Source: Nitrogeniibacter mangrovi (GTDB taxonomy: Bacteria > Pseudomonadota > Gammaproteobacteria > Burkholderiales > Rhodocyclaceae). From it: 64,000 bases of DNA. The notes beneath the pieces are model-generated. The model was not told the DNA's origin. It searched no databases and was given only the letters and a program-made list of their open reading frames with translations. Position numbers and translations under genes: made by a program. Positions 1-64,000 of this stretch are shown here, in pieces. The stretch lies in the NCBI RefSeq assembly GCF_010983895.1, contig NZ_CP048836.1, forward strand, positions 2,790,001 through 2,854,000. The letters run 5' to 3'. Positions within the stretch are counted from its first letter, which is position 1. Each line of letters begins with the position of its first letter.

Positions 1-212
1 GCGGGGTGGAGGCCGAACGCCATATCACCGCCCACTACCTGGAACGCGTGGCCGAGCGCTACGCCCAGTTCTTCTACCAGTACGAGGCCTCGCCGCTGTT
101 CATCGTCGATGCGGAGGTGCTCAACCCGGTGGACCATGCCGACGACTTCGACCTGCTGCTCGATCGCCTGCGCGCGATGCGCAGCTTCCGGGAGTTCTTC
201 GGCTACGCCTGA
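1..212 (+). CDS. deoxynucleoside kinase, C-terminal fragment
   Basis: The reading frame is open at the left edge and ends at a TGA, so only about the last 69 residues are present. They resemble the C-terminal helices of the bacterial deoxyadenosine/deoxycytidine kinase family (dNK), which phosphorylates deoxynucleosides for salvage. The fragment ends in a short helix with MRSFREFF. The P-loop and substrate-binding residues lie outside the window. A dNK gene directly before panB-panC is a common betaproteobacterial arrangement and supports the call. The specific substrate cannot be judged from this part. Confidence 0.7.
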   Translation, partial: GVEAERHITAHYLERVAERYAQFFYQYEASPLFIVDAEVLNPVDHADDFDLLLDRLRAMRSFREFFGYA

Positions 213-311
213 GAGACGGCCGCGCACCCCGCCCGCGCCCGGCACACGGCCCTGCCGCTTGTGTCCCGCGCCGGCCTGCGGTTTACTGCGCGCCGAGAGA
301 GGGAGATTCGC

Positions 312-1974
<1,663 letters not shown>

Positions 1975-1990
1975 CTCGCCTGACGCACTT

Positions 1991-2004
1991 TTGATCTGGG
2001 TCAG
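1991..2004 (+). promoter_or_regulatory. Anr/Dnr (FNR-family) box-like sequence
   Basis: TTGATCTGGGTCAG differs from the 14-bp FNR/Anr/Dnr pattern TTGAT-N4-GTCAA only in the last base. It lies 64 bp before the proposed ATG of the DGC protein, compatible with an activator site about 41 bp upstream of a start site near 2039. This suggests low-oxygen or nitrogen-oxide control of the gene. It is a motif match only. Confidence 0.4.
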
Positions 2005-2068
2005 CAAGCCTGTGGCGGACCCGGCGCAGCATGAGGCCGTACTCATTCCGGATGGACCGGGCCACCTC

Positions 2069-2464
2069 ATGTATCTTCGTGCCGTACTTACCGACCGACC
2101 CCTCGTCTACGCCTGCGCTGGTTGCGCCAGCGCCGGCCAGATGTCGAACTATCTCGCCCTCAAGCTCGACCGCGCCGGACTGGCCCAGATGGGCTGCCTG
2201 AGCGGCGTCGCGGCAGGCCTGCCGCACATGGTCGCCGAGGCGGCGGGCAGCCGGCCGGTGCTCGTCATCGATGGCTGCCATCACGCGTGCGCGCGACGCT
2301 GCCTGGCGAATCAGTCGGTCGAGGCGGATGCGCACGTCGTGCTCACGCGCCTGGGCGCGCGCAAGCAGTTCCGTCGGGATTTTTCCCTCGACGAGGCCGA
2401 GGCCCTGGCCGAGCAGCTCGTGGACCGCATCGAAGCCCTGACACAAGTGGCCGAGATGCACTGA
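2069..2464 (+). CDS. DGC-domain putative zinc-binding protein
   Basis: This 131-residue cytoplasmic protein matches the small Cys-rich DGC-domain family (named for a conserved Asp-Gly-Cys), whose function is not established. Visible cysteines are C16 and C19 (YACAGCA), C43, C70 (VIDGC), C74 and C78, enough to bind a metal. The ATG at 2069 gives the normal start just before the first Cys pair; a longer TTG-initiated frame from 1991 adds 26 unconserved residues and would begin inside the Anr-like box. The next gene, a CBS-pair protein, is 180 bp downstream. Confidence 0.75.
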   Translation: MYLRAVLTDRPLVYACAGCASAGQMSNYLALKLDRAGLAQMGCLSGVAAGLPHMVAEAAGSRPVLVIDGCHHACARRCLANQSVEADAHVVLTRLGARKQFRRDFSLDEAEALAEQLVDRIEALTQVAEMH

Positions 2465-2643
2465 ACGGGCCATTCCCGACGCATGATTTCGTCGCAAGAT
2501 GCTTGCGTGTTTGCCCGGTTCGTAAGAAGCTAGGCCCGTGGGTGCAGGGTTTCCATCGCAGATGCCGTGCCCCACGCCTTGCAACAGACGCGGCGCCGCA
2601 GGGCGCCGAGAATCGAACACGGATTCCGGAGGGAGAGGTTCGT

Positions 2644-3087
2644 ATGAGTACGACAGTTCAGCAGATTCTTGATCACAAAGGTTCGGGCACGATTTCGGTC
2701 ACGCCCGAAGCGACGGTGATGGATGCCCTCGAACTGATGGCCAAGCATGACGTGGGCGGTGTGCTGGTGCTCAAGGACGGGCGTTTGGTGGGGATCTTCA
2801 CGGAGCGCGACTATGCACGCAAGGTGGCCATCAAGGGCCTGTCCTCTCGTGACGCCACCATCGGTGAGTTGATGACCACGAACGTCTCGACGATCACGCC
2901 CGATTGCTCCACCGACGAAGTCATGAACATCATGACGCAACACCGCTTCCGCCACCTGCCGGTGCTCAAGGACGACCGCCTGTGCGGCATCGTCACCATC
3001 GGCGACGTGGTCAAGGCCGTCATCGCCGAACACGAGGCGACCATCCATCAGCTGTCGAGCTACATCGCCGGCGACATCACCGCCTGA
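2644..3087 (+). CDS. CBS-domain pair protein
   Basis: A 147-residue protein made almost entirely of two CBS domains (about residues 8-65 and 75-135), a Bateman module that usually binds adenine nucleotides and senses energy charge. Typical strand-helix signatures are GGVLVLKDGRLVGIFTERD and FRHLPVLKDDRLCGIVT. There is no membrane segment or attached catalytic domain, so it probably acts by binding a partner that cannot be named. A strong ribosome site (GGAGGGAGAGG) precedes the ATG. A perfect inverted repeat follows the gene. Confidence 0.88.
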   Translation: MSTTVQQILDHKGSGTISVTPEATVMDALELMAKHDVGGVLVLKDGRLVGIFTERDYARKVAIKGLSSRDATIGELMTTNVSTITPDCSTDEVMNIMTQHRFRHLPVLKDDRLCGIVTIGDVVKAVIAEHEATIHQLSSYIAGDITA

Positions 3088-3107
3088 GGCCGGCCGGCGG
3101 ACGACCC

Positions 3108-3132
3108 GCAACCCGCCCCTGTGGCGGGTTGC
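3108..3132 (+). terminator. inverted repeat, probable terminator between convergent genes
   Basis: GCAACCCGCC / CCTGT loop / GGCGGGTTGC forms a perfect 10-bp stem, followed by the short T-containing sequence TTGCGTTT. It sits between the CBS gene and the convergent histidine kinase gene and could end transcription from either side. The T-run is weak. Confidence 0.6.
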
Positions 3133-3138
3133 TTGCGT

Positions 3139-4509
3139 TTACGACGCCGGTTGCCCGCCTTCGGGCAGGCACACCGTCACCGCGAGGCCATGGCCATCGT
3201 CGCGCGCCAGCCCCGGTCCGAACGCCAGCGTGCCCCCATGCAGCTGGGCCACCCGTTCGATGATCGACAAGCCCAGACCGACGCCCTCGACGTCCTGCAC
3301 CTCCCCACGCGAGAAGCGCCCGCGCAGCCGTTCCGACTCGTCCGCGGACAGCCCCGGACCGCTGTCGGCCACCCGCAGGCAGATCTGCTGCCCCTCGCGT
3401 CCCACATGGACCGTCACCCGGCCCCCGTGCGGCGTATAGCGCAACGCGTTGTCCACCAGGTTGCGCGCCAACACCTCGAGCCAGACCGCATTGCCCGACA
3501 CCCAGGCCGGCACGGCGTCCAGGTCGAGCGTCTGCTGGCGTGCATCGGCTTGCGGCACCATCCGCGCGCACACCGTTTCGGCGACTGCCGCCAGATCGAC
3601 CGCGCCGAAGCCCTGCTCGGCGGCCCCCGGCTCCAGCCGCGCCAGGGTCAGCAACTGCTCGACCAGGTGGCCCATGCGATCGACGGCCGCAAGCACCTGC
3701 CCGAGTGCACGCTCGCGCGCCTGGGGGTCGGCCGTGCGGGCCGCCACCTGCGCCTGCACCTTGAGCGCCGCCAGCGGGGTGCGCAACTCGTGCGCCGCAT
3801 CGGAGGTGAAGCGGCGCTCATTCTCGAGCGCCGCCTCGACGCGGCCGGTCAGCCGGTCGATGGCCTCGATCAGGGGCAGGATCTCGCGTGGCGTATGCTG
3901 GAGCCCCGCCACCGGCGCCAGGGTCTCCGGCGACATGGCCGCCACGGCCTGTGCAGTCCGGTCCAGCGGCCGCATCGCCCGGCCGACCACCCACCACACG
4001 GCCAGCGCCATCAGCGGCAGGCCGATGCCCATGGGCATGAGCAGGTGCAGCGCCATCTCGGTGGCCACGTTGTCGCGCGCCGCATGATCCTGCCCCACCA
4101 CCACGAACAGATCGCCGTCGTGGTCCGTCACCCCCAGGAATCGCCACATCGCGTGATCCACGCGCCGTTCCACGAAGCCGGCATGGGTGATCATGGGGTC
4201 GGTGGGCGCACTGGGCGAACGCAGCACCAGGCGCTCGCCACCGTTCTCCCGAATCCACACCTGGTACCGCAACGGCAGTTCGTAGCGCATGGCATGCGCT
4301 TCCATGTCGTGCGCCACCTCTTCCGACTCGCCGACCGACACCAGCGCAAGCAGCGTTTCGGCCACCTGCACCAGTTGCGCATCGAACATCTCGTCGGCCT
4401 CGTGGTGTGCCGTGCGAAACGCCAGCCAGGCCGCCCCGGCCCAGAGGATGCCGACCACCACGACCAGGATGAGGACGAGGCGCTGACGCAGCGAGTAGAT
4501 CCGGCGCAT
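3139..4509 (-). CDS. sensor histidine kinase, QseC-like
   Basis: Membrane sensor kinase of 456 residues. It has a transmembrane segment at about 11-30, a periplasmic sensor region at about 31-156, and a second transmembrane segment at about 157-176. A HAMP-like linker follows, then a HisKA domain with H240 in SDAAHELRTPLAAL. The ATPase domain has an N-box (NLVDN, 350-354), a G1 box (ADSGPG, 381-386) and a G2 box (GVGLGLS). All catalytic motifs look intact. Its ATG overlaps the regulator stop codon by one base (TGATG), so it is translationally coupled. It is the last gene of the cytochrome operon, which suggests it senses a redox or gas signal linked to those cytochromes; the ligand is unknown. 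Confidence 0.93.
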   Translation of the reverse strand: MRRIYSLRQRLVLILVVVVGILWAGAAWLAFRTAHHEADEMFDAQLVQVAETLLALVSVGESEEVAHDMEAHAMRYELPLRYQVWIRENGGERLVLRSPSAPTDPMITHAGFVERRVDHAMWRFLGVTDHDGDLFVVVGQDHAARDNVATEMALHLLMPMGIGLPLMALAVWWVVGRAMRPLDRTAQAVAAMSPETLAPVAGLQHTPREILPLIEAIDRLTGRVEAALENERRFTSDAAHELRTPLAALKVQAQVAARTADPQARERALGQVLAAVDRMGHLVEQLLTLARLEPGAAEQGFGAVDLAAVAETVCARMVPQADARQQTLDLDAVPAWVSGNAVWLEVLARNLVDNALRYTPHGGRVTVHVGREGQQICLRVADSGPGLSADESERLRGRFSRGEVQDVEGVGLGLSIIERVAQLHGGTLAFGPGLARDDGHGLAVTVCLPEGGQPAS

Positions 4510-5174
4510 CAGGTGTCGCCCTCACCGAGGGTGTAGCCCACACCACGCACCGTGCGGATGAAGCCGCTGCCGAGCTTCTTGCGCAGATGGTGGATGTGCA
4601 CCTCGAGCACGTTGCTCTCGACCTCGTCGCCCCAGCTGTACAGCTGGTCCTCGATCTGGCGCCGGGTCACCACCCGGCCGCGCTGGCGCATCAGCAGTTC
4701 GAGCACGTCGAACTCGCGCCCGGTCAGGGTCACCGGCACGCCGCCGCGGGTCACGCTGCGCGCGGCCGGATCCAGCGCCACCTCGCCCGCCTGCAGGATG
4801 TCCCGCGCCTGGCCACCGGCGCGGCGCAGCAACGCCCGCAACCGTGCCGTCAGCTCATCCAGGTCGAAGGGCTTGACCAGATAATCGTCGGCCCCCAGGT
4901 TGAGCGCCTCGACCTTGTCACGCACCTGATCGCGCGCGGTGAGCACGAGCACCGGGGTCACGTCTGCCGCGGCACGGCGGCGCGCCAGCACCTCGCGGCC
5001 GTCGAGCCGGGGCAGGCCGAGGTCGAGCACGACGGCGGCAAACCCGCCCCCGGCCAGGGCCGCCTCCGCCGCCGGGCCATCGCGCACCCAGTCGACCACG
5101 AAACCCGCCTCGCGCAGACCAGCGCACAACCCGTCACCGAGCAGAGGGTCGTCCTCGACGATCAGCAGCCGCAT
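4509..5174 (-). CDS. OmpR-family response regulator, QseB/PmrA-like
   Basis: A 221-residue regulator with an N-terminal receiver (acid pair at D8/D9, phosphoacceptor D51, switch T79, K101 in DDYLVKPFD) and a C-terminal winged helix ending in IRTVRGVGYTLGEG. The partner kinase gene overlaps its stop. The diheme cytochrome gene ends 6 bp before its start, so all five genes are probably one transcript. A direct repeat resembling the binding site of this subfamily lies upstream of the first operon gene at 6791-6807, consistent with autoregulation. Confidence 0.95.
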   Translation of the reverse strand: MRLLIVEDDPLLGDGLCAGLREAGFVVDWVRDGPAAEAALAGGGFAAVVLDLGLPRLDGREVLARRRAAADVTPVLVLTARDQVRDKVEALNLGADDYLVKPFDLDELTARLRALLRRAGGQARDILQAGEVALDPAARSVTRGGVPVTLTGREFDVLELLMRQRGRVVTRRQIEDQLYSWGDEVESNVLEVHIHHLRKKLGSGFIRTVRGVGYTLGEGDT

Positions 5175-5180
5175 GGTGCC

Positions 5181-5741
5181 TCAGCGCGGGATCCGCACCC
5201 GATGCTCGTCGAAGATGCCTTCAGCGGCCCCCTGGTGACAGGCACCGCAGTTGGCGGCGGAGCCCACCGCCGGCCGGGACCACACCTCGGAGCCGACTTC
5301 ATGGTGGGCACGGATGAACCAGCGCGTCTCGGTGATGCGCATGGGCATCTCGAAGCGGCTGGCCGTTGCGCTGGTGCGGGTGCGGGTGCGGTCTTTGTCA
5401 TCGCCGCCATCATAGCGCCAGCGCATGCCCCGCGCATCCGCGGCATGCGCCGCCAGATAGCGCCGGATGTGCGCCGTGGTATCCGCCGGCAGCTCCGCGT
5501 TTTCGCCGAAGTGACTGGACAGTCCATCCATGACGCGCTCCCAGGAGGCCGTTGGCAGCAACTGGGGTGGATACGGCACATGACAGGCGCCGCACTCGGT
5601 CGCCCACACGGCATCCCGTGTGCTCGCCCCGCGCCCGAACCACGACTCCTCGTCCGCCCGCGCCTGCGGCCAGTCGAAGAGTCCGAACGAAAGCACCGCC
5701 ACCGCGCCCACCACGAGCGCACCTTTTGTCGTCATGTTCAT
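5181..5741 (-). CDS. diheme cytochrome c (DHC family)
   Basis: A 186-residue exported protein with an N-terminal hydrophobic signal (about residues 7-29, ending near ARAD) and two heme-attachment motifs, CGACH at 50-54 and CGACH at 165-169. The size and spacing fit the DHC family of periplasmic diheme cytochromes that pass electrons to SHP. The ATG at 5741 overlaps the upstream SHP stop codon by 4 bp (ATGA), indicating tight coupling. It probably bridges the membrane cytochrome b and SHP. Confidence 0.88.
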   Translation of the reverse strand: MNMTTKGALVVGAVAVLSFGLFDWPQARADEESWFGRGASTRDAVWATECGACHVPYPPQLLPTASWERVMDGLSSHFGENAELPADTTAHIRRYLAAHAADARGMRWRYDGGDDKDRTRTRTSATASRFEMPMRITETRWFIRAHHEVGSEVWSRPAVGSAANCGACHQGAAEGIFDEHRVRIPR

Positions 5742-6136
5742 TTTCGCGTCTCCAAACTCATCAGCCATGCGATCACGGCTGCCTTTTCCCGGTCGCTGCA
5801 AGCGCGCGCAAGCACGTCCTTGCAGTTGCGTCCGAACCACTTCTCCACCTTGGCCGGATCGGTGAATCGCGCCGGGTTGGCTGCCGGCGCCATGGGCGCG
5901 ATCCGCTTGCCCACGCGGGTCTTGCCATCCTGCGTGGGGTCGTCGGTATGGCACGCGGTGCAGTGACGCTCGCCGGTGCCGCCGGCACGGAAGAGCTGTT
6001 CGCCCTCTGGGATCAGCGTCGCCGCCGACACCCCGGCGCGGGCGGCATACGCATCGCGCAAGCTCGCCGCCTCGTCGGCCTGGGCCGCCAGGCCCAGGCC
6101 CATCAGCCAGCCGCACAACATCCATCGCTTAACCAT
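5738..6136 (-). CDS. SHP-type (DUF1924) monoheme cytochrome c
   Basis: A 132-residue protein with a signal peptide (about 1-21) and one heme site, CTACH at 59-63. It closely resembles sphaeroides heme protein (SHP) in IAPMAP, NPARFTDPAKVEKWFGRNC and the terminal helix. In SHP an Asn rather than Met binds the heme on the distal side in the oxidised state and leaves to let O2 or NO bind. N104 in GRNC is the probable equivalent, with C105 and C113 available for the family disulfide. It overlaps the cytochrome b gene by 8 bp and the DHC gene by 4 bp. Identity rests on remembered family sequence. Confidence 0.88.
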   Translation of the reverse strand: MVKRWMLCGWLMGLGLAAQADEAASLRDAYAARAGVSAATLIPEGEQLFRAGGTGERHCTACHTDDPTQDGKTRVGKRIAPMAPAANPARFTDPAKVEKWFGRNCKDVLARACSDREKAAVIAWLMSLETRK

Positions 6137-6746
6137 GGGAGATCTCCCCGTCCTGATCGAGATACTGGCGACCGGTGACCATGGCCTGCGCCACGCGCTC
6201 GCCACGCCAGTGATGGAACGCCAGCGCCCCCAGATGCAAGCCGATGAACAGCAGGATCAGGGTGAAACCGGCCTCGTGAGGCTCCTTGAACAGATCCTCG
6301 AGCTGACGCATGCCGCCGAACAGGGCGTTGAGCGGGCCGGTCTGGAACTCGGTCGCGGCCAGGCCGAGGCCGGTCGCCACCATCAGCGCGACGATGAGGT
6401 AGAAGCCGATGAAGGCGAGCGAGGCCATGGCGTCGTGACCGCGTCGGGCCCGTGGCCAGCGCAGCGACGCGAGCCCCGCCCACGCGGACGGATGCCACAG
6501 ATCCTTCCAGCGTGCCGAGACGGGGCCGATCAGGCCCCACAGCACCCGCACCGTCAGGCCGGCGGCCAGCGCGTAGCCGCTGACGATGTGCCACTGCCAG
6601 AACACGGTGTCGCCACCGCCGTCCTCGAACAGTTCGGCCAGCTGACTGGTCGCGATGAGGGAAACGATGGACAGGACGATCCACCAGTGAGTGAGCCGGA
6701 GCAAGGGGTCGAAAACCTTTACCGGCGTTGCTTGTGTCATCTTCAT
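6129..6746 (-). CDS. cytochrome b561-type membrane protein
   Basis: A 205-residue integral membrane cytochrome b of the bacterial b561/Ni-hydrogenase type, with about four membrane helices (near 21-37, 52-72, 108-130 and 160-178). Candidate heme-ligating histidines are H20, H53, H157 and H171. It likely carries electrons from the quinol pool to the periplasmic DHC and SHP cytochromes. The ATG at 6746 follows the ideal ribosome site AAGGAGGG; a longer in-frame start 30 bp upstream would cover that site. It is the first gene of the five-gene operon. Confidence 0.9.
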   Translation of the reverse strand: MKMTQATPVKVFDPLLRLTHWWIVLSIVSLIATSQLAELFEDGGGDTVFWQWHIVSGYALAAGLTVRVLWGLIGPVSARWKDLWHPSAWAGLASLRWPRARRGHDAMASLAFIGFYLIVALMVATGLGLAATEFQTGPLNALFGGMRQLEDLFKEPHEAGFTLILLFIGLHLGALAFHHWRGERVAQAMVTGRQYLDQDGEISHG

Positions 6747-6790
6747 GATGCCCTCCTTGAACAGGATGGGCGCCACTTTGAACCGCGAAG

Positions 6791-6807
6791 CTTAGGGAAG
6801 TCTTAAG
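6791..6807. promoter_or_regulatory. QseB/PmrA-type direct repeat upstream of the SHP operon
   Basis: CTTAGG-GAAGT-CTTAAG is two six-base half-sites with an 11-bp repeat period, matching the PmrA/QseB-type pattern YTTAAK-N5-YTTAAK with one clear mismatch. It lies 45-61 bp upstream of the cytochrome b start. The last two operon genes encode an OmpR regulator of this subfamily, so this is a plausible autoregulatory site. It is motif-based only. Confidence 0.5.
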
Positions 6808-6816
6808 ACGGCATGC

Positions 6817-7320
6817 TCATGACGTGCCGAGCGACAGCGCCATGCGCGCGTTGCGCAGGGACACTCCGCGCCGGATCACGGTGTGCCGGGCGATGACGCG
6901 GAAACCGAAGTGCCGGAAGAACGGCTCGGCGGTCAGGCTCACATCGGCGTGCATGGCGACCAGTCCGCGGTCGTTCGCCTGCGCGATCAGCCGCTGCATC
7001 AAGGCCCGCCCCACACCGGTGCCGGCCGCCTCGGGCGCCACGAAGAACATGTCCACCCGGCCGTCCGCCTGCAGGTCGGCGAAACCGACGATGGTCTCGG
7101 ACCGCCGGGCCACCCACGGCGCGTTCGCCCGCACCCGCGCCAGCCAGGCCGCCGGCGGCGCGCCCGCGGGCGCCCAGGCCACCTGCTGCGCCGCCGTGTA
7201 ATGCGCCGAGGTCAGACGGTGCACGGCGGCCTGGAACAGCGCCCACAGCACCGGCAGGTCATCGTCGTGAGCACGGCGCAGGTCCACCGTCGCCATCAGC
7301 CCGGGGCGGCGCGATGTCAT
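6817..7320 (-). CDS. GNAT-family N-acetyltransferase
   Basis: A 167-residue protein with the GNAT fold: the beta4 segment VDMFFVAPEAAGTGVGRALM contains the acetyl-CoA pyrophosphate loop (Q/RxxGxG/A type, here GTGVGRAL near residue 100), and the C-terminal part has the aromatic EPFFRHFGF typical of small-molecule acetyltransferases. The ATG at 7320 overlaps the stop codon of the upstream LysR gene by 4 bp; an alternative ATG lies 24 bp downstream. The substrate cannot be inferred. Confidence 0.85.
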   Translation of the reverse strand: MTSRRPGLMATVDLRRAHDDDLPVLWALFQAAVHRLTSAHYTAAQQVAWAPAGAPPAAWLARVRANAPWVARRSETIVGFADLQADGRVDMFFVAPEAAGTGVGRALMQRLIAQANDRGLVAMHADVSLTAEPFFRHFGFRVIARHTVIRRGVSLRNARMALSLGTS

Positions 7321-8216
7321 CCGGGCACGCCTTCGGCCGGCTCGATCCCGCACAGGCCGAGCATGGTGCGCAAGCCGGCGCTGAGGTACTTGTCCTGATG
7401 GCGCACCACCTTCAATACCCGCGTCAGATCGAAGAAGGGGGTCGCCAGCGGCACCAGCCAGCCTCCCTCGAACGCGTCGGCGAGGGTCACCTCGGGCAGG
7501 CAGCCGAGGCCGGCGCCGGCGCGTACCGCCTGGCGGATGGCTTCGGGCTGCGCGAACTCGAGCACGACCCGGGGCACCGCCGACAAGCCGGCAAAGGCCC
7601 GTTCGAACACGGCCCGGGTGCCGGAGCCGGGCTCGCGCAACACCCACTCGGCGGTGCGCGCGGCGCCCGGGTCGAGCGTGCCCGTGGCCGCCAGGGGATG
7701 GTCCGGCGCCGCGAACACGCACAGCTTGTCCTGACGCCAGGGCACGGCTCGCAACCGGGGGGAGATCACGCCCCCTTCGACGAAGCCCAGATCGATGCGG
7801 AACGCGAGCAGATCGGCCTCGATGGTGGCGCTGTTGTGGATGCCCAGGCGCACCTCGGCGGCCGGATGGCGCCGGCGCAGTTCCGCCAGCAGCGGCGGCA
7901 ACAGGTAGTTACCGATGGTCATGCTGGCGCCCAGGGCCAGACTGGGTGCAGCATCGACCCCCACCCCGAGGGACTCGATCTCGCGCGCCCGGTCGAGCAC
8001 GCCGAGCACCTGCGGCAACAGCGCCCGACCGATCTGGGACAGGTGCAGCCGCCGGCCCACCCGGTCGAACAGGCGTACGTCGAGCTGACGCTCGAGATCC
8101 GCCAGCGCCATGCTGGCGGCGGCCTGGGTCAGCGCCACCTCGTCGGCCGCGCGGGTCACCTGCCCATGCCGTGCGATGGCGGCGAACACTTCCATCTGCC
8201 GAAGCGTGATCTTCAT
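7317..8216 (-). CDS. LysR-family transcriptional regulator, YeiE-like
   Basis: A 299-residue LysR regulator with an N-terminal winged helix (residues 1-60, QMEVFAAIARHGQVTRAADE) and a substrate-binding effector domain from about residue 90. It is divergent from a YeiH-type membrane protein gene 98 bp away. The yeiE-yeiH pairing is widespread, so it probably activates that gene in response to a sulfur-related ligand (by analogy with YeiE and CysB-like proteins). It shares an ATGA overlap with the downstream GNAT gene. Confidence 0.88.
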   Translation of the reverse strand: MKITLRQMEVFAAIARHGQVTRAADEVALTQAAASMALADLERQLDVRLFDRVGRRLHLSQIGRALLPQVLGVLDRAREIESLGVGVDAAPSLALGASMTIGNYLLPPLLAELRRRHPAAEVRLGIHNSATIEADLLAFRIDLGFVEGGVISPRLRAVPWRQDKLCVFAAPDHPLAATGTLDPGAARTAEWVLREPGSGTRAVFERAFAGLSAVPRVVLEFAQPEAIRQAVRAGAGLGCLPEVTLADAFEGGWLVPLATPFFDLTRVLKVVRHQDKYLSAGLRTMLGLCGIEPAEGVPG

Positions 8217-8314
8217 AAGCCGGGCTGATTTACATCATCATCAATATCAGTTTTACGGATTATATGCGCGGATTCTACTATCGGCCACGTCTTTGACCTG
8301 ACCCACATGCCGCC
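8217..8314. promoter_or_regulatory. divergent promoter region between LysR regulator and YeiH-type gene
   Basis: This 98-bp intergenic stretch is clearly more AT-rich than its surroundings, with a block near 8228-8270 (TTTACATCATCATCAATATC, then TTTTACGGATTATAT). LysR regulators usually bind here and control both directions. No single operator dyad stands out. Confidence 0.5.
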
Positions 8315-9337
8315 ATGAAGCTCACGCTCCACGCCGCCCCCGTTGCCACGCATGCCCGCCATCTGCCCGGCCTCGCCCTTGTCGTCGCGCTGGCGCTCGT
8401 CGCGACCTGGCTGGCCCGCGCCGGCCACCTGGCCCGTTACGGTGCCAGTGCGCTGACGCTCGCGATCGTGCTCGGAGCCCTGGTCGGCAACCTGCTGCGC
8501 CAGCATCACCTGACATCGCTGGCCGCCGGCATGAGCGTGGCGCAACGGGGGTTCCTGCGCGCCGGCGTCGCCCTCTACGGCCTCAACCTGAGCGTCCAGC
8601 AAGTGGTCCGGGTCGGCGGTGCCGGGCTGACGGTGGACCTGTTCATGGTGGCCTCCACGCTCGCGCTGGGCTATCTGGTAGGCACCCGGGTGCTGCGCAT
8701 GGACCGGCATCTGGTGTGGCTCACCTGCGCCGGCAGCGCCATCTGTGGCGCGGCTGCGGTGGTGGCCGCCGTGCCGGTGCTGCGCAGCGACAGCGACAAG
8801 ACCGCGGCGGCGGTGGCCACGGTGGTGATCTTCGGCACCCTGTCGATGCTGGTCGACCCCCTGCTCTACCACGCCCTGCCGGCCACCCACCCCATCTTCG
8901 GCGTATTCGTCGGCGCCACCGTGCACGAGGTCGCCCAGGTGGTGGCCATCGGCAAGGGGCTGGGGGGCGAGGTCGCCGGCACGGCGGTGATCGTGAAGAT
9001 GATCCGGGTGATGCTGCTGGTGCCCTTCCTGCTGACGCTCTCCTGGCTGGAAGGCCGCGGCACCGACGGCGAGCGGCGCATCACCGTGCCCTGGTTCGCG
9101 CTCGCCTTCCTCGCCCTGGCCGGCGTCAACTCGCTGCAGGTGGTACCCGAGCCGGTGCTCGCCGGTCTGCGCCAGCTCGGGATCTGGCTGCTGACCGCCG
9201 CCATGGCCGGTCTGGGCCTGTCCACCACGCTCGCGGCCATGCGCCGGGCCGGACTCGCCCCGCTGCGGCTGGCCGCCCTGCTGTTCATCTACCTGGTGCT
9301 GGCGGGCGGTGCGATCAACTGGTGGCTGCTGGGCTGA
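8315..9337 (+). CDS. YeiH/UPF0324-family membrane transporter
   Basis: A 340-residue inner-membrane protein with about ten hydrophobic segments. It contains the family-specific stretches GVALYGLNLSVQQV, SAICGAAAVVAAVPVL and FVGATVHEVAQVVAIGKG. Members are annotated as putative sulfate or sulfonate exporters on limited evidence. The ATG at 8315 is chosen because the first membrane segment starts shortly after it. It is divergent from its likely LysR regulator and convergent with a response regulator gene. Confidence 0.88.
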   Translation: MKLTLHAAPVATHARHLPGLALVVALALVATWLARAGHLARYGASALTLAIVLGALVGNLLRQHHLTSLAAGMSVAQRGFLRAGVALYGLNLSVQQVVRVGGAGLTVDLFMVASTLALGYLVGTRVLRMDRHLVWLTCAGSAICGAAAVVAAVPVLRSDSDKTAAAVATVVIFGTLSMLVDPLLYHALPATHPIFGVFVGATVHEVAQVVAIGKGLGGEVAGTAVIVKMIRVMLLVPFLLTLSWLEGRGTDGERRITVPWFALAFLALAGVNSLQVVPEPVLAGLRQLGIWLLTAAMAGLGLSTTLAAMRRAGLAPLRLAALLFIYLVLAGGAINWWLLG

Positions 9338-9352
9338 AGGGGCGACGCAGGC

Positions 9353-10036
9353 TCACTCCCCTTCCGGCACTTCCAGCACGTAGCCCATGCCCCGCACGGT
9401 ATGAATCAGGCGCGGCTGGAACGGCTCGTCCACCTTGCTGCGCAGCCGGCGCACCGCCACTTCGATCACGTTGGTATCGCTGTCGAAGTTCATGTCCCAC
9501 ACCTGCGAGGCGATCAAGGAACGGGGCAGCACCTCGCCCTGCCGGCGCAAGAGCAGTTCGAGCAGTGAAAACTCCTTGGCGGTCAGATCGACGCGCTTGC
9601 CCGACCGGGTGACCCGGCGGCGCAGCAGATCCAGTTCCAGGTCGGCGGCCGCCAGGGTGGTCGGCTCGGTGCCGCTGCGGCCACGGCGCAGCAAGGTGCG
9701 CACCCGGGCGAGCAGTTCGGCGAAGGCGAAGGGCTTGACCAGGTAGTCGTCCGCGCCCAGTTCCAGTCCCCGCACCCGGTCCTCCACCTGGTCGCGGGCG
9801 GTCAGGAACAGCACCGGGGTGTCCTTGCCAGCGTGGCGCACGGCTTCGAGCAGGTGCCAGCCGTCGAGCCCCGGCAGCATCACGTCGAACACCATGAGAT
9901 CGTGATCGCCGGTCAGCGCCAGGTGCAGGCCGTCGGTGCCGGTACGCGCCAGTTCGGTGACGAATCCGGCCTCGCTCAGGCCCTGGCGCAGGTAATCCCC
10001 CGTCTTCGGTTCGTCTTCGACAATCAGCACCTTCAT
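9353..10036 (-). CDS. OmpR-family response regulator, CopR/CusR/IrlR-like, no kinase beside it
   Basis: A 227-residue regulator with receiver residues D8, D51 and K101 (DDYLVKPFA) and a C-terminal winged helix with [20 protein letters not shown] and [12 protein letters not shown]. These are hallmarks of the heavy-metal-responsive CopR/CusR/IrlR group. In that group the sensor kinase gene normally follows immediately. Here the next gene, 16 bp away, is the convergent YeiH-type gene, so no kinase is present. A TTACA-N4-TGTAA dyad upstream is a plausible binding site. A cytochrome c and a Met-rich protein gene diverge from it. Confidence 0.92.
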
Positions 10037-10105
10037 GAGGCCACCCGGCGTTTTCCCTTCACATGGCCCCCAGTGTGCCAGCCTTCCGCCACGGCATCGC
10101 CAAGA

Positions 10106-10119
10106 TTACAAAGATGTAA
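10106..10119. promoter_or_regulatory. TTACA-N4-TGTAA dyad, candidate metal-responsive operator
   Basis: TTACA AAGA TGTAA is a perfect 5-bp inverted repeat. It lies 70 bp upstream of the CopR-like regulator and 70 bp upstream of the small ORF on the other strand. Related palindromes are typical of copper-responsive OmpR regulators, so it may be the shared operator for this locus. Confidence 0.5.
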
Positions 10120-10188
10120 CGTCGGCGTCAGCTTTGTGTCGGTCCACACGCAAGACACTGTGGATGAACGTCATAAGGACACCCGCCA

Positions 10189-10319
10189 TGTCACGCTTCG
10201 CACGACTCGTCGCCGCTTTGCGCGCCTGGATGAAGGCCAACGCCGAGGCCCATGCCAAGGCCCCGACCCTGCCCTGCTGCTCGGCCCCGCCCCCGGGGGC
10301 GGGACGGCATCGGCGCTGA
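10189..10319 (+). CDS. small hypothetical protein (43 aa)
   Basis: This short frame follows an acceptable ribosome site (AAGGA, nine bases before ATG). It encodes a basic helix (MSRFARLVAALRAWMKA) and then a Pro-rich tail with a Cys pair (LPCCSAPPP). Its end contains an 18-bp GC palindrome (10286-10303). I do not recognise it. It sits between the TTACA dyad and a cytochrome c gene, so it may be part of the same transcript. It could also be a spurious frame in a leader. Confidence 0.35.
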
Positions 10320-10351
10320 TCATGAACGAACCCCGGACCGATCCCGTCATC

Positions 10352-10720
10352 ATGCTTCGATTCGCTGCCCTGATCCTGGCCCTGGTGGCCATGACCGCCC
10401 ACGCCGACATGTCGATCCCGACCCCGTCGCCCGGCTTCAAGCCCCGCCTCATCGTGGGCAAGACGCTCTACGACAAGAACTGCGCCAAATGCCATGGAGC
10501 CGACCTGACAGGCACGCATCAGGGCCCGCCGATGCTCAACCCGATCTACCGGCCCGGCCATCATGCCGATCCGGCCTTCCAGATGGCGGTGGCACACGGC
10601 GCGCAGGCCCATCACTGGCCCTTTGGCGACATGCCGCCGGTACCCGGCCTGACGCCGGACGACGTCGGTCACATCACCGCCTACATCCGCATGCGCCAGC
10701 GACACGCCGGCATCGAGTGA
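10352..10720 (+). CDS. periplasmic monoheme cytochrome c
   Basis: A 122-residue exported protein: a signal peptide (residues 1-18, ending TAHA), then a class I cytochrome c domain with the heme site CAKCH at 44-48 and a C-terminal helix TAYIRMRQR. Several histidines (HHADP, HHWPFGDMPP) precede the likely Met ligand. An alternative ATG at 10322 would add ten residues before the signal peptide; the 10352 start gives a better signal sequence. It follows the small ORF and precedes the Met-rich repeat gene, suggesting a role in the metal-responsive locus. Confidence 0.85.
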   Translation: MLRFAALILALVAMTAHADMSIPTPSPGFKPRLIVGKTLYDKNCAKCHGADLTGTHQGPPMLNPIYRPGHHADPAFQMAVAHGAQAHHWPFGDMPPVPGLTPDDVGHITAYIRMRQRHAGIE

Positions 10721-10838
10721 GAGGCGCGACACGCACCACGGCCCTTGCGTACGGCACGAAAAACACAGGCAGACGAGAATCGCCTCGTCTATCGTAACCA
10801 AAGGGCGCCAGCGCGCCCCGGAGAACCAGGAGAGCATC

Positions 10839-11522
10839 ATGTCGATGATCACGGCAAAACGCAGCATCGGCGCATGCCTCGTCGCCCTCGCACTCGCGAC
10901 CGGCGCCGGACACGCATTGGCAGACGATACCCGTAGCCCGGCGCAGTACGGCCCCGGGATGATGGGTGGCTACGGTCCCGGGATGATGGGTGGTTCCGGC
11001 CCCGGGACGACGGGCGGCTATGGCCCCGGGATGATGGGCGGCTACGGCCCCGGCATGATGGGCGGCTACGGCCCCGGGATGATGGGTGGCTACGGCCCCG
11101 GGATGATGGGTGGCTACGGCCCCGGGATGATGGGTGGCTACGGCCCCGGAATGATGGGCGGCTACGGCCCGGGAATGATGGGCGGTTATGGCCCCGGGAT
11201 GATGGGTGGCTACGGCCCCGGAATGATGGGCGGTTATGGCCCCGGGATGATGGGCGGCTATTACGGCCCGGCGTTGTCCGCCGACCAGCGCAAGGCCATC
11301 AACGCCATTCAGGACGATGTGCGCAAGCAGCACTGGTCGATGATGGGGGCCATGATGGACGAGCAGGCCAAGTTGCGTGACCTGTACCAGAGCGGCAAAC
11401 CGGACCAGGCCGCGATCGCCGAGGCCTACAAGCACATCGGCGAGATCCAGCGCGCCATGTTCCAGTCGATGATCGAGGCGCGCCAGAAGATCGACGCGGT
11501 GCTGAGCGGGAAGCAGAAATAG
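10839..11522 (+). CDS. Spy-like periplasmic protein with 13 GPGMMGG-type repeats
   Basis: A 227-residue secreted protein. It has a signal peptide (about 1-29, ending HALA), then 13 tandem octapeptides of consensus YGPGMMGG at about residues 37-140 (one unit is SGPGTTGG). A helical C-terminal domain follows at about 142-227 (LSADQRKAINAIQDDVRKQH, then KLRDLYQ and EIQRAMFQSMIEARQKID), similar to Spy/CpxP and other periplasmic metal-resistance proteins. The paired Met residues suggest Cu(I) binding. Neighbouring genes are a CopR-like regulator and a cytochrome c. A good ribosome site (CAGGAGAG) precedes the ATG. The copper role is inferred. Confidence 0.8.
   Translation: MSMITAKRSIGACLVALALATGAGHALADDTRSPAQYGPGMMGGYGPGMMGGSGPGTTGGYGPGMMGGYGPGMMGGYGPGMMGGYGPGMMGGYGPGMMGGYGPGMMGGYGPGMMGGYGPGMMGGYGPGMMGGYGPGMMGGYYGPALSADQRKAINAIQDDVRKQHWSMMGAMMDEQAKLRDLYQSGKPDQAAIAEAYKHIGEIQRAMFQSMIEARQKIDAVLSGKQK
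10947..11258 (+). repeat. 24-bp tandem repeat, 13 units, coding for YGPGMMGG
   Basis: The array is exactly 312 bp, or 13 units of 24 bp, all in frame. Units differ mainly at third codon positions (GGT/GGC, TAC/TAT, GGG/GGA/GGC), so the peptide is conserved more than the DNA. Only unit 3 changes the amino acids, replacing Tyr with Ser and both Met with Thr. Unit numbers probably vary between strains by slippage or recombination. Confidence 0.95.
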
Positions 11523-11658
11523 CGCGTTATTGAACCGGGCTCACGAGGGCGGTAGCCGCGCGGTTGACGCAGCATGCCGCCTCGTAGGCGACAACACCGC
11601 CGCCGGCCAGTGCCACACCGGCGGGTCGGGCGCGACGCCGGGGCGCCACGGGCCCGCC

Positions 11659-11997
11659 TCAGGCCTTCTTCACGAACTCCGACTTGAGCTTCATGCCGCC
11701 GAAGCCAGGGATCTTGCAGTCGATGTTGTGATCCCCCTCGACCAGGCGGATGCCCTTGACCTTGGTGCCCACCTTGAGGGGCTGCGAAGCCCCTTTCACC
11801 TTGAGATCCTTGACCACCACCACGTCGTCACCATCGGCGAGCAGATTGCCGTTGGCATCCTTCACCACCAGGGTGTCGTCCGCGGCCGGCGCGGCGTCCT
11901 TCGACCATTCGTGTGCGCACTCGGGACACACGTACATGGCACCGTCTTCATAGGTGTATTCGGAACCACAGCTGGGGCAGTTGGGCAGCGTGCTCAC
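11659..11997 (-). CDS. yjdM: zinc-ribbon protein YjdM (PhnA family)
   Basis: A 112-residue protein almost identical in layout to E. coli YjdM, formerly PhnA. It has an N-terminal zinc ribbon ([14 protein letters not shown], then CPECAHEW) followed by an SH3-like barrel with [13 protein letters not shown] and [14 protein letters not shown]. Despite the old name it is not known to degrade alkylphosphonates; its role is unclear. A GTG start at 11997 with GAGGA upstream gives the family length; an in-frame ATG at 12021 adds eight unusual residues. Confidence 0.9.
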
Positions 11998-12044
11998 GGC
12001 ATCCTCGATAGCAAAATACAATCAAGGCCGAACAATGCCATAAA

Positions 12045-12680
12045 TCAGGCGTCAAGGCGACCCGGCTTGCGCGCCACCACGAAGGCCGCCTTGTGGCGCG
12101 CGGGCCGCCACTGCGCTTCGATCTCGAAGCCGGCCGCGACCAGCTCCGCTGTCAGCCCCTCCAGGCGCAGGCTCGAGATGCGCGGCAGCAGCGGCAGCGC
12201 GCGAACAAGCGGTGCCAGCAGGCGCAGGCCGAGTGGCGCATCGGCGGCGCAGAGGGTGCTGGAGATGAACACGCCCCCCGGCTTCAACAGCGCATGCGCC
12301 CGTGCCAGGGTGTCGCGCCGGTTCGGCAGCAGATGCAGGACGTTCATGCCCAGGATGACGTCCCAGCGGCCCGCCGGGCTGTCCAGATCCGTGAGTGTGG
12401 TGTGCTCGAAGCTCAGGTTGTCGATCCCCGCCGCCTGCACCTTCTCGCGCGCAATCGCGAGCATCGCCGCCGAGGTGTCGATCGCATGCACCTGCGCCAC
12501 CCGCGGCGCAAGGACGAGCGCGGTGGAGCCGGTGCCGCAACCGAACTCCAGCACGCGGCTGTCGGGCCGCAGATAGGCCCGGGTCTTCTCCAGCTTGGTC
12601 TCGTAGGCCGCCGGGTCGGCAATCGGCATGCGCGCGTACCGCACCGCCATGCGGTCCCAGAACCAGGAAGGTCGAAACAC
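12045..12680 (-). CDS. class I SAM-dependent methyltransferase
   Basis: A 211-residue methyltransferase with motif I VLEFGCGTGSTAL near residue 45, an acidic residue at the end of strand 2 (HAIDTSAAML), a post-I Asp (LTDLDSP) and LLKPGGVFISSTLC. It resembles small cytoplasmic methyltransferases of unassigned substrate. The GTG at 12680 gives the typical start (FRPSWFWDRMAVRYA); ATG at 12650 is an alternative. It is divergent from a LysR gene across a 314-bp gap. Confidence 0.85.
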   Translation of the reverse strand: MFRPSWFWDRMAVRYARMPIADPAAYETKLEKTRAYLRPDSRVLEFGCGTGSTALVLAPRVAQVHAIDTSAAMLAIAREKVQAAGIDNLSFEHTTLTDLDSPAGRWDVILGMNVLHLLPNRRDTLARAHALLKPGGVFISSTLCAADAPLGLRLLAPLVRALPLLPRISSLRLEGLTAELVAAGFEIEAQWRPARHKAAFVVARKPGRLDA

Positions 12681-12994
12681 GGTCGTTCTCCCGAGGAGCG
12701 GACGCGGGTGCGTCCGAGTGCGCCAGTGAAGCGGCCGGGCAATCGGCCGATGAAGGTGCATTCCTACACCCGGTCCGTCAGAGCGCCCCAAGATACGCCA
12801 GTTCGACGATCGGCGTGCCCGTCCGCGCGCGCCGGTCGGTGTGCCAGGGCTGCTCTCAATGAGCCTGCGGTCGCGTCTTCATGAGCATCGCTCCGTCGCG
12901 CGTGAAGGTGGCCTCACGGTAGAGATGCACGGGCGGTTGATAATCCAGCCTGGCAGACTATGATTGTTCGCGCATAGAACCCAATGGAGCCCCC
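12681..12994. other. 314-bp intergenic region between methyltransferase and LysR genes
   Basis: No credible gene was found. The right end holds a good sigma-70-type promoter for the LysR gene (12937-12964). The complementary strand at about 12858-12955 has a short open frame that ends in a stop, lacks a clear start, and might be a gene remnant. The rest shows no repeat or dyad of note. Confidence 0.6.
12937..12964 (+). promoter_or_regulatory. sigma-70-type promoter of the LysR gene
   Basis: TTGATA (12937-12942) and TATGAT (12959-12964) are separated by 16 bp and lie about 30 bp before the LysR start codon. Both hexamers differ from consensus by one or two bases, and this is an AT-rich patch in a GC-rich region. 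Confidence 0.6.
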
Positions 12995-13900
12995 ATGGAC
13001 GCCCTCAACGACATCGCCGTGTTCGTCCAGGTGGTCAATAGCGGCAGCTTCACCGCCGCCGCCGACAAGCTCGGCATCTCCAAGTCGGTGGTGAGCAAGT
13101 ACGTGACCCGGCTCGAAGACCGGCTCGGCGCCCGCCTGCTCAGCCGCACCACCCGGCGCCTGAGCCTCACCGAGGTCGGACGCGCGTTCTTCGAGCGCAG
13201 CCGGCGCGGTCTGCAGGAGATCGAGGACGCGGAGGCGGAGGTGTCGCGCCTGCAGGGCGAGCCGCGCGGCGAGCTGCGCATCAACAGCCCCATGTCCTTC
13301 GGCATTCTGCACATCGCGCCGCACCTGCCTGCGTTCCAGGCCCGTTACCCCGAACTGACCGTGGACATGGAGCTCGACGACCGTCGGGTGGACCTGGTCG
13401 ACGCAGGCTTCGATGTGGCCATCCGCGTCGGCGAGTTGCCCGACTCGTCGCTGGTGGCGCGCCGCCTCAGCCCCTGCCGACACGTGGTATGCGGCACGCC
13501 CGAGCACTTCGCCCGCCACGGTGTGCCACGGACGCCGGAAGAGCTGGCCGGTCATCCGGCCCTGGTGTTCCGCTACCACGCCTCGCCGGACGAATGGCGC
13601 TTCGTCGCCCCGGACGGCAGCTACCGCAAGGTGGCGCTCGCGCGATCCATGCGCATGAACAACAGCCTCGCCCTGCGCGAGGCCGCCCTCGCCGGCGCCG
13701 GGGTGACGCTGGTCCCGACCTTCGTGGTCGGCGCCGACTTGCGCGCCAGGCGGCTCCAGGCCGTGCTGACCGAGTACACCGCGCGCGAGGTGTCGATCTA
13801 CGCGGTCTATCCGCAGCGCAAGCATCTCTCGCCCAAGATCCGCGCCTTCGTCGACTTCATGGCCGGGCAGATCCAGGACCCGCCCCACTGGGACCGCTGA
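12995..13900 (+). CDS. LysR-family transcriptional regulator, CrgA/AaeR-type
   Basis: A 301-residue LysR protein with an N-terminal helix-turn-helix (DIAVFVQVVNSGSFTAAADK, SKSVVSKYVTRLEDRLG) and effector domain from about residue 95. The pattern GELRINSPMSFG and FDVAIRVGELPDSSL is typical of the CrgA/DsdC-like subgroup. The ATG at 12995 fits the subgroup start and the promoter above. It ends 6 bp from the convergent DMT transporter gene, which may be its target; its ligand is unknown. Confidence 0.9.
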   Translation: MDALNDIAVFVQVVNSGSFTAAADKLGISKSVVSKYVTRLEDRLGARLLSRTTRRLSLTEVGRAFFERSRRGLQEIEDAEAEVSRLQGEPRGELRINSPMSFGILHIAPHLPAFQARYPELTVDMELDDRRVDLVDAGFDVAIRVGELPDSSLVARRLSPCRHVVCGTPEHFARHGVPRTPEELAGHPALVFRYHASPDEWRFVAPDGSYRKVALARSMRMNNSLALREAALAGAGVTLVPTFVVGADLRARRLQAVLTEYTAREVSIYAVYPQRKHLSPKIRAFVDFMAGQIQDPPHWDR

Positions 13901-13906
13901 GGGCGG

Positions 13907-14800
13907 TCAGGCGCGCCGCGGCACCGCATGTGCCCGCCGCTGGGCCAGCACGGTCAGGCCGATGCCGGCGACGATGATGCCGGCGCCGATCCAGGTCGGC
14001 GGCGCATAGCGCTCGCCCAGGAACACCGTGGCGGCGATCATCCCCACCGCTGCGGCCACGTAGCCGATCTGGCTGAGCAGCACCGGCCCGCCCCGCTGCT
14101 GCAGGCGGAAGAAGACCGGAAAGGTCAGCCCCGCCACCGCCATCTGCACCAGCGCCACGCCTCCGACCGGCGCCAGCTCGGCCACCGGCACGCCGCCGCG
14201 CGTCGTCAGCAGCAGCCCGACAAAGACCAGGCTGGCGAACGCATGCCCCCAGAAGGCGAGCACGTTCGCGGGGGTGTCCGCCGGCCAGTCGATGGTGCGA
14301 TAGACGTTCCCCGCCGCCAGCGCGACCGGAATCAGCAGGGCCGCCAGCAGCCAGCCCAGCCCCGGCCCCGCCGGATCGGCGCCGCGCGTGAGGCTCACCA
14401 CCACCGCCCCGGCCAGGCCCACCACAATCCCCGCCAGGCCCAGCCCGCCCGGGGGCCTGAGCCGGCACAGGGCCGCGAACAGCACCGTGAACACCGGTGA
14501 GAGCGCGAACATCAGCCCGGTATAACCGGCCCCGGCATGCGCGATGACCGTCAGCAGCAGCAGGTTGGGGCCGACGAAGGAGATGAGCGCCGAGATCACG
14601 GTGTAACGCATCACCCGCGGCGACGGCCAGCGCAACTGCCCGCGCCACAGCAGGAAAGGCAGCAGAGCCGAGGCGGCGCCGAAGGAGATGGTCAGCGCCC
14701 ACAGCACCGGCGACACCCCCGCCTGCCCGGCCAGCTTGCCGAGGGGAAAGTTCAGGCCGATCAGGGTGCCCGTCAGCAGCAGCAACATCGACGGCGTCAT
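13907..14800 (-). CDS. EamA/DMT-family transporter
   Basis: A 297-residue inner-membrane protein with ten predicted hydrophobic helices in two EamA repeats (about 1-140 and 150-290). Recognisable parts are GLNFPLGKLAGQAGVSP at the start and GERYAPPTWIGAGIIVAGI at the end. Such proteins usually export amino acids or other small metabolites. Its ATG overlaps the nitroreductase stop codon by 4 bp, so the two genes are cotranscribed. The substrate is unknown. Confidence 0.88.
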   Translation of the reverse strand: MTPSMLLLLTGTLIGLNFPLGKLAGQAGVSPVLWALTISFGAASALLPFLLWRGQLRWPSPRVMRYTVISALISFVGPNLLLLTVIAHAGAGYTGLMFALSPVFTVLFAALCRLRPPGGLGLAGIVVGLAGAVVVSLTRGADPAGPGLGWLLAALLIPVALAAGNVYRTIDWPADTPANVLAFWGHAFASLVFVGLLLTTRGGVPVAELAPVGGVALVQMAVAGLTFPVFFRLQQRGGPVLLSQIGYVAAAVGMIAATVFLGERYAPPTWIGAGIIVAGIGLTVLAQRRAHAVPRRA

Positions 14801-15441
14801 GACGAGGCCCCCGAATCCGGCGCACCGAAACGACCGGCAAAGGCGATCTGCTCGAGCGGCAGGCGGCCGCTGGGCACCTCGCGCGCGCGCAGTTCGGGCG
14901 ACAGCATGCGCGGCGACGCGGGCCGGCCGATGGCAATGGCGATCTCGACCTGGTAGTGGGCAGGCACCTCGAGCGCAGCGCGCACCGCCGCCACGTCGAT
15001 GCCGGCCATGGCATGGGCCTGATAGCCCAGGGCCGTCGCCTGCAGCGCCAGCTGGGCCCAGGCCGCCCCGGCATCGAAGCGATGGGTCGACGACGGCTGG
15101 CGGGGACCGTCGTCACGGGCCGGCATCAGGCGGTCGGACACCAGGAACACCAGCGCCGAGGCATGCCGCGCCCAGGCCGCGTTGAACGGGTCGAGCAGAC
15201 CGAGCCAGCGCGCCCAACAGCCGTCCTCGCGCCGGGCGTGGATGAAACGCCAGGGCTGGATGTTGTAGGCAGATGGTGCCCAGCGCGCCGCTTCGAGGAG
15301 GATGTGCAGGTCGGACGCCGGCAGGGACGAGGCGTCGAACGCGCGCGGTGACCAGCGCCGGAGGAAGATGGACGCCACCGGGTGCGCCGCCTCTCGCGAT
15401 GGGTGCCGGTGATCGGGGTGTCTCGGTTCGGGGGCGTTCAT
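14797..15441 (-). CDS. nitroreductase-family protein
   Basis: A 214-residue flavin-dependent oxidoreductase of the nitroreductase fold. FLRRWSPRAFD near residue 30 and AARWAPSAYNIQPWRFIHA are the FMN-binding signatures, and IAIGRPASP is the C-terminal FMN-contact strand. Such enzymes reduce nitro groups or quinones using NAD(P)H. The ATG at 15441 is preceded by AAGGAG with good spacing; another ATG two codons upstream is too close to that site. It is coupled to the downstream DMT exporter and divergent from a chemoreceptor gene. Confidence 0.87.
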   Translation of the reverse strand: MNAPEPRHPDHRHPSREAAHPVASIFLRRWSPRAFDASSLPASDLHILLEAARWAPSAYNIQPWRFIHARREDGCWARWLGLLDPFNAAWARHASALVFLVSDRLMPARDDGPRQPSSTHRFDAGAAWAQLALQATALGYQAHAMAGIDVAAVRAALEVPAHYQVEIAIAIGRPASPRMLSPELRAREVPSGRLPLEQIAFAGRFGAPDSGASS

Positions 15442-15529
15442 GAGCATGCTCCTTGTCGGATCGGAATGCGGAACCGGGGGCGACAAATCCCACGGCATGA
15501 TGCGCAGCCTAACGTGACACGGAGAAAAC

Positions 15530-15567
15530 ATAATCATGCAAAGAAGAACATGACTGTTCATGATTAT
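15530..15567. promoter_or_regulatory. long inverted repeat in the nitroreductase/chemoreceptor divergent region
   Basis: ATAATCATG at 15530-15538 and CATGATTAT at 15559-15567 form a perfect 9-bp inverted repeat with a 20-bp centre. A second dyad, GAACA-N4-TGTTC at 15546-15559, overlaps its right arm. The block is AT-rich and lies about 90 bp upstream of the nitroreductase start and 127 bp upstream of the chemoreceptor start. It is a good candidate operator; the regulator is unknown. Confidence 0.55.
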
Positions 15568-15693
15568 TAATCAATCAACCCGACTTCAACGGAACCCCAC
15601 AAGGGTCGCCGGCGCCCTTCCGATGCGTTCAAGTCGTGACGTCGAACGCCGTAGACACAAGGCATCAAGACTGTCAGCACAGGGAAGGGAACC

Positions 15694-16743
15694 ATGTCCG
15701 CCAATCCGCTTCGCCGCGAAGATCATCCGACCAACAAGGATGAGCGCATCGCGGAACTGGAAGAAGAACTCGTCGAAGCTCGCCACATGATCAAGATGTA
15801 CCAGGCGGTCGGCAAATGCCTGGCCGAGTTCAGCGTCTCGTTCGCCGAGTCCCAGGCGAGCATGGCCGCCATGGCCCAGATGATGCAGGACGAGCGCAGC
15901 AGCGCCCGCGACGCCGCCCGCGTGTCGGGCGACACCCGCTCCACGGTCGAGGAAATGTCGGCCCGGCTCAAGTCGCTGGCCGAGGACTCCCACGACGCGG
16001 TGGCCGAGGTCGACGAGCTGCACGGCCAGAGCAAGAAGATCAACGAGATGACCGAGCTGATCGGTCAGATCGCTGCGCAGACGCATCTGCTGTCGATGAA
16101 CGCCGCCGTCGAGGCGGCCCGCGCCGGCGAACAGGGGCGGGGCTTCGCCGTGGTGGCCAAGGAGGTCCAGTCCCTGTCGGCGCAGACCGACAAGGCCACC
16201 AAGGAGATCGTCCCCCTGGTGCGCAGCATCCAGGCCGCCTCGTCCAACGTCAAGTCGCGCATGGACGCCCTGTCCGACCAGTCGATGAATTTCAGTCTCA
16301 GCGGTTCGCACATGGCCGAGCAGATGAGCCAGGCGCTCGATCTGACCAATCGCATGGAGTCGAGCATCGCCAGCTCGGCCCTGCGCACCTTCGTCGAGCT
16401 CGCCAAGCTCGACCACCTGATCTACAAGTTCGAGATCTACAAGGTGTTTTTCGGCCTGTCCGACAAGGGCGCCGACGACCTCGCCCATCACACCGCCTGC
16501 CGTCTGGGCAAGTGGTACTACGAGGGCGAAGGCCGCAAGCAGTATGCTCAGCTGCCGGGTTATCGCGAAATCGAAGCCCCTCACCTCGACGTCCATGCCA
16601 GCGGCAAGGAAGCCCTGGCCCTGCTGGAGGAAGGCGACGTCCGCGGCGCCATCCGGGCCGTCTCCGCCATGGAAAAGGCCAGTATCAAGGTGGTGAAGGG
16701 GCTCGAGCGCATGGCCGTGAGCGGCGCGCGCAAGGGGCTCTGA
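15694..16743 (+). CDS. soluble chemoreceptor-like protein with CZB domain (TlpD-type)
   Basis: A 349-residue protein with no membrane segment. An N-terminal coiled coil (about 15-45) leads into a methyl-accepting signalling domain (about 50-220) whose hairpin tip is near [35 protein letters not shown]-terminal CZB domain (about 245-345) has zinc ligand candidates in [26 protein letters not shown] and [11 protein letters not shown]. This resembles H. pylori TlpD, a cytoplasmic receptor for oxidative signals such as HOCl. It probably acts through CheW/CheA, whose genes are not in this window. Confidence 0.9.
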
Positions 16744-16759
16744 GCCCCCGCCCCGGCAC

Positions 16760-17341
16760 TCACATCGACAAGGCCTCGAGCCGCGCCAGCACCTCCTTCG
16801 GGCGCGGCAGCACCTGGATATAGACCGCCACCGGGACGCGCCCATCGGCGGTCACGTCGGCCTTGAGCGGCGTCCCGAGGAAGAACTCGTCGATCTGCTC
16901 GGCGCGCGCCACCACGTCGCAGGCCACGCAGGGGCTCGCCCCCTCGTCGGTCATTACCCGCGCCAGGCGCAGGCCCGACACATGGGCCCAGGGCAGGAAC
17001 AGCCACCGCGACACCGCCGGTCGCCCGAGTGTCGACGATGTCAGGCTGGGCAGGTACAAGCCCCGCCGGTCGGCCTGCAGGAAAGGCTTGGTCGCGTACT
17101 GCGCCCAGCCACGCGGATGCAGACCCATGAGCAGAAAGGCCGGCACCAGCACCCCGACCAACACCTGCGCCCACACCGGCATGGTGTGCCAATGCCCGGC
17201 CGCCACCCATGCGGTGAGCACCGCGAACCCCACCGACACGATCCGCAGGATGGCCACGAACCATCCCGGCGACAGCGCCCGGTAGCCCCGGCCATCGGGC
17301 ATCGGCAGCGCGTCGAGCACCACGTTGGCGGGTGCGCTCAT
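16760..17341 (-). CDS. hypothetical membrane protein (193 aa)
   Basis: The protein has two closely spaced hydrophobic helices at about 25-65 (FVAILRIVSVGFAVLTAWVA and WAQVLVGVLVPAFLLMGL) and then a soluble, PH-like C-terminal part with Cys residues in SPCVACDVV. I do not recognise the family. Its start codon overlaps the stop of the CopD-like gene by 4 bp, so it is translated with it and may work with it at the membrane. Confidence 0.7.
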   Translation of the reverse strand: MSAPANVVLDALPMPDGRGYRALSPGWFVAILRIVSVGFAVLTAWVAAGHWHTMPVWAQVLVGVLVPAFLLMGLHPRGWAQYATKPFLQADRRGLYLPSLTSSTLGRPAVSRWLFLPWAHVSGLRLARVMTDEGASPCVACDVVARAEQIDEFFLGTPLKADVTADGRVPVAVYIQVLPRPKEVLARLEALSM

Positions 17342-17787
17342 CGCGCCGAGGCCGCCGACGCGATCACCAGCACCGACAGCACCAGATTGAAGGCCACGAG
17401 CTGGCGAATGCGGTTGAGCCGGGCCGCCGCCGCCGGCCACTCGCCCGCGTCGGTATGCCTCGCCAACGCCGGATAGACCACGCCGTAGATGTAGGCGAAC
17501 ACGCCGGTCATCACCAGCCCCAGCGTCATCATCGCCAGCCAGCCGTGCGGCGCGTTCGCGAGCCCCCCGGCGGGGAACATCGAAAACCCGCTCCCCAGCA
17601 GAAACACCAGCGCCACCGCGACGATGCGAAAGAAGCGCCGGAAGGTGGCCACCCACAGCCCCAGCCGCTGGGGCGGCTCGAGCACCTGGGCGGCAGCGGG
17701 CCGCAGGCAGGCATAGGCGAAGAACATGCCACCGACCCAGACGATGGCGGCGCACAGATGCGCGAAGAGAAGCACGGCGTGAGGCAT
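17338..17787 (-). CDS. CopD-domain membrane protein
   Basis: A 149-residue protein with four hydrophobic helices, similar to the standalone copper-resistance CopD domain (HLCAAIVWVGGMFFAYACLRP near the start, with H10 as a possible ligand). Full-length CopD proteins import or handle copper; the short form is poorly characterised. A CopC-like partner is absent. It is coupled by an ATGA overlap to a two-helix membrane protein of unknown function. Confidence 0.8.
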   Translation of the reverse strand: MPHAVLLFAHLCAAIVWVGGMFFAYACLRPAAAQVLEPPQRLGLWVATFRRFFRIVAVALVFLLGSGFSMFPAGGLANAPHGWLAMMTLGLVMTGVFAYIYGVVYPALARHTDAGEWPAAAARLNRIRQLVAFNLVLSVLVIASAASAR

Positions 17788-17926
17788 GACGATCCTTGAT
17801 CGGATGTGGGGTGTGTGGGCAAAGCCTTCACTGCGGCGTACGATCCGTCAAGCCCGGCGACGCCGCCGCGCCGGGAACGATGCCGGAATATCGGGTCAAC
17901 ACAGACAGATCCATGGAGACACGACC

Positions 17927-18307
17927 ATGCGCCATCCGCCCCGCATCCGATTCGCCCTGAACGCCCTCGCCGCCACGGCACTGCTCGCGGCCGCCGTGCA
18001 CGCCGCGGCGGCCGGCCGGCTGCGCATCATGCAGCCGGCCGAGGGCGAGACCATCCACGACAACAACGGCACCGTGACCGTCCGCGTCGCCGGCGGCGAC
18101 CGGGCGGCCGGCTACCGCGCCGACATCGACGGCGCCGCCGCCGGCCCGGTGTCGCTGACGCCGGTCTTCGTCCTCACCGATATCGATCGGGGCGAACACC
18201 GGCTCACCGTCACCGCGGTCGATGGTGACGGCCAGGCGGTGGAGACATCGCCGCCGGTCACCTTCAACATGTGGCGCGCGTCGAGGCTGTTTCCCAACCG
18301 GCAGTGA
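17927..18307 (+). CDS. hypothetical secreted protein with Ig-like fold
   Basis: A 126-residue protein with a signal peptide (about 1-30, Ala-rich) and a single beta-rich domain (about 32-118). The pattern MQPAEGETIHDNNGTVTVRV and GEHRLTVTAVDGDGQAV resembles Ig-like or Big-type accessory domains. No catalytic motif is visible. The ATG at 17927 is preceded by ATGGAGAC. It is divergent from the CopD-like operon and not linked to any obvious partner. Confidence 0.7.
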   Translation: MRHPPRIRFALNALAATALLAAAVHAAAAGRLRIMQPAEGETIHDNNGTVTVRVAGGDRAAGYRADIDGAAAGPVSLTPVFVLTDIDRGEHRLTVTAVDGDGQAVETSPPVTFNMWRASRLFPNRQ

Positions 18308-18319
18308 CCCTCGCCCCGG

Positions 18320-18745
18320 CTACGGGTCGCCGGCAAACAGCGCAAACACCTCGGCACCGGTCAGCGTCCCGGTGTCGTTGGCGAAGGCGTAATAGGCCGG
18401 CTTCTCGTCGATGAACACCTGGTTGTCGAAGTGCAGCGCCGCTGCGGTATCGAACAGCCCGACCGGCACGAAGTAGGCGTTGTTCTGTTTGAGGCGATAG
18501 AACAGATGCGTGCCGCAGGTGGTGCAGAAGCCCCGCTCCGCCCACGCGGACGACGTGTAGATGCCGATGTGATCCTGGCCGGAAAACACCACCTGGTCAC
18601 CACAATTGACCACCATCAGCGGCCCGCCACCCCATCGGCGGCACATGCCGCAGTGGCAGGCGCCCACGCCGGTGGGCATGGCCTGGGCGGTCACGGTGAC
18701 GGCACCGCAGAGGCAACGGCCTTGAGCTTCGACGGTCTCGGACAC
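18320..18745 (-). CDS. GFA-family (glutathione-dependent formaldehyde-activating-like) zinc protein
   Basis: A 141-residue GFA/CENP-V fold protein. It has the zinc-ligand set GRCLCGAV (C11, C13), ACHCGMCRRWGG (about 30-40) and FCTTCGTHLFYR (about 74-85). The name comes from an enzyme proposed to assist glutathione-formaldehyde adduct formation; most members have no proven function. It ends 13 bp from the convergent secreted-protein gene. Confidence 0.88.
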   Translation of the reverse strand: MSETVEAQGRCLCGAVTVTAQAMPTGVGACHCGMCRRWGGGPLMVVNCGDQVVFSGQDHIGIYTSSAWAERGFCTTCGTHLFYRLKQNNAYFVPVGLFDTAAALHFDNQVFIDEKPAYYAFANDTGTLTGAEVFALFAGDP

Positions 18746-19064
18746 GGGATTCCCCTCCTTTTCCTGAAAACATCCGGGGCGTGCCTGTGTTGTAGCCCGG
18801 CTGGAGCGAAGCGCAATCCGGGAATCAGCGTGGCCCGGCGGCGCCCGTCAAGGCACCACCCGGCGACGCGCGCCCGCCACCGAAGGTCAAATTGTGACCA
18901 GTCATGTATGCAGGAAACCCGCCGCGGGCCAACCAGTCAGACCAGTACGGCGTCGGGAACGCCCACCACCGATCGGCGCGCCGACGCCCCTGTTCAACCG
19001 TTCAGGGCCACGCCGGCCATGACACACTCCCGCGCGGCGTGACCCGCCAATCCGGAGATTCGTC
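18746..19064. other. 319-bp intergenic region
   Basis: No credible gene was seen. The left part contains a REP-like hairpin element (18791-18824). The right part leads into a ribosome site (GGAGATT) before the small secreted-protein gene at 19065. The stretch GGTCAAATTGTGACC (near 18886-18900) is a near-perfect dyad that could be an operator. Confidence 0.5.
18791..18824. repeat. REP-like hairpin element
   Basis: The sequence around TAGCCCGG...GAGCGAAGCGCAATCCGGG folds as CCCGG (18796-18800) with CCGGG (18818-18822) around a GCGAAGCGC core. Sequences of this type are scattered in intergenic regions of many Proteobacteria. Similar elements occur at 19428 and 21801 in this window. Confidence 0.55.
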
Positions 19065-19343
19065 ATGAAACGCCAACTTCTGCTCGCCGGCGCCTGCGCT
19101 GCCCTGCTCACCGCCGCCCCCGCCTTCGCGCGGATCGCCGATACCGGCGCCAGCTTCACCCATGAAGACCACAGCCTGGATCTCGCCCTGCAGATGACCC
19201 GGGACAGCCAGAGCTTCGGCCGTGCCGCCAACGCCATCGGCCACGCCAACTCGGGCCAATCGTTCACCCGCTACGACGCGCGCATGCATCACGATCTGGC
19301 GATCCGCGTGGCCTATGCGAAGGCCGAGCCGAACGGGTTCTGA
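19065..19343 (+). CDS. small secreted hypothetical protein (92 aa)
   Basis: It begins with a clear signal peptide (MKRQLLLAGACAALLTAAPAFA, residues 1-22) preceded by a good ribosome site, so translation is likely. The mature 70 residues are polar and His/Asp/Ser-rich (FTHEDHSLD, GQSFTRYDARMHHD) with no motif I recognise. It stands alone upstream of the convergent YcaO gene. Confidence 0.6.
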   Translation: MKRQLLLAGACAALLTAAPAFARIADTGASFTHEDHSLDLALQMTRDSQSFGRAANAIGHANSGQSFTRYDARMHHDLAIRVAYAKAEPNGF

Positions 19344-19427
19344 GGATCACGGTTCTCGCCCGTGGGCGCAGTTGCATCGGCTGATGGCGCAAGCCCACCC
19401 GCGGCAGGGCCGTTCTTGAGGGCGATA

Positions 19428-19454
19428 GTCGGGCTTCGCTTCGCTCAGCCCAAC
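19428..19454. repeat. REP-like hairpin overlapping the YcaO stop codon
   Basis: GGGCT (19431-19435) pairs with AGCCC (19447-19451) around a GCTTCGC core. The stop codon of the YcaO-fusion gene (19445-19447, minus strand) lies inside it, so the last residues of that protein are supplied by the element. This suggests the element inserted at, or defined, the 3' end of the gene. Confidence 0.5.
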
Positions 19455-21640
19455 CCGCGCGCCTCGGAACACGCCCTGGCGTGATGCAGCTTCCTGTAGC
19501 TCTCGATGAGCCGCAAGTGCCTGTCCAGCCCCTCGAGCTTCATGCTGGTCGGCGTCAGCCCGTAAAACGTCACGTCCCCGCGCACCGAACCCACCACCGC
19601 GTCCATCACCGCATCGCCAAACATCCGGCGCAGGTTGGCCTGATAGTCCTCCAGGTCGAGATCGTCATCGAGAACGATCTCGAGCACGGCGTGCATCGCC
19701 TGATGGAACAGCCGACGCTCCACGGAGGCATTGTTGAAGTTCAGGAAGTCCTCCACCAGGTCACGGGCGTCCTCGAAACGGCCCAGCGCCAGATGGATCA
19801 GGGCCTTGAGTTCGCCGATCGTCAGCTGCCCCCAGACGGTGTTTTCGTCGAACTCGACGCCGATCAGGGTGCGGATATCGGTGAAGTTGTCTTCTTCGCT
19901 GTCCTCCAGGCGCTCGACCAGGCTCGCCAACTGGGCGTCATCGAGCGCGTGGATGTTGAGGATGTCCGAGCGGAAGGCCAGCGCCTTGTTGGTGTTGTCC
20001 CAGATCAGGTCCTCGACCGGGTACACCTCGGAGTAGCCGGGCACGAGAATGCGGCAGGCCGATGCCCCGAAGTGCTCGAAAGTGGCCATATACACCTCTT
20101 TGCCGAGCGACTCCAGGATCGCCATCAGCCGCTCGCACTCCTCCACATTGCTGCCGGAGAAGTCCCAATCGCAGAACGCGTGGTCATGCCGGGCGCTGAA
20201 GAAGCGCCAGGAGATGACCCCGGTGGAATCGATGAAGTGCTCGACGAAGTTGTTCGGCTCGGTCACCGCCATGCTGTTGAAGGTCGGCAGGGGCACGTCG
20301 TTGAGCCCCTCGAAGCTTCGACCCTGCAACAACTCGGTCAGGCTGCGTTCGAGCGCCACTTCGAAGTTCGGATGCGCGCCGAAGGACGCGAACACGCCCC
20401 CGGTCCTCGGGTTCATCAGGGTGACGCACATGACCGGAAAGCGCCCGCCCAGCGAGGCATCCTTCACCAGCACCGGAAAACCCTGCGCCTCCAGCCCCTG
20501 AATGCCTTCGACGATCCGCGGATAGCGGGCCAGCACCTCGGCAGGCACGTCGGGCAGCGCCATCTCCTGCTCGATGATCTGCCGTTTCACCGCACGCTCG
20601 AAGATCTCGGACAGGCACTGCACCTTGGCCTCGGCCAGGGTGTTGCCGGCACTCATCCCGTTGCTGAGGAACAGGTTTTCGAGCAGGTTGGAGGGAAAAT
20701 AGACGGTCTCCCCGTCCGACTGGCGCACATAGGGAATGGCGCAGATGCCGCGCTCGACGTTGCCCGAGTTGGTATCGATCAGGTGGCTGCCCCTGAGCGC
20801 CCCATCCGGGTCGTAGATCGCCAGGCAGTGATCGTCCAGGAGCCCTTCGGGCACCCGGTCGTCGGCCGTCAGTCGGAACCACTTCTCGTTCGGGTAATGC
20901 ACGAATTCGGCGTTGGCGATGTCCTCGCCGAAATACTGGTCGTTGTAGAAGAAGTTGCAGCTCAGCCGCTCGATGAACTCGCCCAGGGCCGAGCACAGCG
21001 CACTTTCCTTGGTCGCCCCCTTGCCGTTGGTGAAGCACAGCGGCGAGGCCGCGTCGCGAATATGCAGCGACCAGACATTGGGCACGATGTTGCGCCAGGA
21101 CGAAATCTCGATCTTCATGCCCAGCGCTTCGAGCATGGCGGTCATGTTGGCGATGGTCTCTTCCAGCGGCAGATCCTTGCCTTCGATCATGGTGCGGGTG
21201 TGCTGATCGGCAACCCCCACCGCCATCAGCGAGGCATCCTCGTCCAGATCGTCCACCACCTCGATCCGGAACTCGGGGCCTTCCTGCACCACCTTCTTGA
21301 CGGTGCAGCGTTCGATCGAGCGGAGAATCCCCGTGCGATCCCGCTCGGAGAGCGTGTCCGGCAACTCCACCTGAATCTGGAAGACCTGCTTGTAGCGGTT
21401 CTCGGGATCGACGATGTTGTTCTGCGACAGGCGGATGCCCTCGGTGGGAATGTCCCGCGACAGGCAGTAGACCCGCACGAAATAGGCCGCACACAGGGCC
21501 GACGAGGCGAGGAAATAATCGAACGGGCTCGGCGCGGAGCCGTCACCCTTGTAGCGGATGGGCTGATCCGTGGTGACGGTGAAGTCGTCGAACTTGGCTT
21601 CGAGTCGGAGTTTTTCGAGAAAATTGACTTTGATTTCCAC
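19445..21640 (-). CDS. OsmC-domain / YcaO-domain fusion protein
   Basis: A 731-residue cytoplasmic protein. Residues about 1-145 resemble OsmC/Ohr (SPFDYFLASSALCAAYFVRVYC carries the first reactive-Cys helix, C50). Residues about 170-570 are a YcaO domain with the ATP-binding pattern KGATKESALCSALGEFIERL, then EAKVQCLSEIFERAVK. The C-terminal about 130 residues are helical and TPR-like, as in E. coli YcaO. YcaO enzymes use ATP to activate amide backbones; E. coli YcaO affects RimO-dependent methylthiolation of ribosomal protein S12. The start is GTG at 21640. It is flanked by REP-like repeats. No precursor peptide gene was seen. Confidence 0.9.
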   Translation of the reverse strand: MEIKVNFLEKLRLEAKFDDFTVTTDQPIRYKGDGSAPSPFDYFLASSALCAAYFVRVYCLSRDIPTEGIRLSQNNIVDPENRYKQVFQIQVELPDTLSERDRTGILRSIERCTVKKVVQEGPEFRIEVVDDLDEDASLMAVGVADQHTRTMIEGKDLPLEETIANMTAMLEALGMKIEISSWRNIVPNVWSLHIRDAASPLCFTNGKGATKESALCSALGEFIERLSCNFFYNDQYFGEDIANAEFVHYPNEKWFRLTADDRVPEGLLDDHCLAIYDPDGALRGSHLIDTNSGNVERGICAIPYVRQSDGETVYFPSNLLENLFLSNGMSAGNTLAEAKVQCLSEIFERAVKRQIIEQEMALPDVPAEVLARYPRIVEGIQGLEAQGFPVLVKDASLGGRFPVMCVTLMNPRTGGVFASFGAHPNFEVALERSLTELLQGRSFEGLNDVPLPTFNSMAVTEPNNFVEHFIDSTGVISWRFFSARHDHAFCDWDFSGSNVEECERLMAILESLGKEVYMATFEHFGASACRILVPGYSEVYPVEDLIWDNTNKALAFRSDILNIHALDDAQLASLVERLEDSEEDNFTDIRTLIGVEFDENTVWGQLTIGELKALIHLALGRFEDARDLVEDFLNFNNASVERRLFHQAMHAVLEIVLDDDLDLEDYQANLRRMFGDAVMDAVVGSVRGDVTFYGLTPTSMKLEGLDRHLRLIESYRKLHHARACSEARGLG

Positions 21641-21800
21641 TTCAATGCTCTTTCAGGCGTTTCGCCTACAGACAATCTACGTTCGCGACCGCTACGTCGG
21701 TTGGGCCGACGCGGGAAGCCCGACACTCCGGGTGTGCGAATGGGACGACAGCGGTTGAGCTCGCCGTTGATCCGCCCGACGGACCGCGCGATGCACATGT

Positions 21801-21889
21801 CGTAGGGCGGAAAAGCGCTGCGCTTTTCCGCCACTTGTGAGCACTCAACGGGCAGTTCGGCGGAAGGCGCTTCGCTTTTCCGCCCTACG
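21801..21889. repeat. 89-bp element with perfect 16-bp terminal inverted repeats
   Basis: CGTAGGGCGGAAAAGC (21801-21816) and its exact reverse complement GCTTTTCCGCCCTACG (21874-21889) bound the element. Inside, GGCGGAAAAGCG (21806-21817) pairs perfectly with CGCTTTTCCGCC (21821-21832), and a second hairpin lies at 21859-21884. It sits between the YcaO and pepN genes and resembles paired REP sequences (BIME) or a short non-autonomous element. No clear target-site duplication is visible. Confidence 0.8.
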
Positions 21890-21921
21890 GTGTCAGTCAG
21901 CCGCCAACGATCCGGATTCAG

Positions 21922-24564
21922 TCACCCCAACGCCTTCTCCAGCACCTCCCGCACATCCGGGCTCAATGCCTCTTCCTTCAGCAAGCCCTCGATCTGCTCG
22001 CGCGCCAGTTGCTGCAGCTCGGGCGTGTACCGCCGCCAGTTCTCCAGCATGCGCGCCATGCGGGCGCCAACCTGCGGATTGCGGGCGTTGAGCTCGCGGA
22101 TGCGGTCGGCCCAGAAGCGGTAGCCGGCGCCGTCGGGGCGATGGAATTCGGCCGGATTGTTGCGGAAGAAGCTGCCGAACAGGCTGTAGATCTTGTTGGG
22201 GTTGCCGAGGCTGAAGGCCGGGTGCTGCGTGAGCGCCTCGATCCGTTCCAGGGTGGCGGGCTGCTCGGGGCTCCAGCGCCAGGCGGCGGCCTGGACCGCG
22301 AACCACTTGTCCATCACCAGGGCGTCGCCGCCGAAGGTCTGCTCGAAGGCGGTGAGCGCCAGTTGCGCGGCCTCGACGGCCGGGCTCTGCACCAGGGCCA
22401 TGAGGGCACCGAAACGCTCGCTCATGTTCTTCGCATTGGCAGCGCGCAGTTCGGCCAGCCCGACCCCTTGATGGTCGTTGGCGGCGCACAGATAGCGCAG
22501 CCCCAGGTTGCGCAGCGCGCGACTGCCGGCGTCGCCCGGGTGATAGCGGTACTCGCCCGGCACCGCGAGGGCTTCGTCGTGACCCAGCCAGTCGTCGGCC
22601 AGGGCGCGCCCGAGGGTCTGGGTCATGATGATCATGGCGCGGCGCAGGGCCGCCGGATCGGCCACGTCCATCTGCTCGAGCAGGTAGGCCTCGGAGGGCA
22701 GCGTGAGCGCCACGGTGCGGAACGCCGGGTCGAGGGCGATGTTGTTGAGCACGGTGTCGAAGGCGGCGATGAAGGCGCGCGGCACCTCGGGGGCGTCGCT
22801 GGCGGCCATGGCCAGCAGGGTGCGGGTCATGTAGCGCTGGGCGGCGTCCCAGCGGTTGAACGGATCGGCGTCGTGGGCCATGCGGAAGGCGAGCTGCGCG
22901 TCGCTTTCGTTGATCGCCATGACCACCGGGGCGGAGAAGCCGCGCAGCAGCGAGGGCACCGAACCGGGGCGGAGGCCTTCGAACACGAACTGCTGCTGGC
23001 GCTCGGTGAGCTGCAGCACCCGGGTGGTGGCGCCCGCTTCGGCCTCGCCCTGCAGGCGCAGGGGGATGTCGTCGCCGACGGCGTTGATGAAACCGACGGC
23101 CACCGGGATCTGCAGGGGCTCGTCGTCCTTGTCGGGGCGGGATTGGGTGAGCGTCAGCGTGCAGGTCTCCGCCTCGCCGTCGAAGGCCACGTCGGCGTGC
23201 ACGGTGGGGGTGCCGCGCTGGCTGTACCAGCGCATGAACTGGTCCAGGTCCACGCCATTGGCTTCCGACATGGCCTCGACGAAGTCGTCGCAGGTCACGG
23301 CCTGGCCGTCGTGGTAGCTGAAGTACAGGTCCATGCCGTTGCGGAAACCCTCGGGGCCGAGGATGGTGTGCAGCATGCGGATGACTTCGGCGCCCTTCTC
23401 GTACACGGTGGCGGTGTAGAAGTTGTCGATGGCCTGGTAGGCGTCCGGGCGGATCGGGTGCGCCATGGGGCCGGCGTCTTCGGGGAACTGGGCGGTGCGC
23501 AGCACGCGCACGTCCTCGATGCGCTTGACCGCGCGGGCGGTTTCGCCACCGGCGCGGGCCAGCATGTCGGCGGAGAACTGCTGGTCGCGGAAGACCGTGA
23601 GCCCTTCCTTCAGGGTGAGCTGGAACCAGTCGCGACAGGTGACCCGGTTGCCGGTCCAGTTGTGGAAGTATTCATGCGCCACCACGCTCTCGATGTGCTC
23701 GTAGTCCACGTCGGTGGCAGTCTCGGGCTTGGCGAGCACGTACTTGGCGTTGAAGATGTTGAGGCCCTTGTTCTCCATGGCGCCCATGTTGAAGTCGCCC
23801 ACGGCGACGATCATGTAGCGATCCAGGTCGAGCTCCAGACCGAAGGTTTCCTCGTCCCAGCGCAGGGCGTTGACCAGCGAATCCATGGCGTGGTCGGCGC
23901 GGTCGAGATTGCCCGCTTCCACATACACCTGCAGCAGCACCTCGCGGCCGGAGACGGTCGTCACCTTGCGGTCGAGCACCACCAGGTCGGCGGCCACCAG
24001 GGCGAACAGGTAGGACGGCTTGGGGAACGGGTCTTCCCATTTGGCGTAATGACGCCCCGCCTCCAGCTCCCCCTGCTCGACCAGGTTGCCGTTGGACAGC
24101 AGCACCGGATAGTCGCGCCGGTCGGCCTCGAGGGTGACGGTGAAGCGGGTCATCACGTCCGGCCGGTCGGGGAAGCAGGTAATGCGCCGGAAGCCCTCCG
24201 CCTCGCACTGGGTGAACAGGCCGCCAGCCGACTGGTAGAGCCCGGACAGCTCGGTGTTGGCGGACGGATTGACCCGGGTGACCACGACCACCTCGACCGC
24301 ATCCTCGCCGTCGAGGTCGATCTCGATGCGGCCGTCCTCGTCGCGCATCGCCTTCGGCGGCGCGCCGTTGACGGTGAGATCCTCGCGCATGAGGCCTTCG
24401 TGCAGCAGCACCAGCGGCCCGTCGCCCTGGCGTGTGCACTGCATGGTGTTGCGCACGATGCTCGCTTCGGCATCGAGGGAGAAGTACAGCTCGACGGTAT
24501 CGACCGTCCAGGCCAGGGGGCGGTAGTCGGCACGGTGGATGGTGGGGGCGTGTTCGGTTCTCAT
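21922..24564 (-). CDS. pepN: aminopeptidase N (M1 zinc metallopeptidase)
   Basis: PepN removes N-terminal residues from peptides in the cytoplasm. The 880-residue length matches the E. coli-type enzyme. The exopeptidase motif GAMEN is at 261-265 and the zinc site HEYFH at 297-301, with the third ligand E320 in LKEGLTVF. Domain order is an N-terminal beta domain, the thermolysin-like catalytic domain, a small beta domain (about 445-545) and a helical C-terminal cone. ATG at 24564 matches family starts; the upstream 32-residue extension is not conserved. It is monocistronic. Confidence 0.97.
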   Translation of the reverse strand: MRTEHAPTIHRADYRPLAWTVDTVELYFSLDAEASIVRNTMQCTRQGDGPLVLLHEGLMREDLTVNGAPPKAMRDEDGRIEIDLDGEDAVEVVVVTRVNPSANTELSGLYQSAGGLFTQCEAEGFRRITCFPDRPDVMTRFTVTLEADRRDYPVLLSNGNLVEQGELEAGRHYAKWEDPFPKPSYLFALVAADLVVLDRKVTTVSGREVLLQVYVEAGNLDRADHAMDSLVNALRWDEETFGLELDLDRYMIVAVGDFNMGAMENKGLNIFNAKYVLAKPETATDVDYEHIESVVAHEYFHNWTGNRVTCRDWFQLTLKEGLTVFRDQQFSADMLARAGGETARAVKRIEDVRVLRTAQFPEDAGPMAHPIRPDAYQAIDNFYTATVYEKGAEVIRMLHTILGPEGFRNGMDLYFSYHDGQAVTCDDFVEAMSEANGVDLDQFMRWYSQRGTPTVHADVAFDGEAETCTLTLTQSRPDKDDEPLQIPVAVGFINAVGDDIPLRLQGEAEAGATTRVLQLTERQQQFVFEGLRPGSVPSLLRGFSAPVVMAINESDAQLAFRMAHDADPFNRWDAAQRYMTRTLLAMAASDAPEVPRAFIAAFDTVLNNIALDPAFRTVALTLPSEAYLLEQMDVADPAALRRAMIIMTQTLGRALADDWLGHDEALAVPGEYRYHPGDAGSRALRNLGLRYLCAANDHQGVGLAELRAANAKNMSERFGALMALVQSPAVEAAQLALTAFEQTFGGDALVMDKWFAVQAAAWRWSPEQPATLERIEALTQHPAFSLGNPNKIYSLFGSFFRNNPAEFHRPDGAGYRFWADRIRELNARNPQVGARMARMLENWRRYTPELQQLAREQIEGLLKEEALSPDVREVLEKALG

Positions 24565-24680
24565 GGCGTTGGGCGACCCGGGCGGGCCGGTTTTCTGTGG
24601 CTCTAAAGGGTTCAGTGTAGCGCGCTCCGCGCCGGGATGATGGCCGGGCGCCACGCTCATAGCAGCAACCTATGCACCCC

Positions 24681-24695
24681 ATTGGAGAATCCAAT
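24681..24695. promoter_or_regulatory. ATTGGA-N3-TCCAAT dyad upstream of the rubrerythrin operon
   Basis: A perfect 6-bp inverted repeat with a 3-bp centre (GAA), 112-126 bp upstream of the rubrerythrin ATG in the divergent region shared with pepN. A second dyad, CTCCG-GATT-CGGAG, lies at 24733-24746. Either could bind a peroxide or Fe-S regulator; no family-specific consensus is matched. Confidence 0.4.
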
Positions 24696-24806
24696 TTCCC
24701 ACGCTATCGGCATGGTCTAACTTGAAACTACCCTCCGGATTCGGAGTGGGCGCTGCTGTGCCCGACCACGCCGGAACGGTTCGACTGACACACACAGGAG
24801 ACAACC

Positions 24807-25232
24807 ATGCAACTGAAGGGAAGCAAGACCGAAGACAACCTGAAGGCCGCCTTCGCGGGCGAATCGCAGGCCAATCGACGCTACCTGTATTTCGCCAGCA
24901 AGGCCGACGTGGAAGGCTACAACGACGTGGCGGCGGTGTTCCGCTCCACGGCGGAGGGCGAAACCGGTCATGCCCATGGTCACCTGGAGTATCTGGAAGC
25001 CTGTGGCGACCCGGCCACCGGCCTGCCCTTCGGCAAGACCGAGGCCAACCTGGCCACGGCCATCGCCGGCGAGACGCACGAGTACACCGACATGTACCCG
25101 GGCATGGCCAAGGAGGCGCGCGACGAGGGCTTTGAGGAAATCGCCGACTGGTTCGAAACCCTCGCCAAGGCCGAGCGCAGCCATGCCAACAAGTTCCAGC
25201 GCACGCTGGATGAGGTGAAGGCAAGCGCCTGA
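24807..25232 (+). CDS. rubrerythrin (diiron domain only)
   Basis: A 141-residue four-helix ferritin-like protein with diiron-ligand segments [10 protein letters not shown] (E19), [10 protein letters not shown] (about 50-59), [10 protein letters not shown] (about 88-97) and [10 protein letters not shown]. It lacks the usual C-terminal rubredoxin domain, so reducing power must come from another protein. Rubrerythrins reduce hydrogen peroxide. The next two genes (a CCG-domain Fe-S protein and DUF3501) are probably cotranscribed and are possible partners. A good ribosome site (CAGGAGA) precedes the ATG. Confidence 0.93.
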
Positions 25233-25320
25233 ACGCCGCTTTCCCGACGCGGCCGCCTGCCGACCGGCGGGCGGCTTGCCGACATCGATTCAAAGCCAGA
25301 ACAAGTCACCGGGGACAATC

Positions 25321-26667
25321 ATGCCGGCCACGACCATTCGGGAAGGGAGCCTCGAGGCGCCCACCCGTCATCCGCTCGACTGGAAGAACGCCGAATTCTG
25401 GGACGAAGCCGCCCTCCACAAGGAGATGGAACGCGTCTTCGACATCTGCCACGGCTGCCGCCGCTGCGTGAGCCTGTGCGGCGCGTTTCCGACCCTGTTC
25501 GACCTGGTGGACGACGGCCCCACCGGCGAAGTCGACGGTGTGCCCAAGGCCAGCTACACGGCGGTCGTCGACCAATGCTACCTGTGCGACATGTGCTACA
25601 TGTCGAAATGCCCCTACGTGCCGCCGCACGAGTGGAACGTGGATTTTCCGCACCTGATGCTGCGCGCCAAGGCGGTGGAACGGAAGAAGCATGGCGCAAA
25701 GCTGCGCGACACCGTGCTCTCCTCCACCGACAAGACCGGCCTGTTCGCCGGCATCCCGGTGGTGACGCAGGCGGTCAATGCGGTCAATCGCACCGCCCCG
25801 ATGCGCAAGGTGCTCGAGTCCGCCCTGGGGGTGGACGCCAAGGCGTGGCTGCCGGAATTCGCCACGCGCAAGTTTCGCAGCGCGGCCGGCGCGCCCGCCG
25901 CGAGCGAAGTCAAGGACGGCGAGCGCACGCCCGGCAAGGTGGCCCTGTTCGCCACCTGCTTCATCAACTACAACGAGCCGGGCATCGGCCACGACCTGGT
26001 GGCCATCCTCGACCACAACGCCATCCCCTGGGTGCTGGTCGACAAGGAAGCCTGTTGCGGCATGCCCAAGCTGGAACAGGGCGACCTGGACGGTGTCGAA
26101 GCCCTCAAGAACGTCAACATCCCGCAGCTGGTGCGGCTCGCCCGCCAGGGCTACGCGATCCTCACCGGCGTGCCTTCCTGTACGCTGATGTTCAAGCAGG
26201 AGCTGCCGCTGATGTTCCCGGAGGACGCCGAGGTGCAGATCGTCCGTGACGCCATGTGGGACCCGTTCGAATACCTGGTGGCACGCCACAAGGACCGCCT
26301 GCTCAAGACCGATTTCGCCACCGCGCTGGGCAAGGTGGCCTATCACGTGCCCTGCCACACCCGGGTGCAGGCCATCGGCCACAAGACCGAGGAGTTGTTC
26401 AAACTGATCCCGGACTGCGAGGTGGAGACCACCGAGCGTTGCTCGGGCCATGCCGGCACCTTCGGCGTGAAGAAGGAATTCCACGCCATGGCCATGAAGA
26501 TCGGCCGCCCGGTGTTCCGCAAGATGGCGGAATTCGAACCCGACTACATCAGTTCCGACTGCCCGCTGGGCGGCCATCACATCGCCCAGGGCATCGAGCA
26601 GAACCAGCACAAGAGCCCGACGCTGGCGCATCCCATCACCCTGGTGCGCCGTGCCTACGGCATCTGA
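25321..26667 (+). CDS. Fe-S and CCG-domain protein, heterodisulfide reductase/GlpC-like
   Basis: A 448-residue cytoplasmic protein. The N-terminal part has two Cys clusters of the 4Fe-4S type, CHGCRRCVSLC (C43, C46, C49, C53) and CYLCDMCYMSKC (C86, C89, C92, C97). Two CCG-like modules follow, the first with EACCGMPK near residue 245 and the second with VPCHTRVQAIG and ERCSGHAGTFG. It resembles GlpC and HdrD electron-transfer subunits but has no catalytic partner here. In the rubrerythrin operon it may supply electrons to the diiron protein; this is an inference from context. Confidence 0.88.
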   Translation: MPATTIREGSLEAPTRHPLDWKNAEFWDEAALHKEMERVFDICHGCRRCVSLCGAFPTLFDLVDDGPTGEVDGVPKASYTAVVDQCYLCDMCYMSKCPYVPPHEWNVDFPHLMLRAKAVERKKHGAKLRDTVLSSTDKTGLFAGIPVVTQAVNAVNRTAPMRKVLESALGVDAKAWLPEFATRKFRSAAGAPAASEVKDGERTPGKVALFATCFINYNEPGIGHDLVAILDHNAIPWVLVDKEACCGMPKLEQGDLDGVEALKNVNIPQLVRLARQGYAILTGVPSCTLMFKQELPLMFPEDAEVQIVRDAMWDPFEYLVARHKDRLLKTDFATALGKVAYHVPCHTRVQAIGHKTEELFKLIPDCEVETTERCSGHAGTFGVKKEFHAMAMKIGRPVFRKMAEFEPDYISSDCPLGGHHIAQGIEQNQHKSPTLAHPITLVRRAYGI

Positions 26668-26679
26668 CGGAGACATGAC

Positions 26680-27264
26680 ATGACCCATCTGACGCGAGAG
26701 AGCCTGTGGTCGCTGGAGGACTACGCGCAACACCGTCCGGCCTTCCGCACCCGCGCCATCGCCCACAAACGTCTGCGAACGGTCCACATCGGCCCCAACG
26801 TGACCCTGCTGTTCGAGGACGAAACCACCATCCGCTACCAGATCCAGGAGATGCTGCGCGTCGAGCGCACCTTCGAGGCGGCCGGTATCCAGGACGAGCT
26901 GGACGCCTACAATCCGCTCATCCCCGATGGCGGCAACCTCAAGGCCACCATGCTCATCGAGTATCCGGACGAAACCGAGCGCAAGCTGCGCCTGCAGATG
27001 CTCAAGGGCGTCGAGCGCCGCACCTGGGTGCGCGTGGACGGGCATGACAAGGTGTACGCCGTGGCCGACGAGGACCTGGCGCGGGAAAACGAGGTCAAGA
27101 CCTCATCGGTGCATTTCCTGCGGTTCGAACTGACCGAGGCGATGCGCCGCGACCTGAAGGCCGGCAACGCGCTCGCCGTGGGCGTCGACCACCCCGAATA
27201 CACCCATGTGGTCGGAGAAGTGGCGCCCGAGACACAGGCTTCGCTGGCGGCCGACCTGAACTGA
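26680..27264 (+). CDS. DUF3501 protein
   Basis: A 194-residue soluble protein whose family (DUF3501) has no assigned function. Conserved-looking parts are YAQHRPAFRTRAIAHKRLRTV near the N-terminus and TTIRYQIQEMLRVERTFE. No metal-binding Cys cluster or membrane segment is present. It follows the CCG-domain gene by 12 bp, and the rubrerythrin/CCG/DUF3501 order recurs in Proteobacteria, suggesting a joint redox role. A bidirectional terminator follows. Confidence 0.85.
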   Translation: MTHLTRESLWSLEDYAQHRPAFRTRAIAHKRLRTVHIGPNVTLLFEDETTIRYQIQEMLRVERTFEAAGIQDELDAYNPLIPDGGNLKATMLIEYPDETERKLRLQMLKGVERRTWVRVDGHDKVYAVADEDLARENEVKTSSVHFLRFELTEAMRRDLKAGNALAVGVDHPEYTHVVGEVAPETQASLAADLN

Positions 27265-27290
27265 GACCGGCCGCGCGAGAAGCCCGCAAA

Positions 27291-27318
27291 GAAAAGGCGC
27301 CCCGCGAGGCGCCTTTTC
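27291..27318. terminator. bidirectional rho-independent terminator
   Basis: GAAAAGGCGCC / CCGCGA loop / GGCGCCTTTTC has a perfect 11-bp stem with A-tract and T-tract sides. It lies between the DUF3501 gene and the convergent TRAP permease gene and can end both transcripts. Confidence 0.88.
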
Positions 27319-27339
27319 CACGTCACGGCACGATGGCCC

Positions 27340-28916
<1,577 letters not shown>

Positions 28917-28920
<4 letters not shown>

Positions 28921-29489
28921 TGGGCACCCCCTTCCTCATGCGGGATATCGACCCCGTGATCCGCCGGTTTCTCGAGCGGATCGGGCCCTCGTCCCATCAG
29001 GAAGGCCACCCGCTTGATGAGTTCCGAGAACGCCTGCAGCGCCAGCAGCGCGAAGCCGACCGGAATGAGCAGGCGCACCGGCCAGCGGATCAGGCCGCCG
29101 GCATTGCTCGACTGCTCCATCTCCTGGTAGCTCTCCACGAAACCGTGCCAGGACATGGCCGAAATCATCACCGCCACCGGAATGAGGAATACCAGGATGC
29201 CGATCACATCGACCCAGTTGCGGGCCTTGGCCGAGATCCGGTTGGAGATCAGGTCGATGCGCACATGCTGATTCTTCATCAGCGTGTAGCCCGACCCGAG
29301 GATGAACACCGCCGAATAGAGGTACCACTGCACCTCGAGCATGGCGTTCGAACTGAGACTGAAACCGTAGCGGCTGATCGCATTGCCGGCGCTGATGAGT
29401 ACCGCGCCGAGCAGCAGCCAGATCAGGTTTCGTCCCACGTGTTCGGTGATCCAGTCGATCACCGCGGACAGTTTCAGAAAAACGGACAC
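28917..29489 (-). CDS. TRAP transporter small permease (DctQ family)
   Basis: A 190-residue protein with four hydrophobic helices and the DctQ signature FILGSGYTLMKNQHVRIDLI (about 63-82). It pairs with the large permease encoded downstream (ATGA overlap). The GTG start at 29489 has AAGGAGGGG upstream. The binding-protein gene that normally starts such operons is missing; the region upstream leads to a divergent phosphatase gene. Confidence 0.92.
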
Positions 29490-29641
29490 CCGCCGTCCCC
29501 TCCTTCACGCATTAGAATGGGTGCCGACCGCCGCGTGCTGGCCTGCCGACCCTGTCGAATGCTGCGATTATCCCGACACTGGGGCCGCGCCGGCATCAGG
29601 GGAAACGCGTAAACCCCGCCCGAACCCATCCATGGAGCCTC

Positions 29642-30283
29642 ATGACCGATACCGTTAGATTCTGCGTCGTGCGCCATGGCGAGACCGGCTGGAACGCCGA
29701 ACACCGCCTGCAGGGCCACACCGACATCCCGCTCAACGACACCGGCCACGCACAGGCGCGCGCCACCGCCGCCCTGCTCGCCCGCCAGCGCTTCGACGCC
29801 GCCTACACCAGCGACCTGCGCCGCGCCGCCGACACCGCCCGCGCCATCTGTGGCGAGCAGTTGGCCGCCGAAGCCCGCCAGGCACTGCGCGAACGGCACT
29901 ACGGCGCCTTTCAGGGTCTGACGCACGCCGAAGCACGGGCGCGCCACCCCGAAGCGTTCCGGCACTTCGAGGCGCGCACGCCGGATGCGCCCTTTCCCGG
30001 CAACGGCGAGCGCCTGACCGACTTCGCCGAGCGCATCCGCACCGCCTTCGAGGACATCGCCCGCGCGCATCCGGGCCAGACCGTGCTGGTAGTCGCCCAC
30101 GGCGGCGTGCTCGACATCCTCCATCGCCTCGCCAGCGGCCGCCCGCTCGACGCGCCCCGGGACTTTCGCATCCCCAACGCGGCCCTCAACTGGCTGCGCC
30201 GCGACGCCCACGGCTGGCACATCGACCGCTGGGCCGACGAAGGCCATCTGGGCGCCACGCGCGACGAGCTGCCAAACGCGTAA
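29642..30283 (+). CDS. histidine phosphatase family protein
   Basis: A 213-residue phosphoglycerate-mutase-like phosphatase. The nucleophile motif VVRHGETGWN is at about residues 10-19 (RHGE, His 12). Further conserved parts are YTSDLRRAADTA, LRERHYGAFQGL (acid Glu) and VVAHGGVLD (second catalytic His). It may be CobC- or GpmB-like; the substrate is not determined. It lies just upstream of glyA. Confidence 0.88.
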   Translation: MTDTVRFCVVRHGETGWNAEHRLQGHTDIPLNDTGHAQARATAALLARQRFDAAYTSDLRRAADTARAICGEQLAAEARQALRERHYGAFQGLTHAEARARHPEAFRHFEARTPDAPFPGNGERLTDFAERIRTAFEDIARAHPGQTVLVVAHGGVLDILHRLASGRPLDAPRDFRIPNAALNWLRRDAHGWHIDRWADEGHLGATRDELPNA

Positions 30284-30358
30284 GCGCCGGATAACACTGG
30301 CGTTCTCCCGGGCACCGCATGATAGAATCCGCTTTTGAACCGCAACCGACCCAAGCAC

Positions 30359-31609
30359 ATGTTCTCCAAGCAAAGCACGCTCGCCAACACCGACCCGGAA
30401 CTGTGGAACGCCATCGTCGCTGAAAACAAGCGCCAGGAAGACCACATCGAACTGATCGCGTCCGAAAACTACGTCAGCTACCCGGTCATGGAAGCCCAGG
30501 GCTCCCAGCTGACCAACAAGTACGCGGAAGGCTATCCGGGCAAGCGTTACTACGGCGGTTGCGAATATGTGGACGTGGCCGAACAGCTGGCCATCGACCG
30601 TGCCAAGGCCCTGTTCGGCGCCGAAGCGGCCAACGTGCAGCCCAACTCCGGCTCCCAGGCCAACCAGGCCGTGCTGATGGCTTTCCTCAAGCCGGGCGAC
30701 ACCATCATGGGCCTGAGCCTGGCCGAAGGCGGTCACCTCACCCACGGCATGCCGCTCAACATGAGCGGCAAGTGGTTCAACGTGGTCTCCTACGGCCTCG
30801 ACGCGAACGAAGCCATCGACTACGACGCGATGGAGCGTCTCGCCCACGAGCATAAGCCCAAGCTCATCATCGCCGGCGCCTCCGCCTACTCGCTGCGTAT
30901 CAACTTCGAGCGTTTCGCGCGGGTCGCCAAGGCCGTCGGTGCCATCTTCATGGTCGACATGGCCCACTACGCCGGCCTCATCGCCGCCGGTTTCTATCCG
31001 AACCCGGTGCCCCATGCCGACGTGGTCACCACCACCACCCACAAGACCCTGCGCGGCCCGCGCGGCGGCCTCATCCTGATGAAGGAAGCGCACACCAAGG
31101 CGATCAACTCCGCCATCTTCCCGGGGCTGCAGGGCGGTCCGCTGATGCATGTCATCGCCGCCAAGGCCGCCGCCTTCAAGGAAGCCATGAGCCCGGGGTT
31201 CAAGAACTACCAGGAACAGGTCATCGCCAACGCGCGCGTCATGGCCCGGGTGCTGGGCGAGGAGCGCGGCCTGCGCATCGTTTCCGGCGGCACCGAGAGC
31301 CACGTGTTCCTCGTCGACCTGCGCAACAAGAAGATCACCGGCAAGGTCGCCGAAGCGGCGCTCGGCATGGCCCATATCACGGTCAACAAGAACAGTATTC
31401 CCAACGATCCGGAAAAACCGTTTGTCACCTCCGGCATCCGCCTCGGCTCGCCGGCCATGACCACCCGCGGTTTCACCGAGATCGAAGCGGAGAAGATTGC
31501 CCATCTGGTGGCCGATGTGCTTGACGCGCCGGACGACACCGACAACCTCGAGCGCGTGCGCAAGCAGGTGGCCGAGCTGTGCGCCAAGTACCCGGTCTAC
31601 GGCGACTGA
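30359..31609 (+). CDS. glyA: serine hydroxymethyltransferase
   Basis: GlyA converts serine and tetrahydrofolate to glycine and methylene-THF, feeding one-carbon metabolism. The 416-residue protein shows [15 protein letters not shown] at about 126-130 and the PLP lysine K229 in [16 protein letters not shown] at 30359 gives the standard start. A TAGAAT at 30323-30328 upstream is a likely -10 element. nrdR and ribD follow, a common betaproteobacterial order. Confidence 0.98.
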
Positions 31610-31660
31610 TTCTGACTCCGGCGGGCGGCCACGCCCGCCGCCCCCCGACGGCACGCGCTG

Positions 31661-32137
31661 ATGAAATGTCCGTTTTGTGGTGATCCTTCGACACAGGTCA
31701 CGGATACCCGTGAAAACGAGGACGGCGATATCGTTCGCCGTCGTCGTCGCTGCGTCAAATGCGACAAGCGCTTCACGACCTACGAGCGCATCGACCTCAA
31801 GATGCCGCACATCGTCAAGCGCAACGGCACGCGGGTCGAATTCGACCGCAACAAGCTGGGCGCCAGCATGACCCTGGCCCTGCGCAAGCGCCCCGTCGCC
31901 CTGGAGGACATCGAGGCCGCCGCCGCGCGCATCGAGGGCAAACTGCTGGCCATGGGCGAGCGCGAGATTCCCTCCGAGACAGTGGGCGAACTGGTGATGC
32001 GCGAACTGAAGAAGCTCGACAAGGTGGCCTACGTGCGCTACGCCTCGGTCTATCGCAACTTCGAGGACGTGCACAACTTTTCCGAGGCCATTCGCGAGGT
32101 CTCGCGCGGCCGCGGCCGCCCCAGCAAATCCAGCTGA
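31661..32137 (+). CDS. nrdR: transcriptional repressor NrdR
   Basis: A 158-residue regulator of ribonucleotide reductase genes. An N-terminal zinc ribbon (C3, C6, C31, C34; [23 protein letters not shown]) is followed by an ATP-cone domain (about 49-139, [16 protein letters not shown]) that senses dATP/ATP. NrdR represses nrd operons by binding NrdR boxes. It is located between glyA and ribD as in many relatives. Confidence 0.97.
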
Positions 32138-32145
32138 GGCCCGCC

Positions 32146-33255
32146 GTGGCCCAGCGCTTCACCGCCATCGATCACCTGCACATGGCCCGCGCGCTGCGCC
32201 TGGCTGAGCAGGGCCTGACCACCACCACCCCCAATCCGCGTGTCGGCTGCGTCATCGCCCATGGCGACACCCTGGTCGGCGAAGGCTGGCATGAACGCGC
32301 CGGCCAGGCCCACGCCGAAGTCATTGCCCTGCGCCAGGCCGGCATCCAGGCCCGTGGCGCGACGGCCTACGTCACCCTCGAGCCGTGCTCTCATCATGGC
32401 CGCACGCCGCCATGCGCCGATGCGCTGATCGCGGCCGGCATCGGCCGCGTCGTCGCCGCCATGCGCGACCCGAATCCCGATGTGGCTGGCGAGGGCCTGC
32501 AACGACTCGCCGAGGCCGGCATCGAGATCGCCGAAGGCCTCATGAGCGCCGAGGCCGAAGCCCTCAACACCGGCTTCATCTCGCGCATGACCCGCGGCCG
32601 CCCCTGGGTGCGCCTGAAGGTGGCGACCACCCTGGACGGCAAGACCGCGCTGAACAACGGCGTCAGCCAGTGGATCACCGGCCCCGCCGCCCGCGCCGAC
32701 GGCCACGCCTGGCGCGCCCGCGCCTGCGCGGTGCTGACGGGCTATGGCACGATCCGTGAAGACGACCCCCAGCTGACCGTGCGGGATGCCCCGTGCTCAC
32801 GCCAGCCGCTGAAAGTCGTGGTCGATGCGCGCCTCGAAACGCCTTTGGACGCCCGCCTCCTCGACGGACTGCCGGTGCTGATCGCCGCCGCCGTCGGTAA
32901 TCCCGAGCGGATCGCCGCGCTTCGGGCGCGCAACGCTGAGGTGGTGATCCTGCCGAACGCCGCCGGCAAGGTGGATCTCGAGGCCCTGTTCACCGAACTG
33001 GCCCGGCGAGGCATCAACGAGGTGCATGTGGAGGCCGGATTCAAGCTCAACGGCTCCCTGCTGCGCGAAGGCTGTGTGGACGAGCTGTTGATCTACCAGG
33101 CCCCGATGCTGGTGGGCGATGCGGCCCAAGGGGCGTTCAATCTGGCCGAGATGAGCTCACTGGCGCACGCCCGCCGCCTGGACATCTTCGACGTCCGCCA
33201 GGTGGGCGCCGACCTGCGCCTGCGCGCCCGCTTCCGCCCCGATCAGGGCCGGTAG
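32146..33255 (+). CDS. ribD: bifunctional riboflavin deaminase/reductase
   Basis: A 369-residue enzyme with an N-terminal cytidine-deaminase-like domain (zinc site HAE at 57-59 and PCSHHGRTPPC with C81 and C90) and a C-terminal reductase domain from about 150 (KVATTLDGKTALNNGVSQWI). It deaminates and then reduces the pyrimidine intermediate in riboflavin synthesis. The GTG at 32146 retains the helix before MARAL that the family has; ATG at 32182 is an alternative. No FMN riboswitch is visible before it, so it depends on the upstream genes for transcription. Confidence 0.95.
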   Translation: MAQRFTAIDHLHMARALRLAEQGLTTTTPNPRVGCVIAHGDTLVGEGWHERAGQAHAEVIALRQAGIQARGATAYVTLEPCSHHGRTPPCADALIAAGIGRVVAAMRDPNPDVAGEGLQRLAEAGIEIAEGLMSAEAEALNTGFISRMTRGRPWVRLKVATTLDGKTALNNGVSQWITGPAARADGHAWRARACAVLTGYGTIREDDPQLTVRDAPCSRQPLKVVVDARLETPLDARLLDGLPVLIAAAVGNPERIAALRARNAEVVILPNAAGKVDLEALFTELARRGINEVHVEAGFKLNGSLLREGCVDELLIYQAPMLVGDAAQGAFNLAEMSSLAHARRLDIFDVRQVGADLRLRARFRPDQGR

Positions 33256-33267
33256 CGCCGGTTCCGG

Positions 33268-34017
33268 TCAGCGCTTAGCGCACACCGGGCAGGATGGATC
33301 CTTGGCGAGGCTGATGCTGCGCCACTCCATGTTCAGCCCATCGAGCAGCAACACCCGCCCGGCCAGGGAAGTGCCGATGCCGGCGATCAGCTTGAGCGCC
33401 TCGGCGGCCTGACAGGCGCCGATGATGCCGGTGATGGGGGCGAACACGCCCATCACGGCGCAACGCACCGTTTCCACATCCTCGGCCTCCGGAAACAGGC
33501 AGTGGTAGCACGGACTGTCCGCGTCGCGCATGTCGAACACGTAGAGCTGGCCGTCGAAACGGATCGCCGCCCCGGACACCAGCGGTTTGCGATGGCGGAC
33601 ACAGGCACGATTGACCGCATGCCGGGTGTCGAAGTTGTCGCAACAGTCGAGCACCACGTCGGCAGCGGCCACCTGCGCATCGAGCGCCTCGCCGGCCAGG
33701 CGCTCGGCCAGCGGAATGACCGTCACCTCCGGATTGAGCCGCGCCAGGGTCGCCTGCCCCGACAGCACCTTCGGTTGGCCGACGCTTTGCGCGGTGTGCA
33801 GGATCTGGCGCTGGAGATTGGTCAGGTCCACCTCGTCGTCGTCGGCCAGGGCGATGGTGCCCACCCCCGCCGAGGCGAGATACATGGCCGCGGGCGAACC
33901 CAGCCCGCCGGCGCCGACCACGAGCATGCGTGCGTCCACGAAGGCCTGCTGGCCCTCGACGCCGATTTCAGGCAGGAGGATGTGACGGCTGTAGCGAAGC
34001 AGTTGATCGTCGTTCAT
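33268..34017 (-). CDS. moeB: HesA/MoeB/ThiF-family adenylyltransferase
   Basis: A 249-residue E1-like protein that adenylates the C-terminal glycine of a sulfur-carrier protein such as MoaD or ThiS. It has the nucleotide loop VVGAGGLGSPAAMYLA (about 33-48), the arginine finger region NLQRQILH and zinc cysteines PCYHC and CPVC. It could serve molybdopterin or thiazole synthesis; MoeB is the more usual name for this position. It is the last gene of the gpmA-envC-ctpA operon. Confidence 0.88.
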   Translation of the reverse strand: MNDDQLLRYSRHILLPEIGVEGQQAFVDARMLVVGAGGLGSPAAMYLASAGVGTIALADDDEVDLTNLQRQILHTAQSVGQPKVLSGQATLARLNPEVTVIPLAERLAGEALDAQVAAADVVLDCCDNFDTRHAVNRACVRHRKPLVSGAAIRFDGQLYVFDMRDADSPCYHCLFPEAEDVETVRCAVMGVFAPITGIIGACQAAEALKLIAGIGTSLAGRVLLLDGLNMEWRSISLAKDPSCPVCAKR

Positions 34018-34032
34018 ATGCCGGAACGACGA

Positions 34033-34485
34033 TCACTTGTAGTCACGCAACTCGATGGGCGTGTCGTCGTGATCGCCGTGGGGATGCTGATCGTAGACAT
34101 TGATATAGACCTCGTTGGACTGCTTGATGAGCCGTTCCGGCGAGGCGATGTTGTGGCGCTGGGTTTCCTCGGTGAAATACACCAGCGCCCGCACGAGTTT
34201 CACGTAGAGCGAGTTGTCCAGGTGGAATCCGGCGTCGCGAAGCGCGTTCTCGAGCAATTCGAGCGAGTAGTCGATTACCGAGTATTCCACCTCGAGCGTG
34301 AGATCGCGCAGCGTCGACGGACGCACCTTGAGCCCCTTGAGGCGCTGAAGGGCGGTCAGCGCCTTGTCGGTCTGGCCCGGCGGCAGGGGCCGGAAGCGGA
34401 TCTCCCGCTGCTTGACCAGCCCGGTCGCCGCCACGCGGGCGTCGTGGTGCCTGCCCGCCAGCTTGTAGGCCGTCTCCCGGCGCAT
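34033..34485 (-). CDS. hypothetical protein (150 aa), HMA-like fold suspected
   Basis: I do not recognise this soluble protein. The central part (about residues 28-95: strand REIRFRPLP, helix DKALTALQRLKGLKV, strand TLEVEYSVID, helix SLELLENALRDAGF) suggests a ferredoxin-like beta-alpha-beta-beta-alpha fold like heavy-metal-associated domains, but the CxxC metal site is absent. The C-terminus is His/Asp-rich (QHPHGDHDDTP). It lies between ctpA and moeB on the same strand. Confidence 0.7.
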   Translation of the reverse strand: MRRETAYKLAGRHHDARVAATGLVKQREIRFRPLPPGQTDKALTALQRLKGLKVRPSTLRDLTLEVEYSVIDYSLELLENALRDAGFHLDNSLYVKLVRALVYFTEETQRHNIASPERLIKQSNEVYINVYDQHPHGDHDDTPIELRDYK

Positions 34486-34507
34486 GAATCCCCCTATACG
34501 ATCACGG

Positions 34508-35908
34508 TTATTTCGTGACTGTATTCTGGACGATCGGCTCGCCTTTGAGAAGCTTCAATGCTTCCTGGAACTGGAAGTCCTCCGCACTGGCCGGCTCGAT
34601 GCGCTTGGGCGGCTCGTCCTTCTTCACATCGCCTTCGGGGGCCGGGGCCTCGATCGTCGGTTTGTCGCTCTCGTGCGGCTTTTCCGCATCCGGGTCGCGG
34701 TCGTTGGTCAGGTGACCGACCAGATCGGCTTCACGCACCCGGTGACCAACGGCCTTGTCCCGCGGATCCTCGACGACGATGTCCGGCTCGATCCCCTTGG
34801 CCTGGATGGAACGACCGCTGGGCGTGTAGTAGCGCGCCGTGGTCAGCTTGATCGCGGTGGTCTCGGAGAGGGGCAGAATGGTCTGCACCGAGCCCTTGCC
34901 GAAGGTCTGGGTACCGAGCACCTTGGCGCGATGATGGTCCTGCAGCGCGCCGGCCACGATCTCGGAGGCCGAGGCCGACCCGCCGTTGACCAGCACCACC
35001 ATGGGCACATCCTTGATGCCCACCGGCAGTTTCTTCAGGAAGTCGTCCCGATCCCCGCGCAGATAGTCGTCCGGCACCGCGCGGAATTCCCGCTTGGCGT
35101 CCTCGACGCGCCCGTTGGTGGACACCACCAGCGCATCGGGCGGCAGGAACGCGGCCGACACGCCGACGGCGCCATTGAGCAGGCCGCCCGGGTCGTTGCG
35201 CAGGTCGAGCACCAGCCCCTTGAGCGGGCCCTTGTCGTACAGGCGGTCGAGATGCGTCACCAGATCACGCGCCGTGCTCTCCTGGAACTGGGTCACGCGC
35301 ACATAGCCATAACCCGGCTCGGCGAGTTTCGACTTGACGCTCTGCACGCTGATCACGTCGCGCACGATGGTGACCGTCACCGGCCGGTCTTCGCCCTTGC
35401 GGGCGATGGTGAGCACGATCTTGGTGCCCGGCTTGCCGCGCATGTGCTTGACCGCCTCGGCCAGCGACATGCCCTTGACCGGGGTGTCGTCGAGCTTGAC
35501 GATCAGGTCGCCGGCCTTGACGCCGGCGCGGTAGGCCGGGGTGTCCTCGATCGGCGAGATGACCTTGACGAAGCCGTCTTCCATGCCCACTTCGATGCCG
35601 AGCCCGCCGAACTTGCCCTCGGTACTGACCTGCAGGTCCTTGAAGGCATCTGCATCCAGATAGGCCGAGTGCGGATCGAGGCCGGTGACCATCCCGCTGA
35701 TGGCCTCGGTGATGAGGGTCTTGTCATCGACCGGCTCGACATAGCTTTGCTTGATGGCGTTGAACACGCTGGCCAGCGCCCGGATTTCGGGTACCGGCAG
35801 AGGGGCCAGTTCCGCCTTGTCGGCGTTGGCCGGAAAATTCAGGCTGATCAGGATGCCGGCACACAAGCCGGTGAGGACGAGTCCTGCCTGTTGCAGTTTG
35901 CTACGCAT
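34508..35908 (-). CDS. ctpA: carboxy-terminal processing protease (S41)
   Basis: A 466-residue periplasmic S41 peptidase. It has a signal or anchor segment (about 8-30), an N-terminal helical region, a PDZ domain (about 95-170, GFVKVISPIEDTPAYRAGVKAGDLIV), and the catalytic core with the Ser in GGSASASEIV and Lys in TFGKGSVQTILPL. The extended C-terminal tail (about 395-450) is charged. It trims exported proteins and can affect cell-wall hydrolases; it directly follows the EnvC-like gene, consistent with such a link. Confidence 0.95.
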   Translation of the reverse strand: MRSKLQQAGLVLTGLCAGILISLNFPANADKAELAPLPVPEIRALASVFNAIKQSYVEPVDDKTLITEAISGMVTGLDPHSAYLDADAFKDLQVSTEGKFGGLGIEVGMEDGFVKVISPIEDTPAYRAGVKAGDLIVKLDDTPVKGMSLAEAVKHMRGKPGTKIVLTIARKGEDRPVTVTIVRDVISVQSVKSKLAEPGYGYVRVTQFQESTARDLVTHLDRLYDKGPLKGLVLDLRNDPGGLLNGAVGVSAAFLPPDALVVSTNGRVEDAKREFRAVPDDYLRGDRDDFLKKLPVGIKDVPMVVLVNGGSASASEIVAGALQDHHRAKVLGTQTFGKGSVQTILPLSETTAIKLTTARYYTPSGRSIQAKGIEPDIVVEDPRDKAVGHRVREADLVGHLTNDRDPDAEKPHESDKPTIEAPAPEGDVKKDEPPKRIEPASAEDFQFQEALKLLKGEPIVQNTVTK

Positions 35909-35949
35909 CGTTTCTCCAAGTCGGCATCCCGGACCCGGTTTGCCTCACA

Positions 35950-37182
35950 TCAATCCCGATTGATCCAATCCATCGGATCGACCGGGCGTCCTTTATGACG
36001 GATCTCGAAGTATAAACCCGATTCCGGGTTTCCCCCGCTGTCGCCGACGGAGGCGATGATGTCCCCGGCGAGCACGCGCTCACCTGTAGACTTGAACAGC
36101 GCCTCATTGTTTCCGTACACGGTCAAATAATCGTCACCGTGGTCCACGATCACCAGGTTGCCGAAGCCGCGCAGCCAGTCGGAATACACCACCACGCCAT
36201 CGGCCACGGCGCGCACGTCCTCGCCGGCTCGGCTACGGATGAACACCCCTTTCCAAGTGGCGCCGCCGGCCGCCCGATCCGTACCGAAGCGGCCGACGAA
36301 GGTCCCTTCGACGGGAGCACGAAGCGCGCCGCGCAGTTGCGCGAACGGCCGGCCGCGCACCGAGGCGTCAGCCGCATGACCGGTCGAGCCGCCTTCCGGT
36401 TCGGCCGCCCGCTCCCGAGGTACCGGCGGTCTCGGCGCGGGGGCCGTCTCCAGGCGCTTGATCAGCGCGATGAGCCGGGTCTCGTCCTTCTTGAGTTCGC
36501 CAATCTCGGCACGCTGGGCCGCCAGCGTGGCCGACAGGTCCGCCAGGATCTTGGCCCGCCGGGTCCGTTCCCGCTTGAGTTCCGCGGCCTGGGTCGTCTG
36601 TTCGCGCTCGAGCGAAGCGAGCTTCGTCTGGCGCTCCTTGATCGTCGACGCCTGGGCGGCGAAGGCCGCTTCGGCCTCGCGCAGCCGGCCGACGATGGCC
36701 TGCTTTTCGCGACCGATGCGCTCCAGGTAGTAGGCGTCGCGGGCGAGTTGGTTGGGATCGCGGGCACTGAGCAGGTGGCCGACGCCGGCCTCGCCGCCAT
36801 GCTCGTAATAGCGACGCAGCCACTCGCCCAGGGCGGCGCGCCCTTCGTCGATGCGCTGCCGGGTCTGTACCTGCTGCGCCTGAACGGCATCGAGCGCCTT
36901 GCGGACCTGCTGCTGCTCGCGGCGCAGCGTCCGCAACTTGCGCAGCACGCGGGAGACCGCCTGCTCCGCCGACTTGAGCGCCTTGTCGGCCTCAGCGCGG
37001 GTCTTTTCCGTATCCTGCGCTGCCGCCTGGGCATCCTGCAGGCGCGAGCGCACCTCGCCCAGGTCGGCGCGCGACCGAGCGGCCCTGTCCTGCGCGAGGA
37101 GCGGGGCCCCGGACGCGGCGCCGGCCAGCAGAATCGCCAGCACCAGCGCCACGCGGATCCGGTGCCGCACGGCCGGAGGCAC
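35950..37182 (-). CDS. envC: EnvC-like murein hydrolase activator with degenerate LytM domain
   Basis: A 410-residue secreted protein with a signal peptide (about 1-30), long coiled coils (about 33-245) and a C-terminal M23/LytM domain (about 290-408). The usual HxxxD zinc motif is replaced by TWKGVFIRS, and NLVIVDHGDDYLTVYGNN and YFEIRHKGRPVDP follow. Loss of zinc ligands is typical of EnvC, which activates division amidases AmiA/B instead of cutting murein. It lies 5 bp after gpmA and before ctpA. Confidence 0.93.
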   Translation of the reverse strand: MPPAVRHRIRVALVLAILLAGAASGAPLLAQDRAARSRADLGEVRSRLQDAQAAAQDTEKTRAEADKALKSAEQAVSRVLRKLRTLRREQQQVRKALDAVQAQQVQTRQRIDEGRAALGEWLRRYYEHGGEAGVGHLLSARDPNQLARDAYYLERIGREKQAIVGRLREAEAAFAAQASTIKERQTKLASLEREQTTQAAELKRERTRRAKILADLSATLAAQRAEIGELKKDETRLIALIKRLETAPAPRPPVPRERAAEPEGGSTGHAADASVRGRPFAQLRGALRAPVEGTFVGRFGTDRAAGGATWKGVFIRSRAGEDVRAVADGVVVYSDWLRGFGNLVIVDHGDDYLTVYGNNEALFKSTGERVLAGDIIASVGDSGGNPESGLYFEIRHKGRPVDPMDWINRD

Positions 37183-37187
37183 CGGGA

Positions 37188-37937
37188 TCAGGCCTTGGCC
37201 TTGCCCTGGCCGGCCACCGCCGCCTCGGCCGCCTTGATGGTGTCCTCGTCGGCGAGGTAATAGTGCTTGATCGGCTGGCAGTTCTCGTCCAGCTCATAGA
37301 CTAGCGGTTGGGCGGTCGGGATGTTGAGGCCGACGATGTCGGCGTCACTCACGCCGTCCAGATACTTGATGAGCGCGCGGATGCTGTTGCCATGCGCGGC
37401 GATCAGGATCCGGTCGCCGGCGAGGATGCGCGGCACGATCACGGTTTCCCAGTAGGGCACGACACGCGCCACGGTGTCCTTGAGGCATTCGGTGCGCGGG
37501 AAGCGGTCGGCGGGCAGCGCGGCATAGCGCGGATCGTCGGGGGTGAGACGCTCGTCGCCATCGTCCAGCGCCGGAGGCGGCGTGTCGTAGGAACGACGCC
37601 AGATGAGCACCTGCTCGTCGCCGTACTTGGCCGCGGTCTCGGCCTTGTTGAGCCCCTGCAGAGCGCCATAGTGACGCTCGTTCAGGCGCCAGGAATGCTC
37701 GACCGGCAGCCACAGCGCGTCGAGCTTCTCGAGGACGATGTTCAGCGTCTTGTTGGCGCGCTTGAGGACCGAGGTGAAGGCGACGTCGAATGCATAGCCT
37801 TCCTCGCGCAGCAATTCGCCCGCGGCGACCGCCTCCTGGTTTCCTTTCTCGGTCAGATCCACATCGGTCCAGCCGGTGAAACGGTTTTCCTTGTTCCAGG
37901 TGGATTCGCCGTGGCGAAGCAATACGATCTTGTACAT
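37188..37937 (-). CDS. gpmA: 2,3-bisphosphoglycerate-dependent phosphoglycerate mutase
   Basis: A 249-residue glycolytic enzyme that interconverts 3- and 2-phosphoglycerate via a phospho-His. It has the nucleophile motif [10 protein letters not shown] (His 9), [15 protein letters not shown] (acid Glu), and [17 protein letters not shown] with the second His. ATG at 37937 gives the standard start. It is the first gene of the operon with envC, ctpA, a hypothetical gene and moeB. Confidence 0.97.
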
Positions 37938-38076
37938 GGGGGACTTCAACTCACTAAGGTGGGAAACTCGACGTATCCGGACACGGCGCGCCGGCAGCGC
38001 CGCGGCGGCAAAAGGTGGTATTTTATCGTATTCATCCAACTTCCATCGATCCTGGATCGTGAACAGTCATCCCGTC

Positions 38077-38388
38077 ATGGATCTGGTCGGCAAGACCGAG
38101 CAGATCGAAACTGCCGCCCGCGCCCTCAAGGCCATCTCGCACCCGCTTCGTCTGTCGATCCTCTGCGTCGTCGGGGACGGCGAGGTCTGTGTCCAGGACA
38201 TCGTCGATGCGGTCGGCACCTCGCAGAGCAACATTTCCCAACATCTGGCAATCTTGCGCGACAAGGGGGTCCTGCTGACCCGCAAAGACGCCAACCGGGT
38301 CTATTACCGGGTCGGCGACCAGCGCACGCTGCAGCTCATTGCGCTGATGCGCGAAGTGTTCTGCGACGATAAGATCCTCAAGACCTGA
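38077..38388 (+). CDS. ArsR-family winged-helix regulator
   Basis: A 103-residue ArsR-type repressor (about residues 10-90: ISHPLRLSILCVV, DIVDAVGTSQSNISQHLAIL, VYYRVGD). The classic metal motif ELCVCDL is reduced to EVCVQDI, with one Cys, and no paired His site is seen, so it may not bind arsenic-type metals by that site. A GTG at 38059 would add six residues. It is followed 26 bp later by a rhodanese gene, hinting at sulfur-responsive control. Confidence 0.88.
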   Translation: MDLVGKTEQIETAARALKAISHPLRLSILCVVGDGEVCVQDIVDAVGTSQSNISQHLAILRDKGVLLTRKDANRVYYRVGDQRTLQLIALMREVFCDDKILKT

Positions 38389-38414
38389 CACCCCACCCAG
38401 CGAAGGAATCATTC

Positions 38415-38834
38415 GTGGAGTTCTTGCAGCAAAACTGGTACTGGGCGGCACTGGCCGCCGTGAGCGGCGCGTTCCTGCTCTTCGACGCCATCCGCCAGCG
38501 TGGCGACTCGTCCAGCCTGTCGCCGGTCCAGGCGACCCTCAAGATCAATCGGGAAGACGCCCTCGTCATTGACGTGCGCGAGCAGTCCGAGTACGCCCAG
38601 GGCCACATCCCCAACGCCAAGCACATTCCCCTCGGCGCCATCGAACAGCGTGCCGGCGAACTGGAGTCCTACCGCGAGCGGCCGGTCATCCTGTGCTGCG
38701 CCTCCGGTGCGCGCTCGTCCGGTGCCGCTGCCACGCTGCGCAAGCTCGGATTCCAGCACGTGTTCAACCTGCAGGGCGGCCTGTCGGGCTGGCAGAGCGC
38801 CGGCCAGCCGGTCAGCCGCAAGCGGAAGAAGTGA
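38415..38834 (+). CDS. membrane-anchored rhodanese-like protein
   Basis: A 139-residue protein with an N-terminal membrane helix (about 8-24) and a rhodanese domain whose active loop is CCASGARSSG (nucleophilic Cys followed by the SGARS loop). It may handle sulfane sulfur or another thiol. It uses GTG at 38415 with GAAGGA upstream. It lies in an ArsR-rhodanese-grxC-secB cluster like E. coli yibN-grxC-secB-gpsA, so yibN-like is a reasonable label. Confidence 0.9.
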   Translation: MEFLQQNWYWAALAAVSGAFLLFDAIRQRGDSSSLSPVQATLKINREDALVIDVREQSEYAQGHIPNAKHIPLGAIEQRAGELESYRERPVILCCASGARSSGAAATLRKLGFQHVFNLQGGLSGWQSAGQPVSRKRKK

Positions 38835-38836
38835 CC

Positions 38837-39106
38837 ATGACGGCCACGGTCCGCATGTATGCCACCCGCACCTGCCCGTACTGCATCCGCGCCGAAGCGC
38901 TGCTCAATCACAAGGGGATCGGCAACATCGACAAGATTCTCGTCGACGTCGATCCGTCACGTCGGGATGAGATGATCGCCGTCAGCGGACGGCGCACGGT
39001 GCCGCAGATCTTCATCGACGGCACCCACGTAGGCGGCTGCGACGACCTGTTCGCCCTCGACCATGCCGGTCGCCTCGACGCCATGCTGATCGGCACCTCC
39101 GACTGA
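38837..39106 (+). CDS. grxC: glutaredoxin 3
   Basis: An 89-residue glutaredoxin with the dithiol active site CPYC (about residues 13-16, TRTCPYCIRAE), the cis-Pro TVPQIFIDG and the GGCDDL glutathione-contact motif. It reduces disulfides using glutathione. Its position before secB matches the E. coli yibN-grxC-secB-gpsA order, and it follows the rhodanese gene by 2 bp. Confidence 0.96.
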   Translation: MTATVRMYATRTCPYCIRAEALLNHKGIGNIDKILVDVDPSRRDEMIAVSGRRTVPQIFIDGTHVGGCDDLFALDHAGRLDAMLIGTSD

Positions 39107-39141
39107 CCCATACACCTGACACCATTGACCAAGGCAAACCC

Positions 39142-39594
39142 ATGACCGAGAACACGCAACCCGTCTTCACCATCGAGAAGCTCTACATCCGCGACCTGTC
39201 CGTCGAGGTGCCCAACGCCCCCCAGGTGTACCTGGAGCGCGACACGCCGCAGATCAACGTGCAGCTGGGCACCAACGGCACCAAGATCGATGAAGGCGTG
39301 TATGAAGTCGTGCTCACCGTGACCGTCACCGCCAAGCTGGGCGAAGACAAGACGGTGTTCCTGGTCGAAGCGGCCCAGGCCGGCATCTTCCAGATCCGCA
39401 ACGTGCCCGAAGGCGACCTGGAACCGATCATGATGATCGGCTGCGCCAACATCCTGTTCCCGTATGCCCGCGAAGCGGTCTCCGACGCGGTCACCCGTGC
39501 CGGCTTCCAGCCGGTGCTGCTCGCGCCGGTCAATTTCGAGGCCATGTATCAGGCGCGCCAGCAGGCCGAAGCCCAGGAAACCCCGGTCCAGTAA
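39142..39594 (+). CDS. secB: protein export chaperone SecB
   Basis: A 150-residue homotetrameric chaperone that keeps Sec precursors unfolded and delivers them to SecA. Conserved parts are FTIEKLYIRDLSVEVPNAP near the start, EAAQAGIFQIRN, and NILFPYAREAVSDAVTRAGF with the PVNFEAMY tail. No unusual feature is seen. It lies between grxC and an SH3-domain gene that starts 2 bp after its stop. Confidence 0.97.
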   Translation: MTENTQPVFTIEKLYIRDLSVEVPNAPQVYLERDTPQINVQLGTNGTKIDEGVYEVVLTVTVTAKLGEDKTVFLVEAAQAGIFQIRNVPEGDLEPIMMIGCANILFPYAREAVSDAVTRAGFQPVLLAPVNFEAMYQARQQAEAQETPVQ

Positions 39595-39595
39595 G

Positions 39596-40039
39596 ATGCG
39601 GGCCGCTTCGCGCCTCATCCTCGCCATGCTGCTCGGCGCGCTGTGCGTGCCGGCGCTGGCGCTCGACTACCGGGCGGCAGCGCGCTCGTCGATCCTCTAC
39701 GACAGTCCGTCGGCCGCCGGCAAGAAGCTCTACATCGTAGCGGCGGACACCCCGCTCGAAGTGGTGGTGACGCTCGAAAAATGGATCAAGGTGCGCACCC
39801 ATGACGGCCAGCTGGCCTGGATCGCCCGCGCCGATCTGTCTGACCATCAGACCGTGGAAGTCACAGCCGACAAGGCCGAGATCCGTCAGACGCCGGCCGA
39901 GGATGCGCCGGTCGTGTTCGCGGCCGCGCGCAACGTGCTGCTGCGCGTGACCGGTCCGGCCAAGGCCGGCTGGCTGCCGGTCGCCCATGCCGATGGCGAA
40001 ACCGGCTTCGCCCGCCTGGTGGATGTCTGGGGCCACTGA
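39596..40039 (+). CDS. SH3-domain secreted protein
   Basis: A 147-residue protein with a signal peptide (about 1-23, ending LALA) and two SH3b-like repeats (about 25-85, with RSSILYDSPSAAGKKLYIV and VRTHDGQLAWIARADL, and 88-145, with KAEIRQTPAEDAPVVFAA). Such domains often bind cell-wall peptides. The gene begins within 2 bp of secB and is followed by gpsA. Its exact role is unknown. Confidence 0.85.
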   Translation: MRAASRLILAMLLGALCVPALALDYRAAARSSILYDSPSAAGKKLYIVAADTPLEVVVTLEKWIKVRTHDGQLAWIARADLSDHQTVEVTADKAEIRQTPAEDAPVVFAAARNVLLRVTGPAKAGWLPVAHADGETGFARLVDVWGH

Positions 40040-40078
40040 CACCGGCACCGGCGCCACCGTTCAACCGGAAGGCAAGAC

Positions 40079-41062
40079 ATGAAGATCACCGTCTACGGGG
40101 CCGGTGCCTGGGGCACCGCCCTGGCCATCGCCTATGCACCCGATCACGAGGTCGTCCTGTGGGGACGTGACACCGACGCCCTGCGCCGCTGCGCGCGGGA
40201 ACGCGTCAATCAGGCCCTGCTGCCCGATCGCCCGTTCCCGGACACCCTGGTGCTCGAGGAGCGCCTGGAGGTTGCCGCTGCCCGCGCCGAGCTGCATCTG
40301 GTGGTGACCCCGGTCGCCGGCCTGCGCACCGTCACGTCCCATCTGGCCGACGCCGGCAACACCGCGCCGGTGCTGTGGGCCTGCAAGGGCTTCGAACAGG
40401 GCACCGGCTGCCTGCCCCACGAAGTGGTCGCCGAAACCCTCGGCGAGCACCATCCCTGCGGCGCCCTGACTGGTCCGAGCTTTGCCACCGAAGTGGCCGC
40501 CGGCCTGCCCACGGCCATCACCCTGGCCGCGCGGGATCTGGGCGAGGCCACCCTGTGGGCCGAAACGCTGCATCGTCCACGCCTGCGCCTCTATGCCAAC
40601 GACGATGTCGTCGGCGCCGAGGTCGGCGGGGCGGTCAAGAACGTCATGGCCATCGCCGCCGGCGTCTCCGACGGCCTCGGCTTCGGCCTCAACAGCCGCG
40701 CCGCGCTCATCACGCGAGGGCTGGCCGAGATCTCACGCCTCGGTGTCGCCCTGGGCGCCCGCCAGGATACTTTCATGGGGCTGGCCGGCCTCGGCGACCT
40801 GGTGCTCACCTGCACCGGCGACCTGTCGCGCAACCGTCGCGTCGGCCTGATGCTGGCCGAGGGCAAGGCCCTGCCGCAGATCCTCGAGGAACTCGGCCAC
40901 GTGGCCGAAGGGGTGCTCACCACCCGGGAGACCGTGGCACGCGCGGCCCGTCATCATGTGGACATGCCCTTGAGCTGCGCGGTGGACGATCTGCTCAGCG
41001 GCCGCCTGAGCGCCGAGGCCGCCGTCGATGCCCTGCTCTCGCGCAGCCCGCGGATCGAATAG
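40079..41062 (+). CDS. gpsA: glycerol-3-phosphate dehydrogenase [NAD(P)+]
   Basis: A 327-residue cytoplasmic enzyme that reduces dihydroxyacetone phosphate to glycerol-3-phosphate for phospholipid synthesis. The Rossmann motif [12 protein letters not shown] is at about 4-15, the catalytic Lys is in [13 protein letters not shown], and [14 protein letters not shown] and [14 protein letters not shown] are the C-terminal signatures. The ribosome site GGAAGG is good. It follows secB as in many Proteobacteria. Confidence 0.97.
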
Positions 41063-41077
41063 GCCGTCCGGGAACGC

Positions 41078-41542
41078 TCAAGCGCCTTCGTCGAACCCGT
41101 TCTGGCGCCATGCCTCGTAGAGCACGACGGCCACGGCGTTCGACAGATTCATGCTGCGCGACACCCCCTGCATGGGAATGCGCAGGCGCTGCTCACAACC
41201 GAGTTCATCATGCAGCCACTGGGGCAGACCGCGGGTTTCCGAGCCGAACAGCAGAATGTCGCCCGGCGCGAAAGCCGCCTCGTCATGACGGATCGTCCCC
41301 CGGGTGGTCGATGCGTACACACGGCCGTCGGGGTGGGCCGCGCGGAATGCGGGCCAACTTTCATGGACGCTGACATGGGCCATCTGGTGATAGTCCAGCC
41401 CGGCGCGCGCGAGCGCCTTGTCCGACAGCACGAAGCCGAGCGGCTTGATCAGGTGCAGCCGGGCCCCGGTGTTGGCACACAGGCGAATGACGTTGCCGGT
41501 GTTGGGCGGAATTTCCGGCTCGAAGAGAACGACATGGAACAT
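41078..41542 (-). CDS. trmL: tRNA (cytidine(34)-2'-O)-methyltransferase
   Basis: A 154-residue SPOUT-fold methyltransferase that modifies the wobble nucleotide of tRNA-Leu. The trefoil-knot motifs are EPEIPPNTGNVIRLCANTGA, LLFGSETRGLP and RIPMQGVSRSMNLSNAVAVV. The ATG at 41542 starts exactly at MFHVVLFEPE as in relatives; an 11-residue extension to 41575 is not conserved. It converges on gpsA. Confidence 0.95.
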   Translation of the reverse strand: MFHVVLFEPEIPPNTGNVIRLCANTGARLHLIKPLGFVLSDKALARAGLDYHQMAHVSVHESWPAFRAAHPDGRVYASTTRGTIRHDEAAFAPGDILLFGSETRGLPQWLHDELGCEQRLRIPMQGVSRSMNLSNAVAVVLYEAWRQNGFDEGA

Positions 41543-41575
41543 GGCGACGCATTGTGCCCACGCCGGCCGATGCAA

Positions 41576-42310
41576 TCAACGGGGTGCCGGGGTGCGCGCG
41601 CACACCAGATTCACCACCTCCCGCGCGCCGGCCTGCTTCAGGCAACGGGCCACCGCATCGAGCGTGGCGCCGGTGGTCATGACATCGTCCACCACCAGGA
41701 CCGACTGCCCCACGAACGTGCGCCGGGGCACGAAGGCGCGGCGCAGGTTGCGGCGTCGTTCGGTCAGACTCAGACCGGCCTGCGGCATCGTCGCACGATG
41801 GCGAACGAGGCCATCGAGACAGATCGCTTCGACGCCTCGCCCGACCATGGCCCGCGCCAGTTCGACCGACTGGTTGAAGCCACGCTGCGCCAGCCGCGCC
41901 CGATGCAGCGGCACCGGCATGATCAGATCGAACCGGGCGGTCGGGCGCACCTGCGCCATGATGCCTCCGAGGGCGTGGGCGACCGCCAGGTCATGCCCGT
42001 ACTTGAGCGACTGGATCAATCGATCCACCGGATGTGCATAGCGGAACGCCGCCACGGTGGCATCGAACGCGGGTGGTCGCGTCAGGCACGCGCCGCACAC
42101 CTGACCGCCCGGGCAGTTGATGGCGCACACCGGGCACGCCGACCCGGAGTGCGGCAAATCCGCACGGCAACCGTCGCACAGGCGCACGTGTTCGGCGCGC
42201 CCGCAGACCACGCAAGCGGTCGGCAACATCTGCTCGAGCACCCAGTCGATGCGCGCACGCCATCGGGCGCGCTGGTTTGACAAGGGCTCGGGCGATCTAG
42301 GATCATCCAT
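41576..42310 (-). CDS. comF: ComF-family phosphoribosyltransferase-like protein
   Basis: A 244-residue protein with an N-terminal zinc-ribbon region ([16 protein letters not shown] and CPVC-N-CxxC pattern, about 33-75) and a C-terminal phosphoribosyltransferase domain with the PRPP loop [14 protein letters not shown]. ComF proteins are linked to DNA uptake and competence; biochemical function is uncertain. It is divergent from bioB with only 30 bp between start codons and lies just upstream of trmL on the same strand. Confidence 0.9.
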
Positions 42311-42340
42311 AATTTTGTATTACAGCGCAAAAAACACATC

Positions 42341-43333
42341 ATGACAACGACATCGACCCACGCCCCGACCGCGACGACGACCCCGCCTCAAGCCACCGAG
42401 GCCCCACGCTGGCGCGTCGCCGATGTCGAAGCCCTGTTTGCCATGCCTTTCAACGACCTGCTGTTCAAGGCCCAGCAGATCCATCGCGAGCATTTCGATC
42501 CCAACGCGGTCCAGCGCTCGACCTTGCTGTCCATCAAGACCGGGGGCTGTTCGGAGGACTGCGGGTACTGTTCCCAGTCGGCGCGCTACGACACCGGGCT
42601 GGAACGCGAACGCCTGCTGCCGCTGGACGAAGTGCTGGAAAACGCCCGTGCCGCCAAGGCCAAGGGCGCCAGCCGCTTCTGCATGGGCGCGGCCTGGCGC
42701 GGCCCCAAGGACAAGGACCTGGAGCCGGTGCTGGAGATGGTTCGAGAAGTCAAGGCGCTGGGCCTGGAGACCTGCGTCACCCTGGGCATGCTCAAGGATG
42801 GCCAGGCCGCGAAGCTCAAGGATGCCGGCCTCGACTACTACAACCACAACATCGACACCGCCCCCGAGTTCTATGGCCAGGTGATCACCACCCACACCCT
42901 GCAGGACCGACTCGACACCCTGGACCGTGTCCGTGACGCCGGCATCAACGTGTGCTGCGGCGGCATCGTCGGCCTGGGCGAAGGGCGCAAGAGCCGCGCG
43001 GCGCTGATCGCCCAGCTCGCCAACATGGACCCGCAGCCGGACTCCGTGCCCATCAACAACCTGGTGCGCATCGAAGGCACCCCCATGGGTGAAAACGAGG
43101 AAGTCGATCCGATCGAGTTCGTGCGCACCATCGCCGCCGCCCGCATCACCATGCCCAAGGCCTATGTGCGCCTGTCGGCCGGGCGCCAGCAGATGAGCGA
43201 CGAGATGCAGGCCCTGTGCTTCCTGGCCGGCGCCAATTCCATGTTCTACGGCGATCGCCTGCTCACCACCGACAATCCCGAAGCCGACCGCGACGAGACC
43301 CTGTTCGCCAAGCTGGGGCTCAAGGCCATCTGA
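42341..43333 (+). CDS. bioB: biotin synthase
   Basis: A 330-residue radical-SAM enzyme that inserts sulfur into dethiobiotin. The SAM [4Fe-4S] cluster ligands are C70, C74 and C77 in [13 protein letters not shown]. Further typical parts are [23 protein letters not shown] and [15 protein letters not shown]. The first 20 residues are Thr/Pro-rich and not conserved. It starts the bioB-bioC-nucleotidase operon; no BirA-type operator is obvious in the 30-bp gap to comF. Confidence 0.98.
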
Positions 43334-43432
43334 TCGCCACGCCGGCGGCGCCCTGCGACGGATCGCATTGCGCCGCACATTTGTGTATCGTGCGCCCAGC
43401 CGGGCCACCTTTCGCCCGGCTGGACACCTGCC

Positions 43433-44317
43433 ATGCCTGACGATTTCTCGCTCGACCCCGCCCATGTCCGCCGCCAGTTCAACCGGGCCGCGGTCACCTA
43501 CGACGACACCGACGTGCTCGCCCGCGCCACCGCCGAGCAGATGCTCGCGCGCCTCGAGGGCATCGTGCACACGCCCACCCACATCCTCGACCTGGGCTGC
43601 GGCACCGGGCGCGATCTGGCGGCCCTGTCCAGCCGTTATCCCGACGCACGCCTGAGCGCGATCGACAGCGCCGGGGCGCTCGTGGAACGCATCGCGCCGT
43701 CGGGCGGCGTACTGAGCCGGTTGTTCAAGCGCGCCCCGCGCATCGACCGCATCGTCGCCGACGCCCGCGCGCTGCCGCTGCCGCCGGCACGCGTCGACAT
43801 GGTCTGGTCCAACCTGATGCTCAACTGGCTGACCGACCCGGCCCCCGCCCTGCGCGAAATGCATCGGGTCATGAAGGTGGGTGGCATGCTCATGTTCGCC
43901 ACCCTTGGCCCCGACACCCTCAAGGAGCTGCGCGCCGCGCTGGGCGCGCACGGCGACGCCCATGTCCATCCCTTCATCGACATGCACGACATCGGCGACG
44001 CGCTGGTCGGCGCCGGGTTCGGCGATCCGGTCATGGACATGGACGTGCTCACGCTCACCTATCGCCAGTTCGACGACCTGATCCGCGACCTGCGCCAATC
44101 CGGTAGCACCAACGCTGCCAGCCACCGCCCCCGCAACCTCGGTCAGCGACAGCGTTGGGACGCCGCCCGCGCGGCCTATGAGCACCATCGTCAGGAGGGC
44201 CGGCTGCCGGCGACCTTCGAGATCGTCTATGGACACGCCTGGAAGCCCGAGCCGCGCACCCTGGACGATGGCCGTGCGGTGATCCGCTTCCAGCCCAGAC
44301 CGGGAGCGCCCCGTTGA
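43433..44317 (+). CDS. bioC: malonyl-ACP O-methyltransferase
   Basis: A 294-residue class I SAM methyltransferase that methylates malonyl-ACP to start pimeloyl synthesis for biotin. Motif I is ILDLGCGTGR at about 51-60, with VRRQFNRAAVTYDD at the N-terminus and VWSNLMLNWLTDPAP typical of BioC. It lies 99 bp after bioB and overlaps the following HAD gene by one base (TGATG). Other bio genes are not in this window. Confidence 0.92.
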   Translation: MPDDFSLDPAHVRRQFNRAAVTYDDTDVLARATAEQMLARLEGIVHTPTHILDLGCGTGRDLAALSSRYPDARLSAIDSAGALVERIAPSGGVLSRLFKRAPRIDRIVADARALPLPPARVDMVWSNLMLNWLTDPAPALREMHRVMKVGGMLMFATLGPDTLKELRAALGAHGDAHVHPFIDMHDIGDALVGAGFGDPVMDMDVLTLTYRQFDDLIRDLRQSGSTNAASHRPRNLGQRQRWDAARAAYEHHRQEGRLPATFEIVYGHAWKPEPRTLDDGRAVIRFQPRPGAPR

Positions 44318-44967
44318 TGCGCACGCCGATCTGGCTGTTCGATCTGGACAACACGCTGCACAACGCCAGCGCGCACATCTTCCCGCACATCAACTCGGCC
44401 ATGACGGCCTATATCGAGCGGCATCTGAGGGTGGATACCGCCGAGGCCAACCGGCTGCGCATGCACTACTGGCAGCGCTACGGCGCCACCCTGCTGGGCC
44501 TGATACGCCACCACGGCACCGATCCGGCGCATTTCCTGGCCGAAACGCATCGGTTCGACCGCCTCCATGACATGCTCGTGTTCGATCGCGCGCTGCGCCA
44601 CCGGCTGCGTCAGCTGCCCGGGCGCAAGATCGTGTTCTCCAACGGCCCCGGCGCCTATGCGCGCGCGGTGCTGAATCTGATGGGCGTCGAACGCTGCTTC
44701 GACGACGTCTTCGCTGTCGAGGAGATGGGGCTGCAACCCAAGCCGCAGACCGCCGCCTTCCGCCGCCTGCTCATCGCCCACCGGCTCGATCCGCGGCGCT
44801 GCGTGCTGGTCGAGGACAGCCTCGAAAACCTGCACGCGGCCAAGCGGCTCGGCATGAAGACGGTGTGGATCAGCCGCACGGCCGGGCGGCCACACTATGT
44901 GGACATGCAACTCGGCAGCGTATTGCAGTTGCCGCGCAAGGCGACGCGGCTCGGCCTCAGTCGCTGA
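44317..44967 (+). CDS. HAD-family pyrimidine 5'-nucleotidase (SDT1-like)
   Basis: A 216-residue cytoplasmic HAD phosphatase: catalytic DLDNT at residues 9-13 (nucleophile D9, acid D11), motif II in VFSNGPGAYA, the Lys in LQPKPQTAAF and motif IV VLVEDSLENL. The family includes pyrimidine 5'-nucleotidases related to yeast SDT1. It is translationally coupled to bioC, but no link to biotin is known. ATG at 44317 is preferred over TTG at 44314. Confidence 0.88.
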   Translation: MRTPIWLFDLDNTLHNASAHIFPHINSAMTAYIERHLRVDTAEANRLRMHYWQRYGATLLGLIRHHGTDPAHFLAETHRFDRLHDMLVFDRALRHRLRQLPGRKIVFSNGPGAYARAVLNLMGVERCFDDVFAVEEMGLQPKPQTAAFRRLLIAHRLDPRRCVLVEDSLENLHAAKRLGMKTVWISRTAGRPHYVDMQLGSVLQLPRKATRLGLSR

Positions 44968-45444
44968 GCAGCGATCGCACCATGTAGCGCGCGCCGGCGC
45001 CGTAGCCGGCCAGTGCGTTGCCGGGCGCGCGCGGCACAAAACCGAGCGCCTGCCAGAAGGCAACGGCTTCGTCCAGTGCGACCAGCGCCATGTGCGCGAA
45101 GCGCGTCCCGGCCGACGCCGACACCGCGTCGGCCAGCCGGCGCCCCACACCCCGCCCCTGCGCCGACGGCGCGATCGCCAGGTCATGCACGAACACCGCA
45201 TCGGCCGGCGCGGGCAGCGCCATGGCCCGATGCAACGGCGGCACCACGTCCAGCGCCCAGGGATGCGCCAGCACGTAACCGAGGATGGCCTCGCCCTCGC
45301 AGGCCATCCGGCAAAACGCCGGCCCCTGCGCCAGCTTGTCGAGCAGCACCGCGGCCGACTCTTGGTAGGCGTCGCCATAGGCGGCGCGCTGCAGGCGCAG
45401 CACCGCCGCGATGTCGTCCGGCCGCATCGGCCGGACCGCCACCA

Positions 45445-45445
<1 letters not shown>
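44957..45445 (-). CDS. GNAT-family N-acetyltransferase
   Basis: A 162-residue protein with the acetyl-CoA-binding signature VHDLAIAPSAQGRGVGRRLADAV (Q/RxxGxG loop, about 86-108) and a C-terminal DEAVAFWQALGFVPR. It has the layout of small GNAT enzymes, and its substrate is unknown. Its ATG overlaps the hemB stop codon by one base, so it is translated with hemB. It ends 11 bp inside the end of the convergent HAD gene. Confidence 0.86.
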
Positions 45446-46577
<1,132 letters not shown>

Positions 46578-46588
<11 letters not shown>

Positions 46589-46647
46589 TCAAGTAGGGCC
46601 TTCAACCCCCGGCTTTTCTCCCCTTTGGCCGGGGGCTTTCTTTTTTT
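46578..46647 (+). ncRNA. candidate small RNA 3' part with two hairpins and terminator
   Basis: On the plus strand GCCCTAC (46578-46584) pairs with GTAGGGC (46593-46599). CCCCCGGC (46606-46613) then pairs with GCCGGGGG (46628-46635), followed by CTTTC and seven T (46641-46647). The second loop is CU-rich (TTTTCTCCCCTTTG), able to pair with Shine-Dalgarno sequences. No plus-strand gene lies upstream that would need this terminator. The 5' end is unknown. The hairpins overlap the engB C-terminal codons, so a coding origin is possible. Confidence 0.4.
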
Positions 46648-47287
46648 CCGGCGCGCCGGTGTCGGTCCCCTCGTCGACAGGCGCCTGCGCCGCGTCATCG
46701 ATCAGCCATGGCGCGACCACCCGCTCGACCTCCTCGATCCCCGTCTTCTTGAGACTCGAGAACAGCTGTACGGACACGGCATCGCCCCACGCCGCCAGCG
46801 CCTTGCGCGTGGCTGCCAGCGTCTTCGCCGCCTCGCTACGCGTCAGTTTGTCCGCCTTGGTCAGCAGCACGTGCACCGGCCGGCCGCTGGGCGCGAACCA
46901 GTCGAGCATCTGTCGGTCGAGCGGCGTCAGCGGACGGCGCGAATCCATGATCAGCACCAACCCGACGAGATTCTCCCGCTCGGTCAGATACTGTTCGAGC
47001 AGGCGCTGCCATTGGCGCCGGATCTTCTCCGGCACCTCGGCGTAGCCGTAGCCGGGCAGATCCACCATCACCCCGCCGCAACGCAGGCGGAAGAAGTTGA
47101 TCAGCTGCGTGCGCCCCGGGGTCTTGGAGACGAAGGCGAGGCGGGTATGCCCGGCGAGGGTATTGATGGCGCTCGATTTGCCGGCATTGGAACGGCCGGC
47201 AAACGCGACCTCGCGGCCGTTGGGCGCCGGCAACCCCTTCGGTTCGGCGATGGAAATCTCGAAGGTGGCGTGTCGAAACAGGGACAT
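46589..47287 (-). CDS. engB: ribosome-biogenesis GTPase EngB/YsxC
   Basis: A 232-residue GTPase needed for 50S ribosome assembly. P-loop GRSNAGKSS at 31-39, switch [10 protein letters not shown], and G4 LTKADK are visible. The last about 30 residues (after the [10 protein letters not shown] region) form a Lys/Gly/Pro-rich tail encoded by the opposite strand of the candidate terminator, so this tail is not typical. It is divergent from cytochrome c4. Confidence 0.95.
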
Positions 47288-47410
47288 GGGAGCAATGGAT
47301 GGCGCGCAGAGAAAAAAGGGCCGGGTGTTGCGTCGCGCAAACCGGCCGTACTGTTATAGAATAGCAGGATTGTCAAAAATTCGACCACGGCTTCCGAGGA
47401 CATTCTGATC

Positions 47411-48043
47411 ATGCTGAAGCGCTCCCTTTTGATTTCCCTGCTGCTCACTGCGGGCAGTGTCCACGCCCAGGACGAGGCCGCCGCGCCCGACCTTGCCAAG
47501 GGCAAGCAAGTCGCCGAGACCATCTGTGGCGCCTGCCACAACCCGGACGGCAACAGCCAGCTGCCGGCCAACCCGAAGCTGGCGGGCCAGATCCCGGAAT
47601 ACATCAACAAACAGCTGCATGACTTCAAGGGTGCCAACGGCCAGCCGCCGGCACGCGTCAACGCGACCATGAACGCCATGGTGGCCGCCCTCAGCGAAGC
47701 CGACATGAAGAACGTGGCCTACTACTTCGCCAGCCAGACGCTGAAGCCGGAAGCGGCCACCAACGACAAGCTCGTCGAAATGGGCCAGCGCCTGTGGCGT
47801 GCCGGCGACGCCTCCAAGGGCCTGCCGGCCTGTGCCGGCTGCCACGGTCCGGCCGGTGCCGGCCTGCCGGCCCAGTTTCCGCGCCTTGGCGGGCAGTACG
47901 CCAGCTACCTGGAAACCCAGCTCAAGGCCTTCCAGGCCGAGGAGCGGGCCAACGACCCGGCCAGCATGATGCGGGCGATCGCACTCAAGATGACCGACAA
48001 GGAAATCAAGGCCGTCACCGACTACGCGGCCGGCCTGCGCTGA
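47411..48043 (+). CDS. cytochrome c4 (diheme periplasmic)
   Basis: A 210-residue protein with a signal peptide (about 1-19) and two class I heme domains. The first heme site is CGACH at 39-43 and the second CAGCH at 141-145. Each half has conserved Met-ligand regions (MNAMVAALSEADM and MMRAIALKMTDKEI). Cytochrome c4 shuttles electrons from complex III to terminal oxidases such as cbb3. A strong terminator follows. Confidence 0.95.
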   Translation: MLKRSLLISLLLTAGSVHAQDEAAAPDLAKGKQVAETICGACHNPDGNSQLPANPKLAGQIPEYINKQLHDFKGANGQPPARVNATMNAMVAALSEADMKNVAYYFASQTLKPEAATNDKLVEMGQRLWRAGDASKGLPACAGCHGPAGAGLPAQFPRLGGQYASYLETQLKAFQAEERANDPASMMRAIALKMTDKEIKAVTDYAAGLR

Positions 48044-48067
48044 TCCGGCCGAATCGGCCCGACAAGA

Positions 48068-48100
48068 AACGGGGTGGCGAATGCCACCCCGTTTTTTTTT
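48068..48100 (+). terminator. rho-independent terminator after cytochrome c4
   Basis: AACGGGGTGGC / GAAT / GCCACCCCGTT gives a perfect 11-bp stem followed by a run of nine T including the stem end. This is the strongest terminator in the window. Confidence 0.93.
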
Positions 48101-48130
48101 GGCTCCACCCGGGCAGCTGCTCGCCGAGGC

Positions 48131-48165
48131 GCGGCGCGGCGCGGCGCGGCGCGGCGCGGCGCGGC
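48131..48165. repeat. pentanucleotide repeat (GCGGC)7
   Basis: Seven exact tandem GCGGC units, preceded by a near-copy (GAGGC) and followed by GC. It lies between the cytochrome c4 terminator and the stop codon of the DUF455 gene (minus strand). Copy number may change by slippage, and because the unit is five bases a shift would alter the frame if read through, but the current stop precedes it. Confidence 0.95.
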
Positions 48166-48170
48166 GCAAA

Positions 48171-48977
48171 TCATCGCCGGCGCGGCCTCTCGAGCCGATC
48201 GAGTTCCTGCTCCGAGAAGCCCGCCCGCCGGCGCGCCGGGCGATTCAATGGCGGGCGCGGCCAGGGGGCATCGAAGGCGTCGATCAGCGCCCGGTACTGC
48301 GCTTCGGGCTCCAGGCCGCGCTGCGCACAGAAATGGCGGAACCAGCGATCCCCCAAAGCGACATGACCGATCTCGTCGCGCAGGATGATGTCGAGCACGG
48401 CCAGCGTCCGGGTATCGCCCGACCTGCGCAGCCGGGCCATGATCGGCGGCGTGGCATCCAGCCCCCGCGCCTCGAGCACCCGCGGCACCAGCGCCATGCG
48501 CGCCAACGGGTCGTGCGCGGTCTTCACCGTCATCTCCCACAAGCCGTTGTGCGCGGGAAAGTCGCCGTAGGCCGCCCCCGCCGCCGCCAGGCAGTCGCAA
48601 ACGAGACCGAAGTGGCGGGCCTCCTCGGCGGCGACGTCCACCCAGCCGGTGTAGAAATCCTCGGGCAGGTCGCGAAAGCGATAAACACAGTCGAGCGCCA
48701 GATTGATGGCGTTGAACTCGATGTGGGCAATGGCATGCAGCAAGGCCGCATGCCCGTTTTCGGCCGACGGGCGACGATCGGGCACTGCGGCCGGATCGAT
48801 CAGCACCGGCCGTGGCGGCCGGCCCGGCTCGCCGATCGGCAACGGCGCCTCGTCGGGGCAGGGTCCCAGACGCCCCGCGTCCGCATCCGCCTTGAGCGCG
48901 GCCACCAGGGCGCATTTGTGCGCCGGATCACAGGCCTGCAGCGCCGCGCGGGCCGCCGCGTGAATCGATGCGCCCAC
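48171..48977 (-). CDS. DUF455 ferritin-like protein
   Basis: A 268-residue all-helical protein of the DUF455 family. The diiron-type ligands are suggested by LLHAIAHIEFNAINLALD, VAAEEARHFGLVCDCLA and LRDEIGHVALGDRWF (Glu/His pairs). The function is unknown; relatives include MiaE-type tRNA hydroxylases by fold. The GTG at 48977 is the only reasonable start. The C-terminus (RRRAGFSEQELDRLERPRRR) is basic and ends just before the GCGGC repeat. Confidence 0.85.
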   Translation of the reverse strand: MGASIHAAARAALQACDPAHKCALVAALKADADAGRLGPCPDEAPLPIGEPGRPPRPVLIDPAAVPDRRPSAENGHAALLHAIAHIEFNAINLALDCVYRFRDLPEDFYTGWVDVAAEEARHFGLVCDCLAAAGAAYGDFPAHNGLWEMTVKTAHDPLARMALVPRVLEARGLDATPPIMARLRRSGDTRTLAVLDIILRDEIGHVALGDRWFRHFCAQRGLEPEAQYRALIDAFDAPWPRPPLNRPARRRAGFSEQELDRLERPRRR

Positions 48978-48984
48978 CGGCCGG

Positions 48985-50340
48985 TCAGCGCATCCCGGGC
49001 AGCATGCCCTTCATGCCGCGCATCATCTTGGCCATGCCGCCCTTGGAGAACTGTTTCATGACCTTCTGGGTCTGCTCGAACTGCTTGAGCAGCCGATTGA
49101 CCTCCTGGACCGGCACCCCCGCGCCGGCGGCGATGCGGCGCTTGCGCGAGGCCTTGAGGATGCCCGGATTGGCCCGTTCTGCCGGCGTCATGGAGTTGAT
49201 GATCCCCTCGACACGGCCGACCATCTTCTCTTCGACCCCGCCCTGCAGCTGTCCGGCCGCCTGGGCGAACTGGGCCGGCATCTTGTCCATGAGGGCGCCG
49301 ATGCCGCCCATCTTGCGCATCTGGCCGATCTGATCCTTGAAATCGTTCAGGTCGAAGCCCTTGCCGCTCTTGAGCTTCTTCGCAAAAGCCTTGGCCTGCT
49401 CTTCGTCGACATTGCGGCGCGCTTCATCGACCAGACCGAGAATGTCGCCCATGCCGAGGATGCGCGAGGCCATCCGGTCCGGATGGAACTCTTCGAGACC
49501 GTCGAGCTTTTCGGCCACCCCGGCGAATTTGAGCGGCTTGCCGGTGACATGACGCACGGACAGGGCCGCGCCACCACGCGCGTCACCGTCCAGCTTGGTG
49601 AGCACCACCCCAGTCAGCGGCAGAGCCTCGTTGAAGGCCTGGGCGGTGTTGACCGCGTCCTGGCCGAGCATGGCATCGACGACGAAGAGCGTCTCGACCG
49701 GATCGACCGCGGCATGCAGGGCCTGGATCTCCTCCATCATGGCGGTATCGATGGCCAGACGACCGGCGGTATCGACCAGCAGCACGTCGATGAAGTGCTT
49801 GCGAGCATAGTCGACCGCGGCCCGCGCGATATCGACGGGTTTCTGCGAGACCTCCGAGGGGAAGAACTCGACGCCCGCCTGGGCCGCCACGGTCTTGAGC
49901 TGCTCAATGGCGGCCGGCCGATACACGTCGGTGGAGACCACGAGCACCTTCTTCTTCTGGCGCTCGCGCAGCATCTTGGCAAGCTTGCCGGTGGTGGTGG
50001 TCTTGCCGGCGCCCTGCAGGCCGGCCATGAGCACGATGGCCGGCGGAGTCACCGCCAGATTCAGGCCTTCGTGCTGCCCACCCATCAGGGTCCGCAGCTC
50101 GTCGTGCACCACGCCGACGAGTGCCTGGCCGGGTGTCAGCGAGCCGATCACTTCCTGGCCGACGGCCTTTTCGCGGACCCGGCTCACGAATTCCTTGACT
50201 ACCGGCAGCGCCACGTCCGCCTCGAGCAGGGCCATCCGGACCTCGCGCATGGCATCCTTGATGTTGTCTTCGGTCAGGCGCGCCTGACCCCGGATGGTTT
50301 TGACGACCTTGGTCAGTCGTTGCGTCAGATTGTCCAGCAT
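48985..50340 (-). CDS. ffh: signal recognition particle protein
   Basis: A 451-residue GTPase that binds 4.5S RNA and signal peptides for cotranslational targeting. The N domain covers about 1-95, the G domain has the P-loop GLQGAGKTT at 107-115 with VDTAGRL and TKLDGDARGG, and the C-terminal M domain is Met-rich (SKGGMAKMMRGMKGMLPGMR). ATG at 50340 gives the standard start. The gene ends 7 bp before the DUF455 gene. Confidence 0.98.
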   Translation of the reverse strand: MLDNLTQRLTKVVKTIRGQARLTEDNIKDAMREVRMALLEADVALPVVKEFVSRVREKAVGQEVIGSLTPGQALVGVVHDELRTLMGGQHEGLNLAVTPPAIVLMAGLQGAGKTTTTGKLAKMLRERQKKKVLVVSTDVYRPAAIEQLKTVAAQAGVEFFPSEVSQKPVDIARAAVDYARKHFIDVLLVDTAGRLAIDTAMMEEIQALHAAVDPVETLFVVDAMLGQDAVNTAQAFNEALPLTGVVLTKLDGDARGGAALSVRHVTGKPLKFAGVAEKLDGLEEFHPDRMASRILGMGDILGLVDEARRNVDEEQAKAFAKKLKSGKGFDLNDFKDQIGQMRKMGGIGALMDKMPAQFAQAAGQLQGGVEEKMVGRVEGIINSMTPAERANPGILKASRKRRIAAGAGVPVQEVNRLLKQFEQTQKVMKQFSKGGMAKMMRGMKGMLPGMR

Positions 50341-50378
50341 GATTGGTTCGAAAATCGGCCTTGGAGTAAACTCGTCGA

Positions 50379-51206
50379 ATGCCCTCGATTCTACTGCATC
50401 TGGTGCCTGCCTCCATGTACGCCGCACTTGGCGTGCACTTCTGGCGTTCCCGCTGGCAAGCGGCGGGCGAAGTGCCCCGTCGCGGCCTGTCCGCCTGGGA
50501 GCGCGCGGCGCTGCTGATGGCCCTGCTGGCCCACGGCGCGGTGCTGCACCGGGAACTGTTTCCTGGCTCCGGCATGCATTTCGGCTTCGGCACCGCTCTG
50601 TCGCTGATGGTGTGGCTGGCCGTGGTGTTCTACTGGATCGAGAACTTCTTCTCCCGGCTCGACGGGCTGCAGACCTTCGTGATGCCCGCCGCGGCGGTGT
50701 GCGCCTTCCTGCCCGGGCTGTTTCCGCCGCCACATCTGCTGGCCCAGGCCGGTTCGCCGGCCTTCCGGGCCCACTTCATCGTCGCCATGCTCGCCTACAG
50801 CCTGTTCACGCTGGCGACCCTGCACGCGATCCTGATGTCGATCGCGGAAAAACGCCTGCACCATGCGCGCCTGTCGGCGGTGTTCGCCAGCCTTCCGCCA
50901 CTATTGACGATGGAGCGGCTGCTGTTCCGCCTGATCCGTATCGCCTTCGTCCTCCTGACCCTGACCCTGATCTCCGGCGTCATGTTCTCCGAAGCGCTCT
51001 TCGGCAAGGCCTTTCAGGTGGATCACAAGACCGTCTTCGCGTTCATCTCGTGGCTGTTGTTCGGTGCTCTGCTGATGGGCCGTCGGCTGTGGGGCTGGCG
51101 CGGCAAGATGGCCCAACGCTGGACCATGGCCGGATTCGTGGCGCTCATGCTGGCCTATGTCGGTAGCCGCTTCGTGCTCGAGGTGCTCCTGCATCGCCCC
51201 GTGTGA
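50379..51206 (+). CDS. CcsA/YpjD-like inner-membrane protein
   Basis: A 275-residue protein with about eight hydrophobic helices of the cytochrome c assembly (CcsA/CcmC) superfamily. Conserved segments are FGTALSLMVWLAVVFYWIEN (WxxxVxYW-type), MLAYSLFTLATLHA and FQVDHKTVFAFISW. It is related to E. coli YpjD and may take part in cytochrome or cation-homeostasis functions. It is divergent from ffh and precedes a CorB-like gene, as ypjD precedes yfjD in E. coli. Confidence 0.9.
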   Translation: MPSILLHLVPASMYAALGVHFWRSRWQAAGEVPRRGLSAWERAALLMALLAHGAVLHRELFPGSGMHFGFGTALSLMVWLAVVFYWIENFFSRLDGLQTFVMPAAAVCAFLPGLFPPPHLLAQAGSPAFRAHFIVAMLAYSLFTLATLHAILMSIAEKRLHHARLSAVFASLPPLLTMERLLFRLIRIAFVLLTLTLISGVMFSEALFGKAFQVDHKTVFAFISWLLFGALLMGRRLWGWRGKMAQRWTMAGFVALMLAYVGSRFVLEVLLHRPV

Positions 51207-51280
51207 AGCCTCATCCGCCGATTGACAAGCGCATGAGGCATCGGAATACTCGAAACCGTCGAGATTTGTGCTGATTCCCC

Positions 51281-52549
51281 GTGCCTGACCCTGCCTTGGC
51301 CATGCAACTGGCCGCCCTGGCCTTGCTGCTGGTGTTTTCCGGTCTGTTTTCCATGTCGGAAACCACCATGATGGCCGCCAATCGCTATCGACTGCGCTCG
51401 ATGGCATCCAACGGACACCATGGCGCCCAGCTGGCTCTGGATCTGCTCGGCCAGACCGAAAAGCTCCTCGGCGTCATCCTGTTGTTCAACAACCTGATCA
51501 ACGCCGCCGCCGCGACGCTGGTGAGCGTCATCACGATCCAGCTGTTCGGCAATGAACGCTGGGCCCTCGGGGTCGGCACCCTGCTGGTCACCTTCCTGAT
51601 CCTGGTCTTCTCCGAGATCACCCCCAAGGTCATCGGCGCGCGCTATGCCGACCGCCTCGCGGTGATGTACGCCTTTCCGCTGGCCTTCCTGCTGCGGGTC
51701 ACCTACTTCGCGATCTGGTTCGTCAATCTTTTCGTCGAGCTGATCCTGCGCGTCATTCGCCTGCATCCGGGCAAGGGCGACGCGTCGGACGCGCTGTCCA
51801 CCGAGGAACTGCGCGCCATGGTGCTCGAGGCCGGGCACGTGATCCCGCACAAGCACCGCTCCATCCTGCTCAACATGTTCGAACTCGAGGACATCACCGT
51901 CGAGGATGTGATGACCCCGCGCGGCGCCATCGAGGGCATCGATCTGTCCGACCCCATCGAGGAGATCGCCCAGCAACTGGCCACCAGCTACCACACCCGC
52001 CTGCTGGTGTTCGACGGCGAGAACGACGACGTCGTCGGCATTCTCCATCTGCGCCGCCTGCTGGGCCATTCGATCGACAGCGACCTGACCCACGAGGCAC
52101 TGCACGAGATGGTAGTGGCGCCCTACTTCGTACCGGCGGAAACCCCCGTCTATTCGCAGCTGCAGTTCTTCCAGGAAAACCGGCAGCGCATGGGGCTGGT
52201 GGTGGACGAATACGGCGAGCTGCTCGGGCTGGTGACCATCGATGACATCATCGAAGAGATGGTCGGCAAGTTCACCACCAGCTCGCCGGACAACACGGAC
52301 ACGCTGAGCTGGCATGAAGACGGCAGCGTTCTCGTCGACGGCGGCCACAACCTCAGAGACCTCAACCGGAAATTGGGCCTCAACCTTCCGACCGATGGGC
52401 CGAAAACATTAAATGGGTTGATTGTGGAATATCTTCAGGATATTCCCGAGACCGGCTTGTCCATGCGCATCGCCAGTGTCCCGATCGAGGTCGTCCAGAC
52501 CCAGGACCGCCTGGTGAAGACCGCGCGGCTGTTCAAGCCAAAGGAATAA
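51281..52549 (+). CDS. CorB/HlyC-CorC family membrane protein (YfjD-like)
   Basis: A 422-residue protein: CNNM/DUF21 membrane domain (about 5-190, with SGLFSMSETTMMAANRYR), a CBS pair (about 205-325, DITVEDVMTPRGAIEGID and RMGLVVDEYGELLGLVTIDD) and a C-terminal CorC/HlyC domain (about 340-415). Such proteins are linked to Mg2+/Co2+ transport. GTG at 51281 is the start. The pairing with the upstream CcsA-like gene matches E. coli ypjD-yfjD. Confidence 0.92.
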   Translation: MPDPALAMQLAALALLLVFSGLFSMSETTMMAANRYRLRSMASNGHHGAQLALDLLGQTEKLLGVILLFNNLINAAAATLVSVITIQLFGNERWALGVGTLLVTFLILVFSEITPKVIGARYADRLAVMYAFPLAFLLRVTYFAIWFVNLFVELILRVIRLHPGKGDASDALSTEELRAMVLEAGHVIPHKHRSILLNMFELEDITVEDVMTPRGAIEGIDLSDPIEEIAQQLATSYHTRLLVFDGENDDVVGILHLRRLLGHSIDSDLTHEALHEMVVAPYFVPAETPVYSQLQFFQENRQRMGLVVDEYGELLGLVTIDDIIEEMVGKFTTSSPDNTDTLSWHEDGSVLVDGGHNLRDLNRKLGLNLPTDGPKTLNGLIVEYLQDIPETGLSMRIASVPIEVVQTQDRLVKTARLFKPKE

Positions 52550-52649
52550 TTGCCAACTAAACAGTGCCTTGCACTCAATGCTTTACAAGCCACTTGAAGC
52601 AATGCACCATGATATGTCGGTTCGATATCGGACCTGAACAGACAAGGAT

Positions 52650-54368
52650 ATGGCCGCGAATCCGCAAATTGCGCTGTCCGGGCTCGCCCGGGCGCTGATC
52701 CAGCAGAACCGCATCTCGGAAGCGGACGCGGTCGCGTGCACCACCGAAAACAAGGACAAGACCAACGGCTTCGTCCTCGAGGCGGCCAAACGCGGCCTCA
52801 TGAGCGAGCATGAGGTCGCCCGCTTCGCCGCCGACACCTTCGGCTACCCGCTCCTCGACATCGGCGCGCTGGATCCGCAGACGATCCTGCAGGACGCCAT
52901 CGACCGCAAACTCATCGGCAAACACCACGTCCTGCCCATCGGCAAGCGCGGCAATCGCATCACGGTCGCCCTGGCCGACCCCACGAACCTGAGGGCCCTG
53001 GACGAGATCCGCTTCCAGAGCGGCCTGTCGGTCGACGCCGTGGTGGTCGAGGCGAGCAAGCTCGAGGCGGTCATCAACCGCCAGAGCGAGTCCACGTCAG
53101 AGACGCTCGACGCACTGACCGGCGACGACTTCGACATGGACCTGCTCGATCAGGAATCGCCGGGCGACAAGGACGGCGGCGAGGATGTCCAGGCCGAGGT
53201 GGACGACGCGCCGGTGGTCCGTTTCATCCAGAAAGTGCTCGTGGACGCCATCAACGAAGGCGCCTCCGACATCCACTTCGAGCCCTATGAAAAGTATTAC
53301 CGGATCCGCTTTCGTACCGACGGCGCCCTGCGTGAAATCGCCCAGCCACCGCTGATCCTGCGTGAAAAGATCGCCGCGCGCATCAAGGTGATCTCGCGCC
53401 TGGACATCTCCGAGAAGCGGGTCCCCCAGGACGGGCGCATGAAGCTGGTGCTGTCCAAGAACAAGGCCATCGACTTCCGGGTCTCCACCCTGCCGACGCT
53501 GCATGGCGAGAAGATCGTGATGCGGATTCTCGATCCGTCGTCGGCCATGCTGGGCATCGACGCCCTCGGCTACGATCCGGATCAGAAGCAGGCCCTGCTC
53601 GAGGCCATCGAGCGCCCCTACGGCATGATTCTGGTCACCGGCCCGACCGGTAGCGGCAAGACCGTGTCGCTCTACACCTGCCTGAACCTGCTCAACAAGG
53701 GCGACTCGAACATTTCGACCGCCGAAGACCCGGCCGAAATCAACCTGCCCGGCATCAACCAGGTCAATGTGAACGAGAAGGCGGGCCTGACCTTCTCCAC
53801 GGCGCTGCGCGCCTTCCTTCGCCAGGATCCCGACATCATCATGGTGGGCGAGATCCGCGATCTGGAGACCGCGGAGATTTCGATCAAGGCCGCGCAGACC
53901 GGTCACCTAGTCCTGTCGACGCTGCATACCAACGACGCCCCGACGACGCTCGAGCGCCTGCGCAACATGGGGGTCGCGCCGTTCAACATCGCCTCGTCAG
54001 TCATCCTCATCACGGCGCAGCGACTGGCCCGCCGCCTGTGCAAGTGCAAGGAACCCATGGACATTCCCCACGACGCGCTGGTCGAGGCGGGTTTTTCCGA
54101 GGACGATCTGGACGGCAGCTGGCGCCCGATGGGCCCGAAGGGCTGCGACCTGTGCAAGGGCTCCGGCTACAAGGGACGGGTGGGCATCTACCAGGTCATG
54201 CCGATTTCCGAAGAGATTCAGCGCATCATCATGAACAACGGCAATTCCATGGACATTGCCGCCCAGGCCGAACTGGAAGGGGTCTCCGATCTGCGCCGCT
54301 CCGGGCTGCGCAAAGTGAAGGCTGGCATCACCTCGCTATCCGAAGTGCTGGCCACCACCAACGATTAA
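52650..54368 (+). CDS. pilB: type IV pilus assembly ATPase PilB
   Basis: A 572-residue hexameric ATPase that powers pilus extension. An N-terminal GspE-like domain is followed by the ATPase domain with Walker A GPTGSGKT at 331-338, an Asp-box and Walker B MVGEIRDLETAE. A tetracysteine zinc site is present (CKCKE and CDLCKGSGYKGRVG). It heads a pilB-pilC-pilD cluster. The ribosome site (ACAAGGAT) is adequate. Confidence 0.97.
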   Translation: MAANPQIALSGLARALIQQNRISEADAVACTTENKDKTNGFVLEAAKRGLMSEHEVARFAADTFGYPLLDIGALDPQTILQDAIDRKLIGKHHVLPIGKRGNRITVALADPTNLRALDEIRFQSGLSVDAVVVEASKLEAVINRQSESTSETLDALTGDDFDMDLLDQESPGDKDGGEDVQAEVDDAPVVRFIQKVLVDAINEGASDIHFEPYEKYYRIRFRTDGALREIAQPPLILREKIAARIKVISRLDISEKRVPQDGRMKLVLSKNKAIDFRVSTLPTLHGEKIVMRILDPSSAMLGIDALGYDPDQKQALLEAIERPYGMILVTGPTGSGKTVSLYTCLNLLNKGDSNISTAEDPAEINLPGINQVNVNEKAGLTFSTALRAFLRQDPDIIMVGEIRDLETAEISIKAAQTGHLVLSTLHTNDAPTTLERLRNMGVAPFNIASSVILITAQRLARRLCKCKEPMDIPHDALVEAGFSEDDLDGSWRPMGPKGCDLCKGSGYKGRVGIYQVMPISEEIQRIIMNNGNSMDIAAQAELEGVSDLRRSGLRKVKAGITSLSEVLATTND

Positions 54369-54386
54369 TTCAAGGCAGACAAGACC

Positions 54387-55622
54387 ATGGCTACCGCGAC
54401 CCGCACCGCTCGCCGCCCCGCAACCACTGTCAAGGAAGCGCTCTACGACTGGGAGGGCAAGGACAAGAAAGGCAAGATCATCCGCGGCGAGATGCGCGCC
54501 GGGGGCGAAGCCGTGGTCCAGGCCACCCTGCGCCGCCAGGGCGTGATGGTGACCAAGGTCAAGAAACGCAAGCTCGCCCGCGGCCGGCGCATCACTGACA
54601 AGGACATCGCCCTGTTCACCCGCCAGATGGCCACCATGATGAAATCCGGTGTCCCACTGCTCCAGGCCTTCGACATCGGCATCAAGGGCGCGGGCAACCC
54701 CTCGCTCGGCCGACTGCTCAACGACATTCGCAGCGACGTGGAAACCGGCGCCAGCCTGTCCCAGGCCTTCCGCAAGCACCCGGTCCATTTCGATGCGCTG
54801 TTCTGCAACCTGGTCGCGGCGGGCGAGCAGGCCGGGATTCTGGACAACCTCCTTGATCGGCTAGCGAGCTACAAAGAAAAGATCCTCGCCATCAAGAGCA
54901 AGATCAAGTCGGCGCTGTTCTATCCAACCGCCGTGGTCGTGGTGGCCGGCATCGTCGTGACCGTGATGATGCTGTTCGTCATTCCGCAGTTCAAGGAGGT
55001 GTTTACCAGTTTTGGTGCAGATCTTCCTGCGCCCACACTACTCGTGATTGCCATGTCGGACTACTTCGTCGCCAACTGGTATATCGTCTTCGGTGGCCTC
55101 GCAGCCATTATTGTAACCCTGTCAATGGCGTACAAACGCAGCGAGAAGGCACAGAACAGCCTGGATCGATTGATCCTGCAGGTCCCGGTCATCGGAGATG
55201 TGATCCGCAAGGCCACCATCGCCCGATGGACGCGCACCTTGTCGACCATGTTCGCCGCCGGCGTCCCCCTGGTCGAAGCCCTGGATTCGGTGGGCGGCGC
55301 CTCGGGCAACCATGTCTACAAGACGGCCACCAAGCAGATCCAGTCCGACGTCAGCACTGGCACGAGCCTTACCGTCGCCATGCAGGGGGCCAAGGTTTTC
55401 CCCACCATGGTGATCCAGATGGTGTCCATCGGCGAGGAGTCGGGCCAGCTCGACAGCATGCTCAGCAAGGTGGCGGATTTCTTCGAGCAGGAGGTCGACG
55501 ATGCGGTCGCCGGGCTTTCCCAGCTGCTCGAACCCATGATCATGGTTTTCCTCGGCACCGTCATCGGCGGTCTGGTGGTCGCCATGTATCTGCCGATCTT
55601 CAAACTCGGCCAGGTCGTCTGA
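54387..55622 (+). CDS. pilC: type IV pilus inner-membrane platform protein PilC
   Basis: A 411-residue GspF/PilC protein with two repeated cytoplasmic helical domains (about 70-190 and 275-395) and three membrane segments (near 180-200, 225-245, 385-405). Typical sequences are FTRQMATMMKSGVPLLQAFDI and VAGEQAGILDNLLDRLASYKE-like text (QAGILDNLLDRLASY). It anchors the PilB motor. It follows pilB by 18 bp. Confidence 0.97.
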   Translation: MATATRTARRPATTVKEALYDWEGKDKKGKIIRGEMRAGGEAVVQATLRRQGVMVTKVKKRKLARGRRITDKDIALFTRQMATMMKSGVPLLQAFDIGIKGAGNPSLGRLLNDIRSDVETGASLSQAFRKHPVHFDALFCNLVAAGEQAGILDNLLDRLASYKEKILAIKSKIKSALFYPTAVVVVAGIVVTVMMLFVIPQFKEVFTSFGADLPAPTLLVIAMSDYFVANWYIVFGGLAAIIVTLSMAYKRSEKAQNSLDRLILQVPVIGDVIRKATIARWTRTLSTMFAAGVPLVEALDSVGGASGNHVYKTATKQIQSDVSTGTSLTVAMQGAKVFPTMVIQMVSIGEESGQLDSMLSKVADFFEQEVDDAVAGLSQLLEPMIMVFLGTVIGGLVVAMYLPIFKLGQVV

Positions 55623-55659
55623 CAACCCCGCCCACAACCCTCGCTTCCGGAACCGCCCC

Positions 55660-56502
55660 TTGCTGGAAAACTCCCTCGCTCTCATCGCCGGGTGCACACT
55701 GCTCGGCCTGTTCGTCGGCAGCTTCCTGAACGTCGTTATTCATCGCCTGCCCCTCATGATGGAGCGCGAGTGGGCGGCTCAGGCGGCCGAATTCCGTGGC
55801 GAAGCGGTCGACGCGGTCGACCGCTTCAATCTGGCGGTGCCGCGTTCGCGCTGCCCGCATTGCGGCACCGCGATCGCCGCCTTCGACAACATCCCGGTGG
55901 TGAGCTTCCTGCTGCTGCGCGGCAAATGCCGGCATTGCGCGGCGCCGATCGGCCGGCGCTACCCTCTGATCGAGGCGCTGTGCGCGACGCTCTCTGGCGC
56001 GGCCGCCTGGCATTTCGCCGACCCCCTGGCCATTGCGGGCGCCCTGTGCCTCATCTGGGCGCTGCTGGCGCTGACCTTCATCGACCTCGACACCCAGCTG
56101 CTGCCGGACAGCATCACCCTGCCACTGGTCTGGCTGGGCCTGATCTTCAACCTGAACACGACCTTCGCCACCCTGCCGGATGCCGTCATCGGCGCCATCG
56201 CCGGCTACCTGAGCCTGTGGCTCGTCTTCCACGCCTTCCGCCTGCTGACCGGCAAGGAAGGCATGGGTTACGGTGACTTCAAGCTCCTGGCGGCGATCGG
56301 CGCCTGGCTAGGCTGGCAGATGCTGCCCCTGACCATCCTGCTCTCTTCCGTCGTCGGCGCGGTGGTCGGCATCGGCCTGATCGTGTTCTCGCGGCACGAC
56401 CGGAACCAACCGATTCCGTTCGGCCCTTATCTGGCCGCAGCGGGGCTCATTGCGCTGTTTTTCGGACAGACGCTCACCGAGCAGTACCTGCAGCACCTTT
56501 AA
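55660..56502 (+). CDS. pilD: prepilin peptidase PilD
   Basis: A 280-residue inner-membrane aspartyl protease that cleaves and N-methylates prepilins. The zinc/structure site has CPHC (C65, C68) and CRHC (C90, C93). Catalytic Asp residues lie in LTFIDLDTQLLPD and GMGYGDFKLLA. Eight hydrophobic helices are present. The likely start is a TTG at 55660, as no ATG or GTG lies near the correct N-terminus. The usual downstream coaE and zapD are absent here. Confidence 0.95.
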   Translation: MLENSLALIAGCTLLGLFVGSFLNVVIHRLPLMMEREWAAQAAEFRGEAVDAVDRFNLAVPRSRCPHCGTAIAAFDNIPVVSFLLLRGKCRHCAAPIGRRYPLIEALCATLSGAAAWHFADPLAIAGALCLIWALLALTFIDLDTQLLPDSITLPLVWLGLIFNLNTTFATLPDAVIGAIAGYLSLWLVFHAFRLLTGKEGMGYGDFKLLAAIGAWLGWQMLPLTILLSSVVGAVVGIGLIVFSRHDRNQPIPFGPYLAAAGLIALFFGQTLTEQYLQHL

Positions 56503-56602
56503 TTCCGCAAAAGCGCTCCAAACTCCTCATTTGCAAGGGGCGTCGGCTTTCGCGCGTATCGCCGATGCGCTAGACTTATGCGCTTGATTTTTGGAGCTTG
56601 TC

Positions 56603-56866
56603 ATGCCTATCTACGCTTATCGCTGTGCCGATTGCGGCTTTGAAAAAGAGCATCTGCAAAAGATGAGTGATGCGCCGCTGACCGACTGCCCGTCCTGCGG
56701 CAAACCGACCTACGCGAAACAGCTCACCGCAGCCGGCTTCCAGCTCAAGGGGTCGGGCTGGTACGCCACCGATTTCAAAGGCGGAACCAGCACGGCCGCC
56801 GCTTCCAAGCCGGCGGCCGAAAGCGACAGCGGCGGCGCCTGTGGCGGCAACTGCGCCTGCCACTGA
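56603..56866 (+). CDS. FmdB-family zinc-ribbon protein
   Basis: An 87-residue protein with an N-terminal CxxC zinc ribbon (MPIYAYRCADCGFEKEHL and DCPSCGKPTYAK) and a low-complexity Ala/Ser/Gly tail ending in CGGNCACH. The family is named for formamidase regulators, but its role is usually unknown. The ATG at 56603 follows TTGGAGC. Together with the DUF502 and aspS genes it forms a conserved betaproteobacterial group. Confidence 0.93.
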   Translation: MPIYAYRCADCGFEKEHLQKMSDAPLTDCPSCGKPTYAKQLTAAGFQLKGSGWYATDFKGGTSTAAASKPAAESDSGGACGGNCACH

Positions 56867-56873
56867 GCGCTGA

Positions 56874-57506
56874 ATGAAAAAATACTTCATCACCGGGCTG
56901 CTGATCTGGATCCCGCTGGTCATCACCTTCATGGTGCTGGCCTGGATCGTCGGCACCCTCGATCGCATCCTGTTGTGGATCCCGGAGGCGTGGCAGCCAC
57001 GCGCCGTGCTGGGCGTCAACATCCCGGGCGCAGGCGTGGCGATCACCCTGCTGATCGTGTTGGTCACCGGCCTGATCGGTGCCAACGTGCTGGGCCAGCG
57101 CATCGTGCAGCTGTGGGAAGCGATCCTGGCACGCATCCCGGTGGTGAAGTCGATTTACTACGGCGTCAAGCAGGTCTCAGACACGCTTTTCTCGAGCTCC
57201 AGCCAGGCCTTCCGCAAGGCGCTGCTGGTGCAATACCCGCGCCAGGGCAGCTGGACGATCGCCTTCCTGACGGGGCGGCCGGGCGGTGACGCGGCGCGTC
57301 ATCTGCCCGGGGATTTCGTCAGCATCTACGTGCCGACCACGCCCAACCCCACCTCGGGGTTCTTCCTGATGGTCCCGCGCGCGGACGTGATCGAACTGGA
57401 CATGAGCGTCGACGAAGCGCTCAAGTACATCATTTCCATGGGCGTCGTCGCCCCGGGCAAACGCACCAGCGTCGCGCCCGTGGCCATGCCGGCGCCCGCC
57501 GAATAG
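56874..57506 (+). CDS. DUF502 membrane protein
   Basis: A 210-residue inner-membrane protein with two N-terminal hydrophobic helices (about 5-27 and 50-72) followed by a soluble domain with [19 protein letters not shown] and [16 protein letters not shown], hallmarks of DUF502. The function is not established. It starts 7 bp after fmdB and precedes aspS, a common order, so it is probably cotranscribed. Confidence 0.93.
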
Positions 57507-57556
57507 GCAACTGGCAACCGATCGGTTGCCCCGATATCAAGACGGAAACAGGACTC

Positions 57557-59353
57557 ATGCGAACTCACTACTGCGGCCATGTGACGGCTGCCGACCTCGA
57601 CCAGATGGTGACCCTCTGCGGCTGGGTGCACCGCCGACGCGACCATGGCGGCGTGATCTTCGTCGACCTGCGCGACCGGGAAGGCCTGGTACAGGTCGTG
57701 TGCGACCCGGACCGCCCCGAGATGTTCGCCACCGCCGAATCGGTGCGCAACGAATTCGTCCTCAAGATCACCGGCAAGGTGCGGCGGCGCCCCGCCGGTA
57801 CCGAGAACACCAGCCTCACCTCCGGAGAGATCGAGGTGTTGTGCCACCAGATCGAGGTGCTGAACCCCTCCGTGACCCCGCCGTTCCAGCTCGACGACGA
57901 GAACCTCTCGGAGACCACGCGCCTGTCCCACCGGGTCATCGACCTGCGTCGTCCGCACATGCAGCGCAACCTGATGCTGCGCTACAAGGTCAGCATGGCC
58001 TTCCGTCGCTTCCTCGACGCCAACGGCTTCGTCGACGTGGAAACGCCGATGCTCACCAAGAGCACCCCCGAAGGCGCCCGAGATTACCTGGTGCCCTCGC
58101 GCGTCCACCCGGGGCAGTTCTTCGCCTTGCCCCAGTCGCCGCAGCTGTTCAAGCAATTGCTGATGGTGGCCGGCTTCGACCGCTACTACCAGATCACCAA
58201 GTGCTTCCGCGATGAAGACCTGCGTGCCGACCGCCAGCCGGAATTCACCCAGGTCGATATCGAGACCTCCTTCATGGGCGAAGACGCCATCATGCAGCTG
58301 ATGGAATCGCTCATCCGCACTGTCTTCGCCGAAGCGCTGGAGGTTCAGCTGCCCGACCCGTTCCCGCGCATGCCCTACGCCGAAGCCATGGCGCGCTTCG
58401 GCTCCGACAAGCCCGACCTGCGGGTCACGCTGGAATTCACCGAACTGACCGACGTGATGCGGGACGTAGCCTTCAAGGTGTTTTCCGGCCCGGCCACCAG
58501 CGGTGGTCGGGTTGCCGGCCTGCTCATCCCGGGCGGTGGCGAGCTGTCGCGCGGCGAGATCGACGAGTACACCAAGTTCGTCGGCATCTACGGCGCCAAG
58601 GGGCTGGCATGGATCAAGTTCAACGACGTGGCCAAGGGCCGCGACGGCATGCAGTCGCCCATCGTCAAGAACCTCTCCGACGAAGCCCTGGCGGCCATCG
58701 TCGAGCGCTCGGGTGCCAAGGACGGCGACCTGATGTTCTTCGGCGCCGACAGCGCCAAGGTGGTCAACGACGCCCTCGGCGCGCTGCGCGTCAAGATCGG
58801 ACATGAAAAGGGCCACATGAACGGAGCCGACTGGATGCCGGTGTGGGTCACCGACTTCCCGATGTTCGAGTATGACGAGGACGACAAGCGGTGGACGGCC
58901 TGCCATCACCCGTTCACCTCGCCCAAGGACGAGCATGTGGACCTGCTCGAATCCGATCCGGGCAAGTGCCTGGCCAAGGCCTACGACATCGCCCTCAACG
59001 GCTGGGAAATCGGCGGCGGCTCGGTGCGTATCCACCGCGCCGACGTTCAGGAAAAGGTGTTCCGCGCCCTCAACATCGACGCCGAAGAGGCACAGCTGAA
59101 GTTCGGCTTCCTGCTCGATGCGCTCAAGTACGGCGCACCGCCCCACGGCGGTCTCGCCTTCGGCCTCGACCGTGTGGTCACCCTCATGACCGGCGCCGAT
59201 TCGATTCGCGACGTCATCGCCTTCCCCAAGACCCAGCGCGCCCAGTGCCTGCTGACCGACGCCCCGGGCGAAGTGGACGACAACCAGCTGCGCGATCTGC
59301 ACATCCGCCTGCGCAAGAAGGTAGAGACAGCGGTCGAAGTCGAGAAGGACTGA
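57557..59353 (+). CDS. aspS: aspartyl-tRNA synthetase
   Basis: A 598-residue class II synthetase of the bacterial type: N-terminal OB-fold (about 1-105, [23 protein letters not shown]), a catalytic core with motif 2 ([20 protein letters not shown]) and the inserted GAD domain, and motif 3 ([13 protein letters not shown]). Whether it is discriminating for tRNA-Asp alone cannot be read here. The ATG at 57557 fits the family. A terminator follows. Confidence 0.98.
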
Positions 59354-59355
59354 GG

Positions 59356-59381
59356 AAAAAGGCGGCGCGAGCCGCCTTTTT
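59356..59381 (+). terminator. rho-independent terminator after aspS
   Basis: AAAAAGGCGGC / GCGA / GCCGCCTTTTT forms a perfect 11-bp stem ending in five T, three bases after the aspS stop codon. Confidence 0.92.
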
Positions 59382-59454
59382 CTTGGCTGCCCGATTCAAG
59401 ATTGGGCCGTGCCCGGCCGAAAAAGGATCTAATGCCCCTGGCGATCCACACTGA

Positions 59455-61080
59455 ATGGCCGACCTGTCCTCCATCTCCGCGCTGCTGATCGAAGCCCACC
59501 CCAACATGCGTACGCAGCTGCGTAACATGCTTGCGGAGGTGGGCATTCAGAAGATCCAGATGGCCGTTTCCGCCGGCGCCGCGGTGCGCAAGCTGCGCGA
59601 GATGAGCTTCGACCTCATCTTGTGCGAGTACCACATCGGTGACGGTCAGGACGGCCAGCACCTGCTCGAGGATCTGCGTCACAACCACATCATCCCGCTG
59701 CGCACGCTGTTCATCATGGTCACGGGCGAGCGCCAGTACGAAAAAGTCGTCTCGGCCGCAGAACTGGCACCGAACGACTACCTGCTCAAGCCCTTCGCCG
59801 CCGACGCCTTGTTCACGCGGATCTCTCGCGCAGTGGTCAAGCGCGCCGCGTTCCTGCCCATCTACAAGCTCATCGAGGCGGACGACACCCCCGCGGCCAT
59901 CGCTGCCTGCATCGAGGCCGAAGCCACCCACCCCCAGTACCAGATCGACTTCATGCGTCTGCGCGCCGAGCTGCATGTGGCCGCCGGAGAAGCCGACGAA
60001 GCGGAGGCACTGTACACCCAGGTACTGGAGCTGCGCGCCGTGCCCTGGGCGCGGCTGGGCCTGGCCAAGGCCTTGTACATGAAGCAGCGTTTCGCCCAGG
60101 CGGAGGAACTGCTGACCGAACTGGTCGAAGAAAACGAGCACTTCATCGACGCCTACGACTGGCTCGCGCGCACCCGTGAAGCCGCCGGTGAGCTGGAACA
60201 GGCCCGCGATGTCCTGCTGCAGGCCCGGGCCGTGTCGCCGCACCGCCTGAGCCGCCTGCGCCGCCTCGGCGGCATCGCCCTCGACATGGGCGACGCCACG
60301 ACCGCCGAATCGGTGCTCGCCGAAGTGGTTCGCAAGGGCAAGTATTCCGATTTCCGCGACCCGGAGGACCACGTCTGGCTGGTACAGGCCCAGATCGGCA
60401 CCGGCAATCTCGAAGCGGCCGCCGCCACCTTGCGGGATCTGGACAAGTCCATGGGCAGTACCGAGGGCGGACGCATGTGTACCGCATTGTCCTCGGCCAT
60501 GCTGCACACCCAGGTGGGCGACGCCGACAAGGCACGCGCGGCCATCGAGGTGGCGCTGGGCGAGTCCCGCCGCCTGGGCAAGGTCTCCCTCGGGCTCAAG
60601 CAGGAACTGGCGCGCGCCTGTTTCGACAATGGTCTGGAAGATGCCGGCAAGGACGTGGTGCTCGACATCATGCGCACCGCGGAAAACCCGCGCGCGGTGG
60701 ACAAGACCCAGCAAATGCTCAAGTCCCGCGGACATGCGGAACTCGCGCAGAGCCTGCAAAAACAGGTTCACGACGAGGTGCGCAGCCTGGTGGCGACCGG
60801 TGCCGAAAAAGCCAAGGCGGGCGACTTCGACGGTGCGGTCGAGGAGATGCTCAACGCGGTCAACAAGATGCCGAACAACACCCATGTGCTGTTCAATGCC
60901 GCCCTCGCCCTGCTGCGTCACATCGAGAACTGCGGCTGGAACGAAAAATTCTCTGCCCAGGCCCGCTCCCTGATCGAACGCGTCCGGCGTCTCGACCCCG
61001 CCAATGCGCGGCTGCCTGCGCTGATCGACCTGCATCGCAAGCTGCAGGTCAAGTTCGGTATCGGGGGCGTTCACGTCTGA
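59455..61080 (+). CDS. receiver-domain protein with TPR repeats (degenerate receiver)
   Basis: A 541-residue cytoplasmic protein: N-terminal CheY-like receiver (about 5-125) followed by helical TPR-type repeats (about 140-530). In the receiver the phosphoacceptor Asp expected at the end of strand 3 is Glu (E58 in LILCEYHIGDGQDGQ), and the acidic pair near residue 13 is only E13, while the Lys in NDYLLKPFA is kept. It probably works as a phosphorylation-independent scaffold. Its start gives MADLSSIS. It lies alone between aspS and an RNase gene. Confidence 0.88.
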   Translation: MADLSSISALLIEAHPNMRTQLRNMLAEVGIQKIQMAVSAGAAVRKLREMSFDLILCEYHIGDGQDGQHLLEDLRHNHIIPLRTLFIMVTGERQYEKVVSAAELAPNDYLLKPFAADALFTRISRAVVKRAAFLPIYKLIEADDTPAAIAACIEAEATHPQYQIDFMRLRAELHVAAGEADEAEALYTQVLELRAVPWARLGLAKALYMKQRFAQAEELLTELVEENEHFIDAYDWLARTREAAGELEQARDVLLQARAVSPHRLSRLRRLGGIALDMGDATTAESVLAEVVRKGKYSDFRDPEDHVWLVQAQIGTGNLEAAAATLRDLDKSMGSTEGGRMCTALSSAMLHTQVGDADKARAAIEVALGESRRLGKVSLGLKQELARACFDNGLEDAGKDVVLDIMRTAENPRAVDKTQQMLKSRGHAELAQSLQKQVHDEVRSLVATGAEKAKAGDFDGAVEEMLNAVNKMPNNTHVLFNAALALLRHIENCGWNEKFSAQARSLIERVRRLDPANARLPALIDLHRKLQVKFGIGGVHV

Positions 61081-61124
61081 GCGACGCTTGATACACTGGG
61101 CATCCGACCGCTTCGGGTGCGACC

Positions 61125-61550
61125 GTGACCCCAATCCAACGCCTCGGATCCCTTCTCTTCGCCAGCCTGACCATGCTGGCCGGCTGCGGTGTCGACGCCG
61201 ACCACAGCGCACCGGCACCGGTCGCTCGCATCGAGCGGGCGCAGACGCCTTCCCTATCGCCGACACACCGACTCGATCTGCGCGGACTGCCCCGGGAAGC
61301 GGGCGAAGTCATCGCCCTGATCGAACGCGGTGGCCCCTTCCCCCACCCACAGGACGGCAGCGTGTTCCAGAATCGCGAACGGCGCCTGCCGCCCCGACCC
61401 CGCGGCGACTACCGCGAATACACGGTGCCCACCCCCGGAGAGCACAGTCGCGGCGCACGCCGCATCGTCACCGGCGGCCACCCCCCCGACGTGTTCTACT
61501 ACACCCCCGACCACTATCGCAGTTTCATCCGCATTCCGGAGCGTCCATGA
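61125..61550 (+). CDS. lipoprotein guanyl-specific ribonuclease (N1/T1 family)
   Basis: A 141-residue secreted protein. A lipobox (LAGC, C21) follows the signal sequence, suggesting membrane anchoring. The C-terminal about 95 residues resemble microbial ribonucleases such as RNase Sa: catalytic Glu in DYREYTVPTPG, Arg in ARRIVTGG and His in PDHYRSF. The start is GTG at 61125. The next gene, overlapping by 4 bp, encodes a barstar-type inhibitor, so this is an RNase-inhibitor pair. Confidence 0.87.
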   Translation: MTPIQRLGSLLFASLTMLAGCGVDADHSAPAPVARIERAQTPSLSPTHRLDLRGLPREAGEVIALIERGGPFPHPQDGSVFQNRERRLPPRPRGDYREYTVPTPGEHSRGARRIVTGGHPPDVFYYTPDHYRSFIRIPERP

Positions 61551-61966
61551 ACGCCGACACCGATCGCTTCATCGCCGCGGTGCTGGCCGGCGACAACGCC
61601 GTCACATCGGCCCCTGCAGCCGTCTGGCCGGCCCGCCATACGCATCCGGATTCGCTGGCGCCACATCGGGTCGACGTGCCCCTTGGCGAAGCGGCATCCA
61701 AACCCGCCATCCTCGACGCCTTCGCGCAGGCCTTCGGCATGCCCCGCTGGTTCGGCCACAACTGGGACGCACTCGAGGAATGCCTCCACGACCTGTCCTG
61801 GCGCCCCGACGGCGCCATGCTGGTCCTGGTCTCCGGGACGGCCGCCTCACGCCAGGATGCGGAGATCCTGATGGATATCCTCCGGTCCACCTGCCACCAC
61901 TGGCAGCGCGCCGGACGGCCGTTTCATGTCCTCGTCGACCCGCGCCTGCTGGCCGGGGAACCCTGA
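61547..61966 (+). CDS. barstar-family ribonuclease inhibitor
   Basis: A 139-residue cytoplasmic protein similar to barstar: FAQAFGMPRWFGHNWDALEECLHDL (about 62-86) is the conserved segment that binds the RNase active site, followed by the PDGAMLVLVSG strand and ILMDILRSTCHHW. It protects against the RNase encoded just upstream. Its ATG overlaps that gene's stop by 4 bp. nudB follows 1 bp after its stop. Confidence 0.9.
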   Translation: MNADTDRFIAAVLAGDNAVTSAPAAVWPARHTHPDSLAPHRVDVPLGEAASKPAILDAFAQAFGMPRWFGHNWDALEECLHDLSWRPDGAMLVLVSGTAASRQDAEILMDILRSTCHHWQRAGRPFHVLVDPRLLAGEP

Positions 61967-61967
61967 C

Positions 61968-62423
61968 ATGTCCCCCGACAAGCGCCCCGTCTCGGTACTC
62001 GTGGTCGTCCATACCCGAACCGGCCACACCCTGCTGCTGCGCCGCCAGCCGCCCACCCGCTTCTGGCAGTCGATCACCGGCAGTCTCGAACCCGGGGAGA
62101 CGCCACACGAGGCGGCGGTGCGAGAGCTGGCCGAAGAAACCGGCCTGATCGCCGCCTCCGCCGATCTGCATGACTGGCAGTTGCAGAACCGTTTTCCGAT
62201 CCCCCCCAAATGGGCCGCCCGCTACGCCCCCGGCGTCCGTTTCAACACCGAGCACGCCTTCAGCCTGCAGCTGCCTGCGCCCTGCGACGTGCGCCTCGCC
62301 CCGGGCGAGCACGACGCCGCCGAGTGGCTGCCGCTGCACAAGGCGATCGACCGGGCCTGGTCGTGGACCAATCGCGACCTGATGCGCCTGATCCTGGCTC
62401 AGCCAGCCGATCCGATACGCTGA
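61968..62423 (+). CDS. nudB: dihydroneopterin triphosphate diphosphatase (Nudix)
   Basis: A 151-residue Nudix hydrolase that removes pyrophosphate from dihydroneopterin triphosphate in folate synthesis. The Nudix box GSLEPGETPHEAAVRELAEE is at about 38-57, followed by TGL. FWQSITGSLE and AAEWLPLHKAI match NudB. Its ATG at 61968 directly follows barstar. In E. coli nudB also lies after aspS, supporting the assignment. Confidence 0.92.
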   Translation: MSPDKRPVSVLVVVHTRTGHTLLLRRQPPTRFWQSITGSLEPGETPHEAAVRELAEETGLIAASADLHDWQLQNRFPIPPKWAARYAPGVRFNTEHAFSLQLPAPCDVRLAPGEHDAAEWLPLHKAIDRAWSWTNRDLMRLILAQPADPIR

Positions 62424-62512
62424 CAGGACCGCAATCGCGCGCTCTTGAAATTCCGCCGGCCGACACTACATCCGTATCAGGCAACTCTGATACGCCAGTG
62501 AAGGAGGATCTC

Positions 62513-62926
62513 ATGAGCAACATCATTCGCCGCGATCCCTTCGAGGATCTGTTCCGTGGTTTCTTCGTTCGTCCGGTCGAGTTCGGCGGCAACGCCGAAG
62601 CGCCGCAGATGCGGGTGGACGTGAAGGAGAACCCCGACAGCTATACCGTGCATGCCGAACTGCCCGGTGTCGCCAAGGATGACATCCATGTGCACATCGA
62701 CGGCCCCGTGCTCTCCATCAGCGCCGAGCGCAAGGAAAGCAAGGAGCAGAAGGACGGCGAACGCGTCCTGCGCACCGAGCGCTATTACGGCAAGGTGTCG
62801 CGCAGCTTCCAGCTGGGCCAGGACATCGACGAGTCGCGCTCCAGCGCCAAGTTCACCGACGGGGTGCTCGAGTTGCAACTGCCCAAGAAGGTCGAGGTGC
62901 AGGCGAAACGGCTGACGATCGAGTAA
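62513..62926 (+). CDS. small heat-shock protein Hsp20
   Basis: A 137-residue alpha-crystallin-domain chaperone. The N-terminal segment (MSNIIRRDPFEDLFRGFF) is short, the core (about 35-125) contains YTVHAELPGVAKDDIHVHID and RSFQLGQDIDESRSSAKFTD, and the C-terminus ends in KRLTIE. It binds unfolding proteins under heat stress. A very strong ribosome site (AAGGAGGA) precedes the ATG, and a terminator follows. No ROSE element was recognised in the short leader. Confidence 0.95.
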   Translation: MSNIIRRDPFEDLFRGFFVRPVEFGGNAEAPQMRVDVKENPDSYTVHAELPGVAKDDIHVHIDGPVLSISAERKESKEQKDGERVLRTERYYGKVSRSFQLGQDIDESRSSAKFTDGVLELQLPKKVEVQAKRLTIE

Positions 62927-62948
62927 GCTCGTTCCCAGCCGAACGAAG

Positions 62949-62976
62949 GGCGACGCCTCGAGGCGTCGCCTTTTTC
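62949..62976 (+). terminator. rho-independent terminator after hsp20
   Basis: GGCGACGCC / TCGA / GGCGTCGCC is a perfect 9-bp stem (a 22-bp palindrome) followed by TTTTTC. It ends the nudB-hsp20 region transcripts. Confidence 0.92.
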
Positions 62977-63007
62977 TTTACCCTCTCGACGCCGGAGCCG
63001 TGCACCG

Positions 63008-64000
63008 ATGCCGTTTCGCCGCCTGCTGCTCGCCTGCGCCTTGATCGCGGCGCCCGCCTGTGCGGACACGCTGCGCGTCGGCCCGAACGGCCCGATCAAG
63101 CACATCCGGGACGCCGCACGCATCGCCCGCGACGGCGACATCATCGACATCGCGCCCGGCATCTACCGGGGCGATGTGGCGGTGTGGACGCAACGCCATC
63201 TGCGCATTCGCGGTCTCGGCCCCGGTGTGGTGCTCGAGGCGGCGGGCCGGTCGGCCGAAGGCAAGGCGATCTGGGTCGTCCGCGGCGGCACGATCGTCAT
63301 TGAAAACATCGAATTTCGCGGCGCGCGCGTCCCCGACGGCAACGGTGCCGGCATCCGCTTCGAACGCGGCGACCTGCGCATTCGCCGCTGCCGCTTCCTG
63401 GACAACGAAAACGGCATCCTGACCGGCAACACCCCCACCGCCCGCCTGCGCGTGGAAGACAGCGTGTTCGGCCAGGCGCCCCATCACCCGGGCAGCCTGC
63501 ACCATCTGCTCTACGTCGGCCAGATCGGCCGCTTCGAGCTGTCCGGCAGCCACCTGAGCAACGGTTTCAACGCCCATCTGGTCAAGAGCCGGGCACGCGA
63601 GAGCCTCATCACCGACAACCTGATCGACGACGGCCCGACCGGGCGCGCCAGCTACGAACTGGAATTTCCCAACAGCGGCCGCGCCACGGTGACCGGCAAC
63701 ATCATCGGCCAGTCGGCACACACGACAAATCGCATCCTCCTGCGCTACGGGGCCGAAGGCGCCATCTGGCCGGTCAACCGGCTCACCGTGGTCCACAACA
63801 CCCTGATCAGCCGCAACGGCCTGGGGCCGGCCGTGCATGTAGACGCGCCGCCCGACGCACGCCCCCAGGTCCGCATCGAGGCCAACCTGTTCGTCGGCTC
63901 GCAGCGTCTCGAGCTCGGCCCGGATGCCATCGTCCGTGACAACGCCTTCGTTCCACAAAATGCGTTCGATGATGGGCGCCCTGCCGCGACCGCCTACTGG
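63008..64000 (+). CDS. secreted right-handed beta-helix protein, 5' part
   Basis: The frame is open to the right edge, giving 331 residues with no stop. A signal peptide (about 1-20, ending PACA) is followed by a repeated strand pattern typical of parallel beta-helices (IENIEFRGARV, LRIRRCRFLDNENGILTG, ESLITDNLIDDGP, RATVTGNIIGQS, LTVVHNTLISRNG), as in polysaccharide lyases and related binding proteins. No lyase catalytic triad can be assigned. It begins after the hsp20 terminator with a moderate ribosome site. Confidence 0.85.
   Translation, partial: MPFRRLLLACALIAAPACADTLRVGPNGPIKHIRDAARIARDGDIIDIAPGIYRGDVAVWTQRHLRIRGLGPGVVLEAAGRSAEGKAIWVVRGGTIVIENIEFRGARVPDGNGAGIRFERGDLRIRRCRFLDNENGILTGNTPTARLRVEDSVFGQAPHHPGSLHHLLYVGQIGRFELSGSHLSNGFNAHLVKSRARESLITDNLIDDGPTGRASYELEFPNSGRATVTGNIIGQSAHTTNRILLRYGAEGAIWPVNRLTVVHNTLISRNGLGPAVHVDAPPDARPQVRIEANLFVGSQRLELGPDAIVRDNAFVPQNAFDDGRPAATAYW

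Follow-up and report, generated by a model that had tools for sequence, protein, structure and literature searches.

A QseBC-linked SHP operon of Nitrogeniibacter mangrovi preceded by a conserved candidate PmrA/QseB-type box

What is the sphaeroides heme protein (SHP) for, and how is the two-component pair embedded among its electron-transfer genes connected with it? Both questions are raised by a locus of Nitrogeniibacter mangrovi, which we analysed within a window of 64,000 nucleotides (NZ_CP048836.1, positions 2,790,001 to 2,854,000 of the forward strand). The preliminary description of this DNA called the role of SHP unsettled, and the same question is already in print (PMC2909971). The kind of cluster has itself been in print since 2010, when Meyer, Kyndt and Cusanovich described SHP operons that include a kinase resembling QseC, 'SK2', and proposed electron flow from quinol through CytB and DHC to SHP (PMC2909971). 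What is new here is a conserved candidate switch site upstream of the operon; a second addition is an association of SHP with NirS.

Five minus-strand genes run from 6746 to 3139 in the order cytochrome b, SHP, diheme cytochrome c (DHC), QseB/PmrA-like regulator (RR) and QseC-like kinase (HK). The features of the locus are as follows.

6791..6807, minus strand: PmrA/QseB-type box CTTAAG-ACTTC-CCTAAG, 44 bases upstream of the first ATG
6775..6780, minus strand: putative -10-like element CAAAGT, 10 bases past the box
6752..6758, minus strand: Shine-Dalgarno-like AAGGAGG, preceding the cytochrome b start
6129..6746, minus strand: membrane cytochrome b (cytochrome b561 / Ni_hydr_CYTB family, PF01292), 205 aa
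5738..6136, minus strand: SHP, monoheme c-type cytochrome (PF09086, match to 1dw0, fold match), 132 aa
5181..5741, minus strand: soluble DHC (PF09626, PDB matches), 186 aa
4509..5174, minus strand: OmpR-family response regulator, QseB/PmrA-like (Response_reg and Trans_reg_C), 221 aa
3139..4509, minus strand: QseC-like membrane histidine kinase (2CSK_N sensor region, HisKA and HATPase_c), 456 aa
3108..3132, no strand assigned: terminator-like hairpin, in the interval that separates the kinase stop from a convergent gene that we take to be a CBS-domain gene

Neighbouring genes overlap by 8, 4 and 1 bp, the last overlap lying between regulator and kinase, and the single gap, of 6 bp, separates DHC from the regulator. 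The open reading frames and the Pfam families, all matched above their cut-offs, bear out the order, positions and protein identities given in the preliminary description. By its genes, with CytB, SHP and DHC clustered with a response regulator and a QseC-like kinase, the locus is an SHP operon of the SK2 type, presumably transcribed as a single five-gene unit. The hairpin just beyond the kinase stop is apt in position and weak by count (1 found, 1.1 expected in shuffled sequence). A scan of 2950-6950 for sigma-70-like promoters gave none against 0.2 expected, too low an expectation for the absence to carry weight.

The 132-aa protein matched Pfam DUF1924 (PF09086) with 109.7 bits (cut-off 22.5) and carries a class I c-type heme site, C59-T-A-C62-H63. 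It aligned to the solved SHP 1dw0 with 92 bits, and N104 in ...KWFGRNCKD... falls on the Asn ligand of 1dw0 in ...KWLGRNCNS...; W100 and the Cys pair C105/C113 also match. The distal ligand is thus Asn by alignment, as had been proposed, and neither Met nor His. The predicted fold is nearest to 1dw0 as well (Foldseek E 6.8e-8, 48% identity). The second PDB match was cytochrome c'' (1e8e), and we rejected an assignment to that protein, whose His aligns to N104. In a 14-sequence alignment N104, W100 and C105/C113 are invariant, in part by construction because the selection pattern asked for N-C, so the alignment to 1dw0 is the independent test of the Asn.

The two partners of SHP were assigned in the same way. 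Cytochrome b scored 97.2 bits against PF01292 (cut-off 30.1), and H20, H53, H171 and H178, invariant in 12 sequences, are its putative heme ligands; a PDB search returned only repeat-protein noise and one weak hydrogenase subunit. The protein is presumed to be the quinol-oxidising end of the chain. DHC scored 124 bits against PF09626 and has two CxxCH motifs, with H77 and H146 as candidate sixth ligands; its Cys and His residues are likewise invariant in 12 sequences, and its only PDB matches up to E 1, namely 3u99, 2fw5 and 2fwt, are all DHC. Both 12-sequence alignments combine the protein of the window with its counterparts from 11 of the 17 loci of the same gene order described below.

The label 'QseB/QseC-like' holds, with both proteins below the NCBI cut-offs for QseB and QseC proper: the regulator scored 271.1 bits against NF007663 (cut-off 345) and the kinase 279.5 bits against NF007664 (cut-off 475). 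The nearest PDB chains of the regulator are BasR, also named PmrA (8jo2 and 4s04, 182 bits), and that of the kinase is the QseC kinase domain 3jz3. The AlphaFold model of the kinase sensor (pLDDT 80) gave only weak PAS-like matches, the best in the PDB no better than E 3.9e-3; no sensor ligand can be read from it because the fold is PAS/Cache-like at best. Several QseB-like paralogues are encoded elsewhere in the genome (57, 49 and 47% identity), and these further regulators may use the same box.

The box before cytochrome b, CTTAAG-N5-CCTAAG, contains the sole CTTAAG of the window. It agrees at 11 of 12 positions with head-to-tail YTTAAK hexamers separated by a 5-bp spacer, a layout it has in common with the verified Klebsiella pbgP PmrA box TCTTAATATTATCCTAAGC (PMC3973317). 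In 14 of the 21 promoters that we compared, a hexamer TACAGT, TAGAGT, TAAAGT or TAAAAT follows about 10 bases after the box; in 3 of the 21 the box considered is a different one. The window and three congeners deviate at this place (CAAAGT, CACGCT, CATGCT and CAGACT), and CAAAGT, the hexamer of the window, is a poor -10-like element.

The recurrence of the box was surveyed in SHP loci taken as the best 80 of at least 596 matches. Keeping only the best matches confines this set to near relatives, and since the search pattern required Asn, variants with Asp or His lie outside its reach. Among these 80, the order cytB-SHP-DHC-RR-HK (type A) was found at 17 loci, belonging to 9 Thiobacillus, 2 Hydrogenophilales, 1 Sulfuriferula and 5 other bins. 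A QseB-like gene was counted as linked when a same-strand ORF scoring 140 bits or more against the regulator of the window lay no more than 3.5 kb from SHP; two such matches are partial (L031 and L064). Fourteen of the 80 loci were left out of the box counts: 2 without an SHP ORF ending in a stop, 1 with its promoter off the contig, 7 with less than 2.5 kb downstream and 4 with another response regulator nearby (one of these, L095, has the box). Of the 41 operons with a linked QseB-like gene, 28 were preceded by the box, as were 3 of the 25 that lack such a gene (Fisher p 9e-6, kinship among the loci, drawn from the best 80 of at least 596, being ignored); it was present in 6 of 1423 control windows. 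All 17 type-A loci have it, as do 11 of the 24 loci that begin with SHP and have a linked QseB-like gene, and the strict box is absent from 13 of the 41 regulator-linked operons. Pattern and thresholds were fixed after an initial survey of the loci had been viewed, in which a looser box score also matched loci without a linked regulator (for example L078 and L097).

Within the genus, the exact box stands before the SHP operon in all four genomes with this operon type, and the SHP regions of the five genomes with another operon type yielded no box of 11/12 or better. Two congeners (L117 and L118) share the five-gene order, and in a third (L114) the contig ends 460 bases past SHP. Position rather than genome-wide frequency makes the box informative: with one mismatch allowed, the genome of the window gave 10 matches against 26 for a backward control, and exact matches on both strands of 10 genus genomes numbered 19 against 12 for the control. 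Only exact genome-wide sites were used, because the one-mismatch search gave fewer matches than its control. The pair had been described as fused to the cytochromes by operon; the box that recurs with a linked QseB-like gene gives this connection support beyond proximity, and the operon probably drives its own regulator.

The metabolic setting was examined in 150 genomes of the order, with SHP scored as present at a best E of at most 1e-30 (35 genomes), NirS at most 1e-99 (40), NosZ below 1e-80 (23), and NirK and ccoN above their curated cut-offs (18 and 103). NirS was present in 24 of 35 SHP genomes and in 16 of 115 without SHP, relatedness being handled as a count by family only; it is absent from 11 of the 35. 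NirK was found in 0 of 35 against 18 of 115. The cbb3 oxidase also accompanies SHP (ccoN in 33/35 against 70/115), and the two SHP genomes scored as ccoN-negative (G046 and G052) have the gene split over contigs. Among ccoN-positive genomes NirS still followed SHP (22/33 against 15/70). When all 42 genomes with SHP above cut-off were counted, NirS stood at 25/42 against 15/108 and NirK at 2/42 against 16/108. For the proposed respiratory or NO/O2 sensing circuit, a respiratory or NO setting receives support of an indirect kind: the genome itself carries NirS and NosZ, and SHP follows NirS, but an 'NO circuit' is not established, as NirK does not go with SHP. Production of NO alone is no predictor of SHP, because NirK is absent from the 35 SHP genomes, and NO detoxification as the sole reading is weakened.

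What is shown are the genes and the families they belong to, the Asn placed by alignment, the co-occurrence of the box with a linked regulator and the SHP-NirS association; from these we arrive at a reading to which we assign a probability of roughly 0.6: a quinol-fed cytochrome chain to SHP, in an operon activated through the box by its own regulator. Quinol of the inner membrane would reduce cytochrome b, and electrons would pass to periplasmic DHC and on to SHP. Reduction would release the SHP iron from N104 and allow O2 or NO to bind, most likely so that NO, or else some other small ligand, is oxygenated on the periplasmic side of the membrane in a denitrifier of the NirS type. The kinase would read some envelope or redox signal and phosphorylate the regulator, which would bind the box and activate, rather than repress, the five-gene unit including itself, a positive feedback.

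A lesser possibility, to be taken seriously, is that SHP is an oxygenase or scavenger of a substrate other than NO (an organic amine, a signal molecule, peroxide, sulfur or metal) within an operon for envelope redox or metal stress. SHP binds amines and has been proposed as an oxygenase for some substrate, and CzcD or, in Allochromatium, BCCP peroxidase lies beside some SHP operons (PMC2909971). The absence of SHP from NirK genomes points the same way, as do three further exact boxes in the genome, before a diheme peroxidase, a CusBA-like efflux pump and a DegP-like protease, the last encoded next to the nearest QseBC paralogue. One congener (G008) has each of the four sites in front of the corresponding gene, and one extra site lacking a counterpart. 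Against this alternative are the SHP-NirS association and the reported NO dioxygenase activity (as cited in PMC2909971). The same sites permit a tentative extension, which we hold doubtful as a whole: the SHP operon might activate itself and form the core of a small regulon marked by the QseB/PmrA box, with diheme cytochrome c peroxidase, protease and pump as further members in this genome, forming a periplasmic redox or nitrosative stress response of NirS-type denitrifiers. If so, the quinol-fed gas-binding cytochrome would itself be a stress-response enzyme.

It is improbable that the genes are mere neighbours, the QseBC-like pair serving envelope, metals or motility and the cytochromes being run by, for example, a regulator of the Fnr or Prr type. 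It is on record that some SHP operons have no regulator linked to them and that PrrBA exerts control in Rb. sphaeroides (PMC2909971), 25 of the loci counted here (from the best 80 of at least 596) have no linked QseB-like gene, and the genome holds the QseB-like paralogues named above; however, the upstream box is conserved together with the linked regulator gene, the junctions are tight at both ends of the regulator, and the gene order is shared by the 17 type-A loci. Less probable still is SHP as a terminal electron sink or redox relay, for example to peroxidase, with incidental ligand binding: the diheme peroxidase gene has the identical box type and SHP follows cytochrome-rich genomes of the cbb3 type, but the Asn ligand is retained in the alignment to 1dw0 and O2 binding by SHP is published.

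The candidate operator and linked regulator make SHP induction directly testable, and the link with NirS without NirK guides the first growth conditions to try. To the same end, the genus offers a natural contrast between operons with box and linked QseBC and SHP loci without them.

The locus shares with the SK2 operons the clustering of SHP, DHC, CytB and an RR/QseC-like kinase pair, and its SHP has the Asn ligand, the Trp and the Cys pair in common with theirs; that DHC reduces SHP, which binds O2 and has NO dioxygenase activity, is reported for the known proteins (PMC2909971). The available part of that paper reports no operator or promoter, whereas here a box recurs with the linked regulator; among the papers listed in a search of the open-access literature, with subscription papers mostly outside its scope, none dealt with an operator of SHP operons. 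The Rhodobacter sphaeroides operon has the same order CytB, SHP, DHC (PMC2909971), but its CytB carries a second DHC as a fusion and it lacks a linked regulator, whereas here CytB is unfused and the regulator pair is linked. With Methylophilus cytochrome c'' (1gu2, 1e8e) the protein shares the SHP fold, and in both cytochrome c'' and SHP the distal ligand leaves on reduction; cytochrome c'' has His where Asn stands here, and is reported without O2 binding and with no apparent DHC (PMC2909971). With QseBC/PreAB and PmrAB the pair shares the regulator and kinase families and the box layout of verified PmrA sites (PMC3973317), its scores under the QseB and QseC cut-offs setting it apart. Among the Salmonella genes predicted to be activated by PreAB is a cytochrome b561, STM1253 (PMC2653508).

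Positions 6746-3139 of the minus strand hold five genes; three neighbouring pairs overlap (by 8, 4 and 1 bp) and the remaining pair is 6 bp apart. Their families bear out the cytochrome and regulator cluster of the preliminary description. The cluster is separated by a 70-bp gap from the upstream ORF, which we take to be a GNAT acetyltransferase gene.

Features of the 6746-3139 cluster and its downstream end
First gene, minus strand: cytochrome b, b561/Ni_hydr_CYTB family (Pfam families)
Second gene, minus strand: SHP, 132 aa (DUF1924)
Third gene, minus strand: DHC, diheme cytochrome c (Pfam families)
Fourth gene, minus strand: regulator, OmpR type (Pfam families)
Fifth gene, minus strand: kinase with 2CSK_N sensor region (Pfam families)
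3108-3132: terminator-like hairpin between the kinase gene and the convergent downstream gene, presumably a CBS-domain gene

Where the window has GNAT- and LysR-like genes, three congeneric loci (L114, L117, L118) carry a further codirectional regulator-kinase pair immediately upstream of cytochrome b. Elsewhere in the window, a Metal_resist/LTXXQ-type protein (10839-11522) contains a 24-bp repeat in 13 copies (10947-11260; YGPGMMGG in the protein); a second OmpR-type regulator lies nearby (9353-10036), as does a small CxxCH-containing ORF. Eight GGCGC units form a perfect array at 48128-48167.

The 132-aa product best matched SHP 1dw0 (92 bits), followed by cytochrome c'' (63.6 bits). N104 aligned opposite the Asn of SHP 1dw0 and opposite a His of cytochrome c''; from this alignment we infer that N104 is the distal heme ligand, as expected of the Asn-ligated SHP-type cytochrome first proposed. 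The predicted model, built from 14 sequences (pLDDT 84), likewise points to an SHP fold, with 1dw0 as the closest structure (TM 0.82, target length). W100 and the Cys pair C105/C113 are present, the counterparts of residues singled out by Meyer et al. (PMC2909971). Among other SHP loci, the SHP-family protein of L029 (1246-1806, genome G058) matched DUF1924 in two overlapping profile pieces, as also seen in G052, G064, G106, G139 and G143; in L029 an insert carries a second CxxCH, and this could be a two-heme SHP variant. The SHP match of L030 (G027) has four in-frame stops and is apparently a decayed copy.

DHC has two CxxCH motifs, and its three PDB relatives are all DHC. Across 12 sequences, one from the window and the rest from 11 of 17 type A loci (those with the order cytB-SHP-DHC-RR-HK), cytochrome b keeps H20, H53, H171 and H178, a set which would suit two hemes b with these residues as putative ligands. 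Meyer et al. put forward the route quinol -> CytB -> DHC -> SHP and cite direct reduction of SHP by DHC (PMC2909971).

The closest solved relatives of the regulator are chains of BasR, which we take to be PmrA. The only CTTAAG of the window is part of CTTAAGACTTCCCTAAG (6807-6791), located in the gap that separates cytochrome b from the upstream gene. CTTAAG is the Salmonella PmrA half-site, and the layout is shared with the verified Klebsiella pbgP box TCTTAATATTATCCTAAGC (PMC3973317). SHP loci were collected with a pattern requiring the Asn; among the best 80 of at least 596 matches, 17 were type A and the rest mostly SHP-first. With 14 of these 80 loci set aside, the strict box was found in 17/17 type A loci, 11/24 SHP-first loci that have a QseB-like gene linked and 3/25 loci that lack one, and in 6/1423 control windows. 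The higher frequency where a QseB-like gene is linked provides cis-evidence that the regulator pair belongs with the cytochromes, as had been suggested, and makes the box a candidate operator. In type A promoters the first hexamer is constant, the spacer variable and the second hexamer variable at its first two bases. A TACAGT-like hexamer follows about 10 bases past the box in 14 of 21 printed type A promoters, and is weaker in the window and its three congeners. Two PmrA/QseB-type boxes precede a single SHP operon in L035, L040 and L045.

Of the 10 genomes of the genus, G000, G004, G007 and G008 carry the exact box ahead of their SHP operon, and all four have this operon type. No box scoring at least 11 of 12 was found in the five SHP regions of other type (G001, G002, G003, G005, G006), and a search of G009 for the exact box found none. 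Genome-wide numbers are not telling: 19 exact boxes over the 10 genomes versus 12 for the backward control, and 10 versus 26 in the window's own genome with one mismatch allowed. This genome has three further exact boxes. One lies 5' of a CCP_MauG diheme peroxidase and another 5' of a DegP-like protease, which comes after the most similar QseBC paralogue (57% identity for the regulator). The third lies 5' of a CusB/HlyD-type protein, after which comes an AcrB-family pump. G008 has the box at the matching genes (proteins 96, 73 and 58% identical) and at one additional site; its peroxidase box is a weak case because the flank is largely conserved as well. The sole exact site of G002 is likewise 5' of a DegP-like gene (66% identical). 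The genome has several QseB-like regulators; therefore the boxes need not all answer to one.

As for the respiratory or NO setting first envisaged, 150 genomes of the order (completeness at least 95%) were surveyed, and SHP was found in 35. SHP tracks NirS (24/35 versus 16/115 genomes without SHP) and not NirK (0/35 versus 18/115). NosZ was found in 14/35 versus 9/115, and ccoN in 33/35 versus 70/115. The NirS association persists in ccoN-positive genomes (22/33 with SHP, 15/70 without) and by family (15/18 SHP families versus 7/32 others, with labels f1-f50 taken as the families present). The window's own genome has NirS and NosZ. These counts fit a role of SHP in NirS-type denitrifiers, and those for NirK speak against NO as a complete explanation. 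A candidate operator and a within-genus contrast make the long-standing question of what induces SHP easier to test.

SHP operons of three to six genes, each with one of three kinase types, are described by Meyer et al., including 12 examples with the QseC-related 'SK2' kinase (PMC2909971). The cluster observation is thus correct and largely known: the window holds another SK2 operon of the same kind, and no new category is needed.
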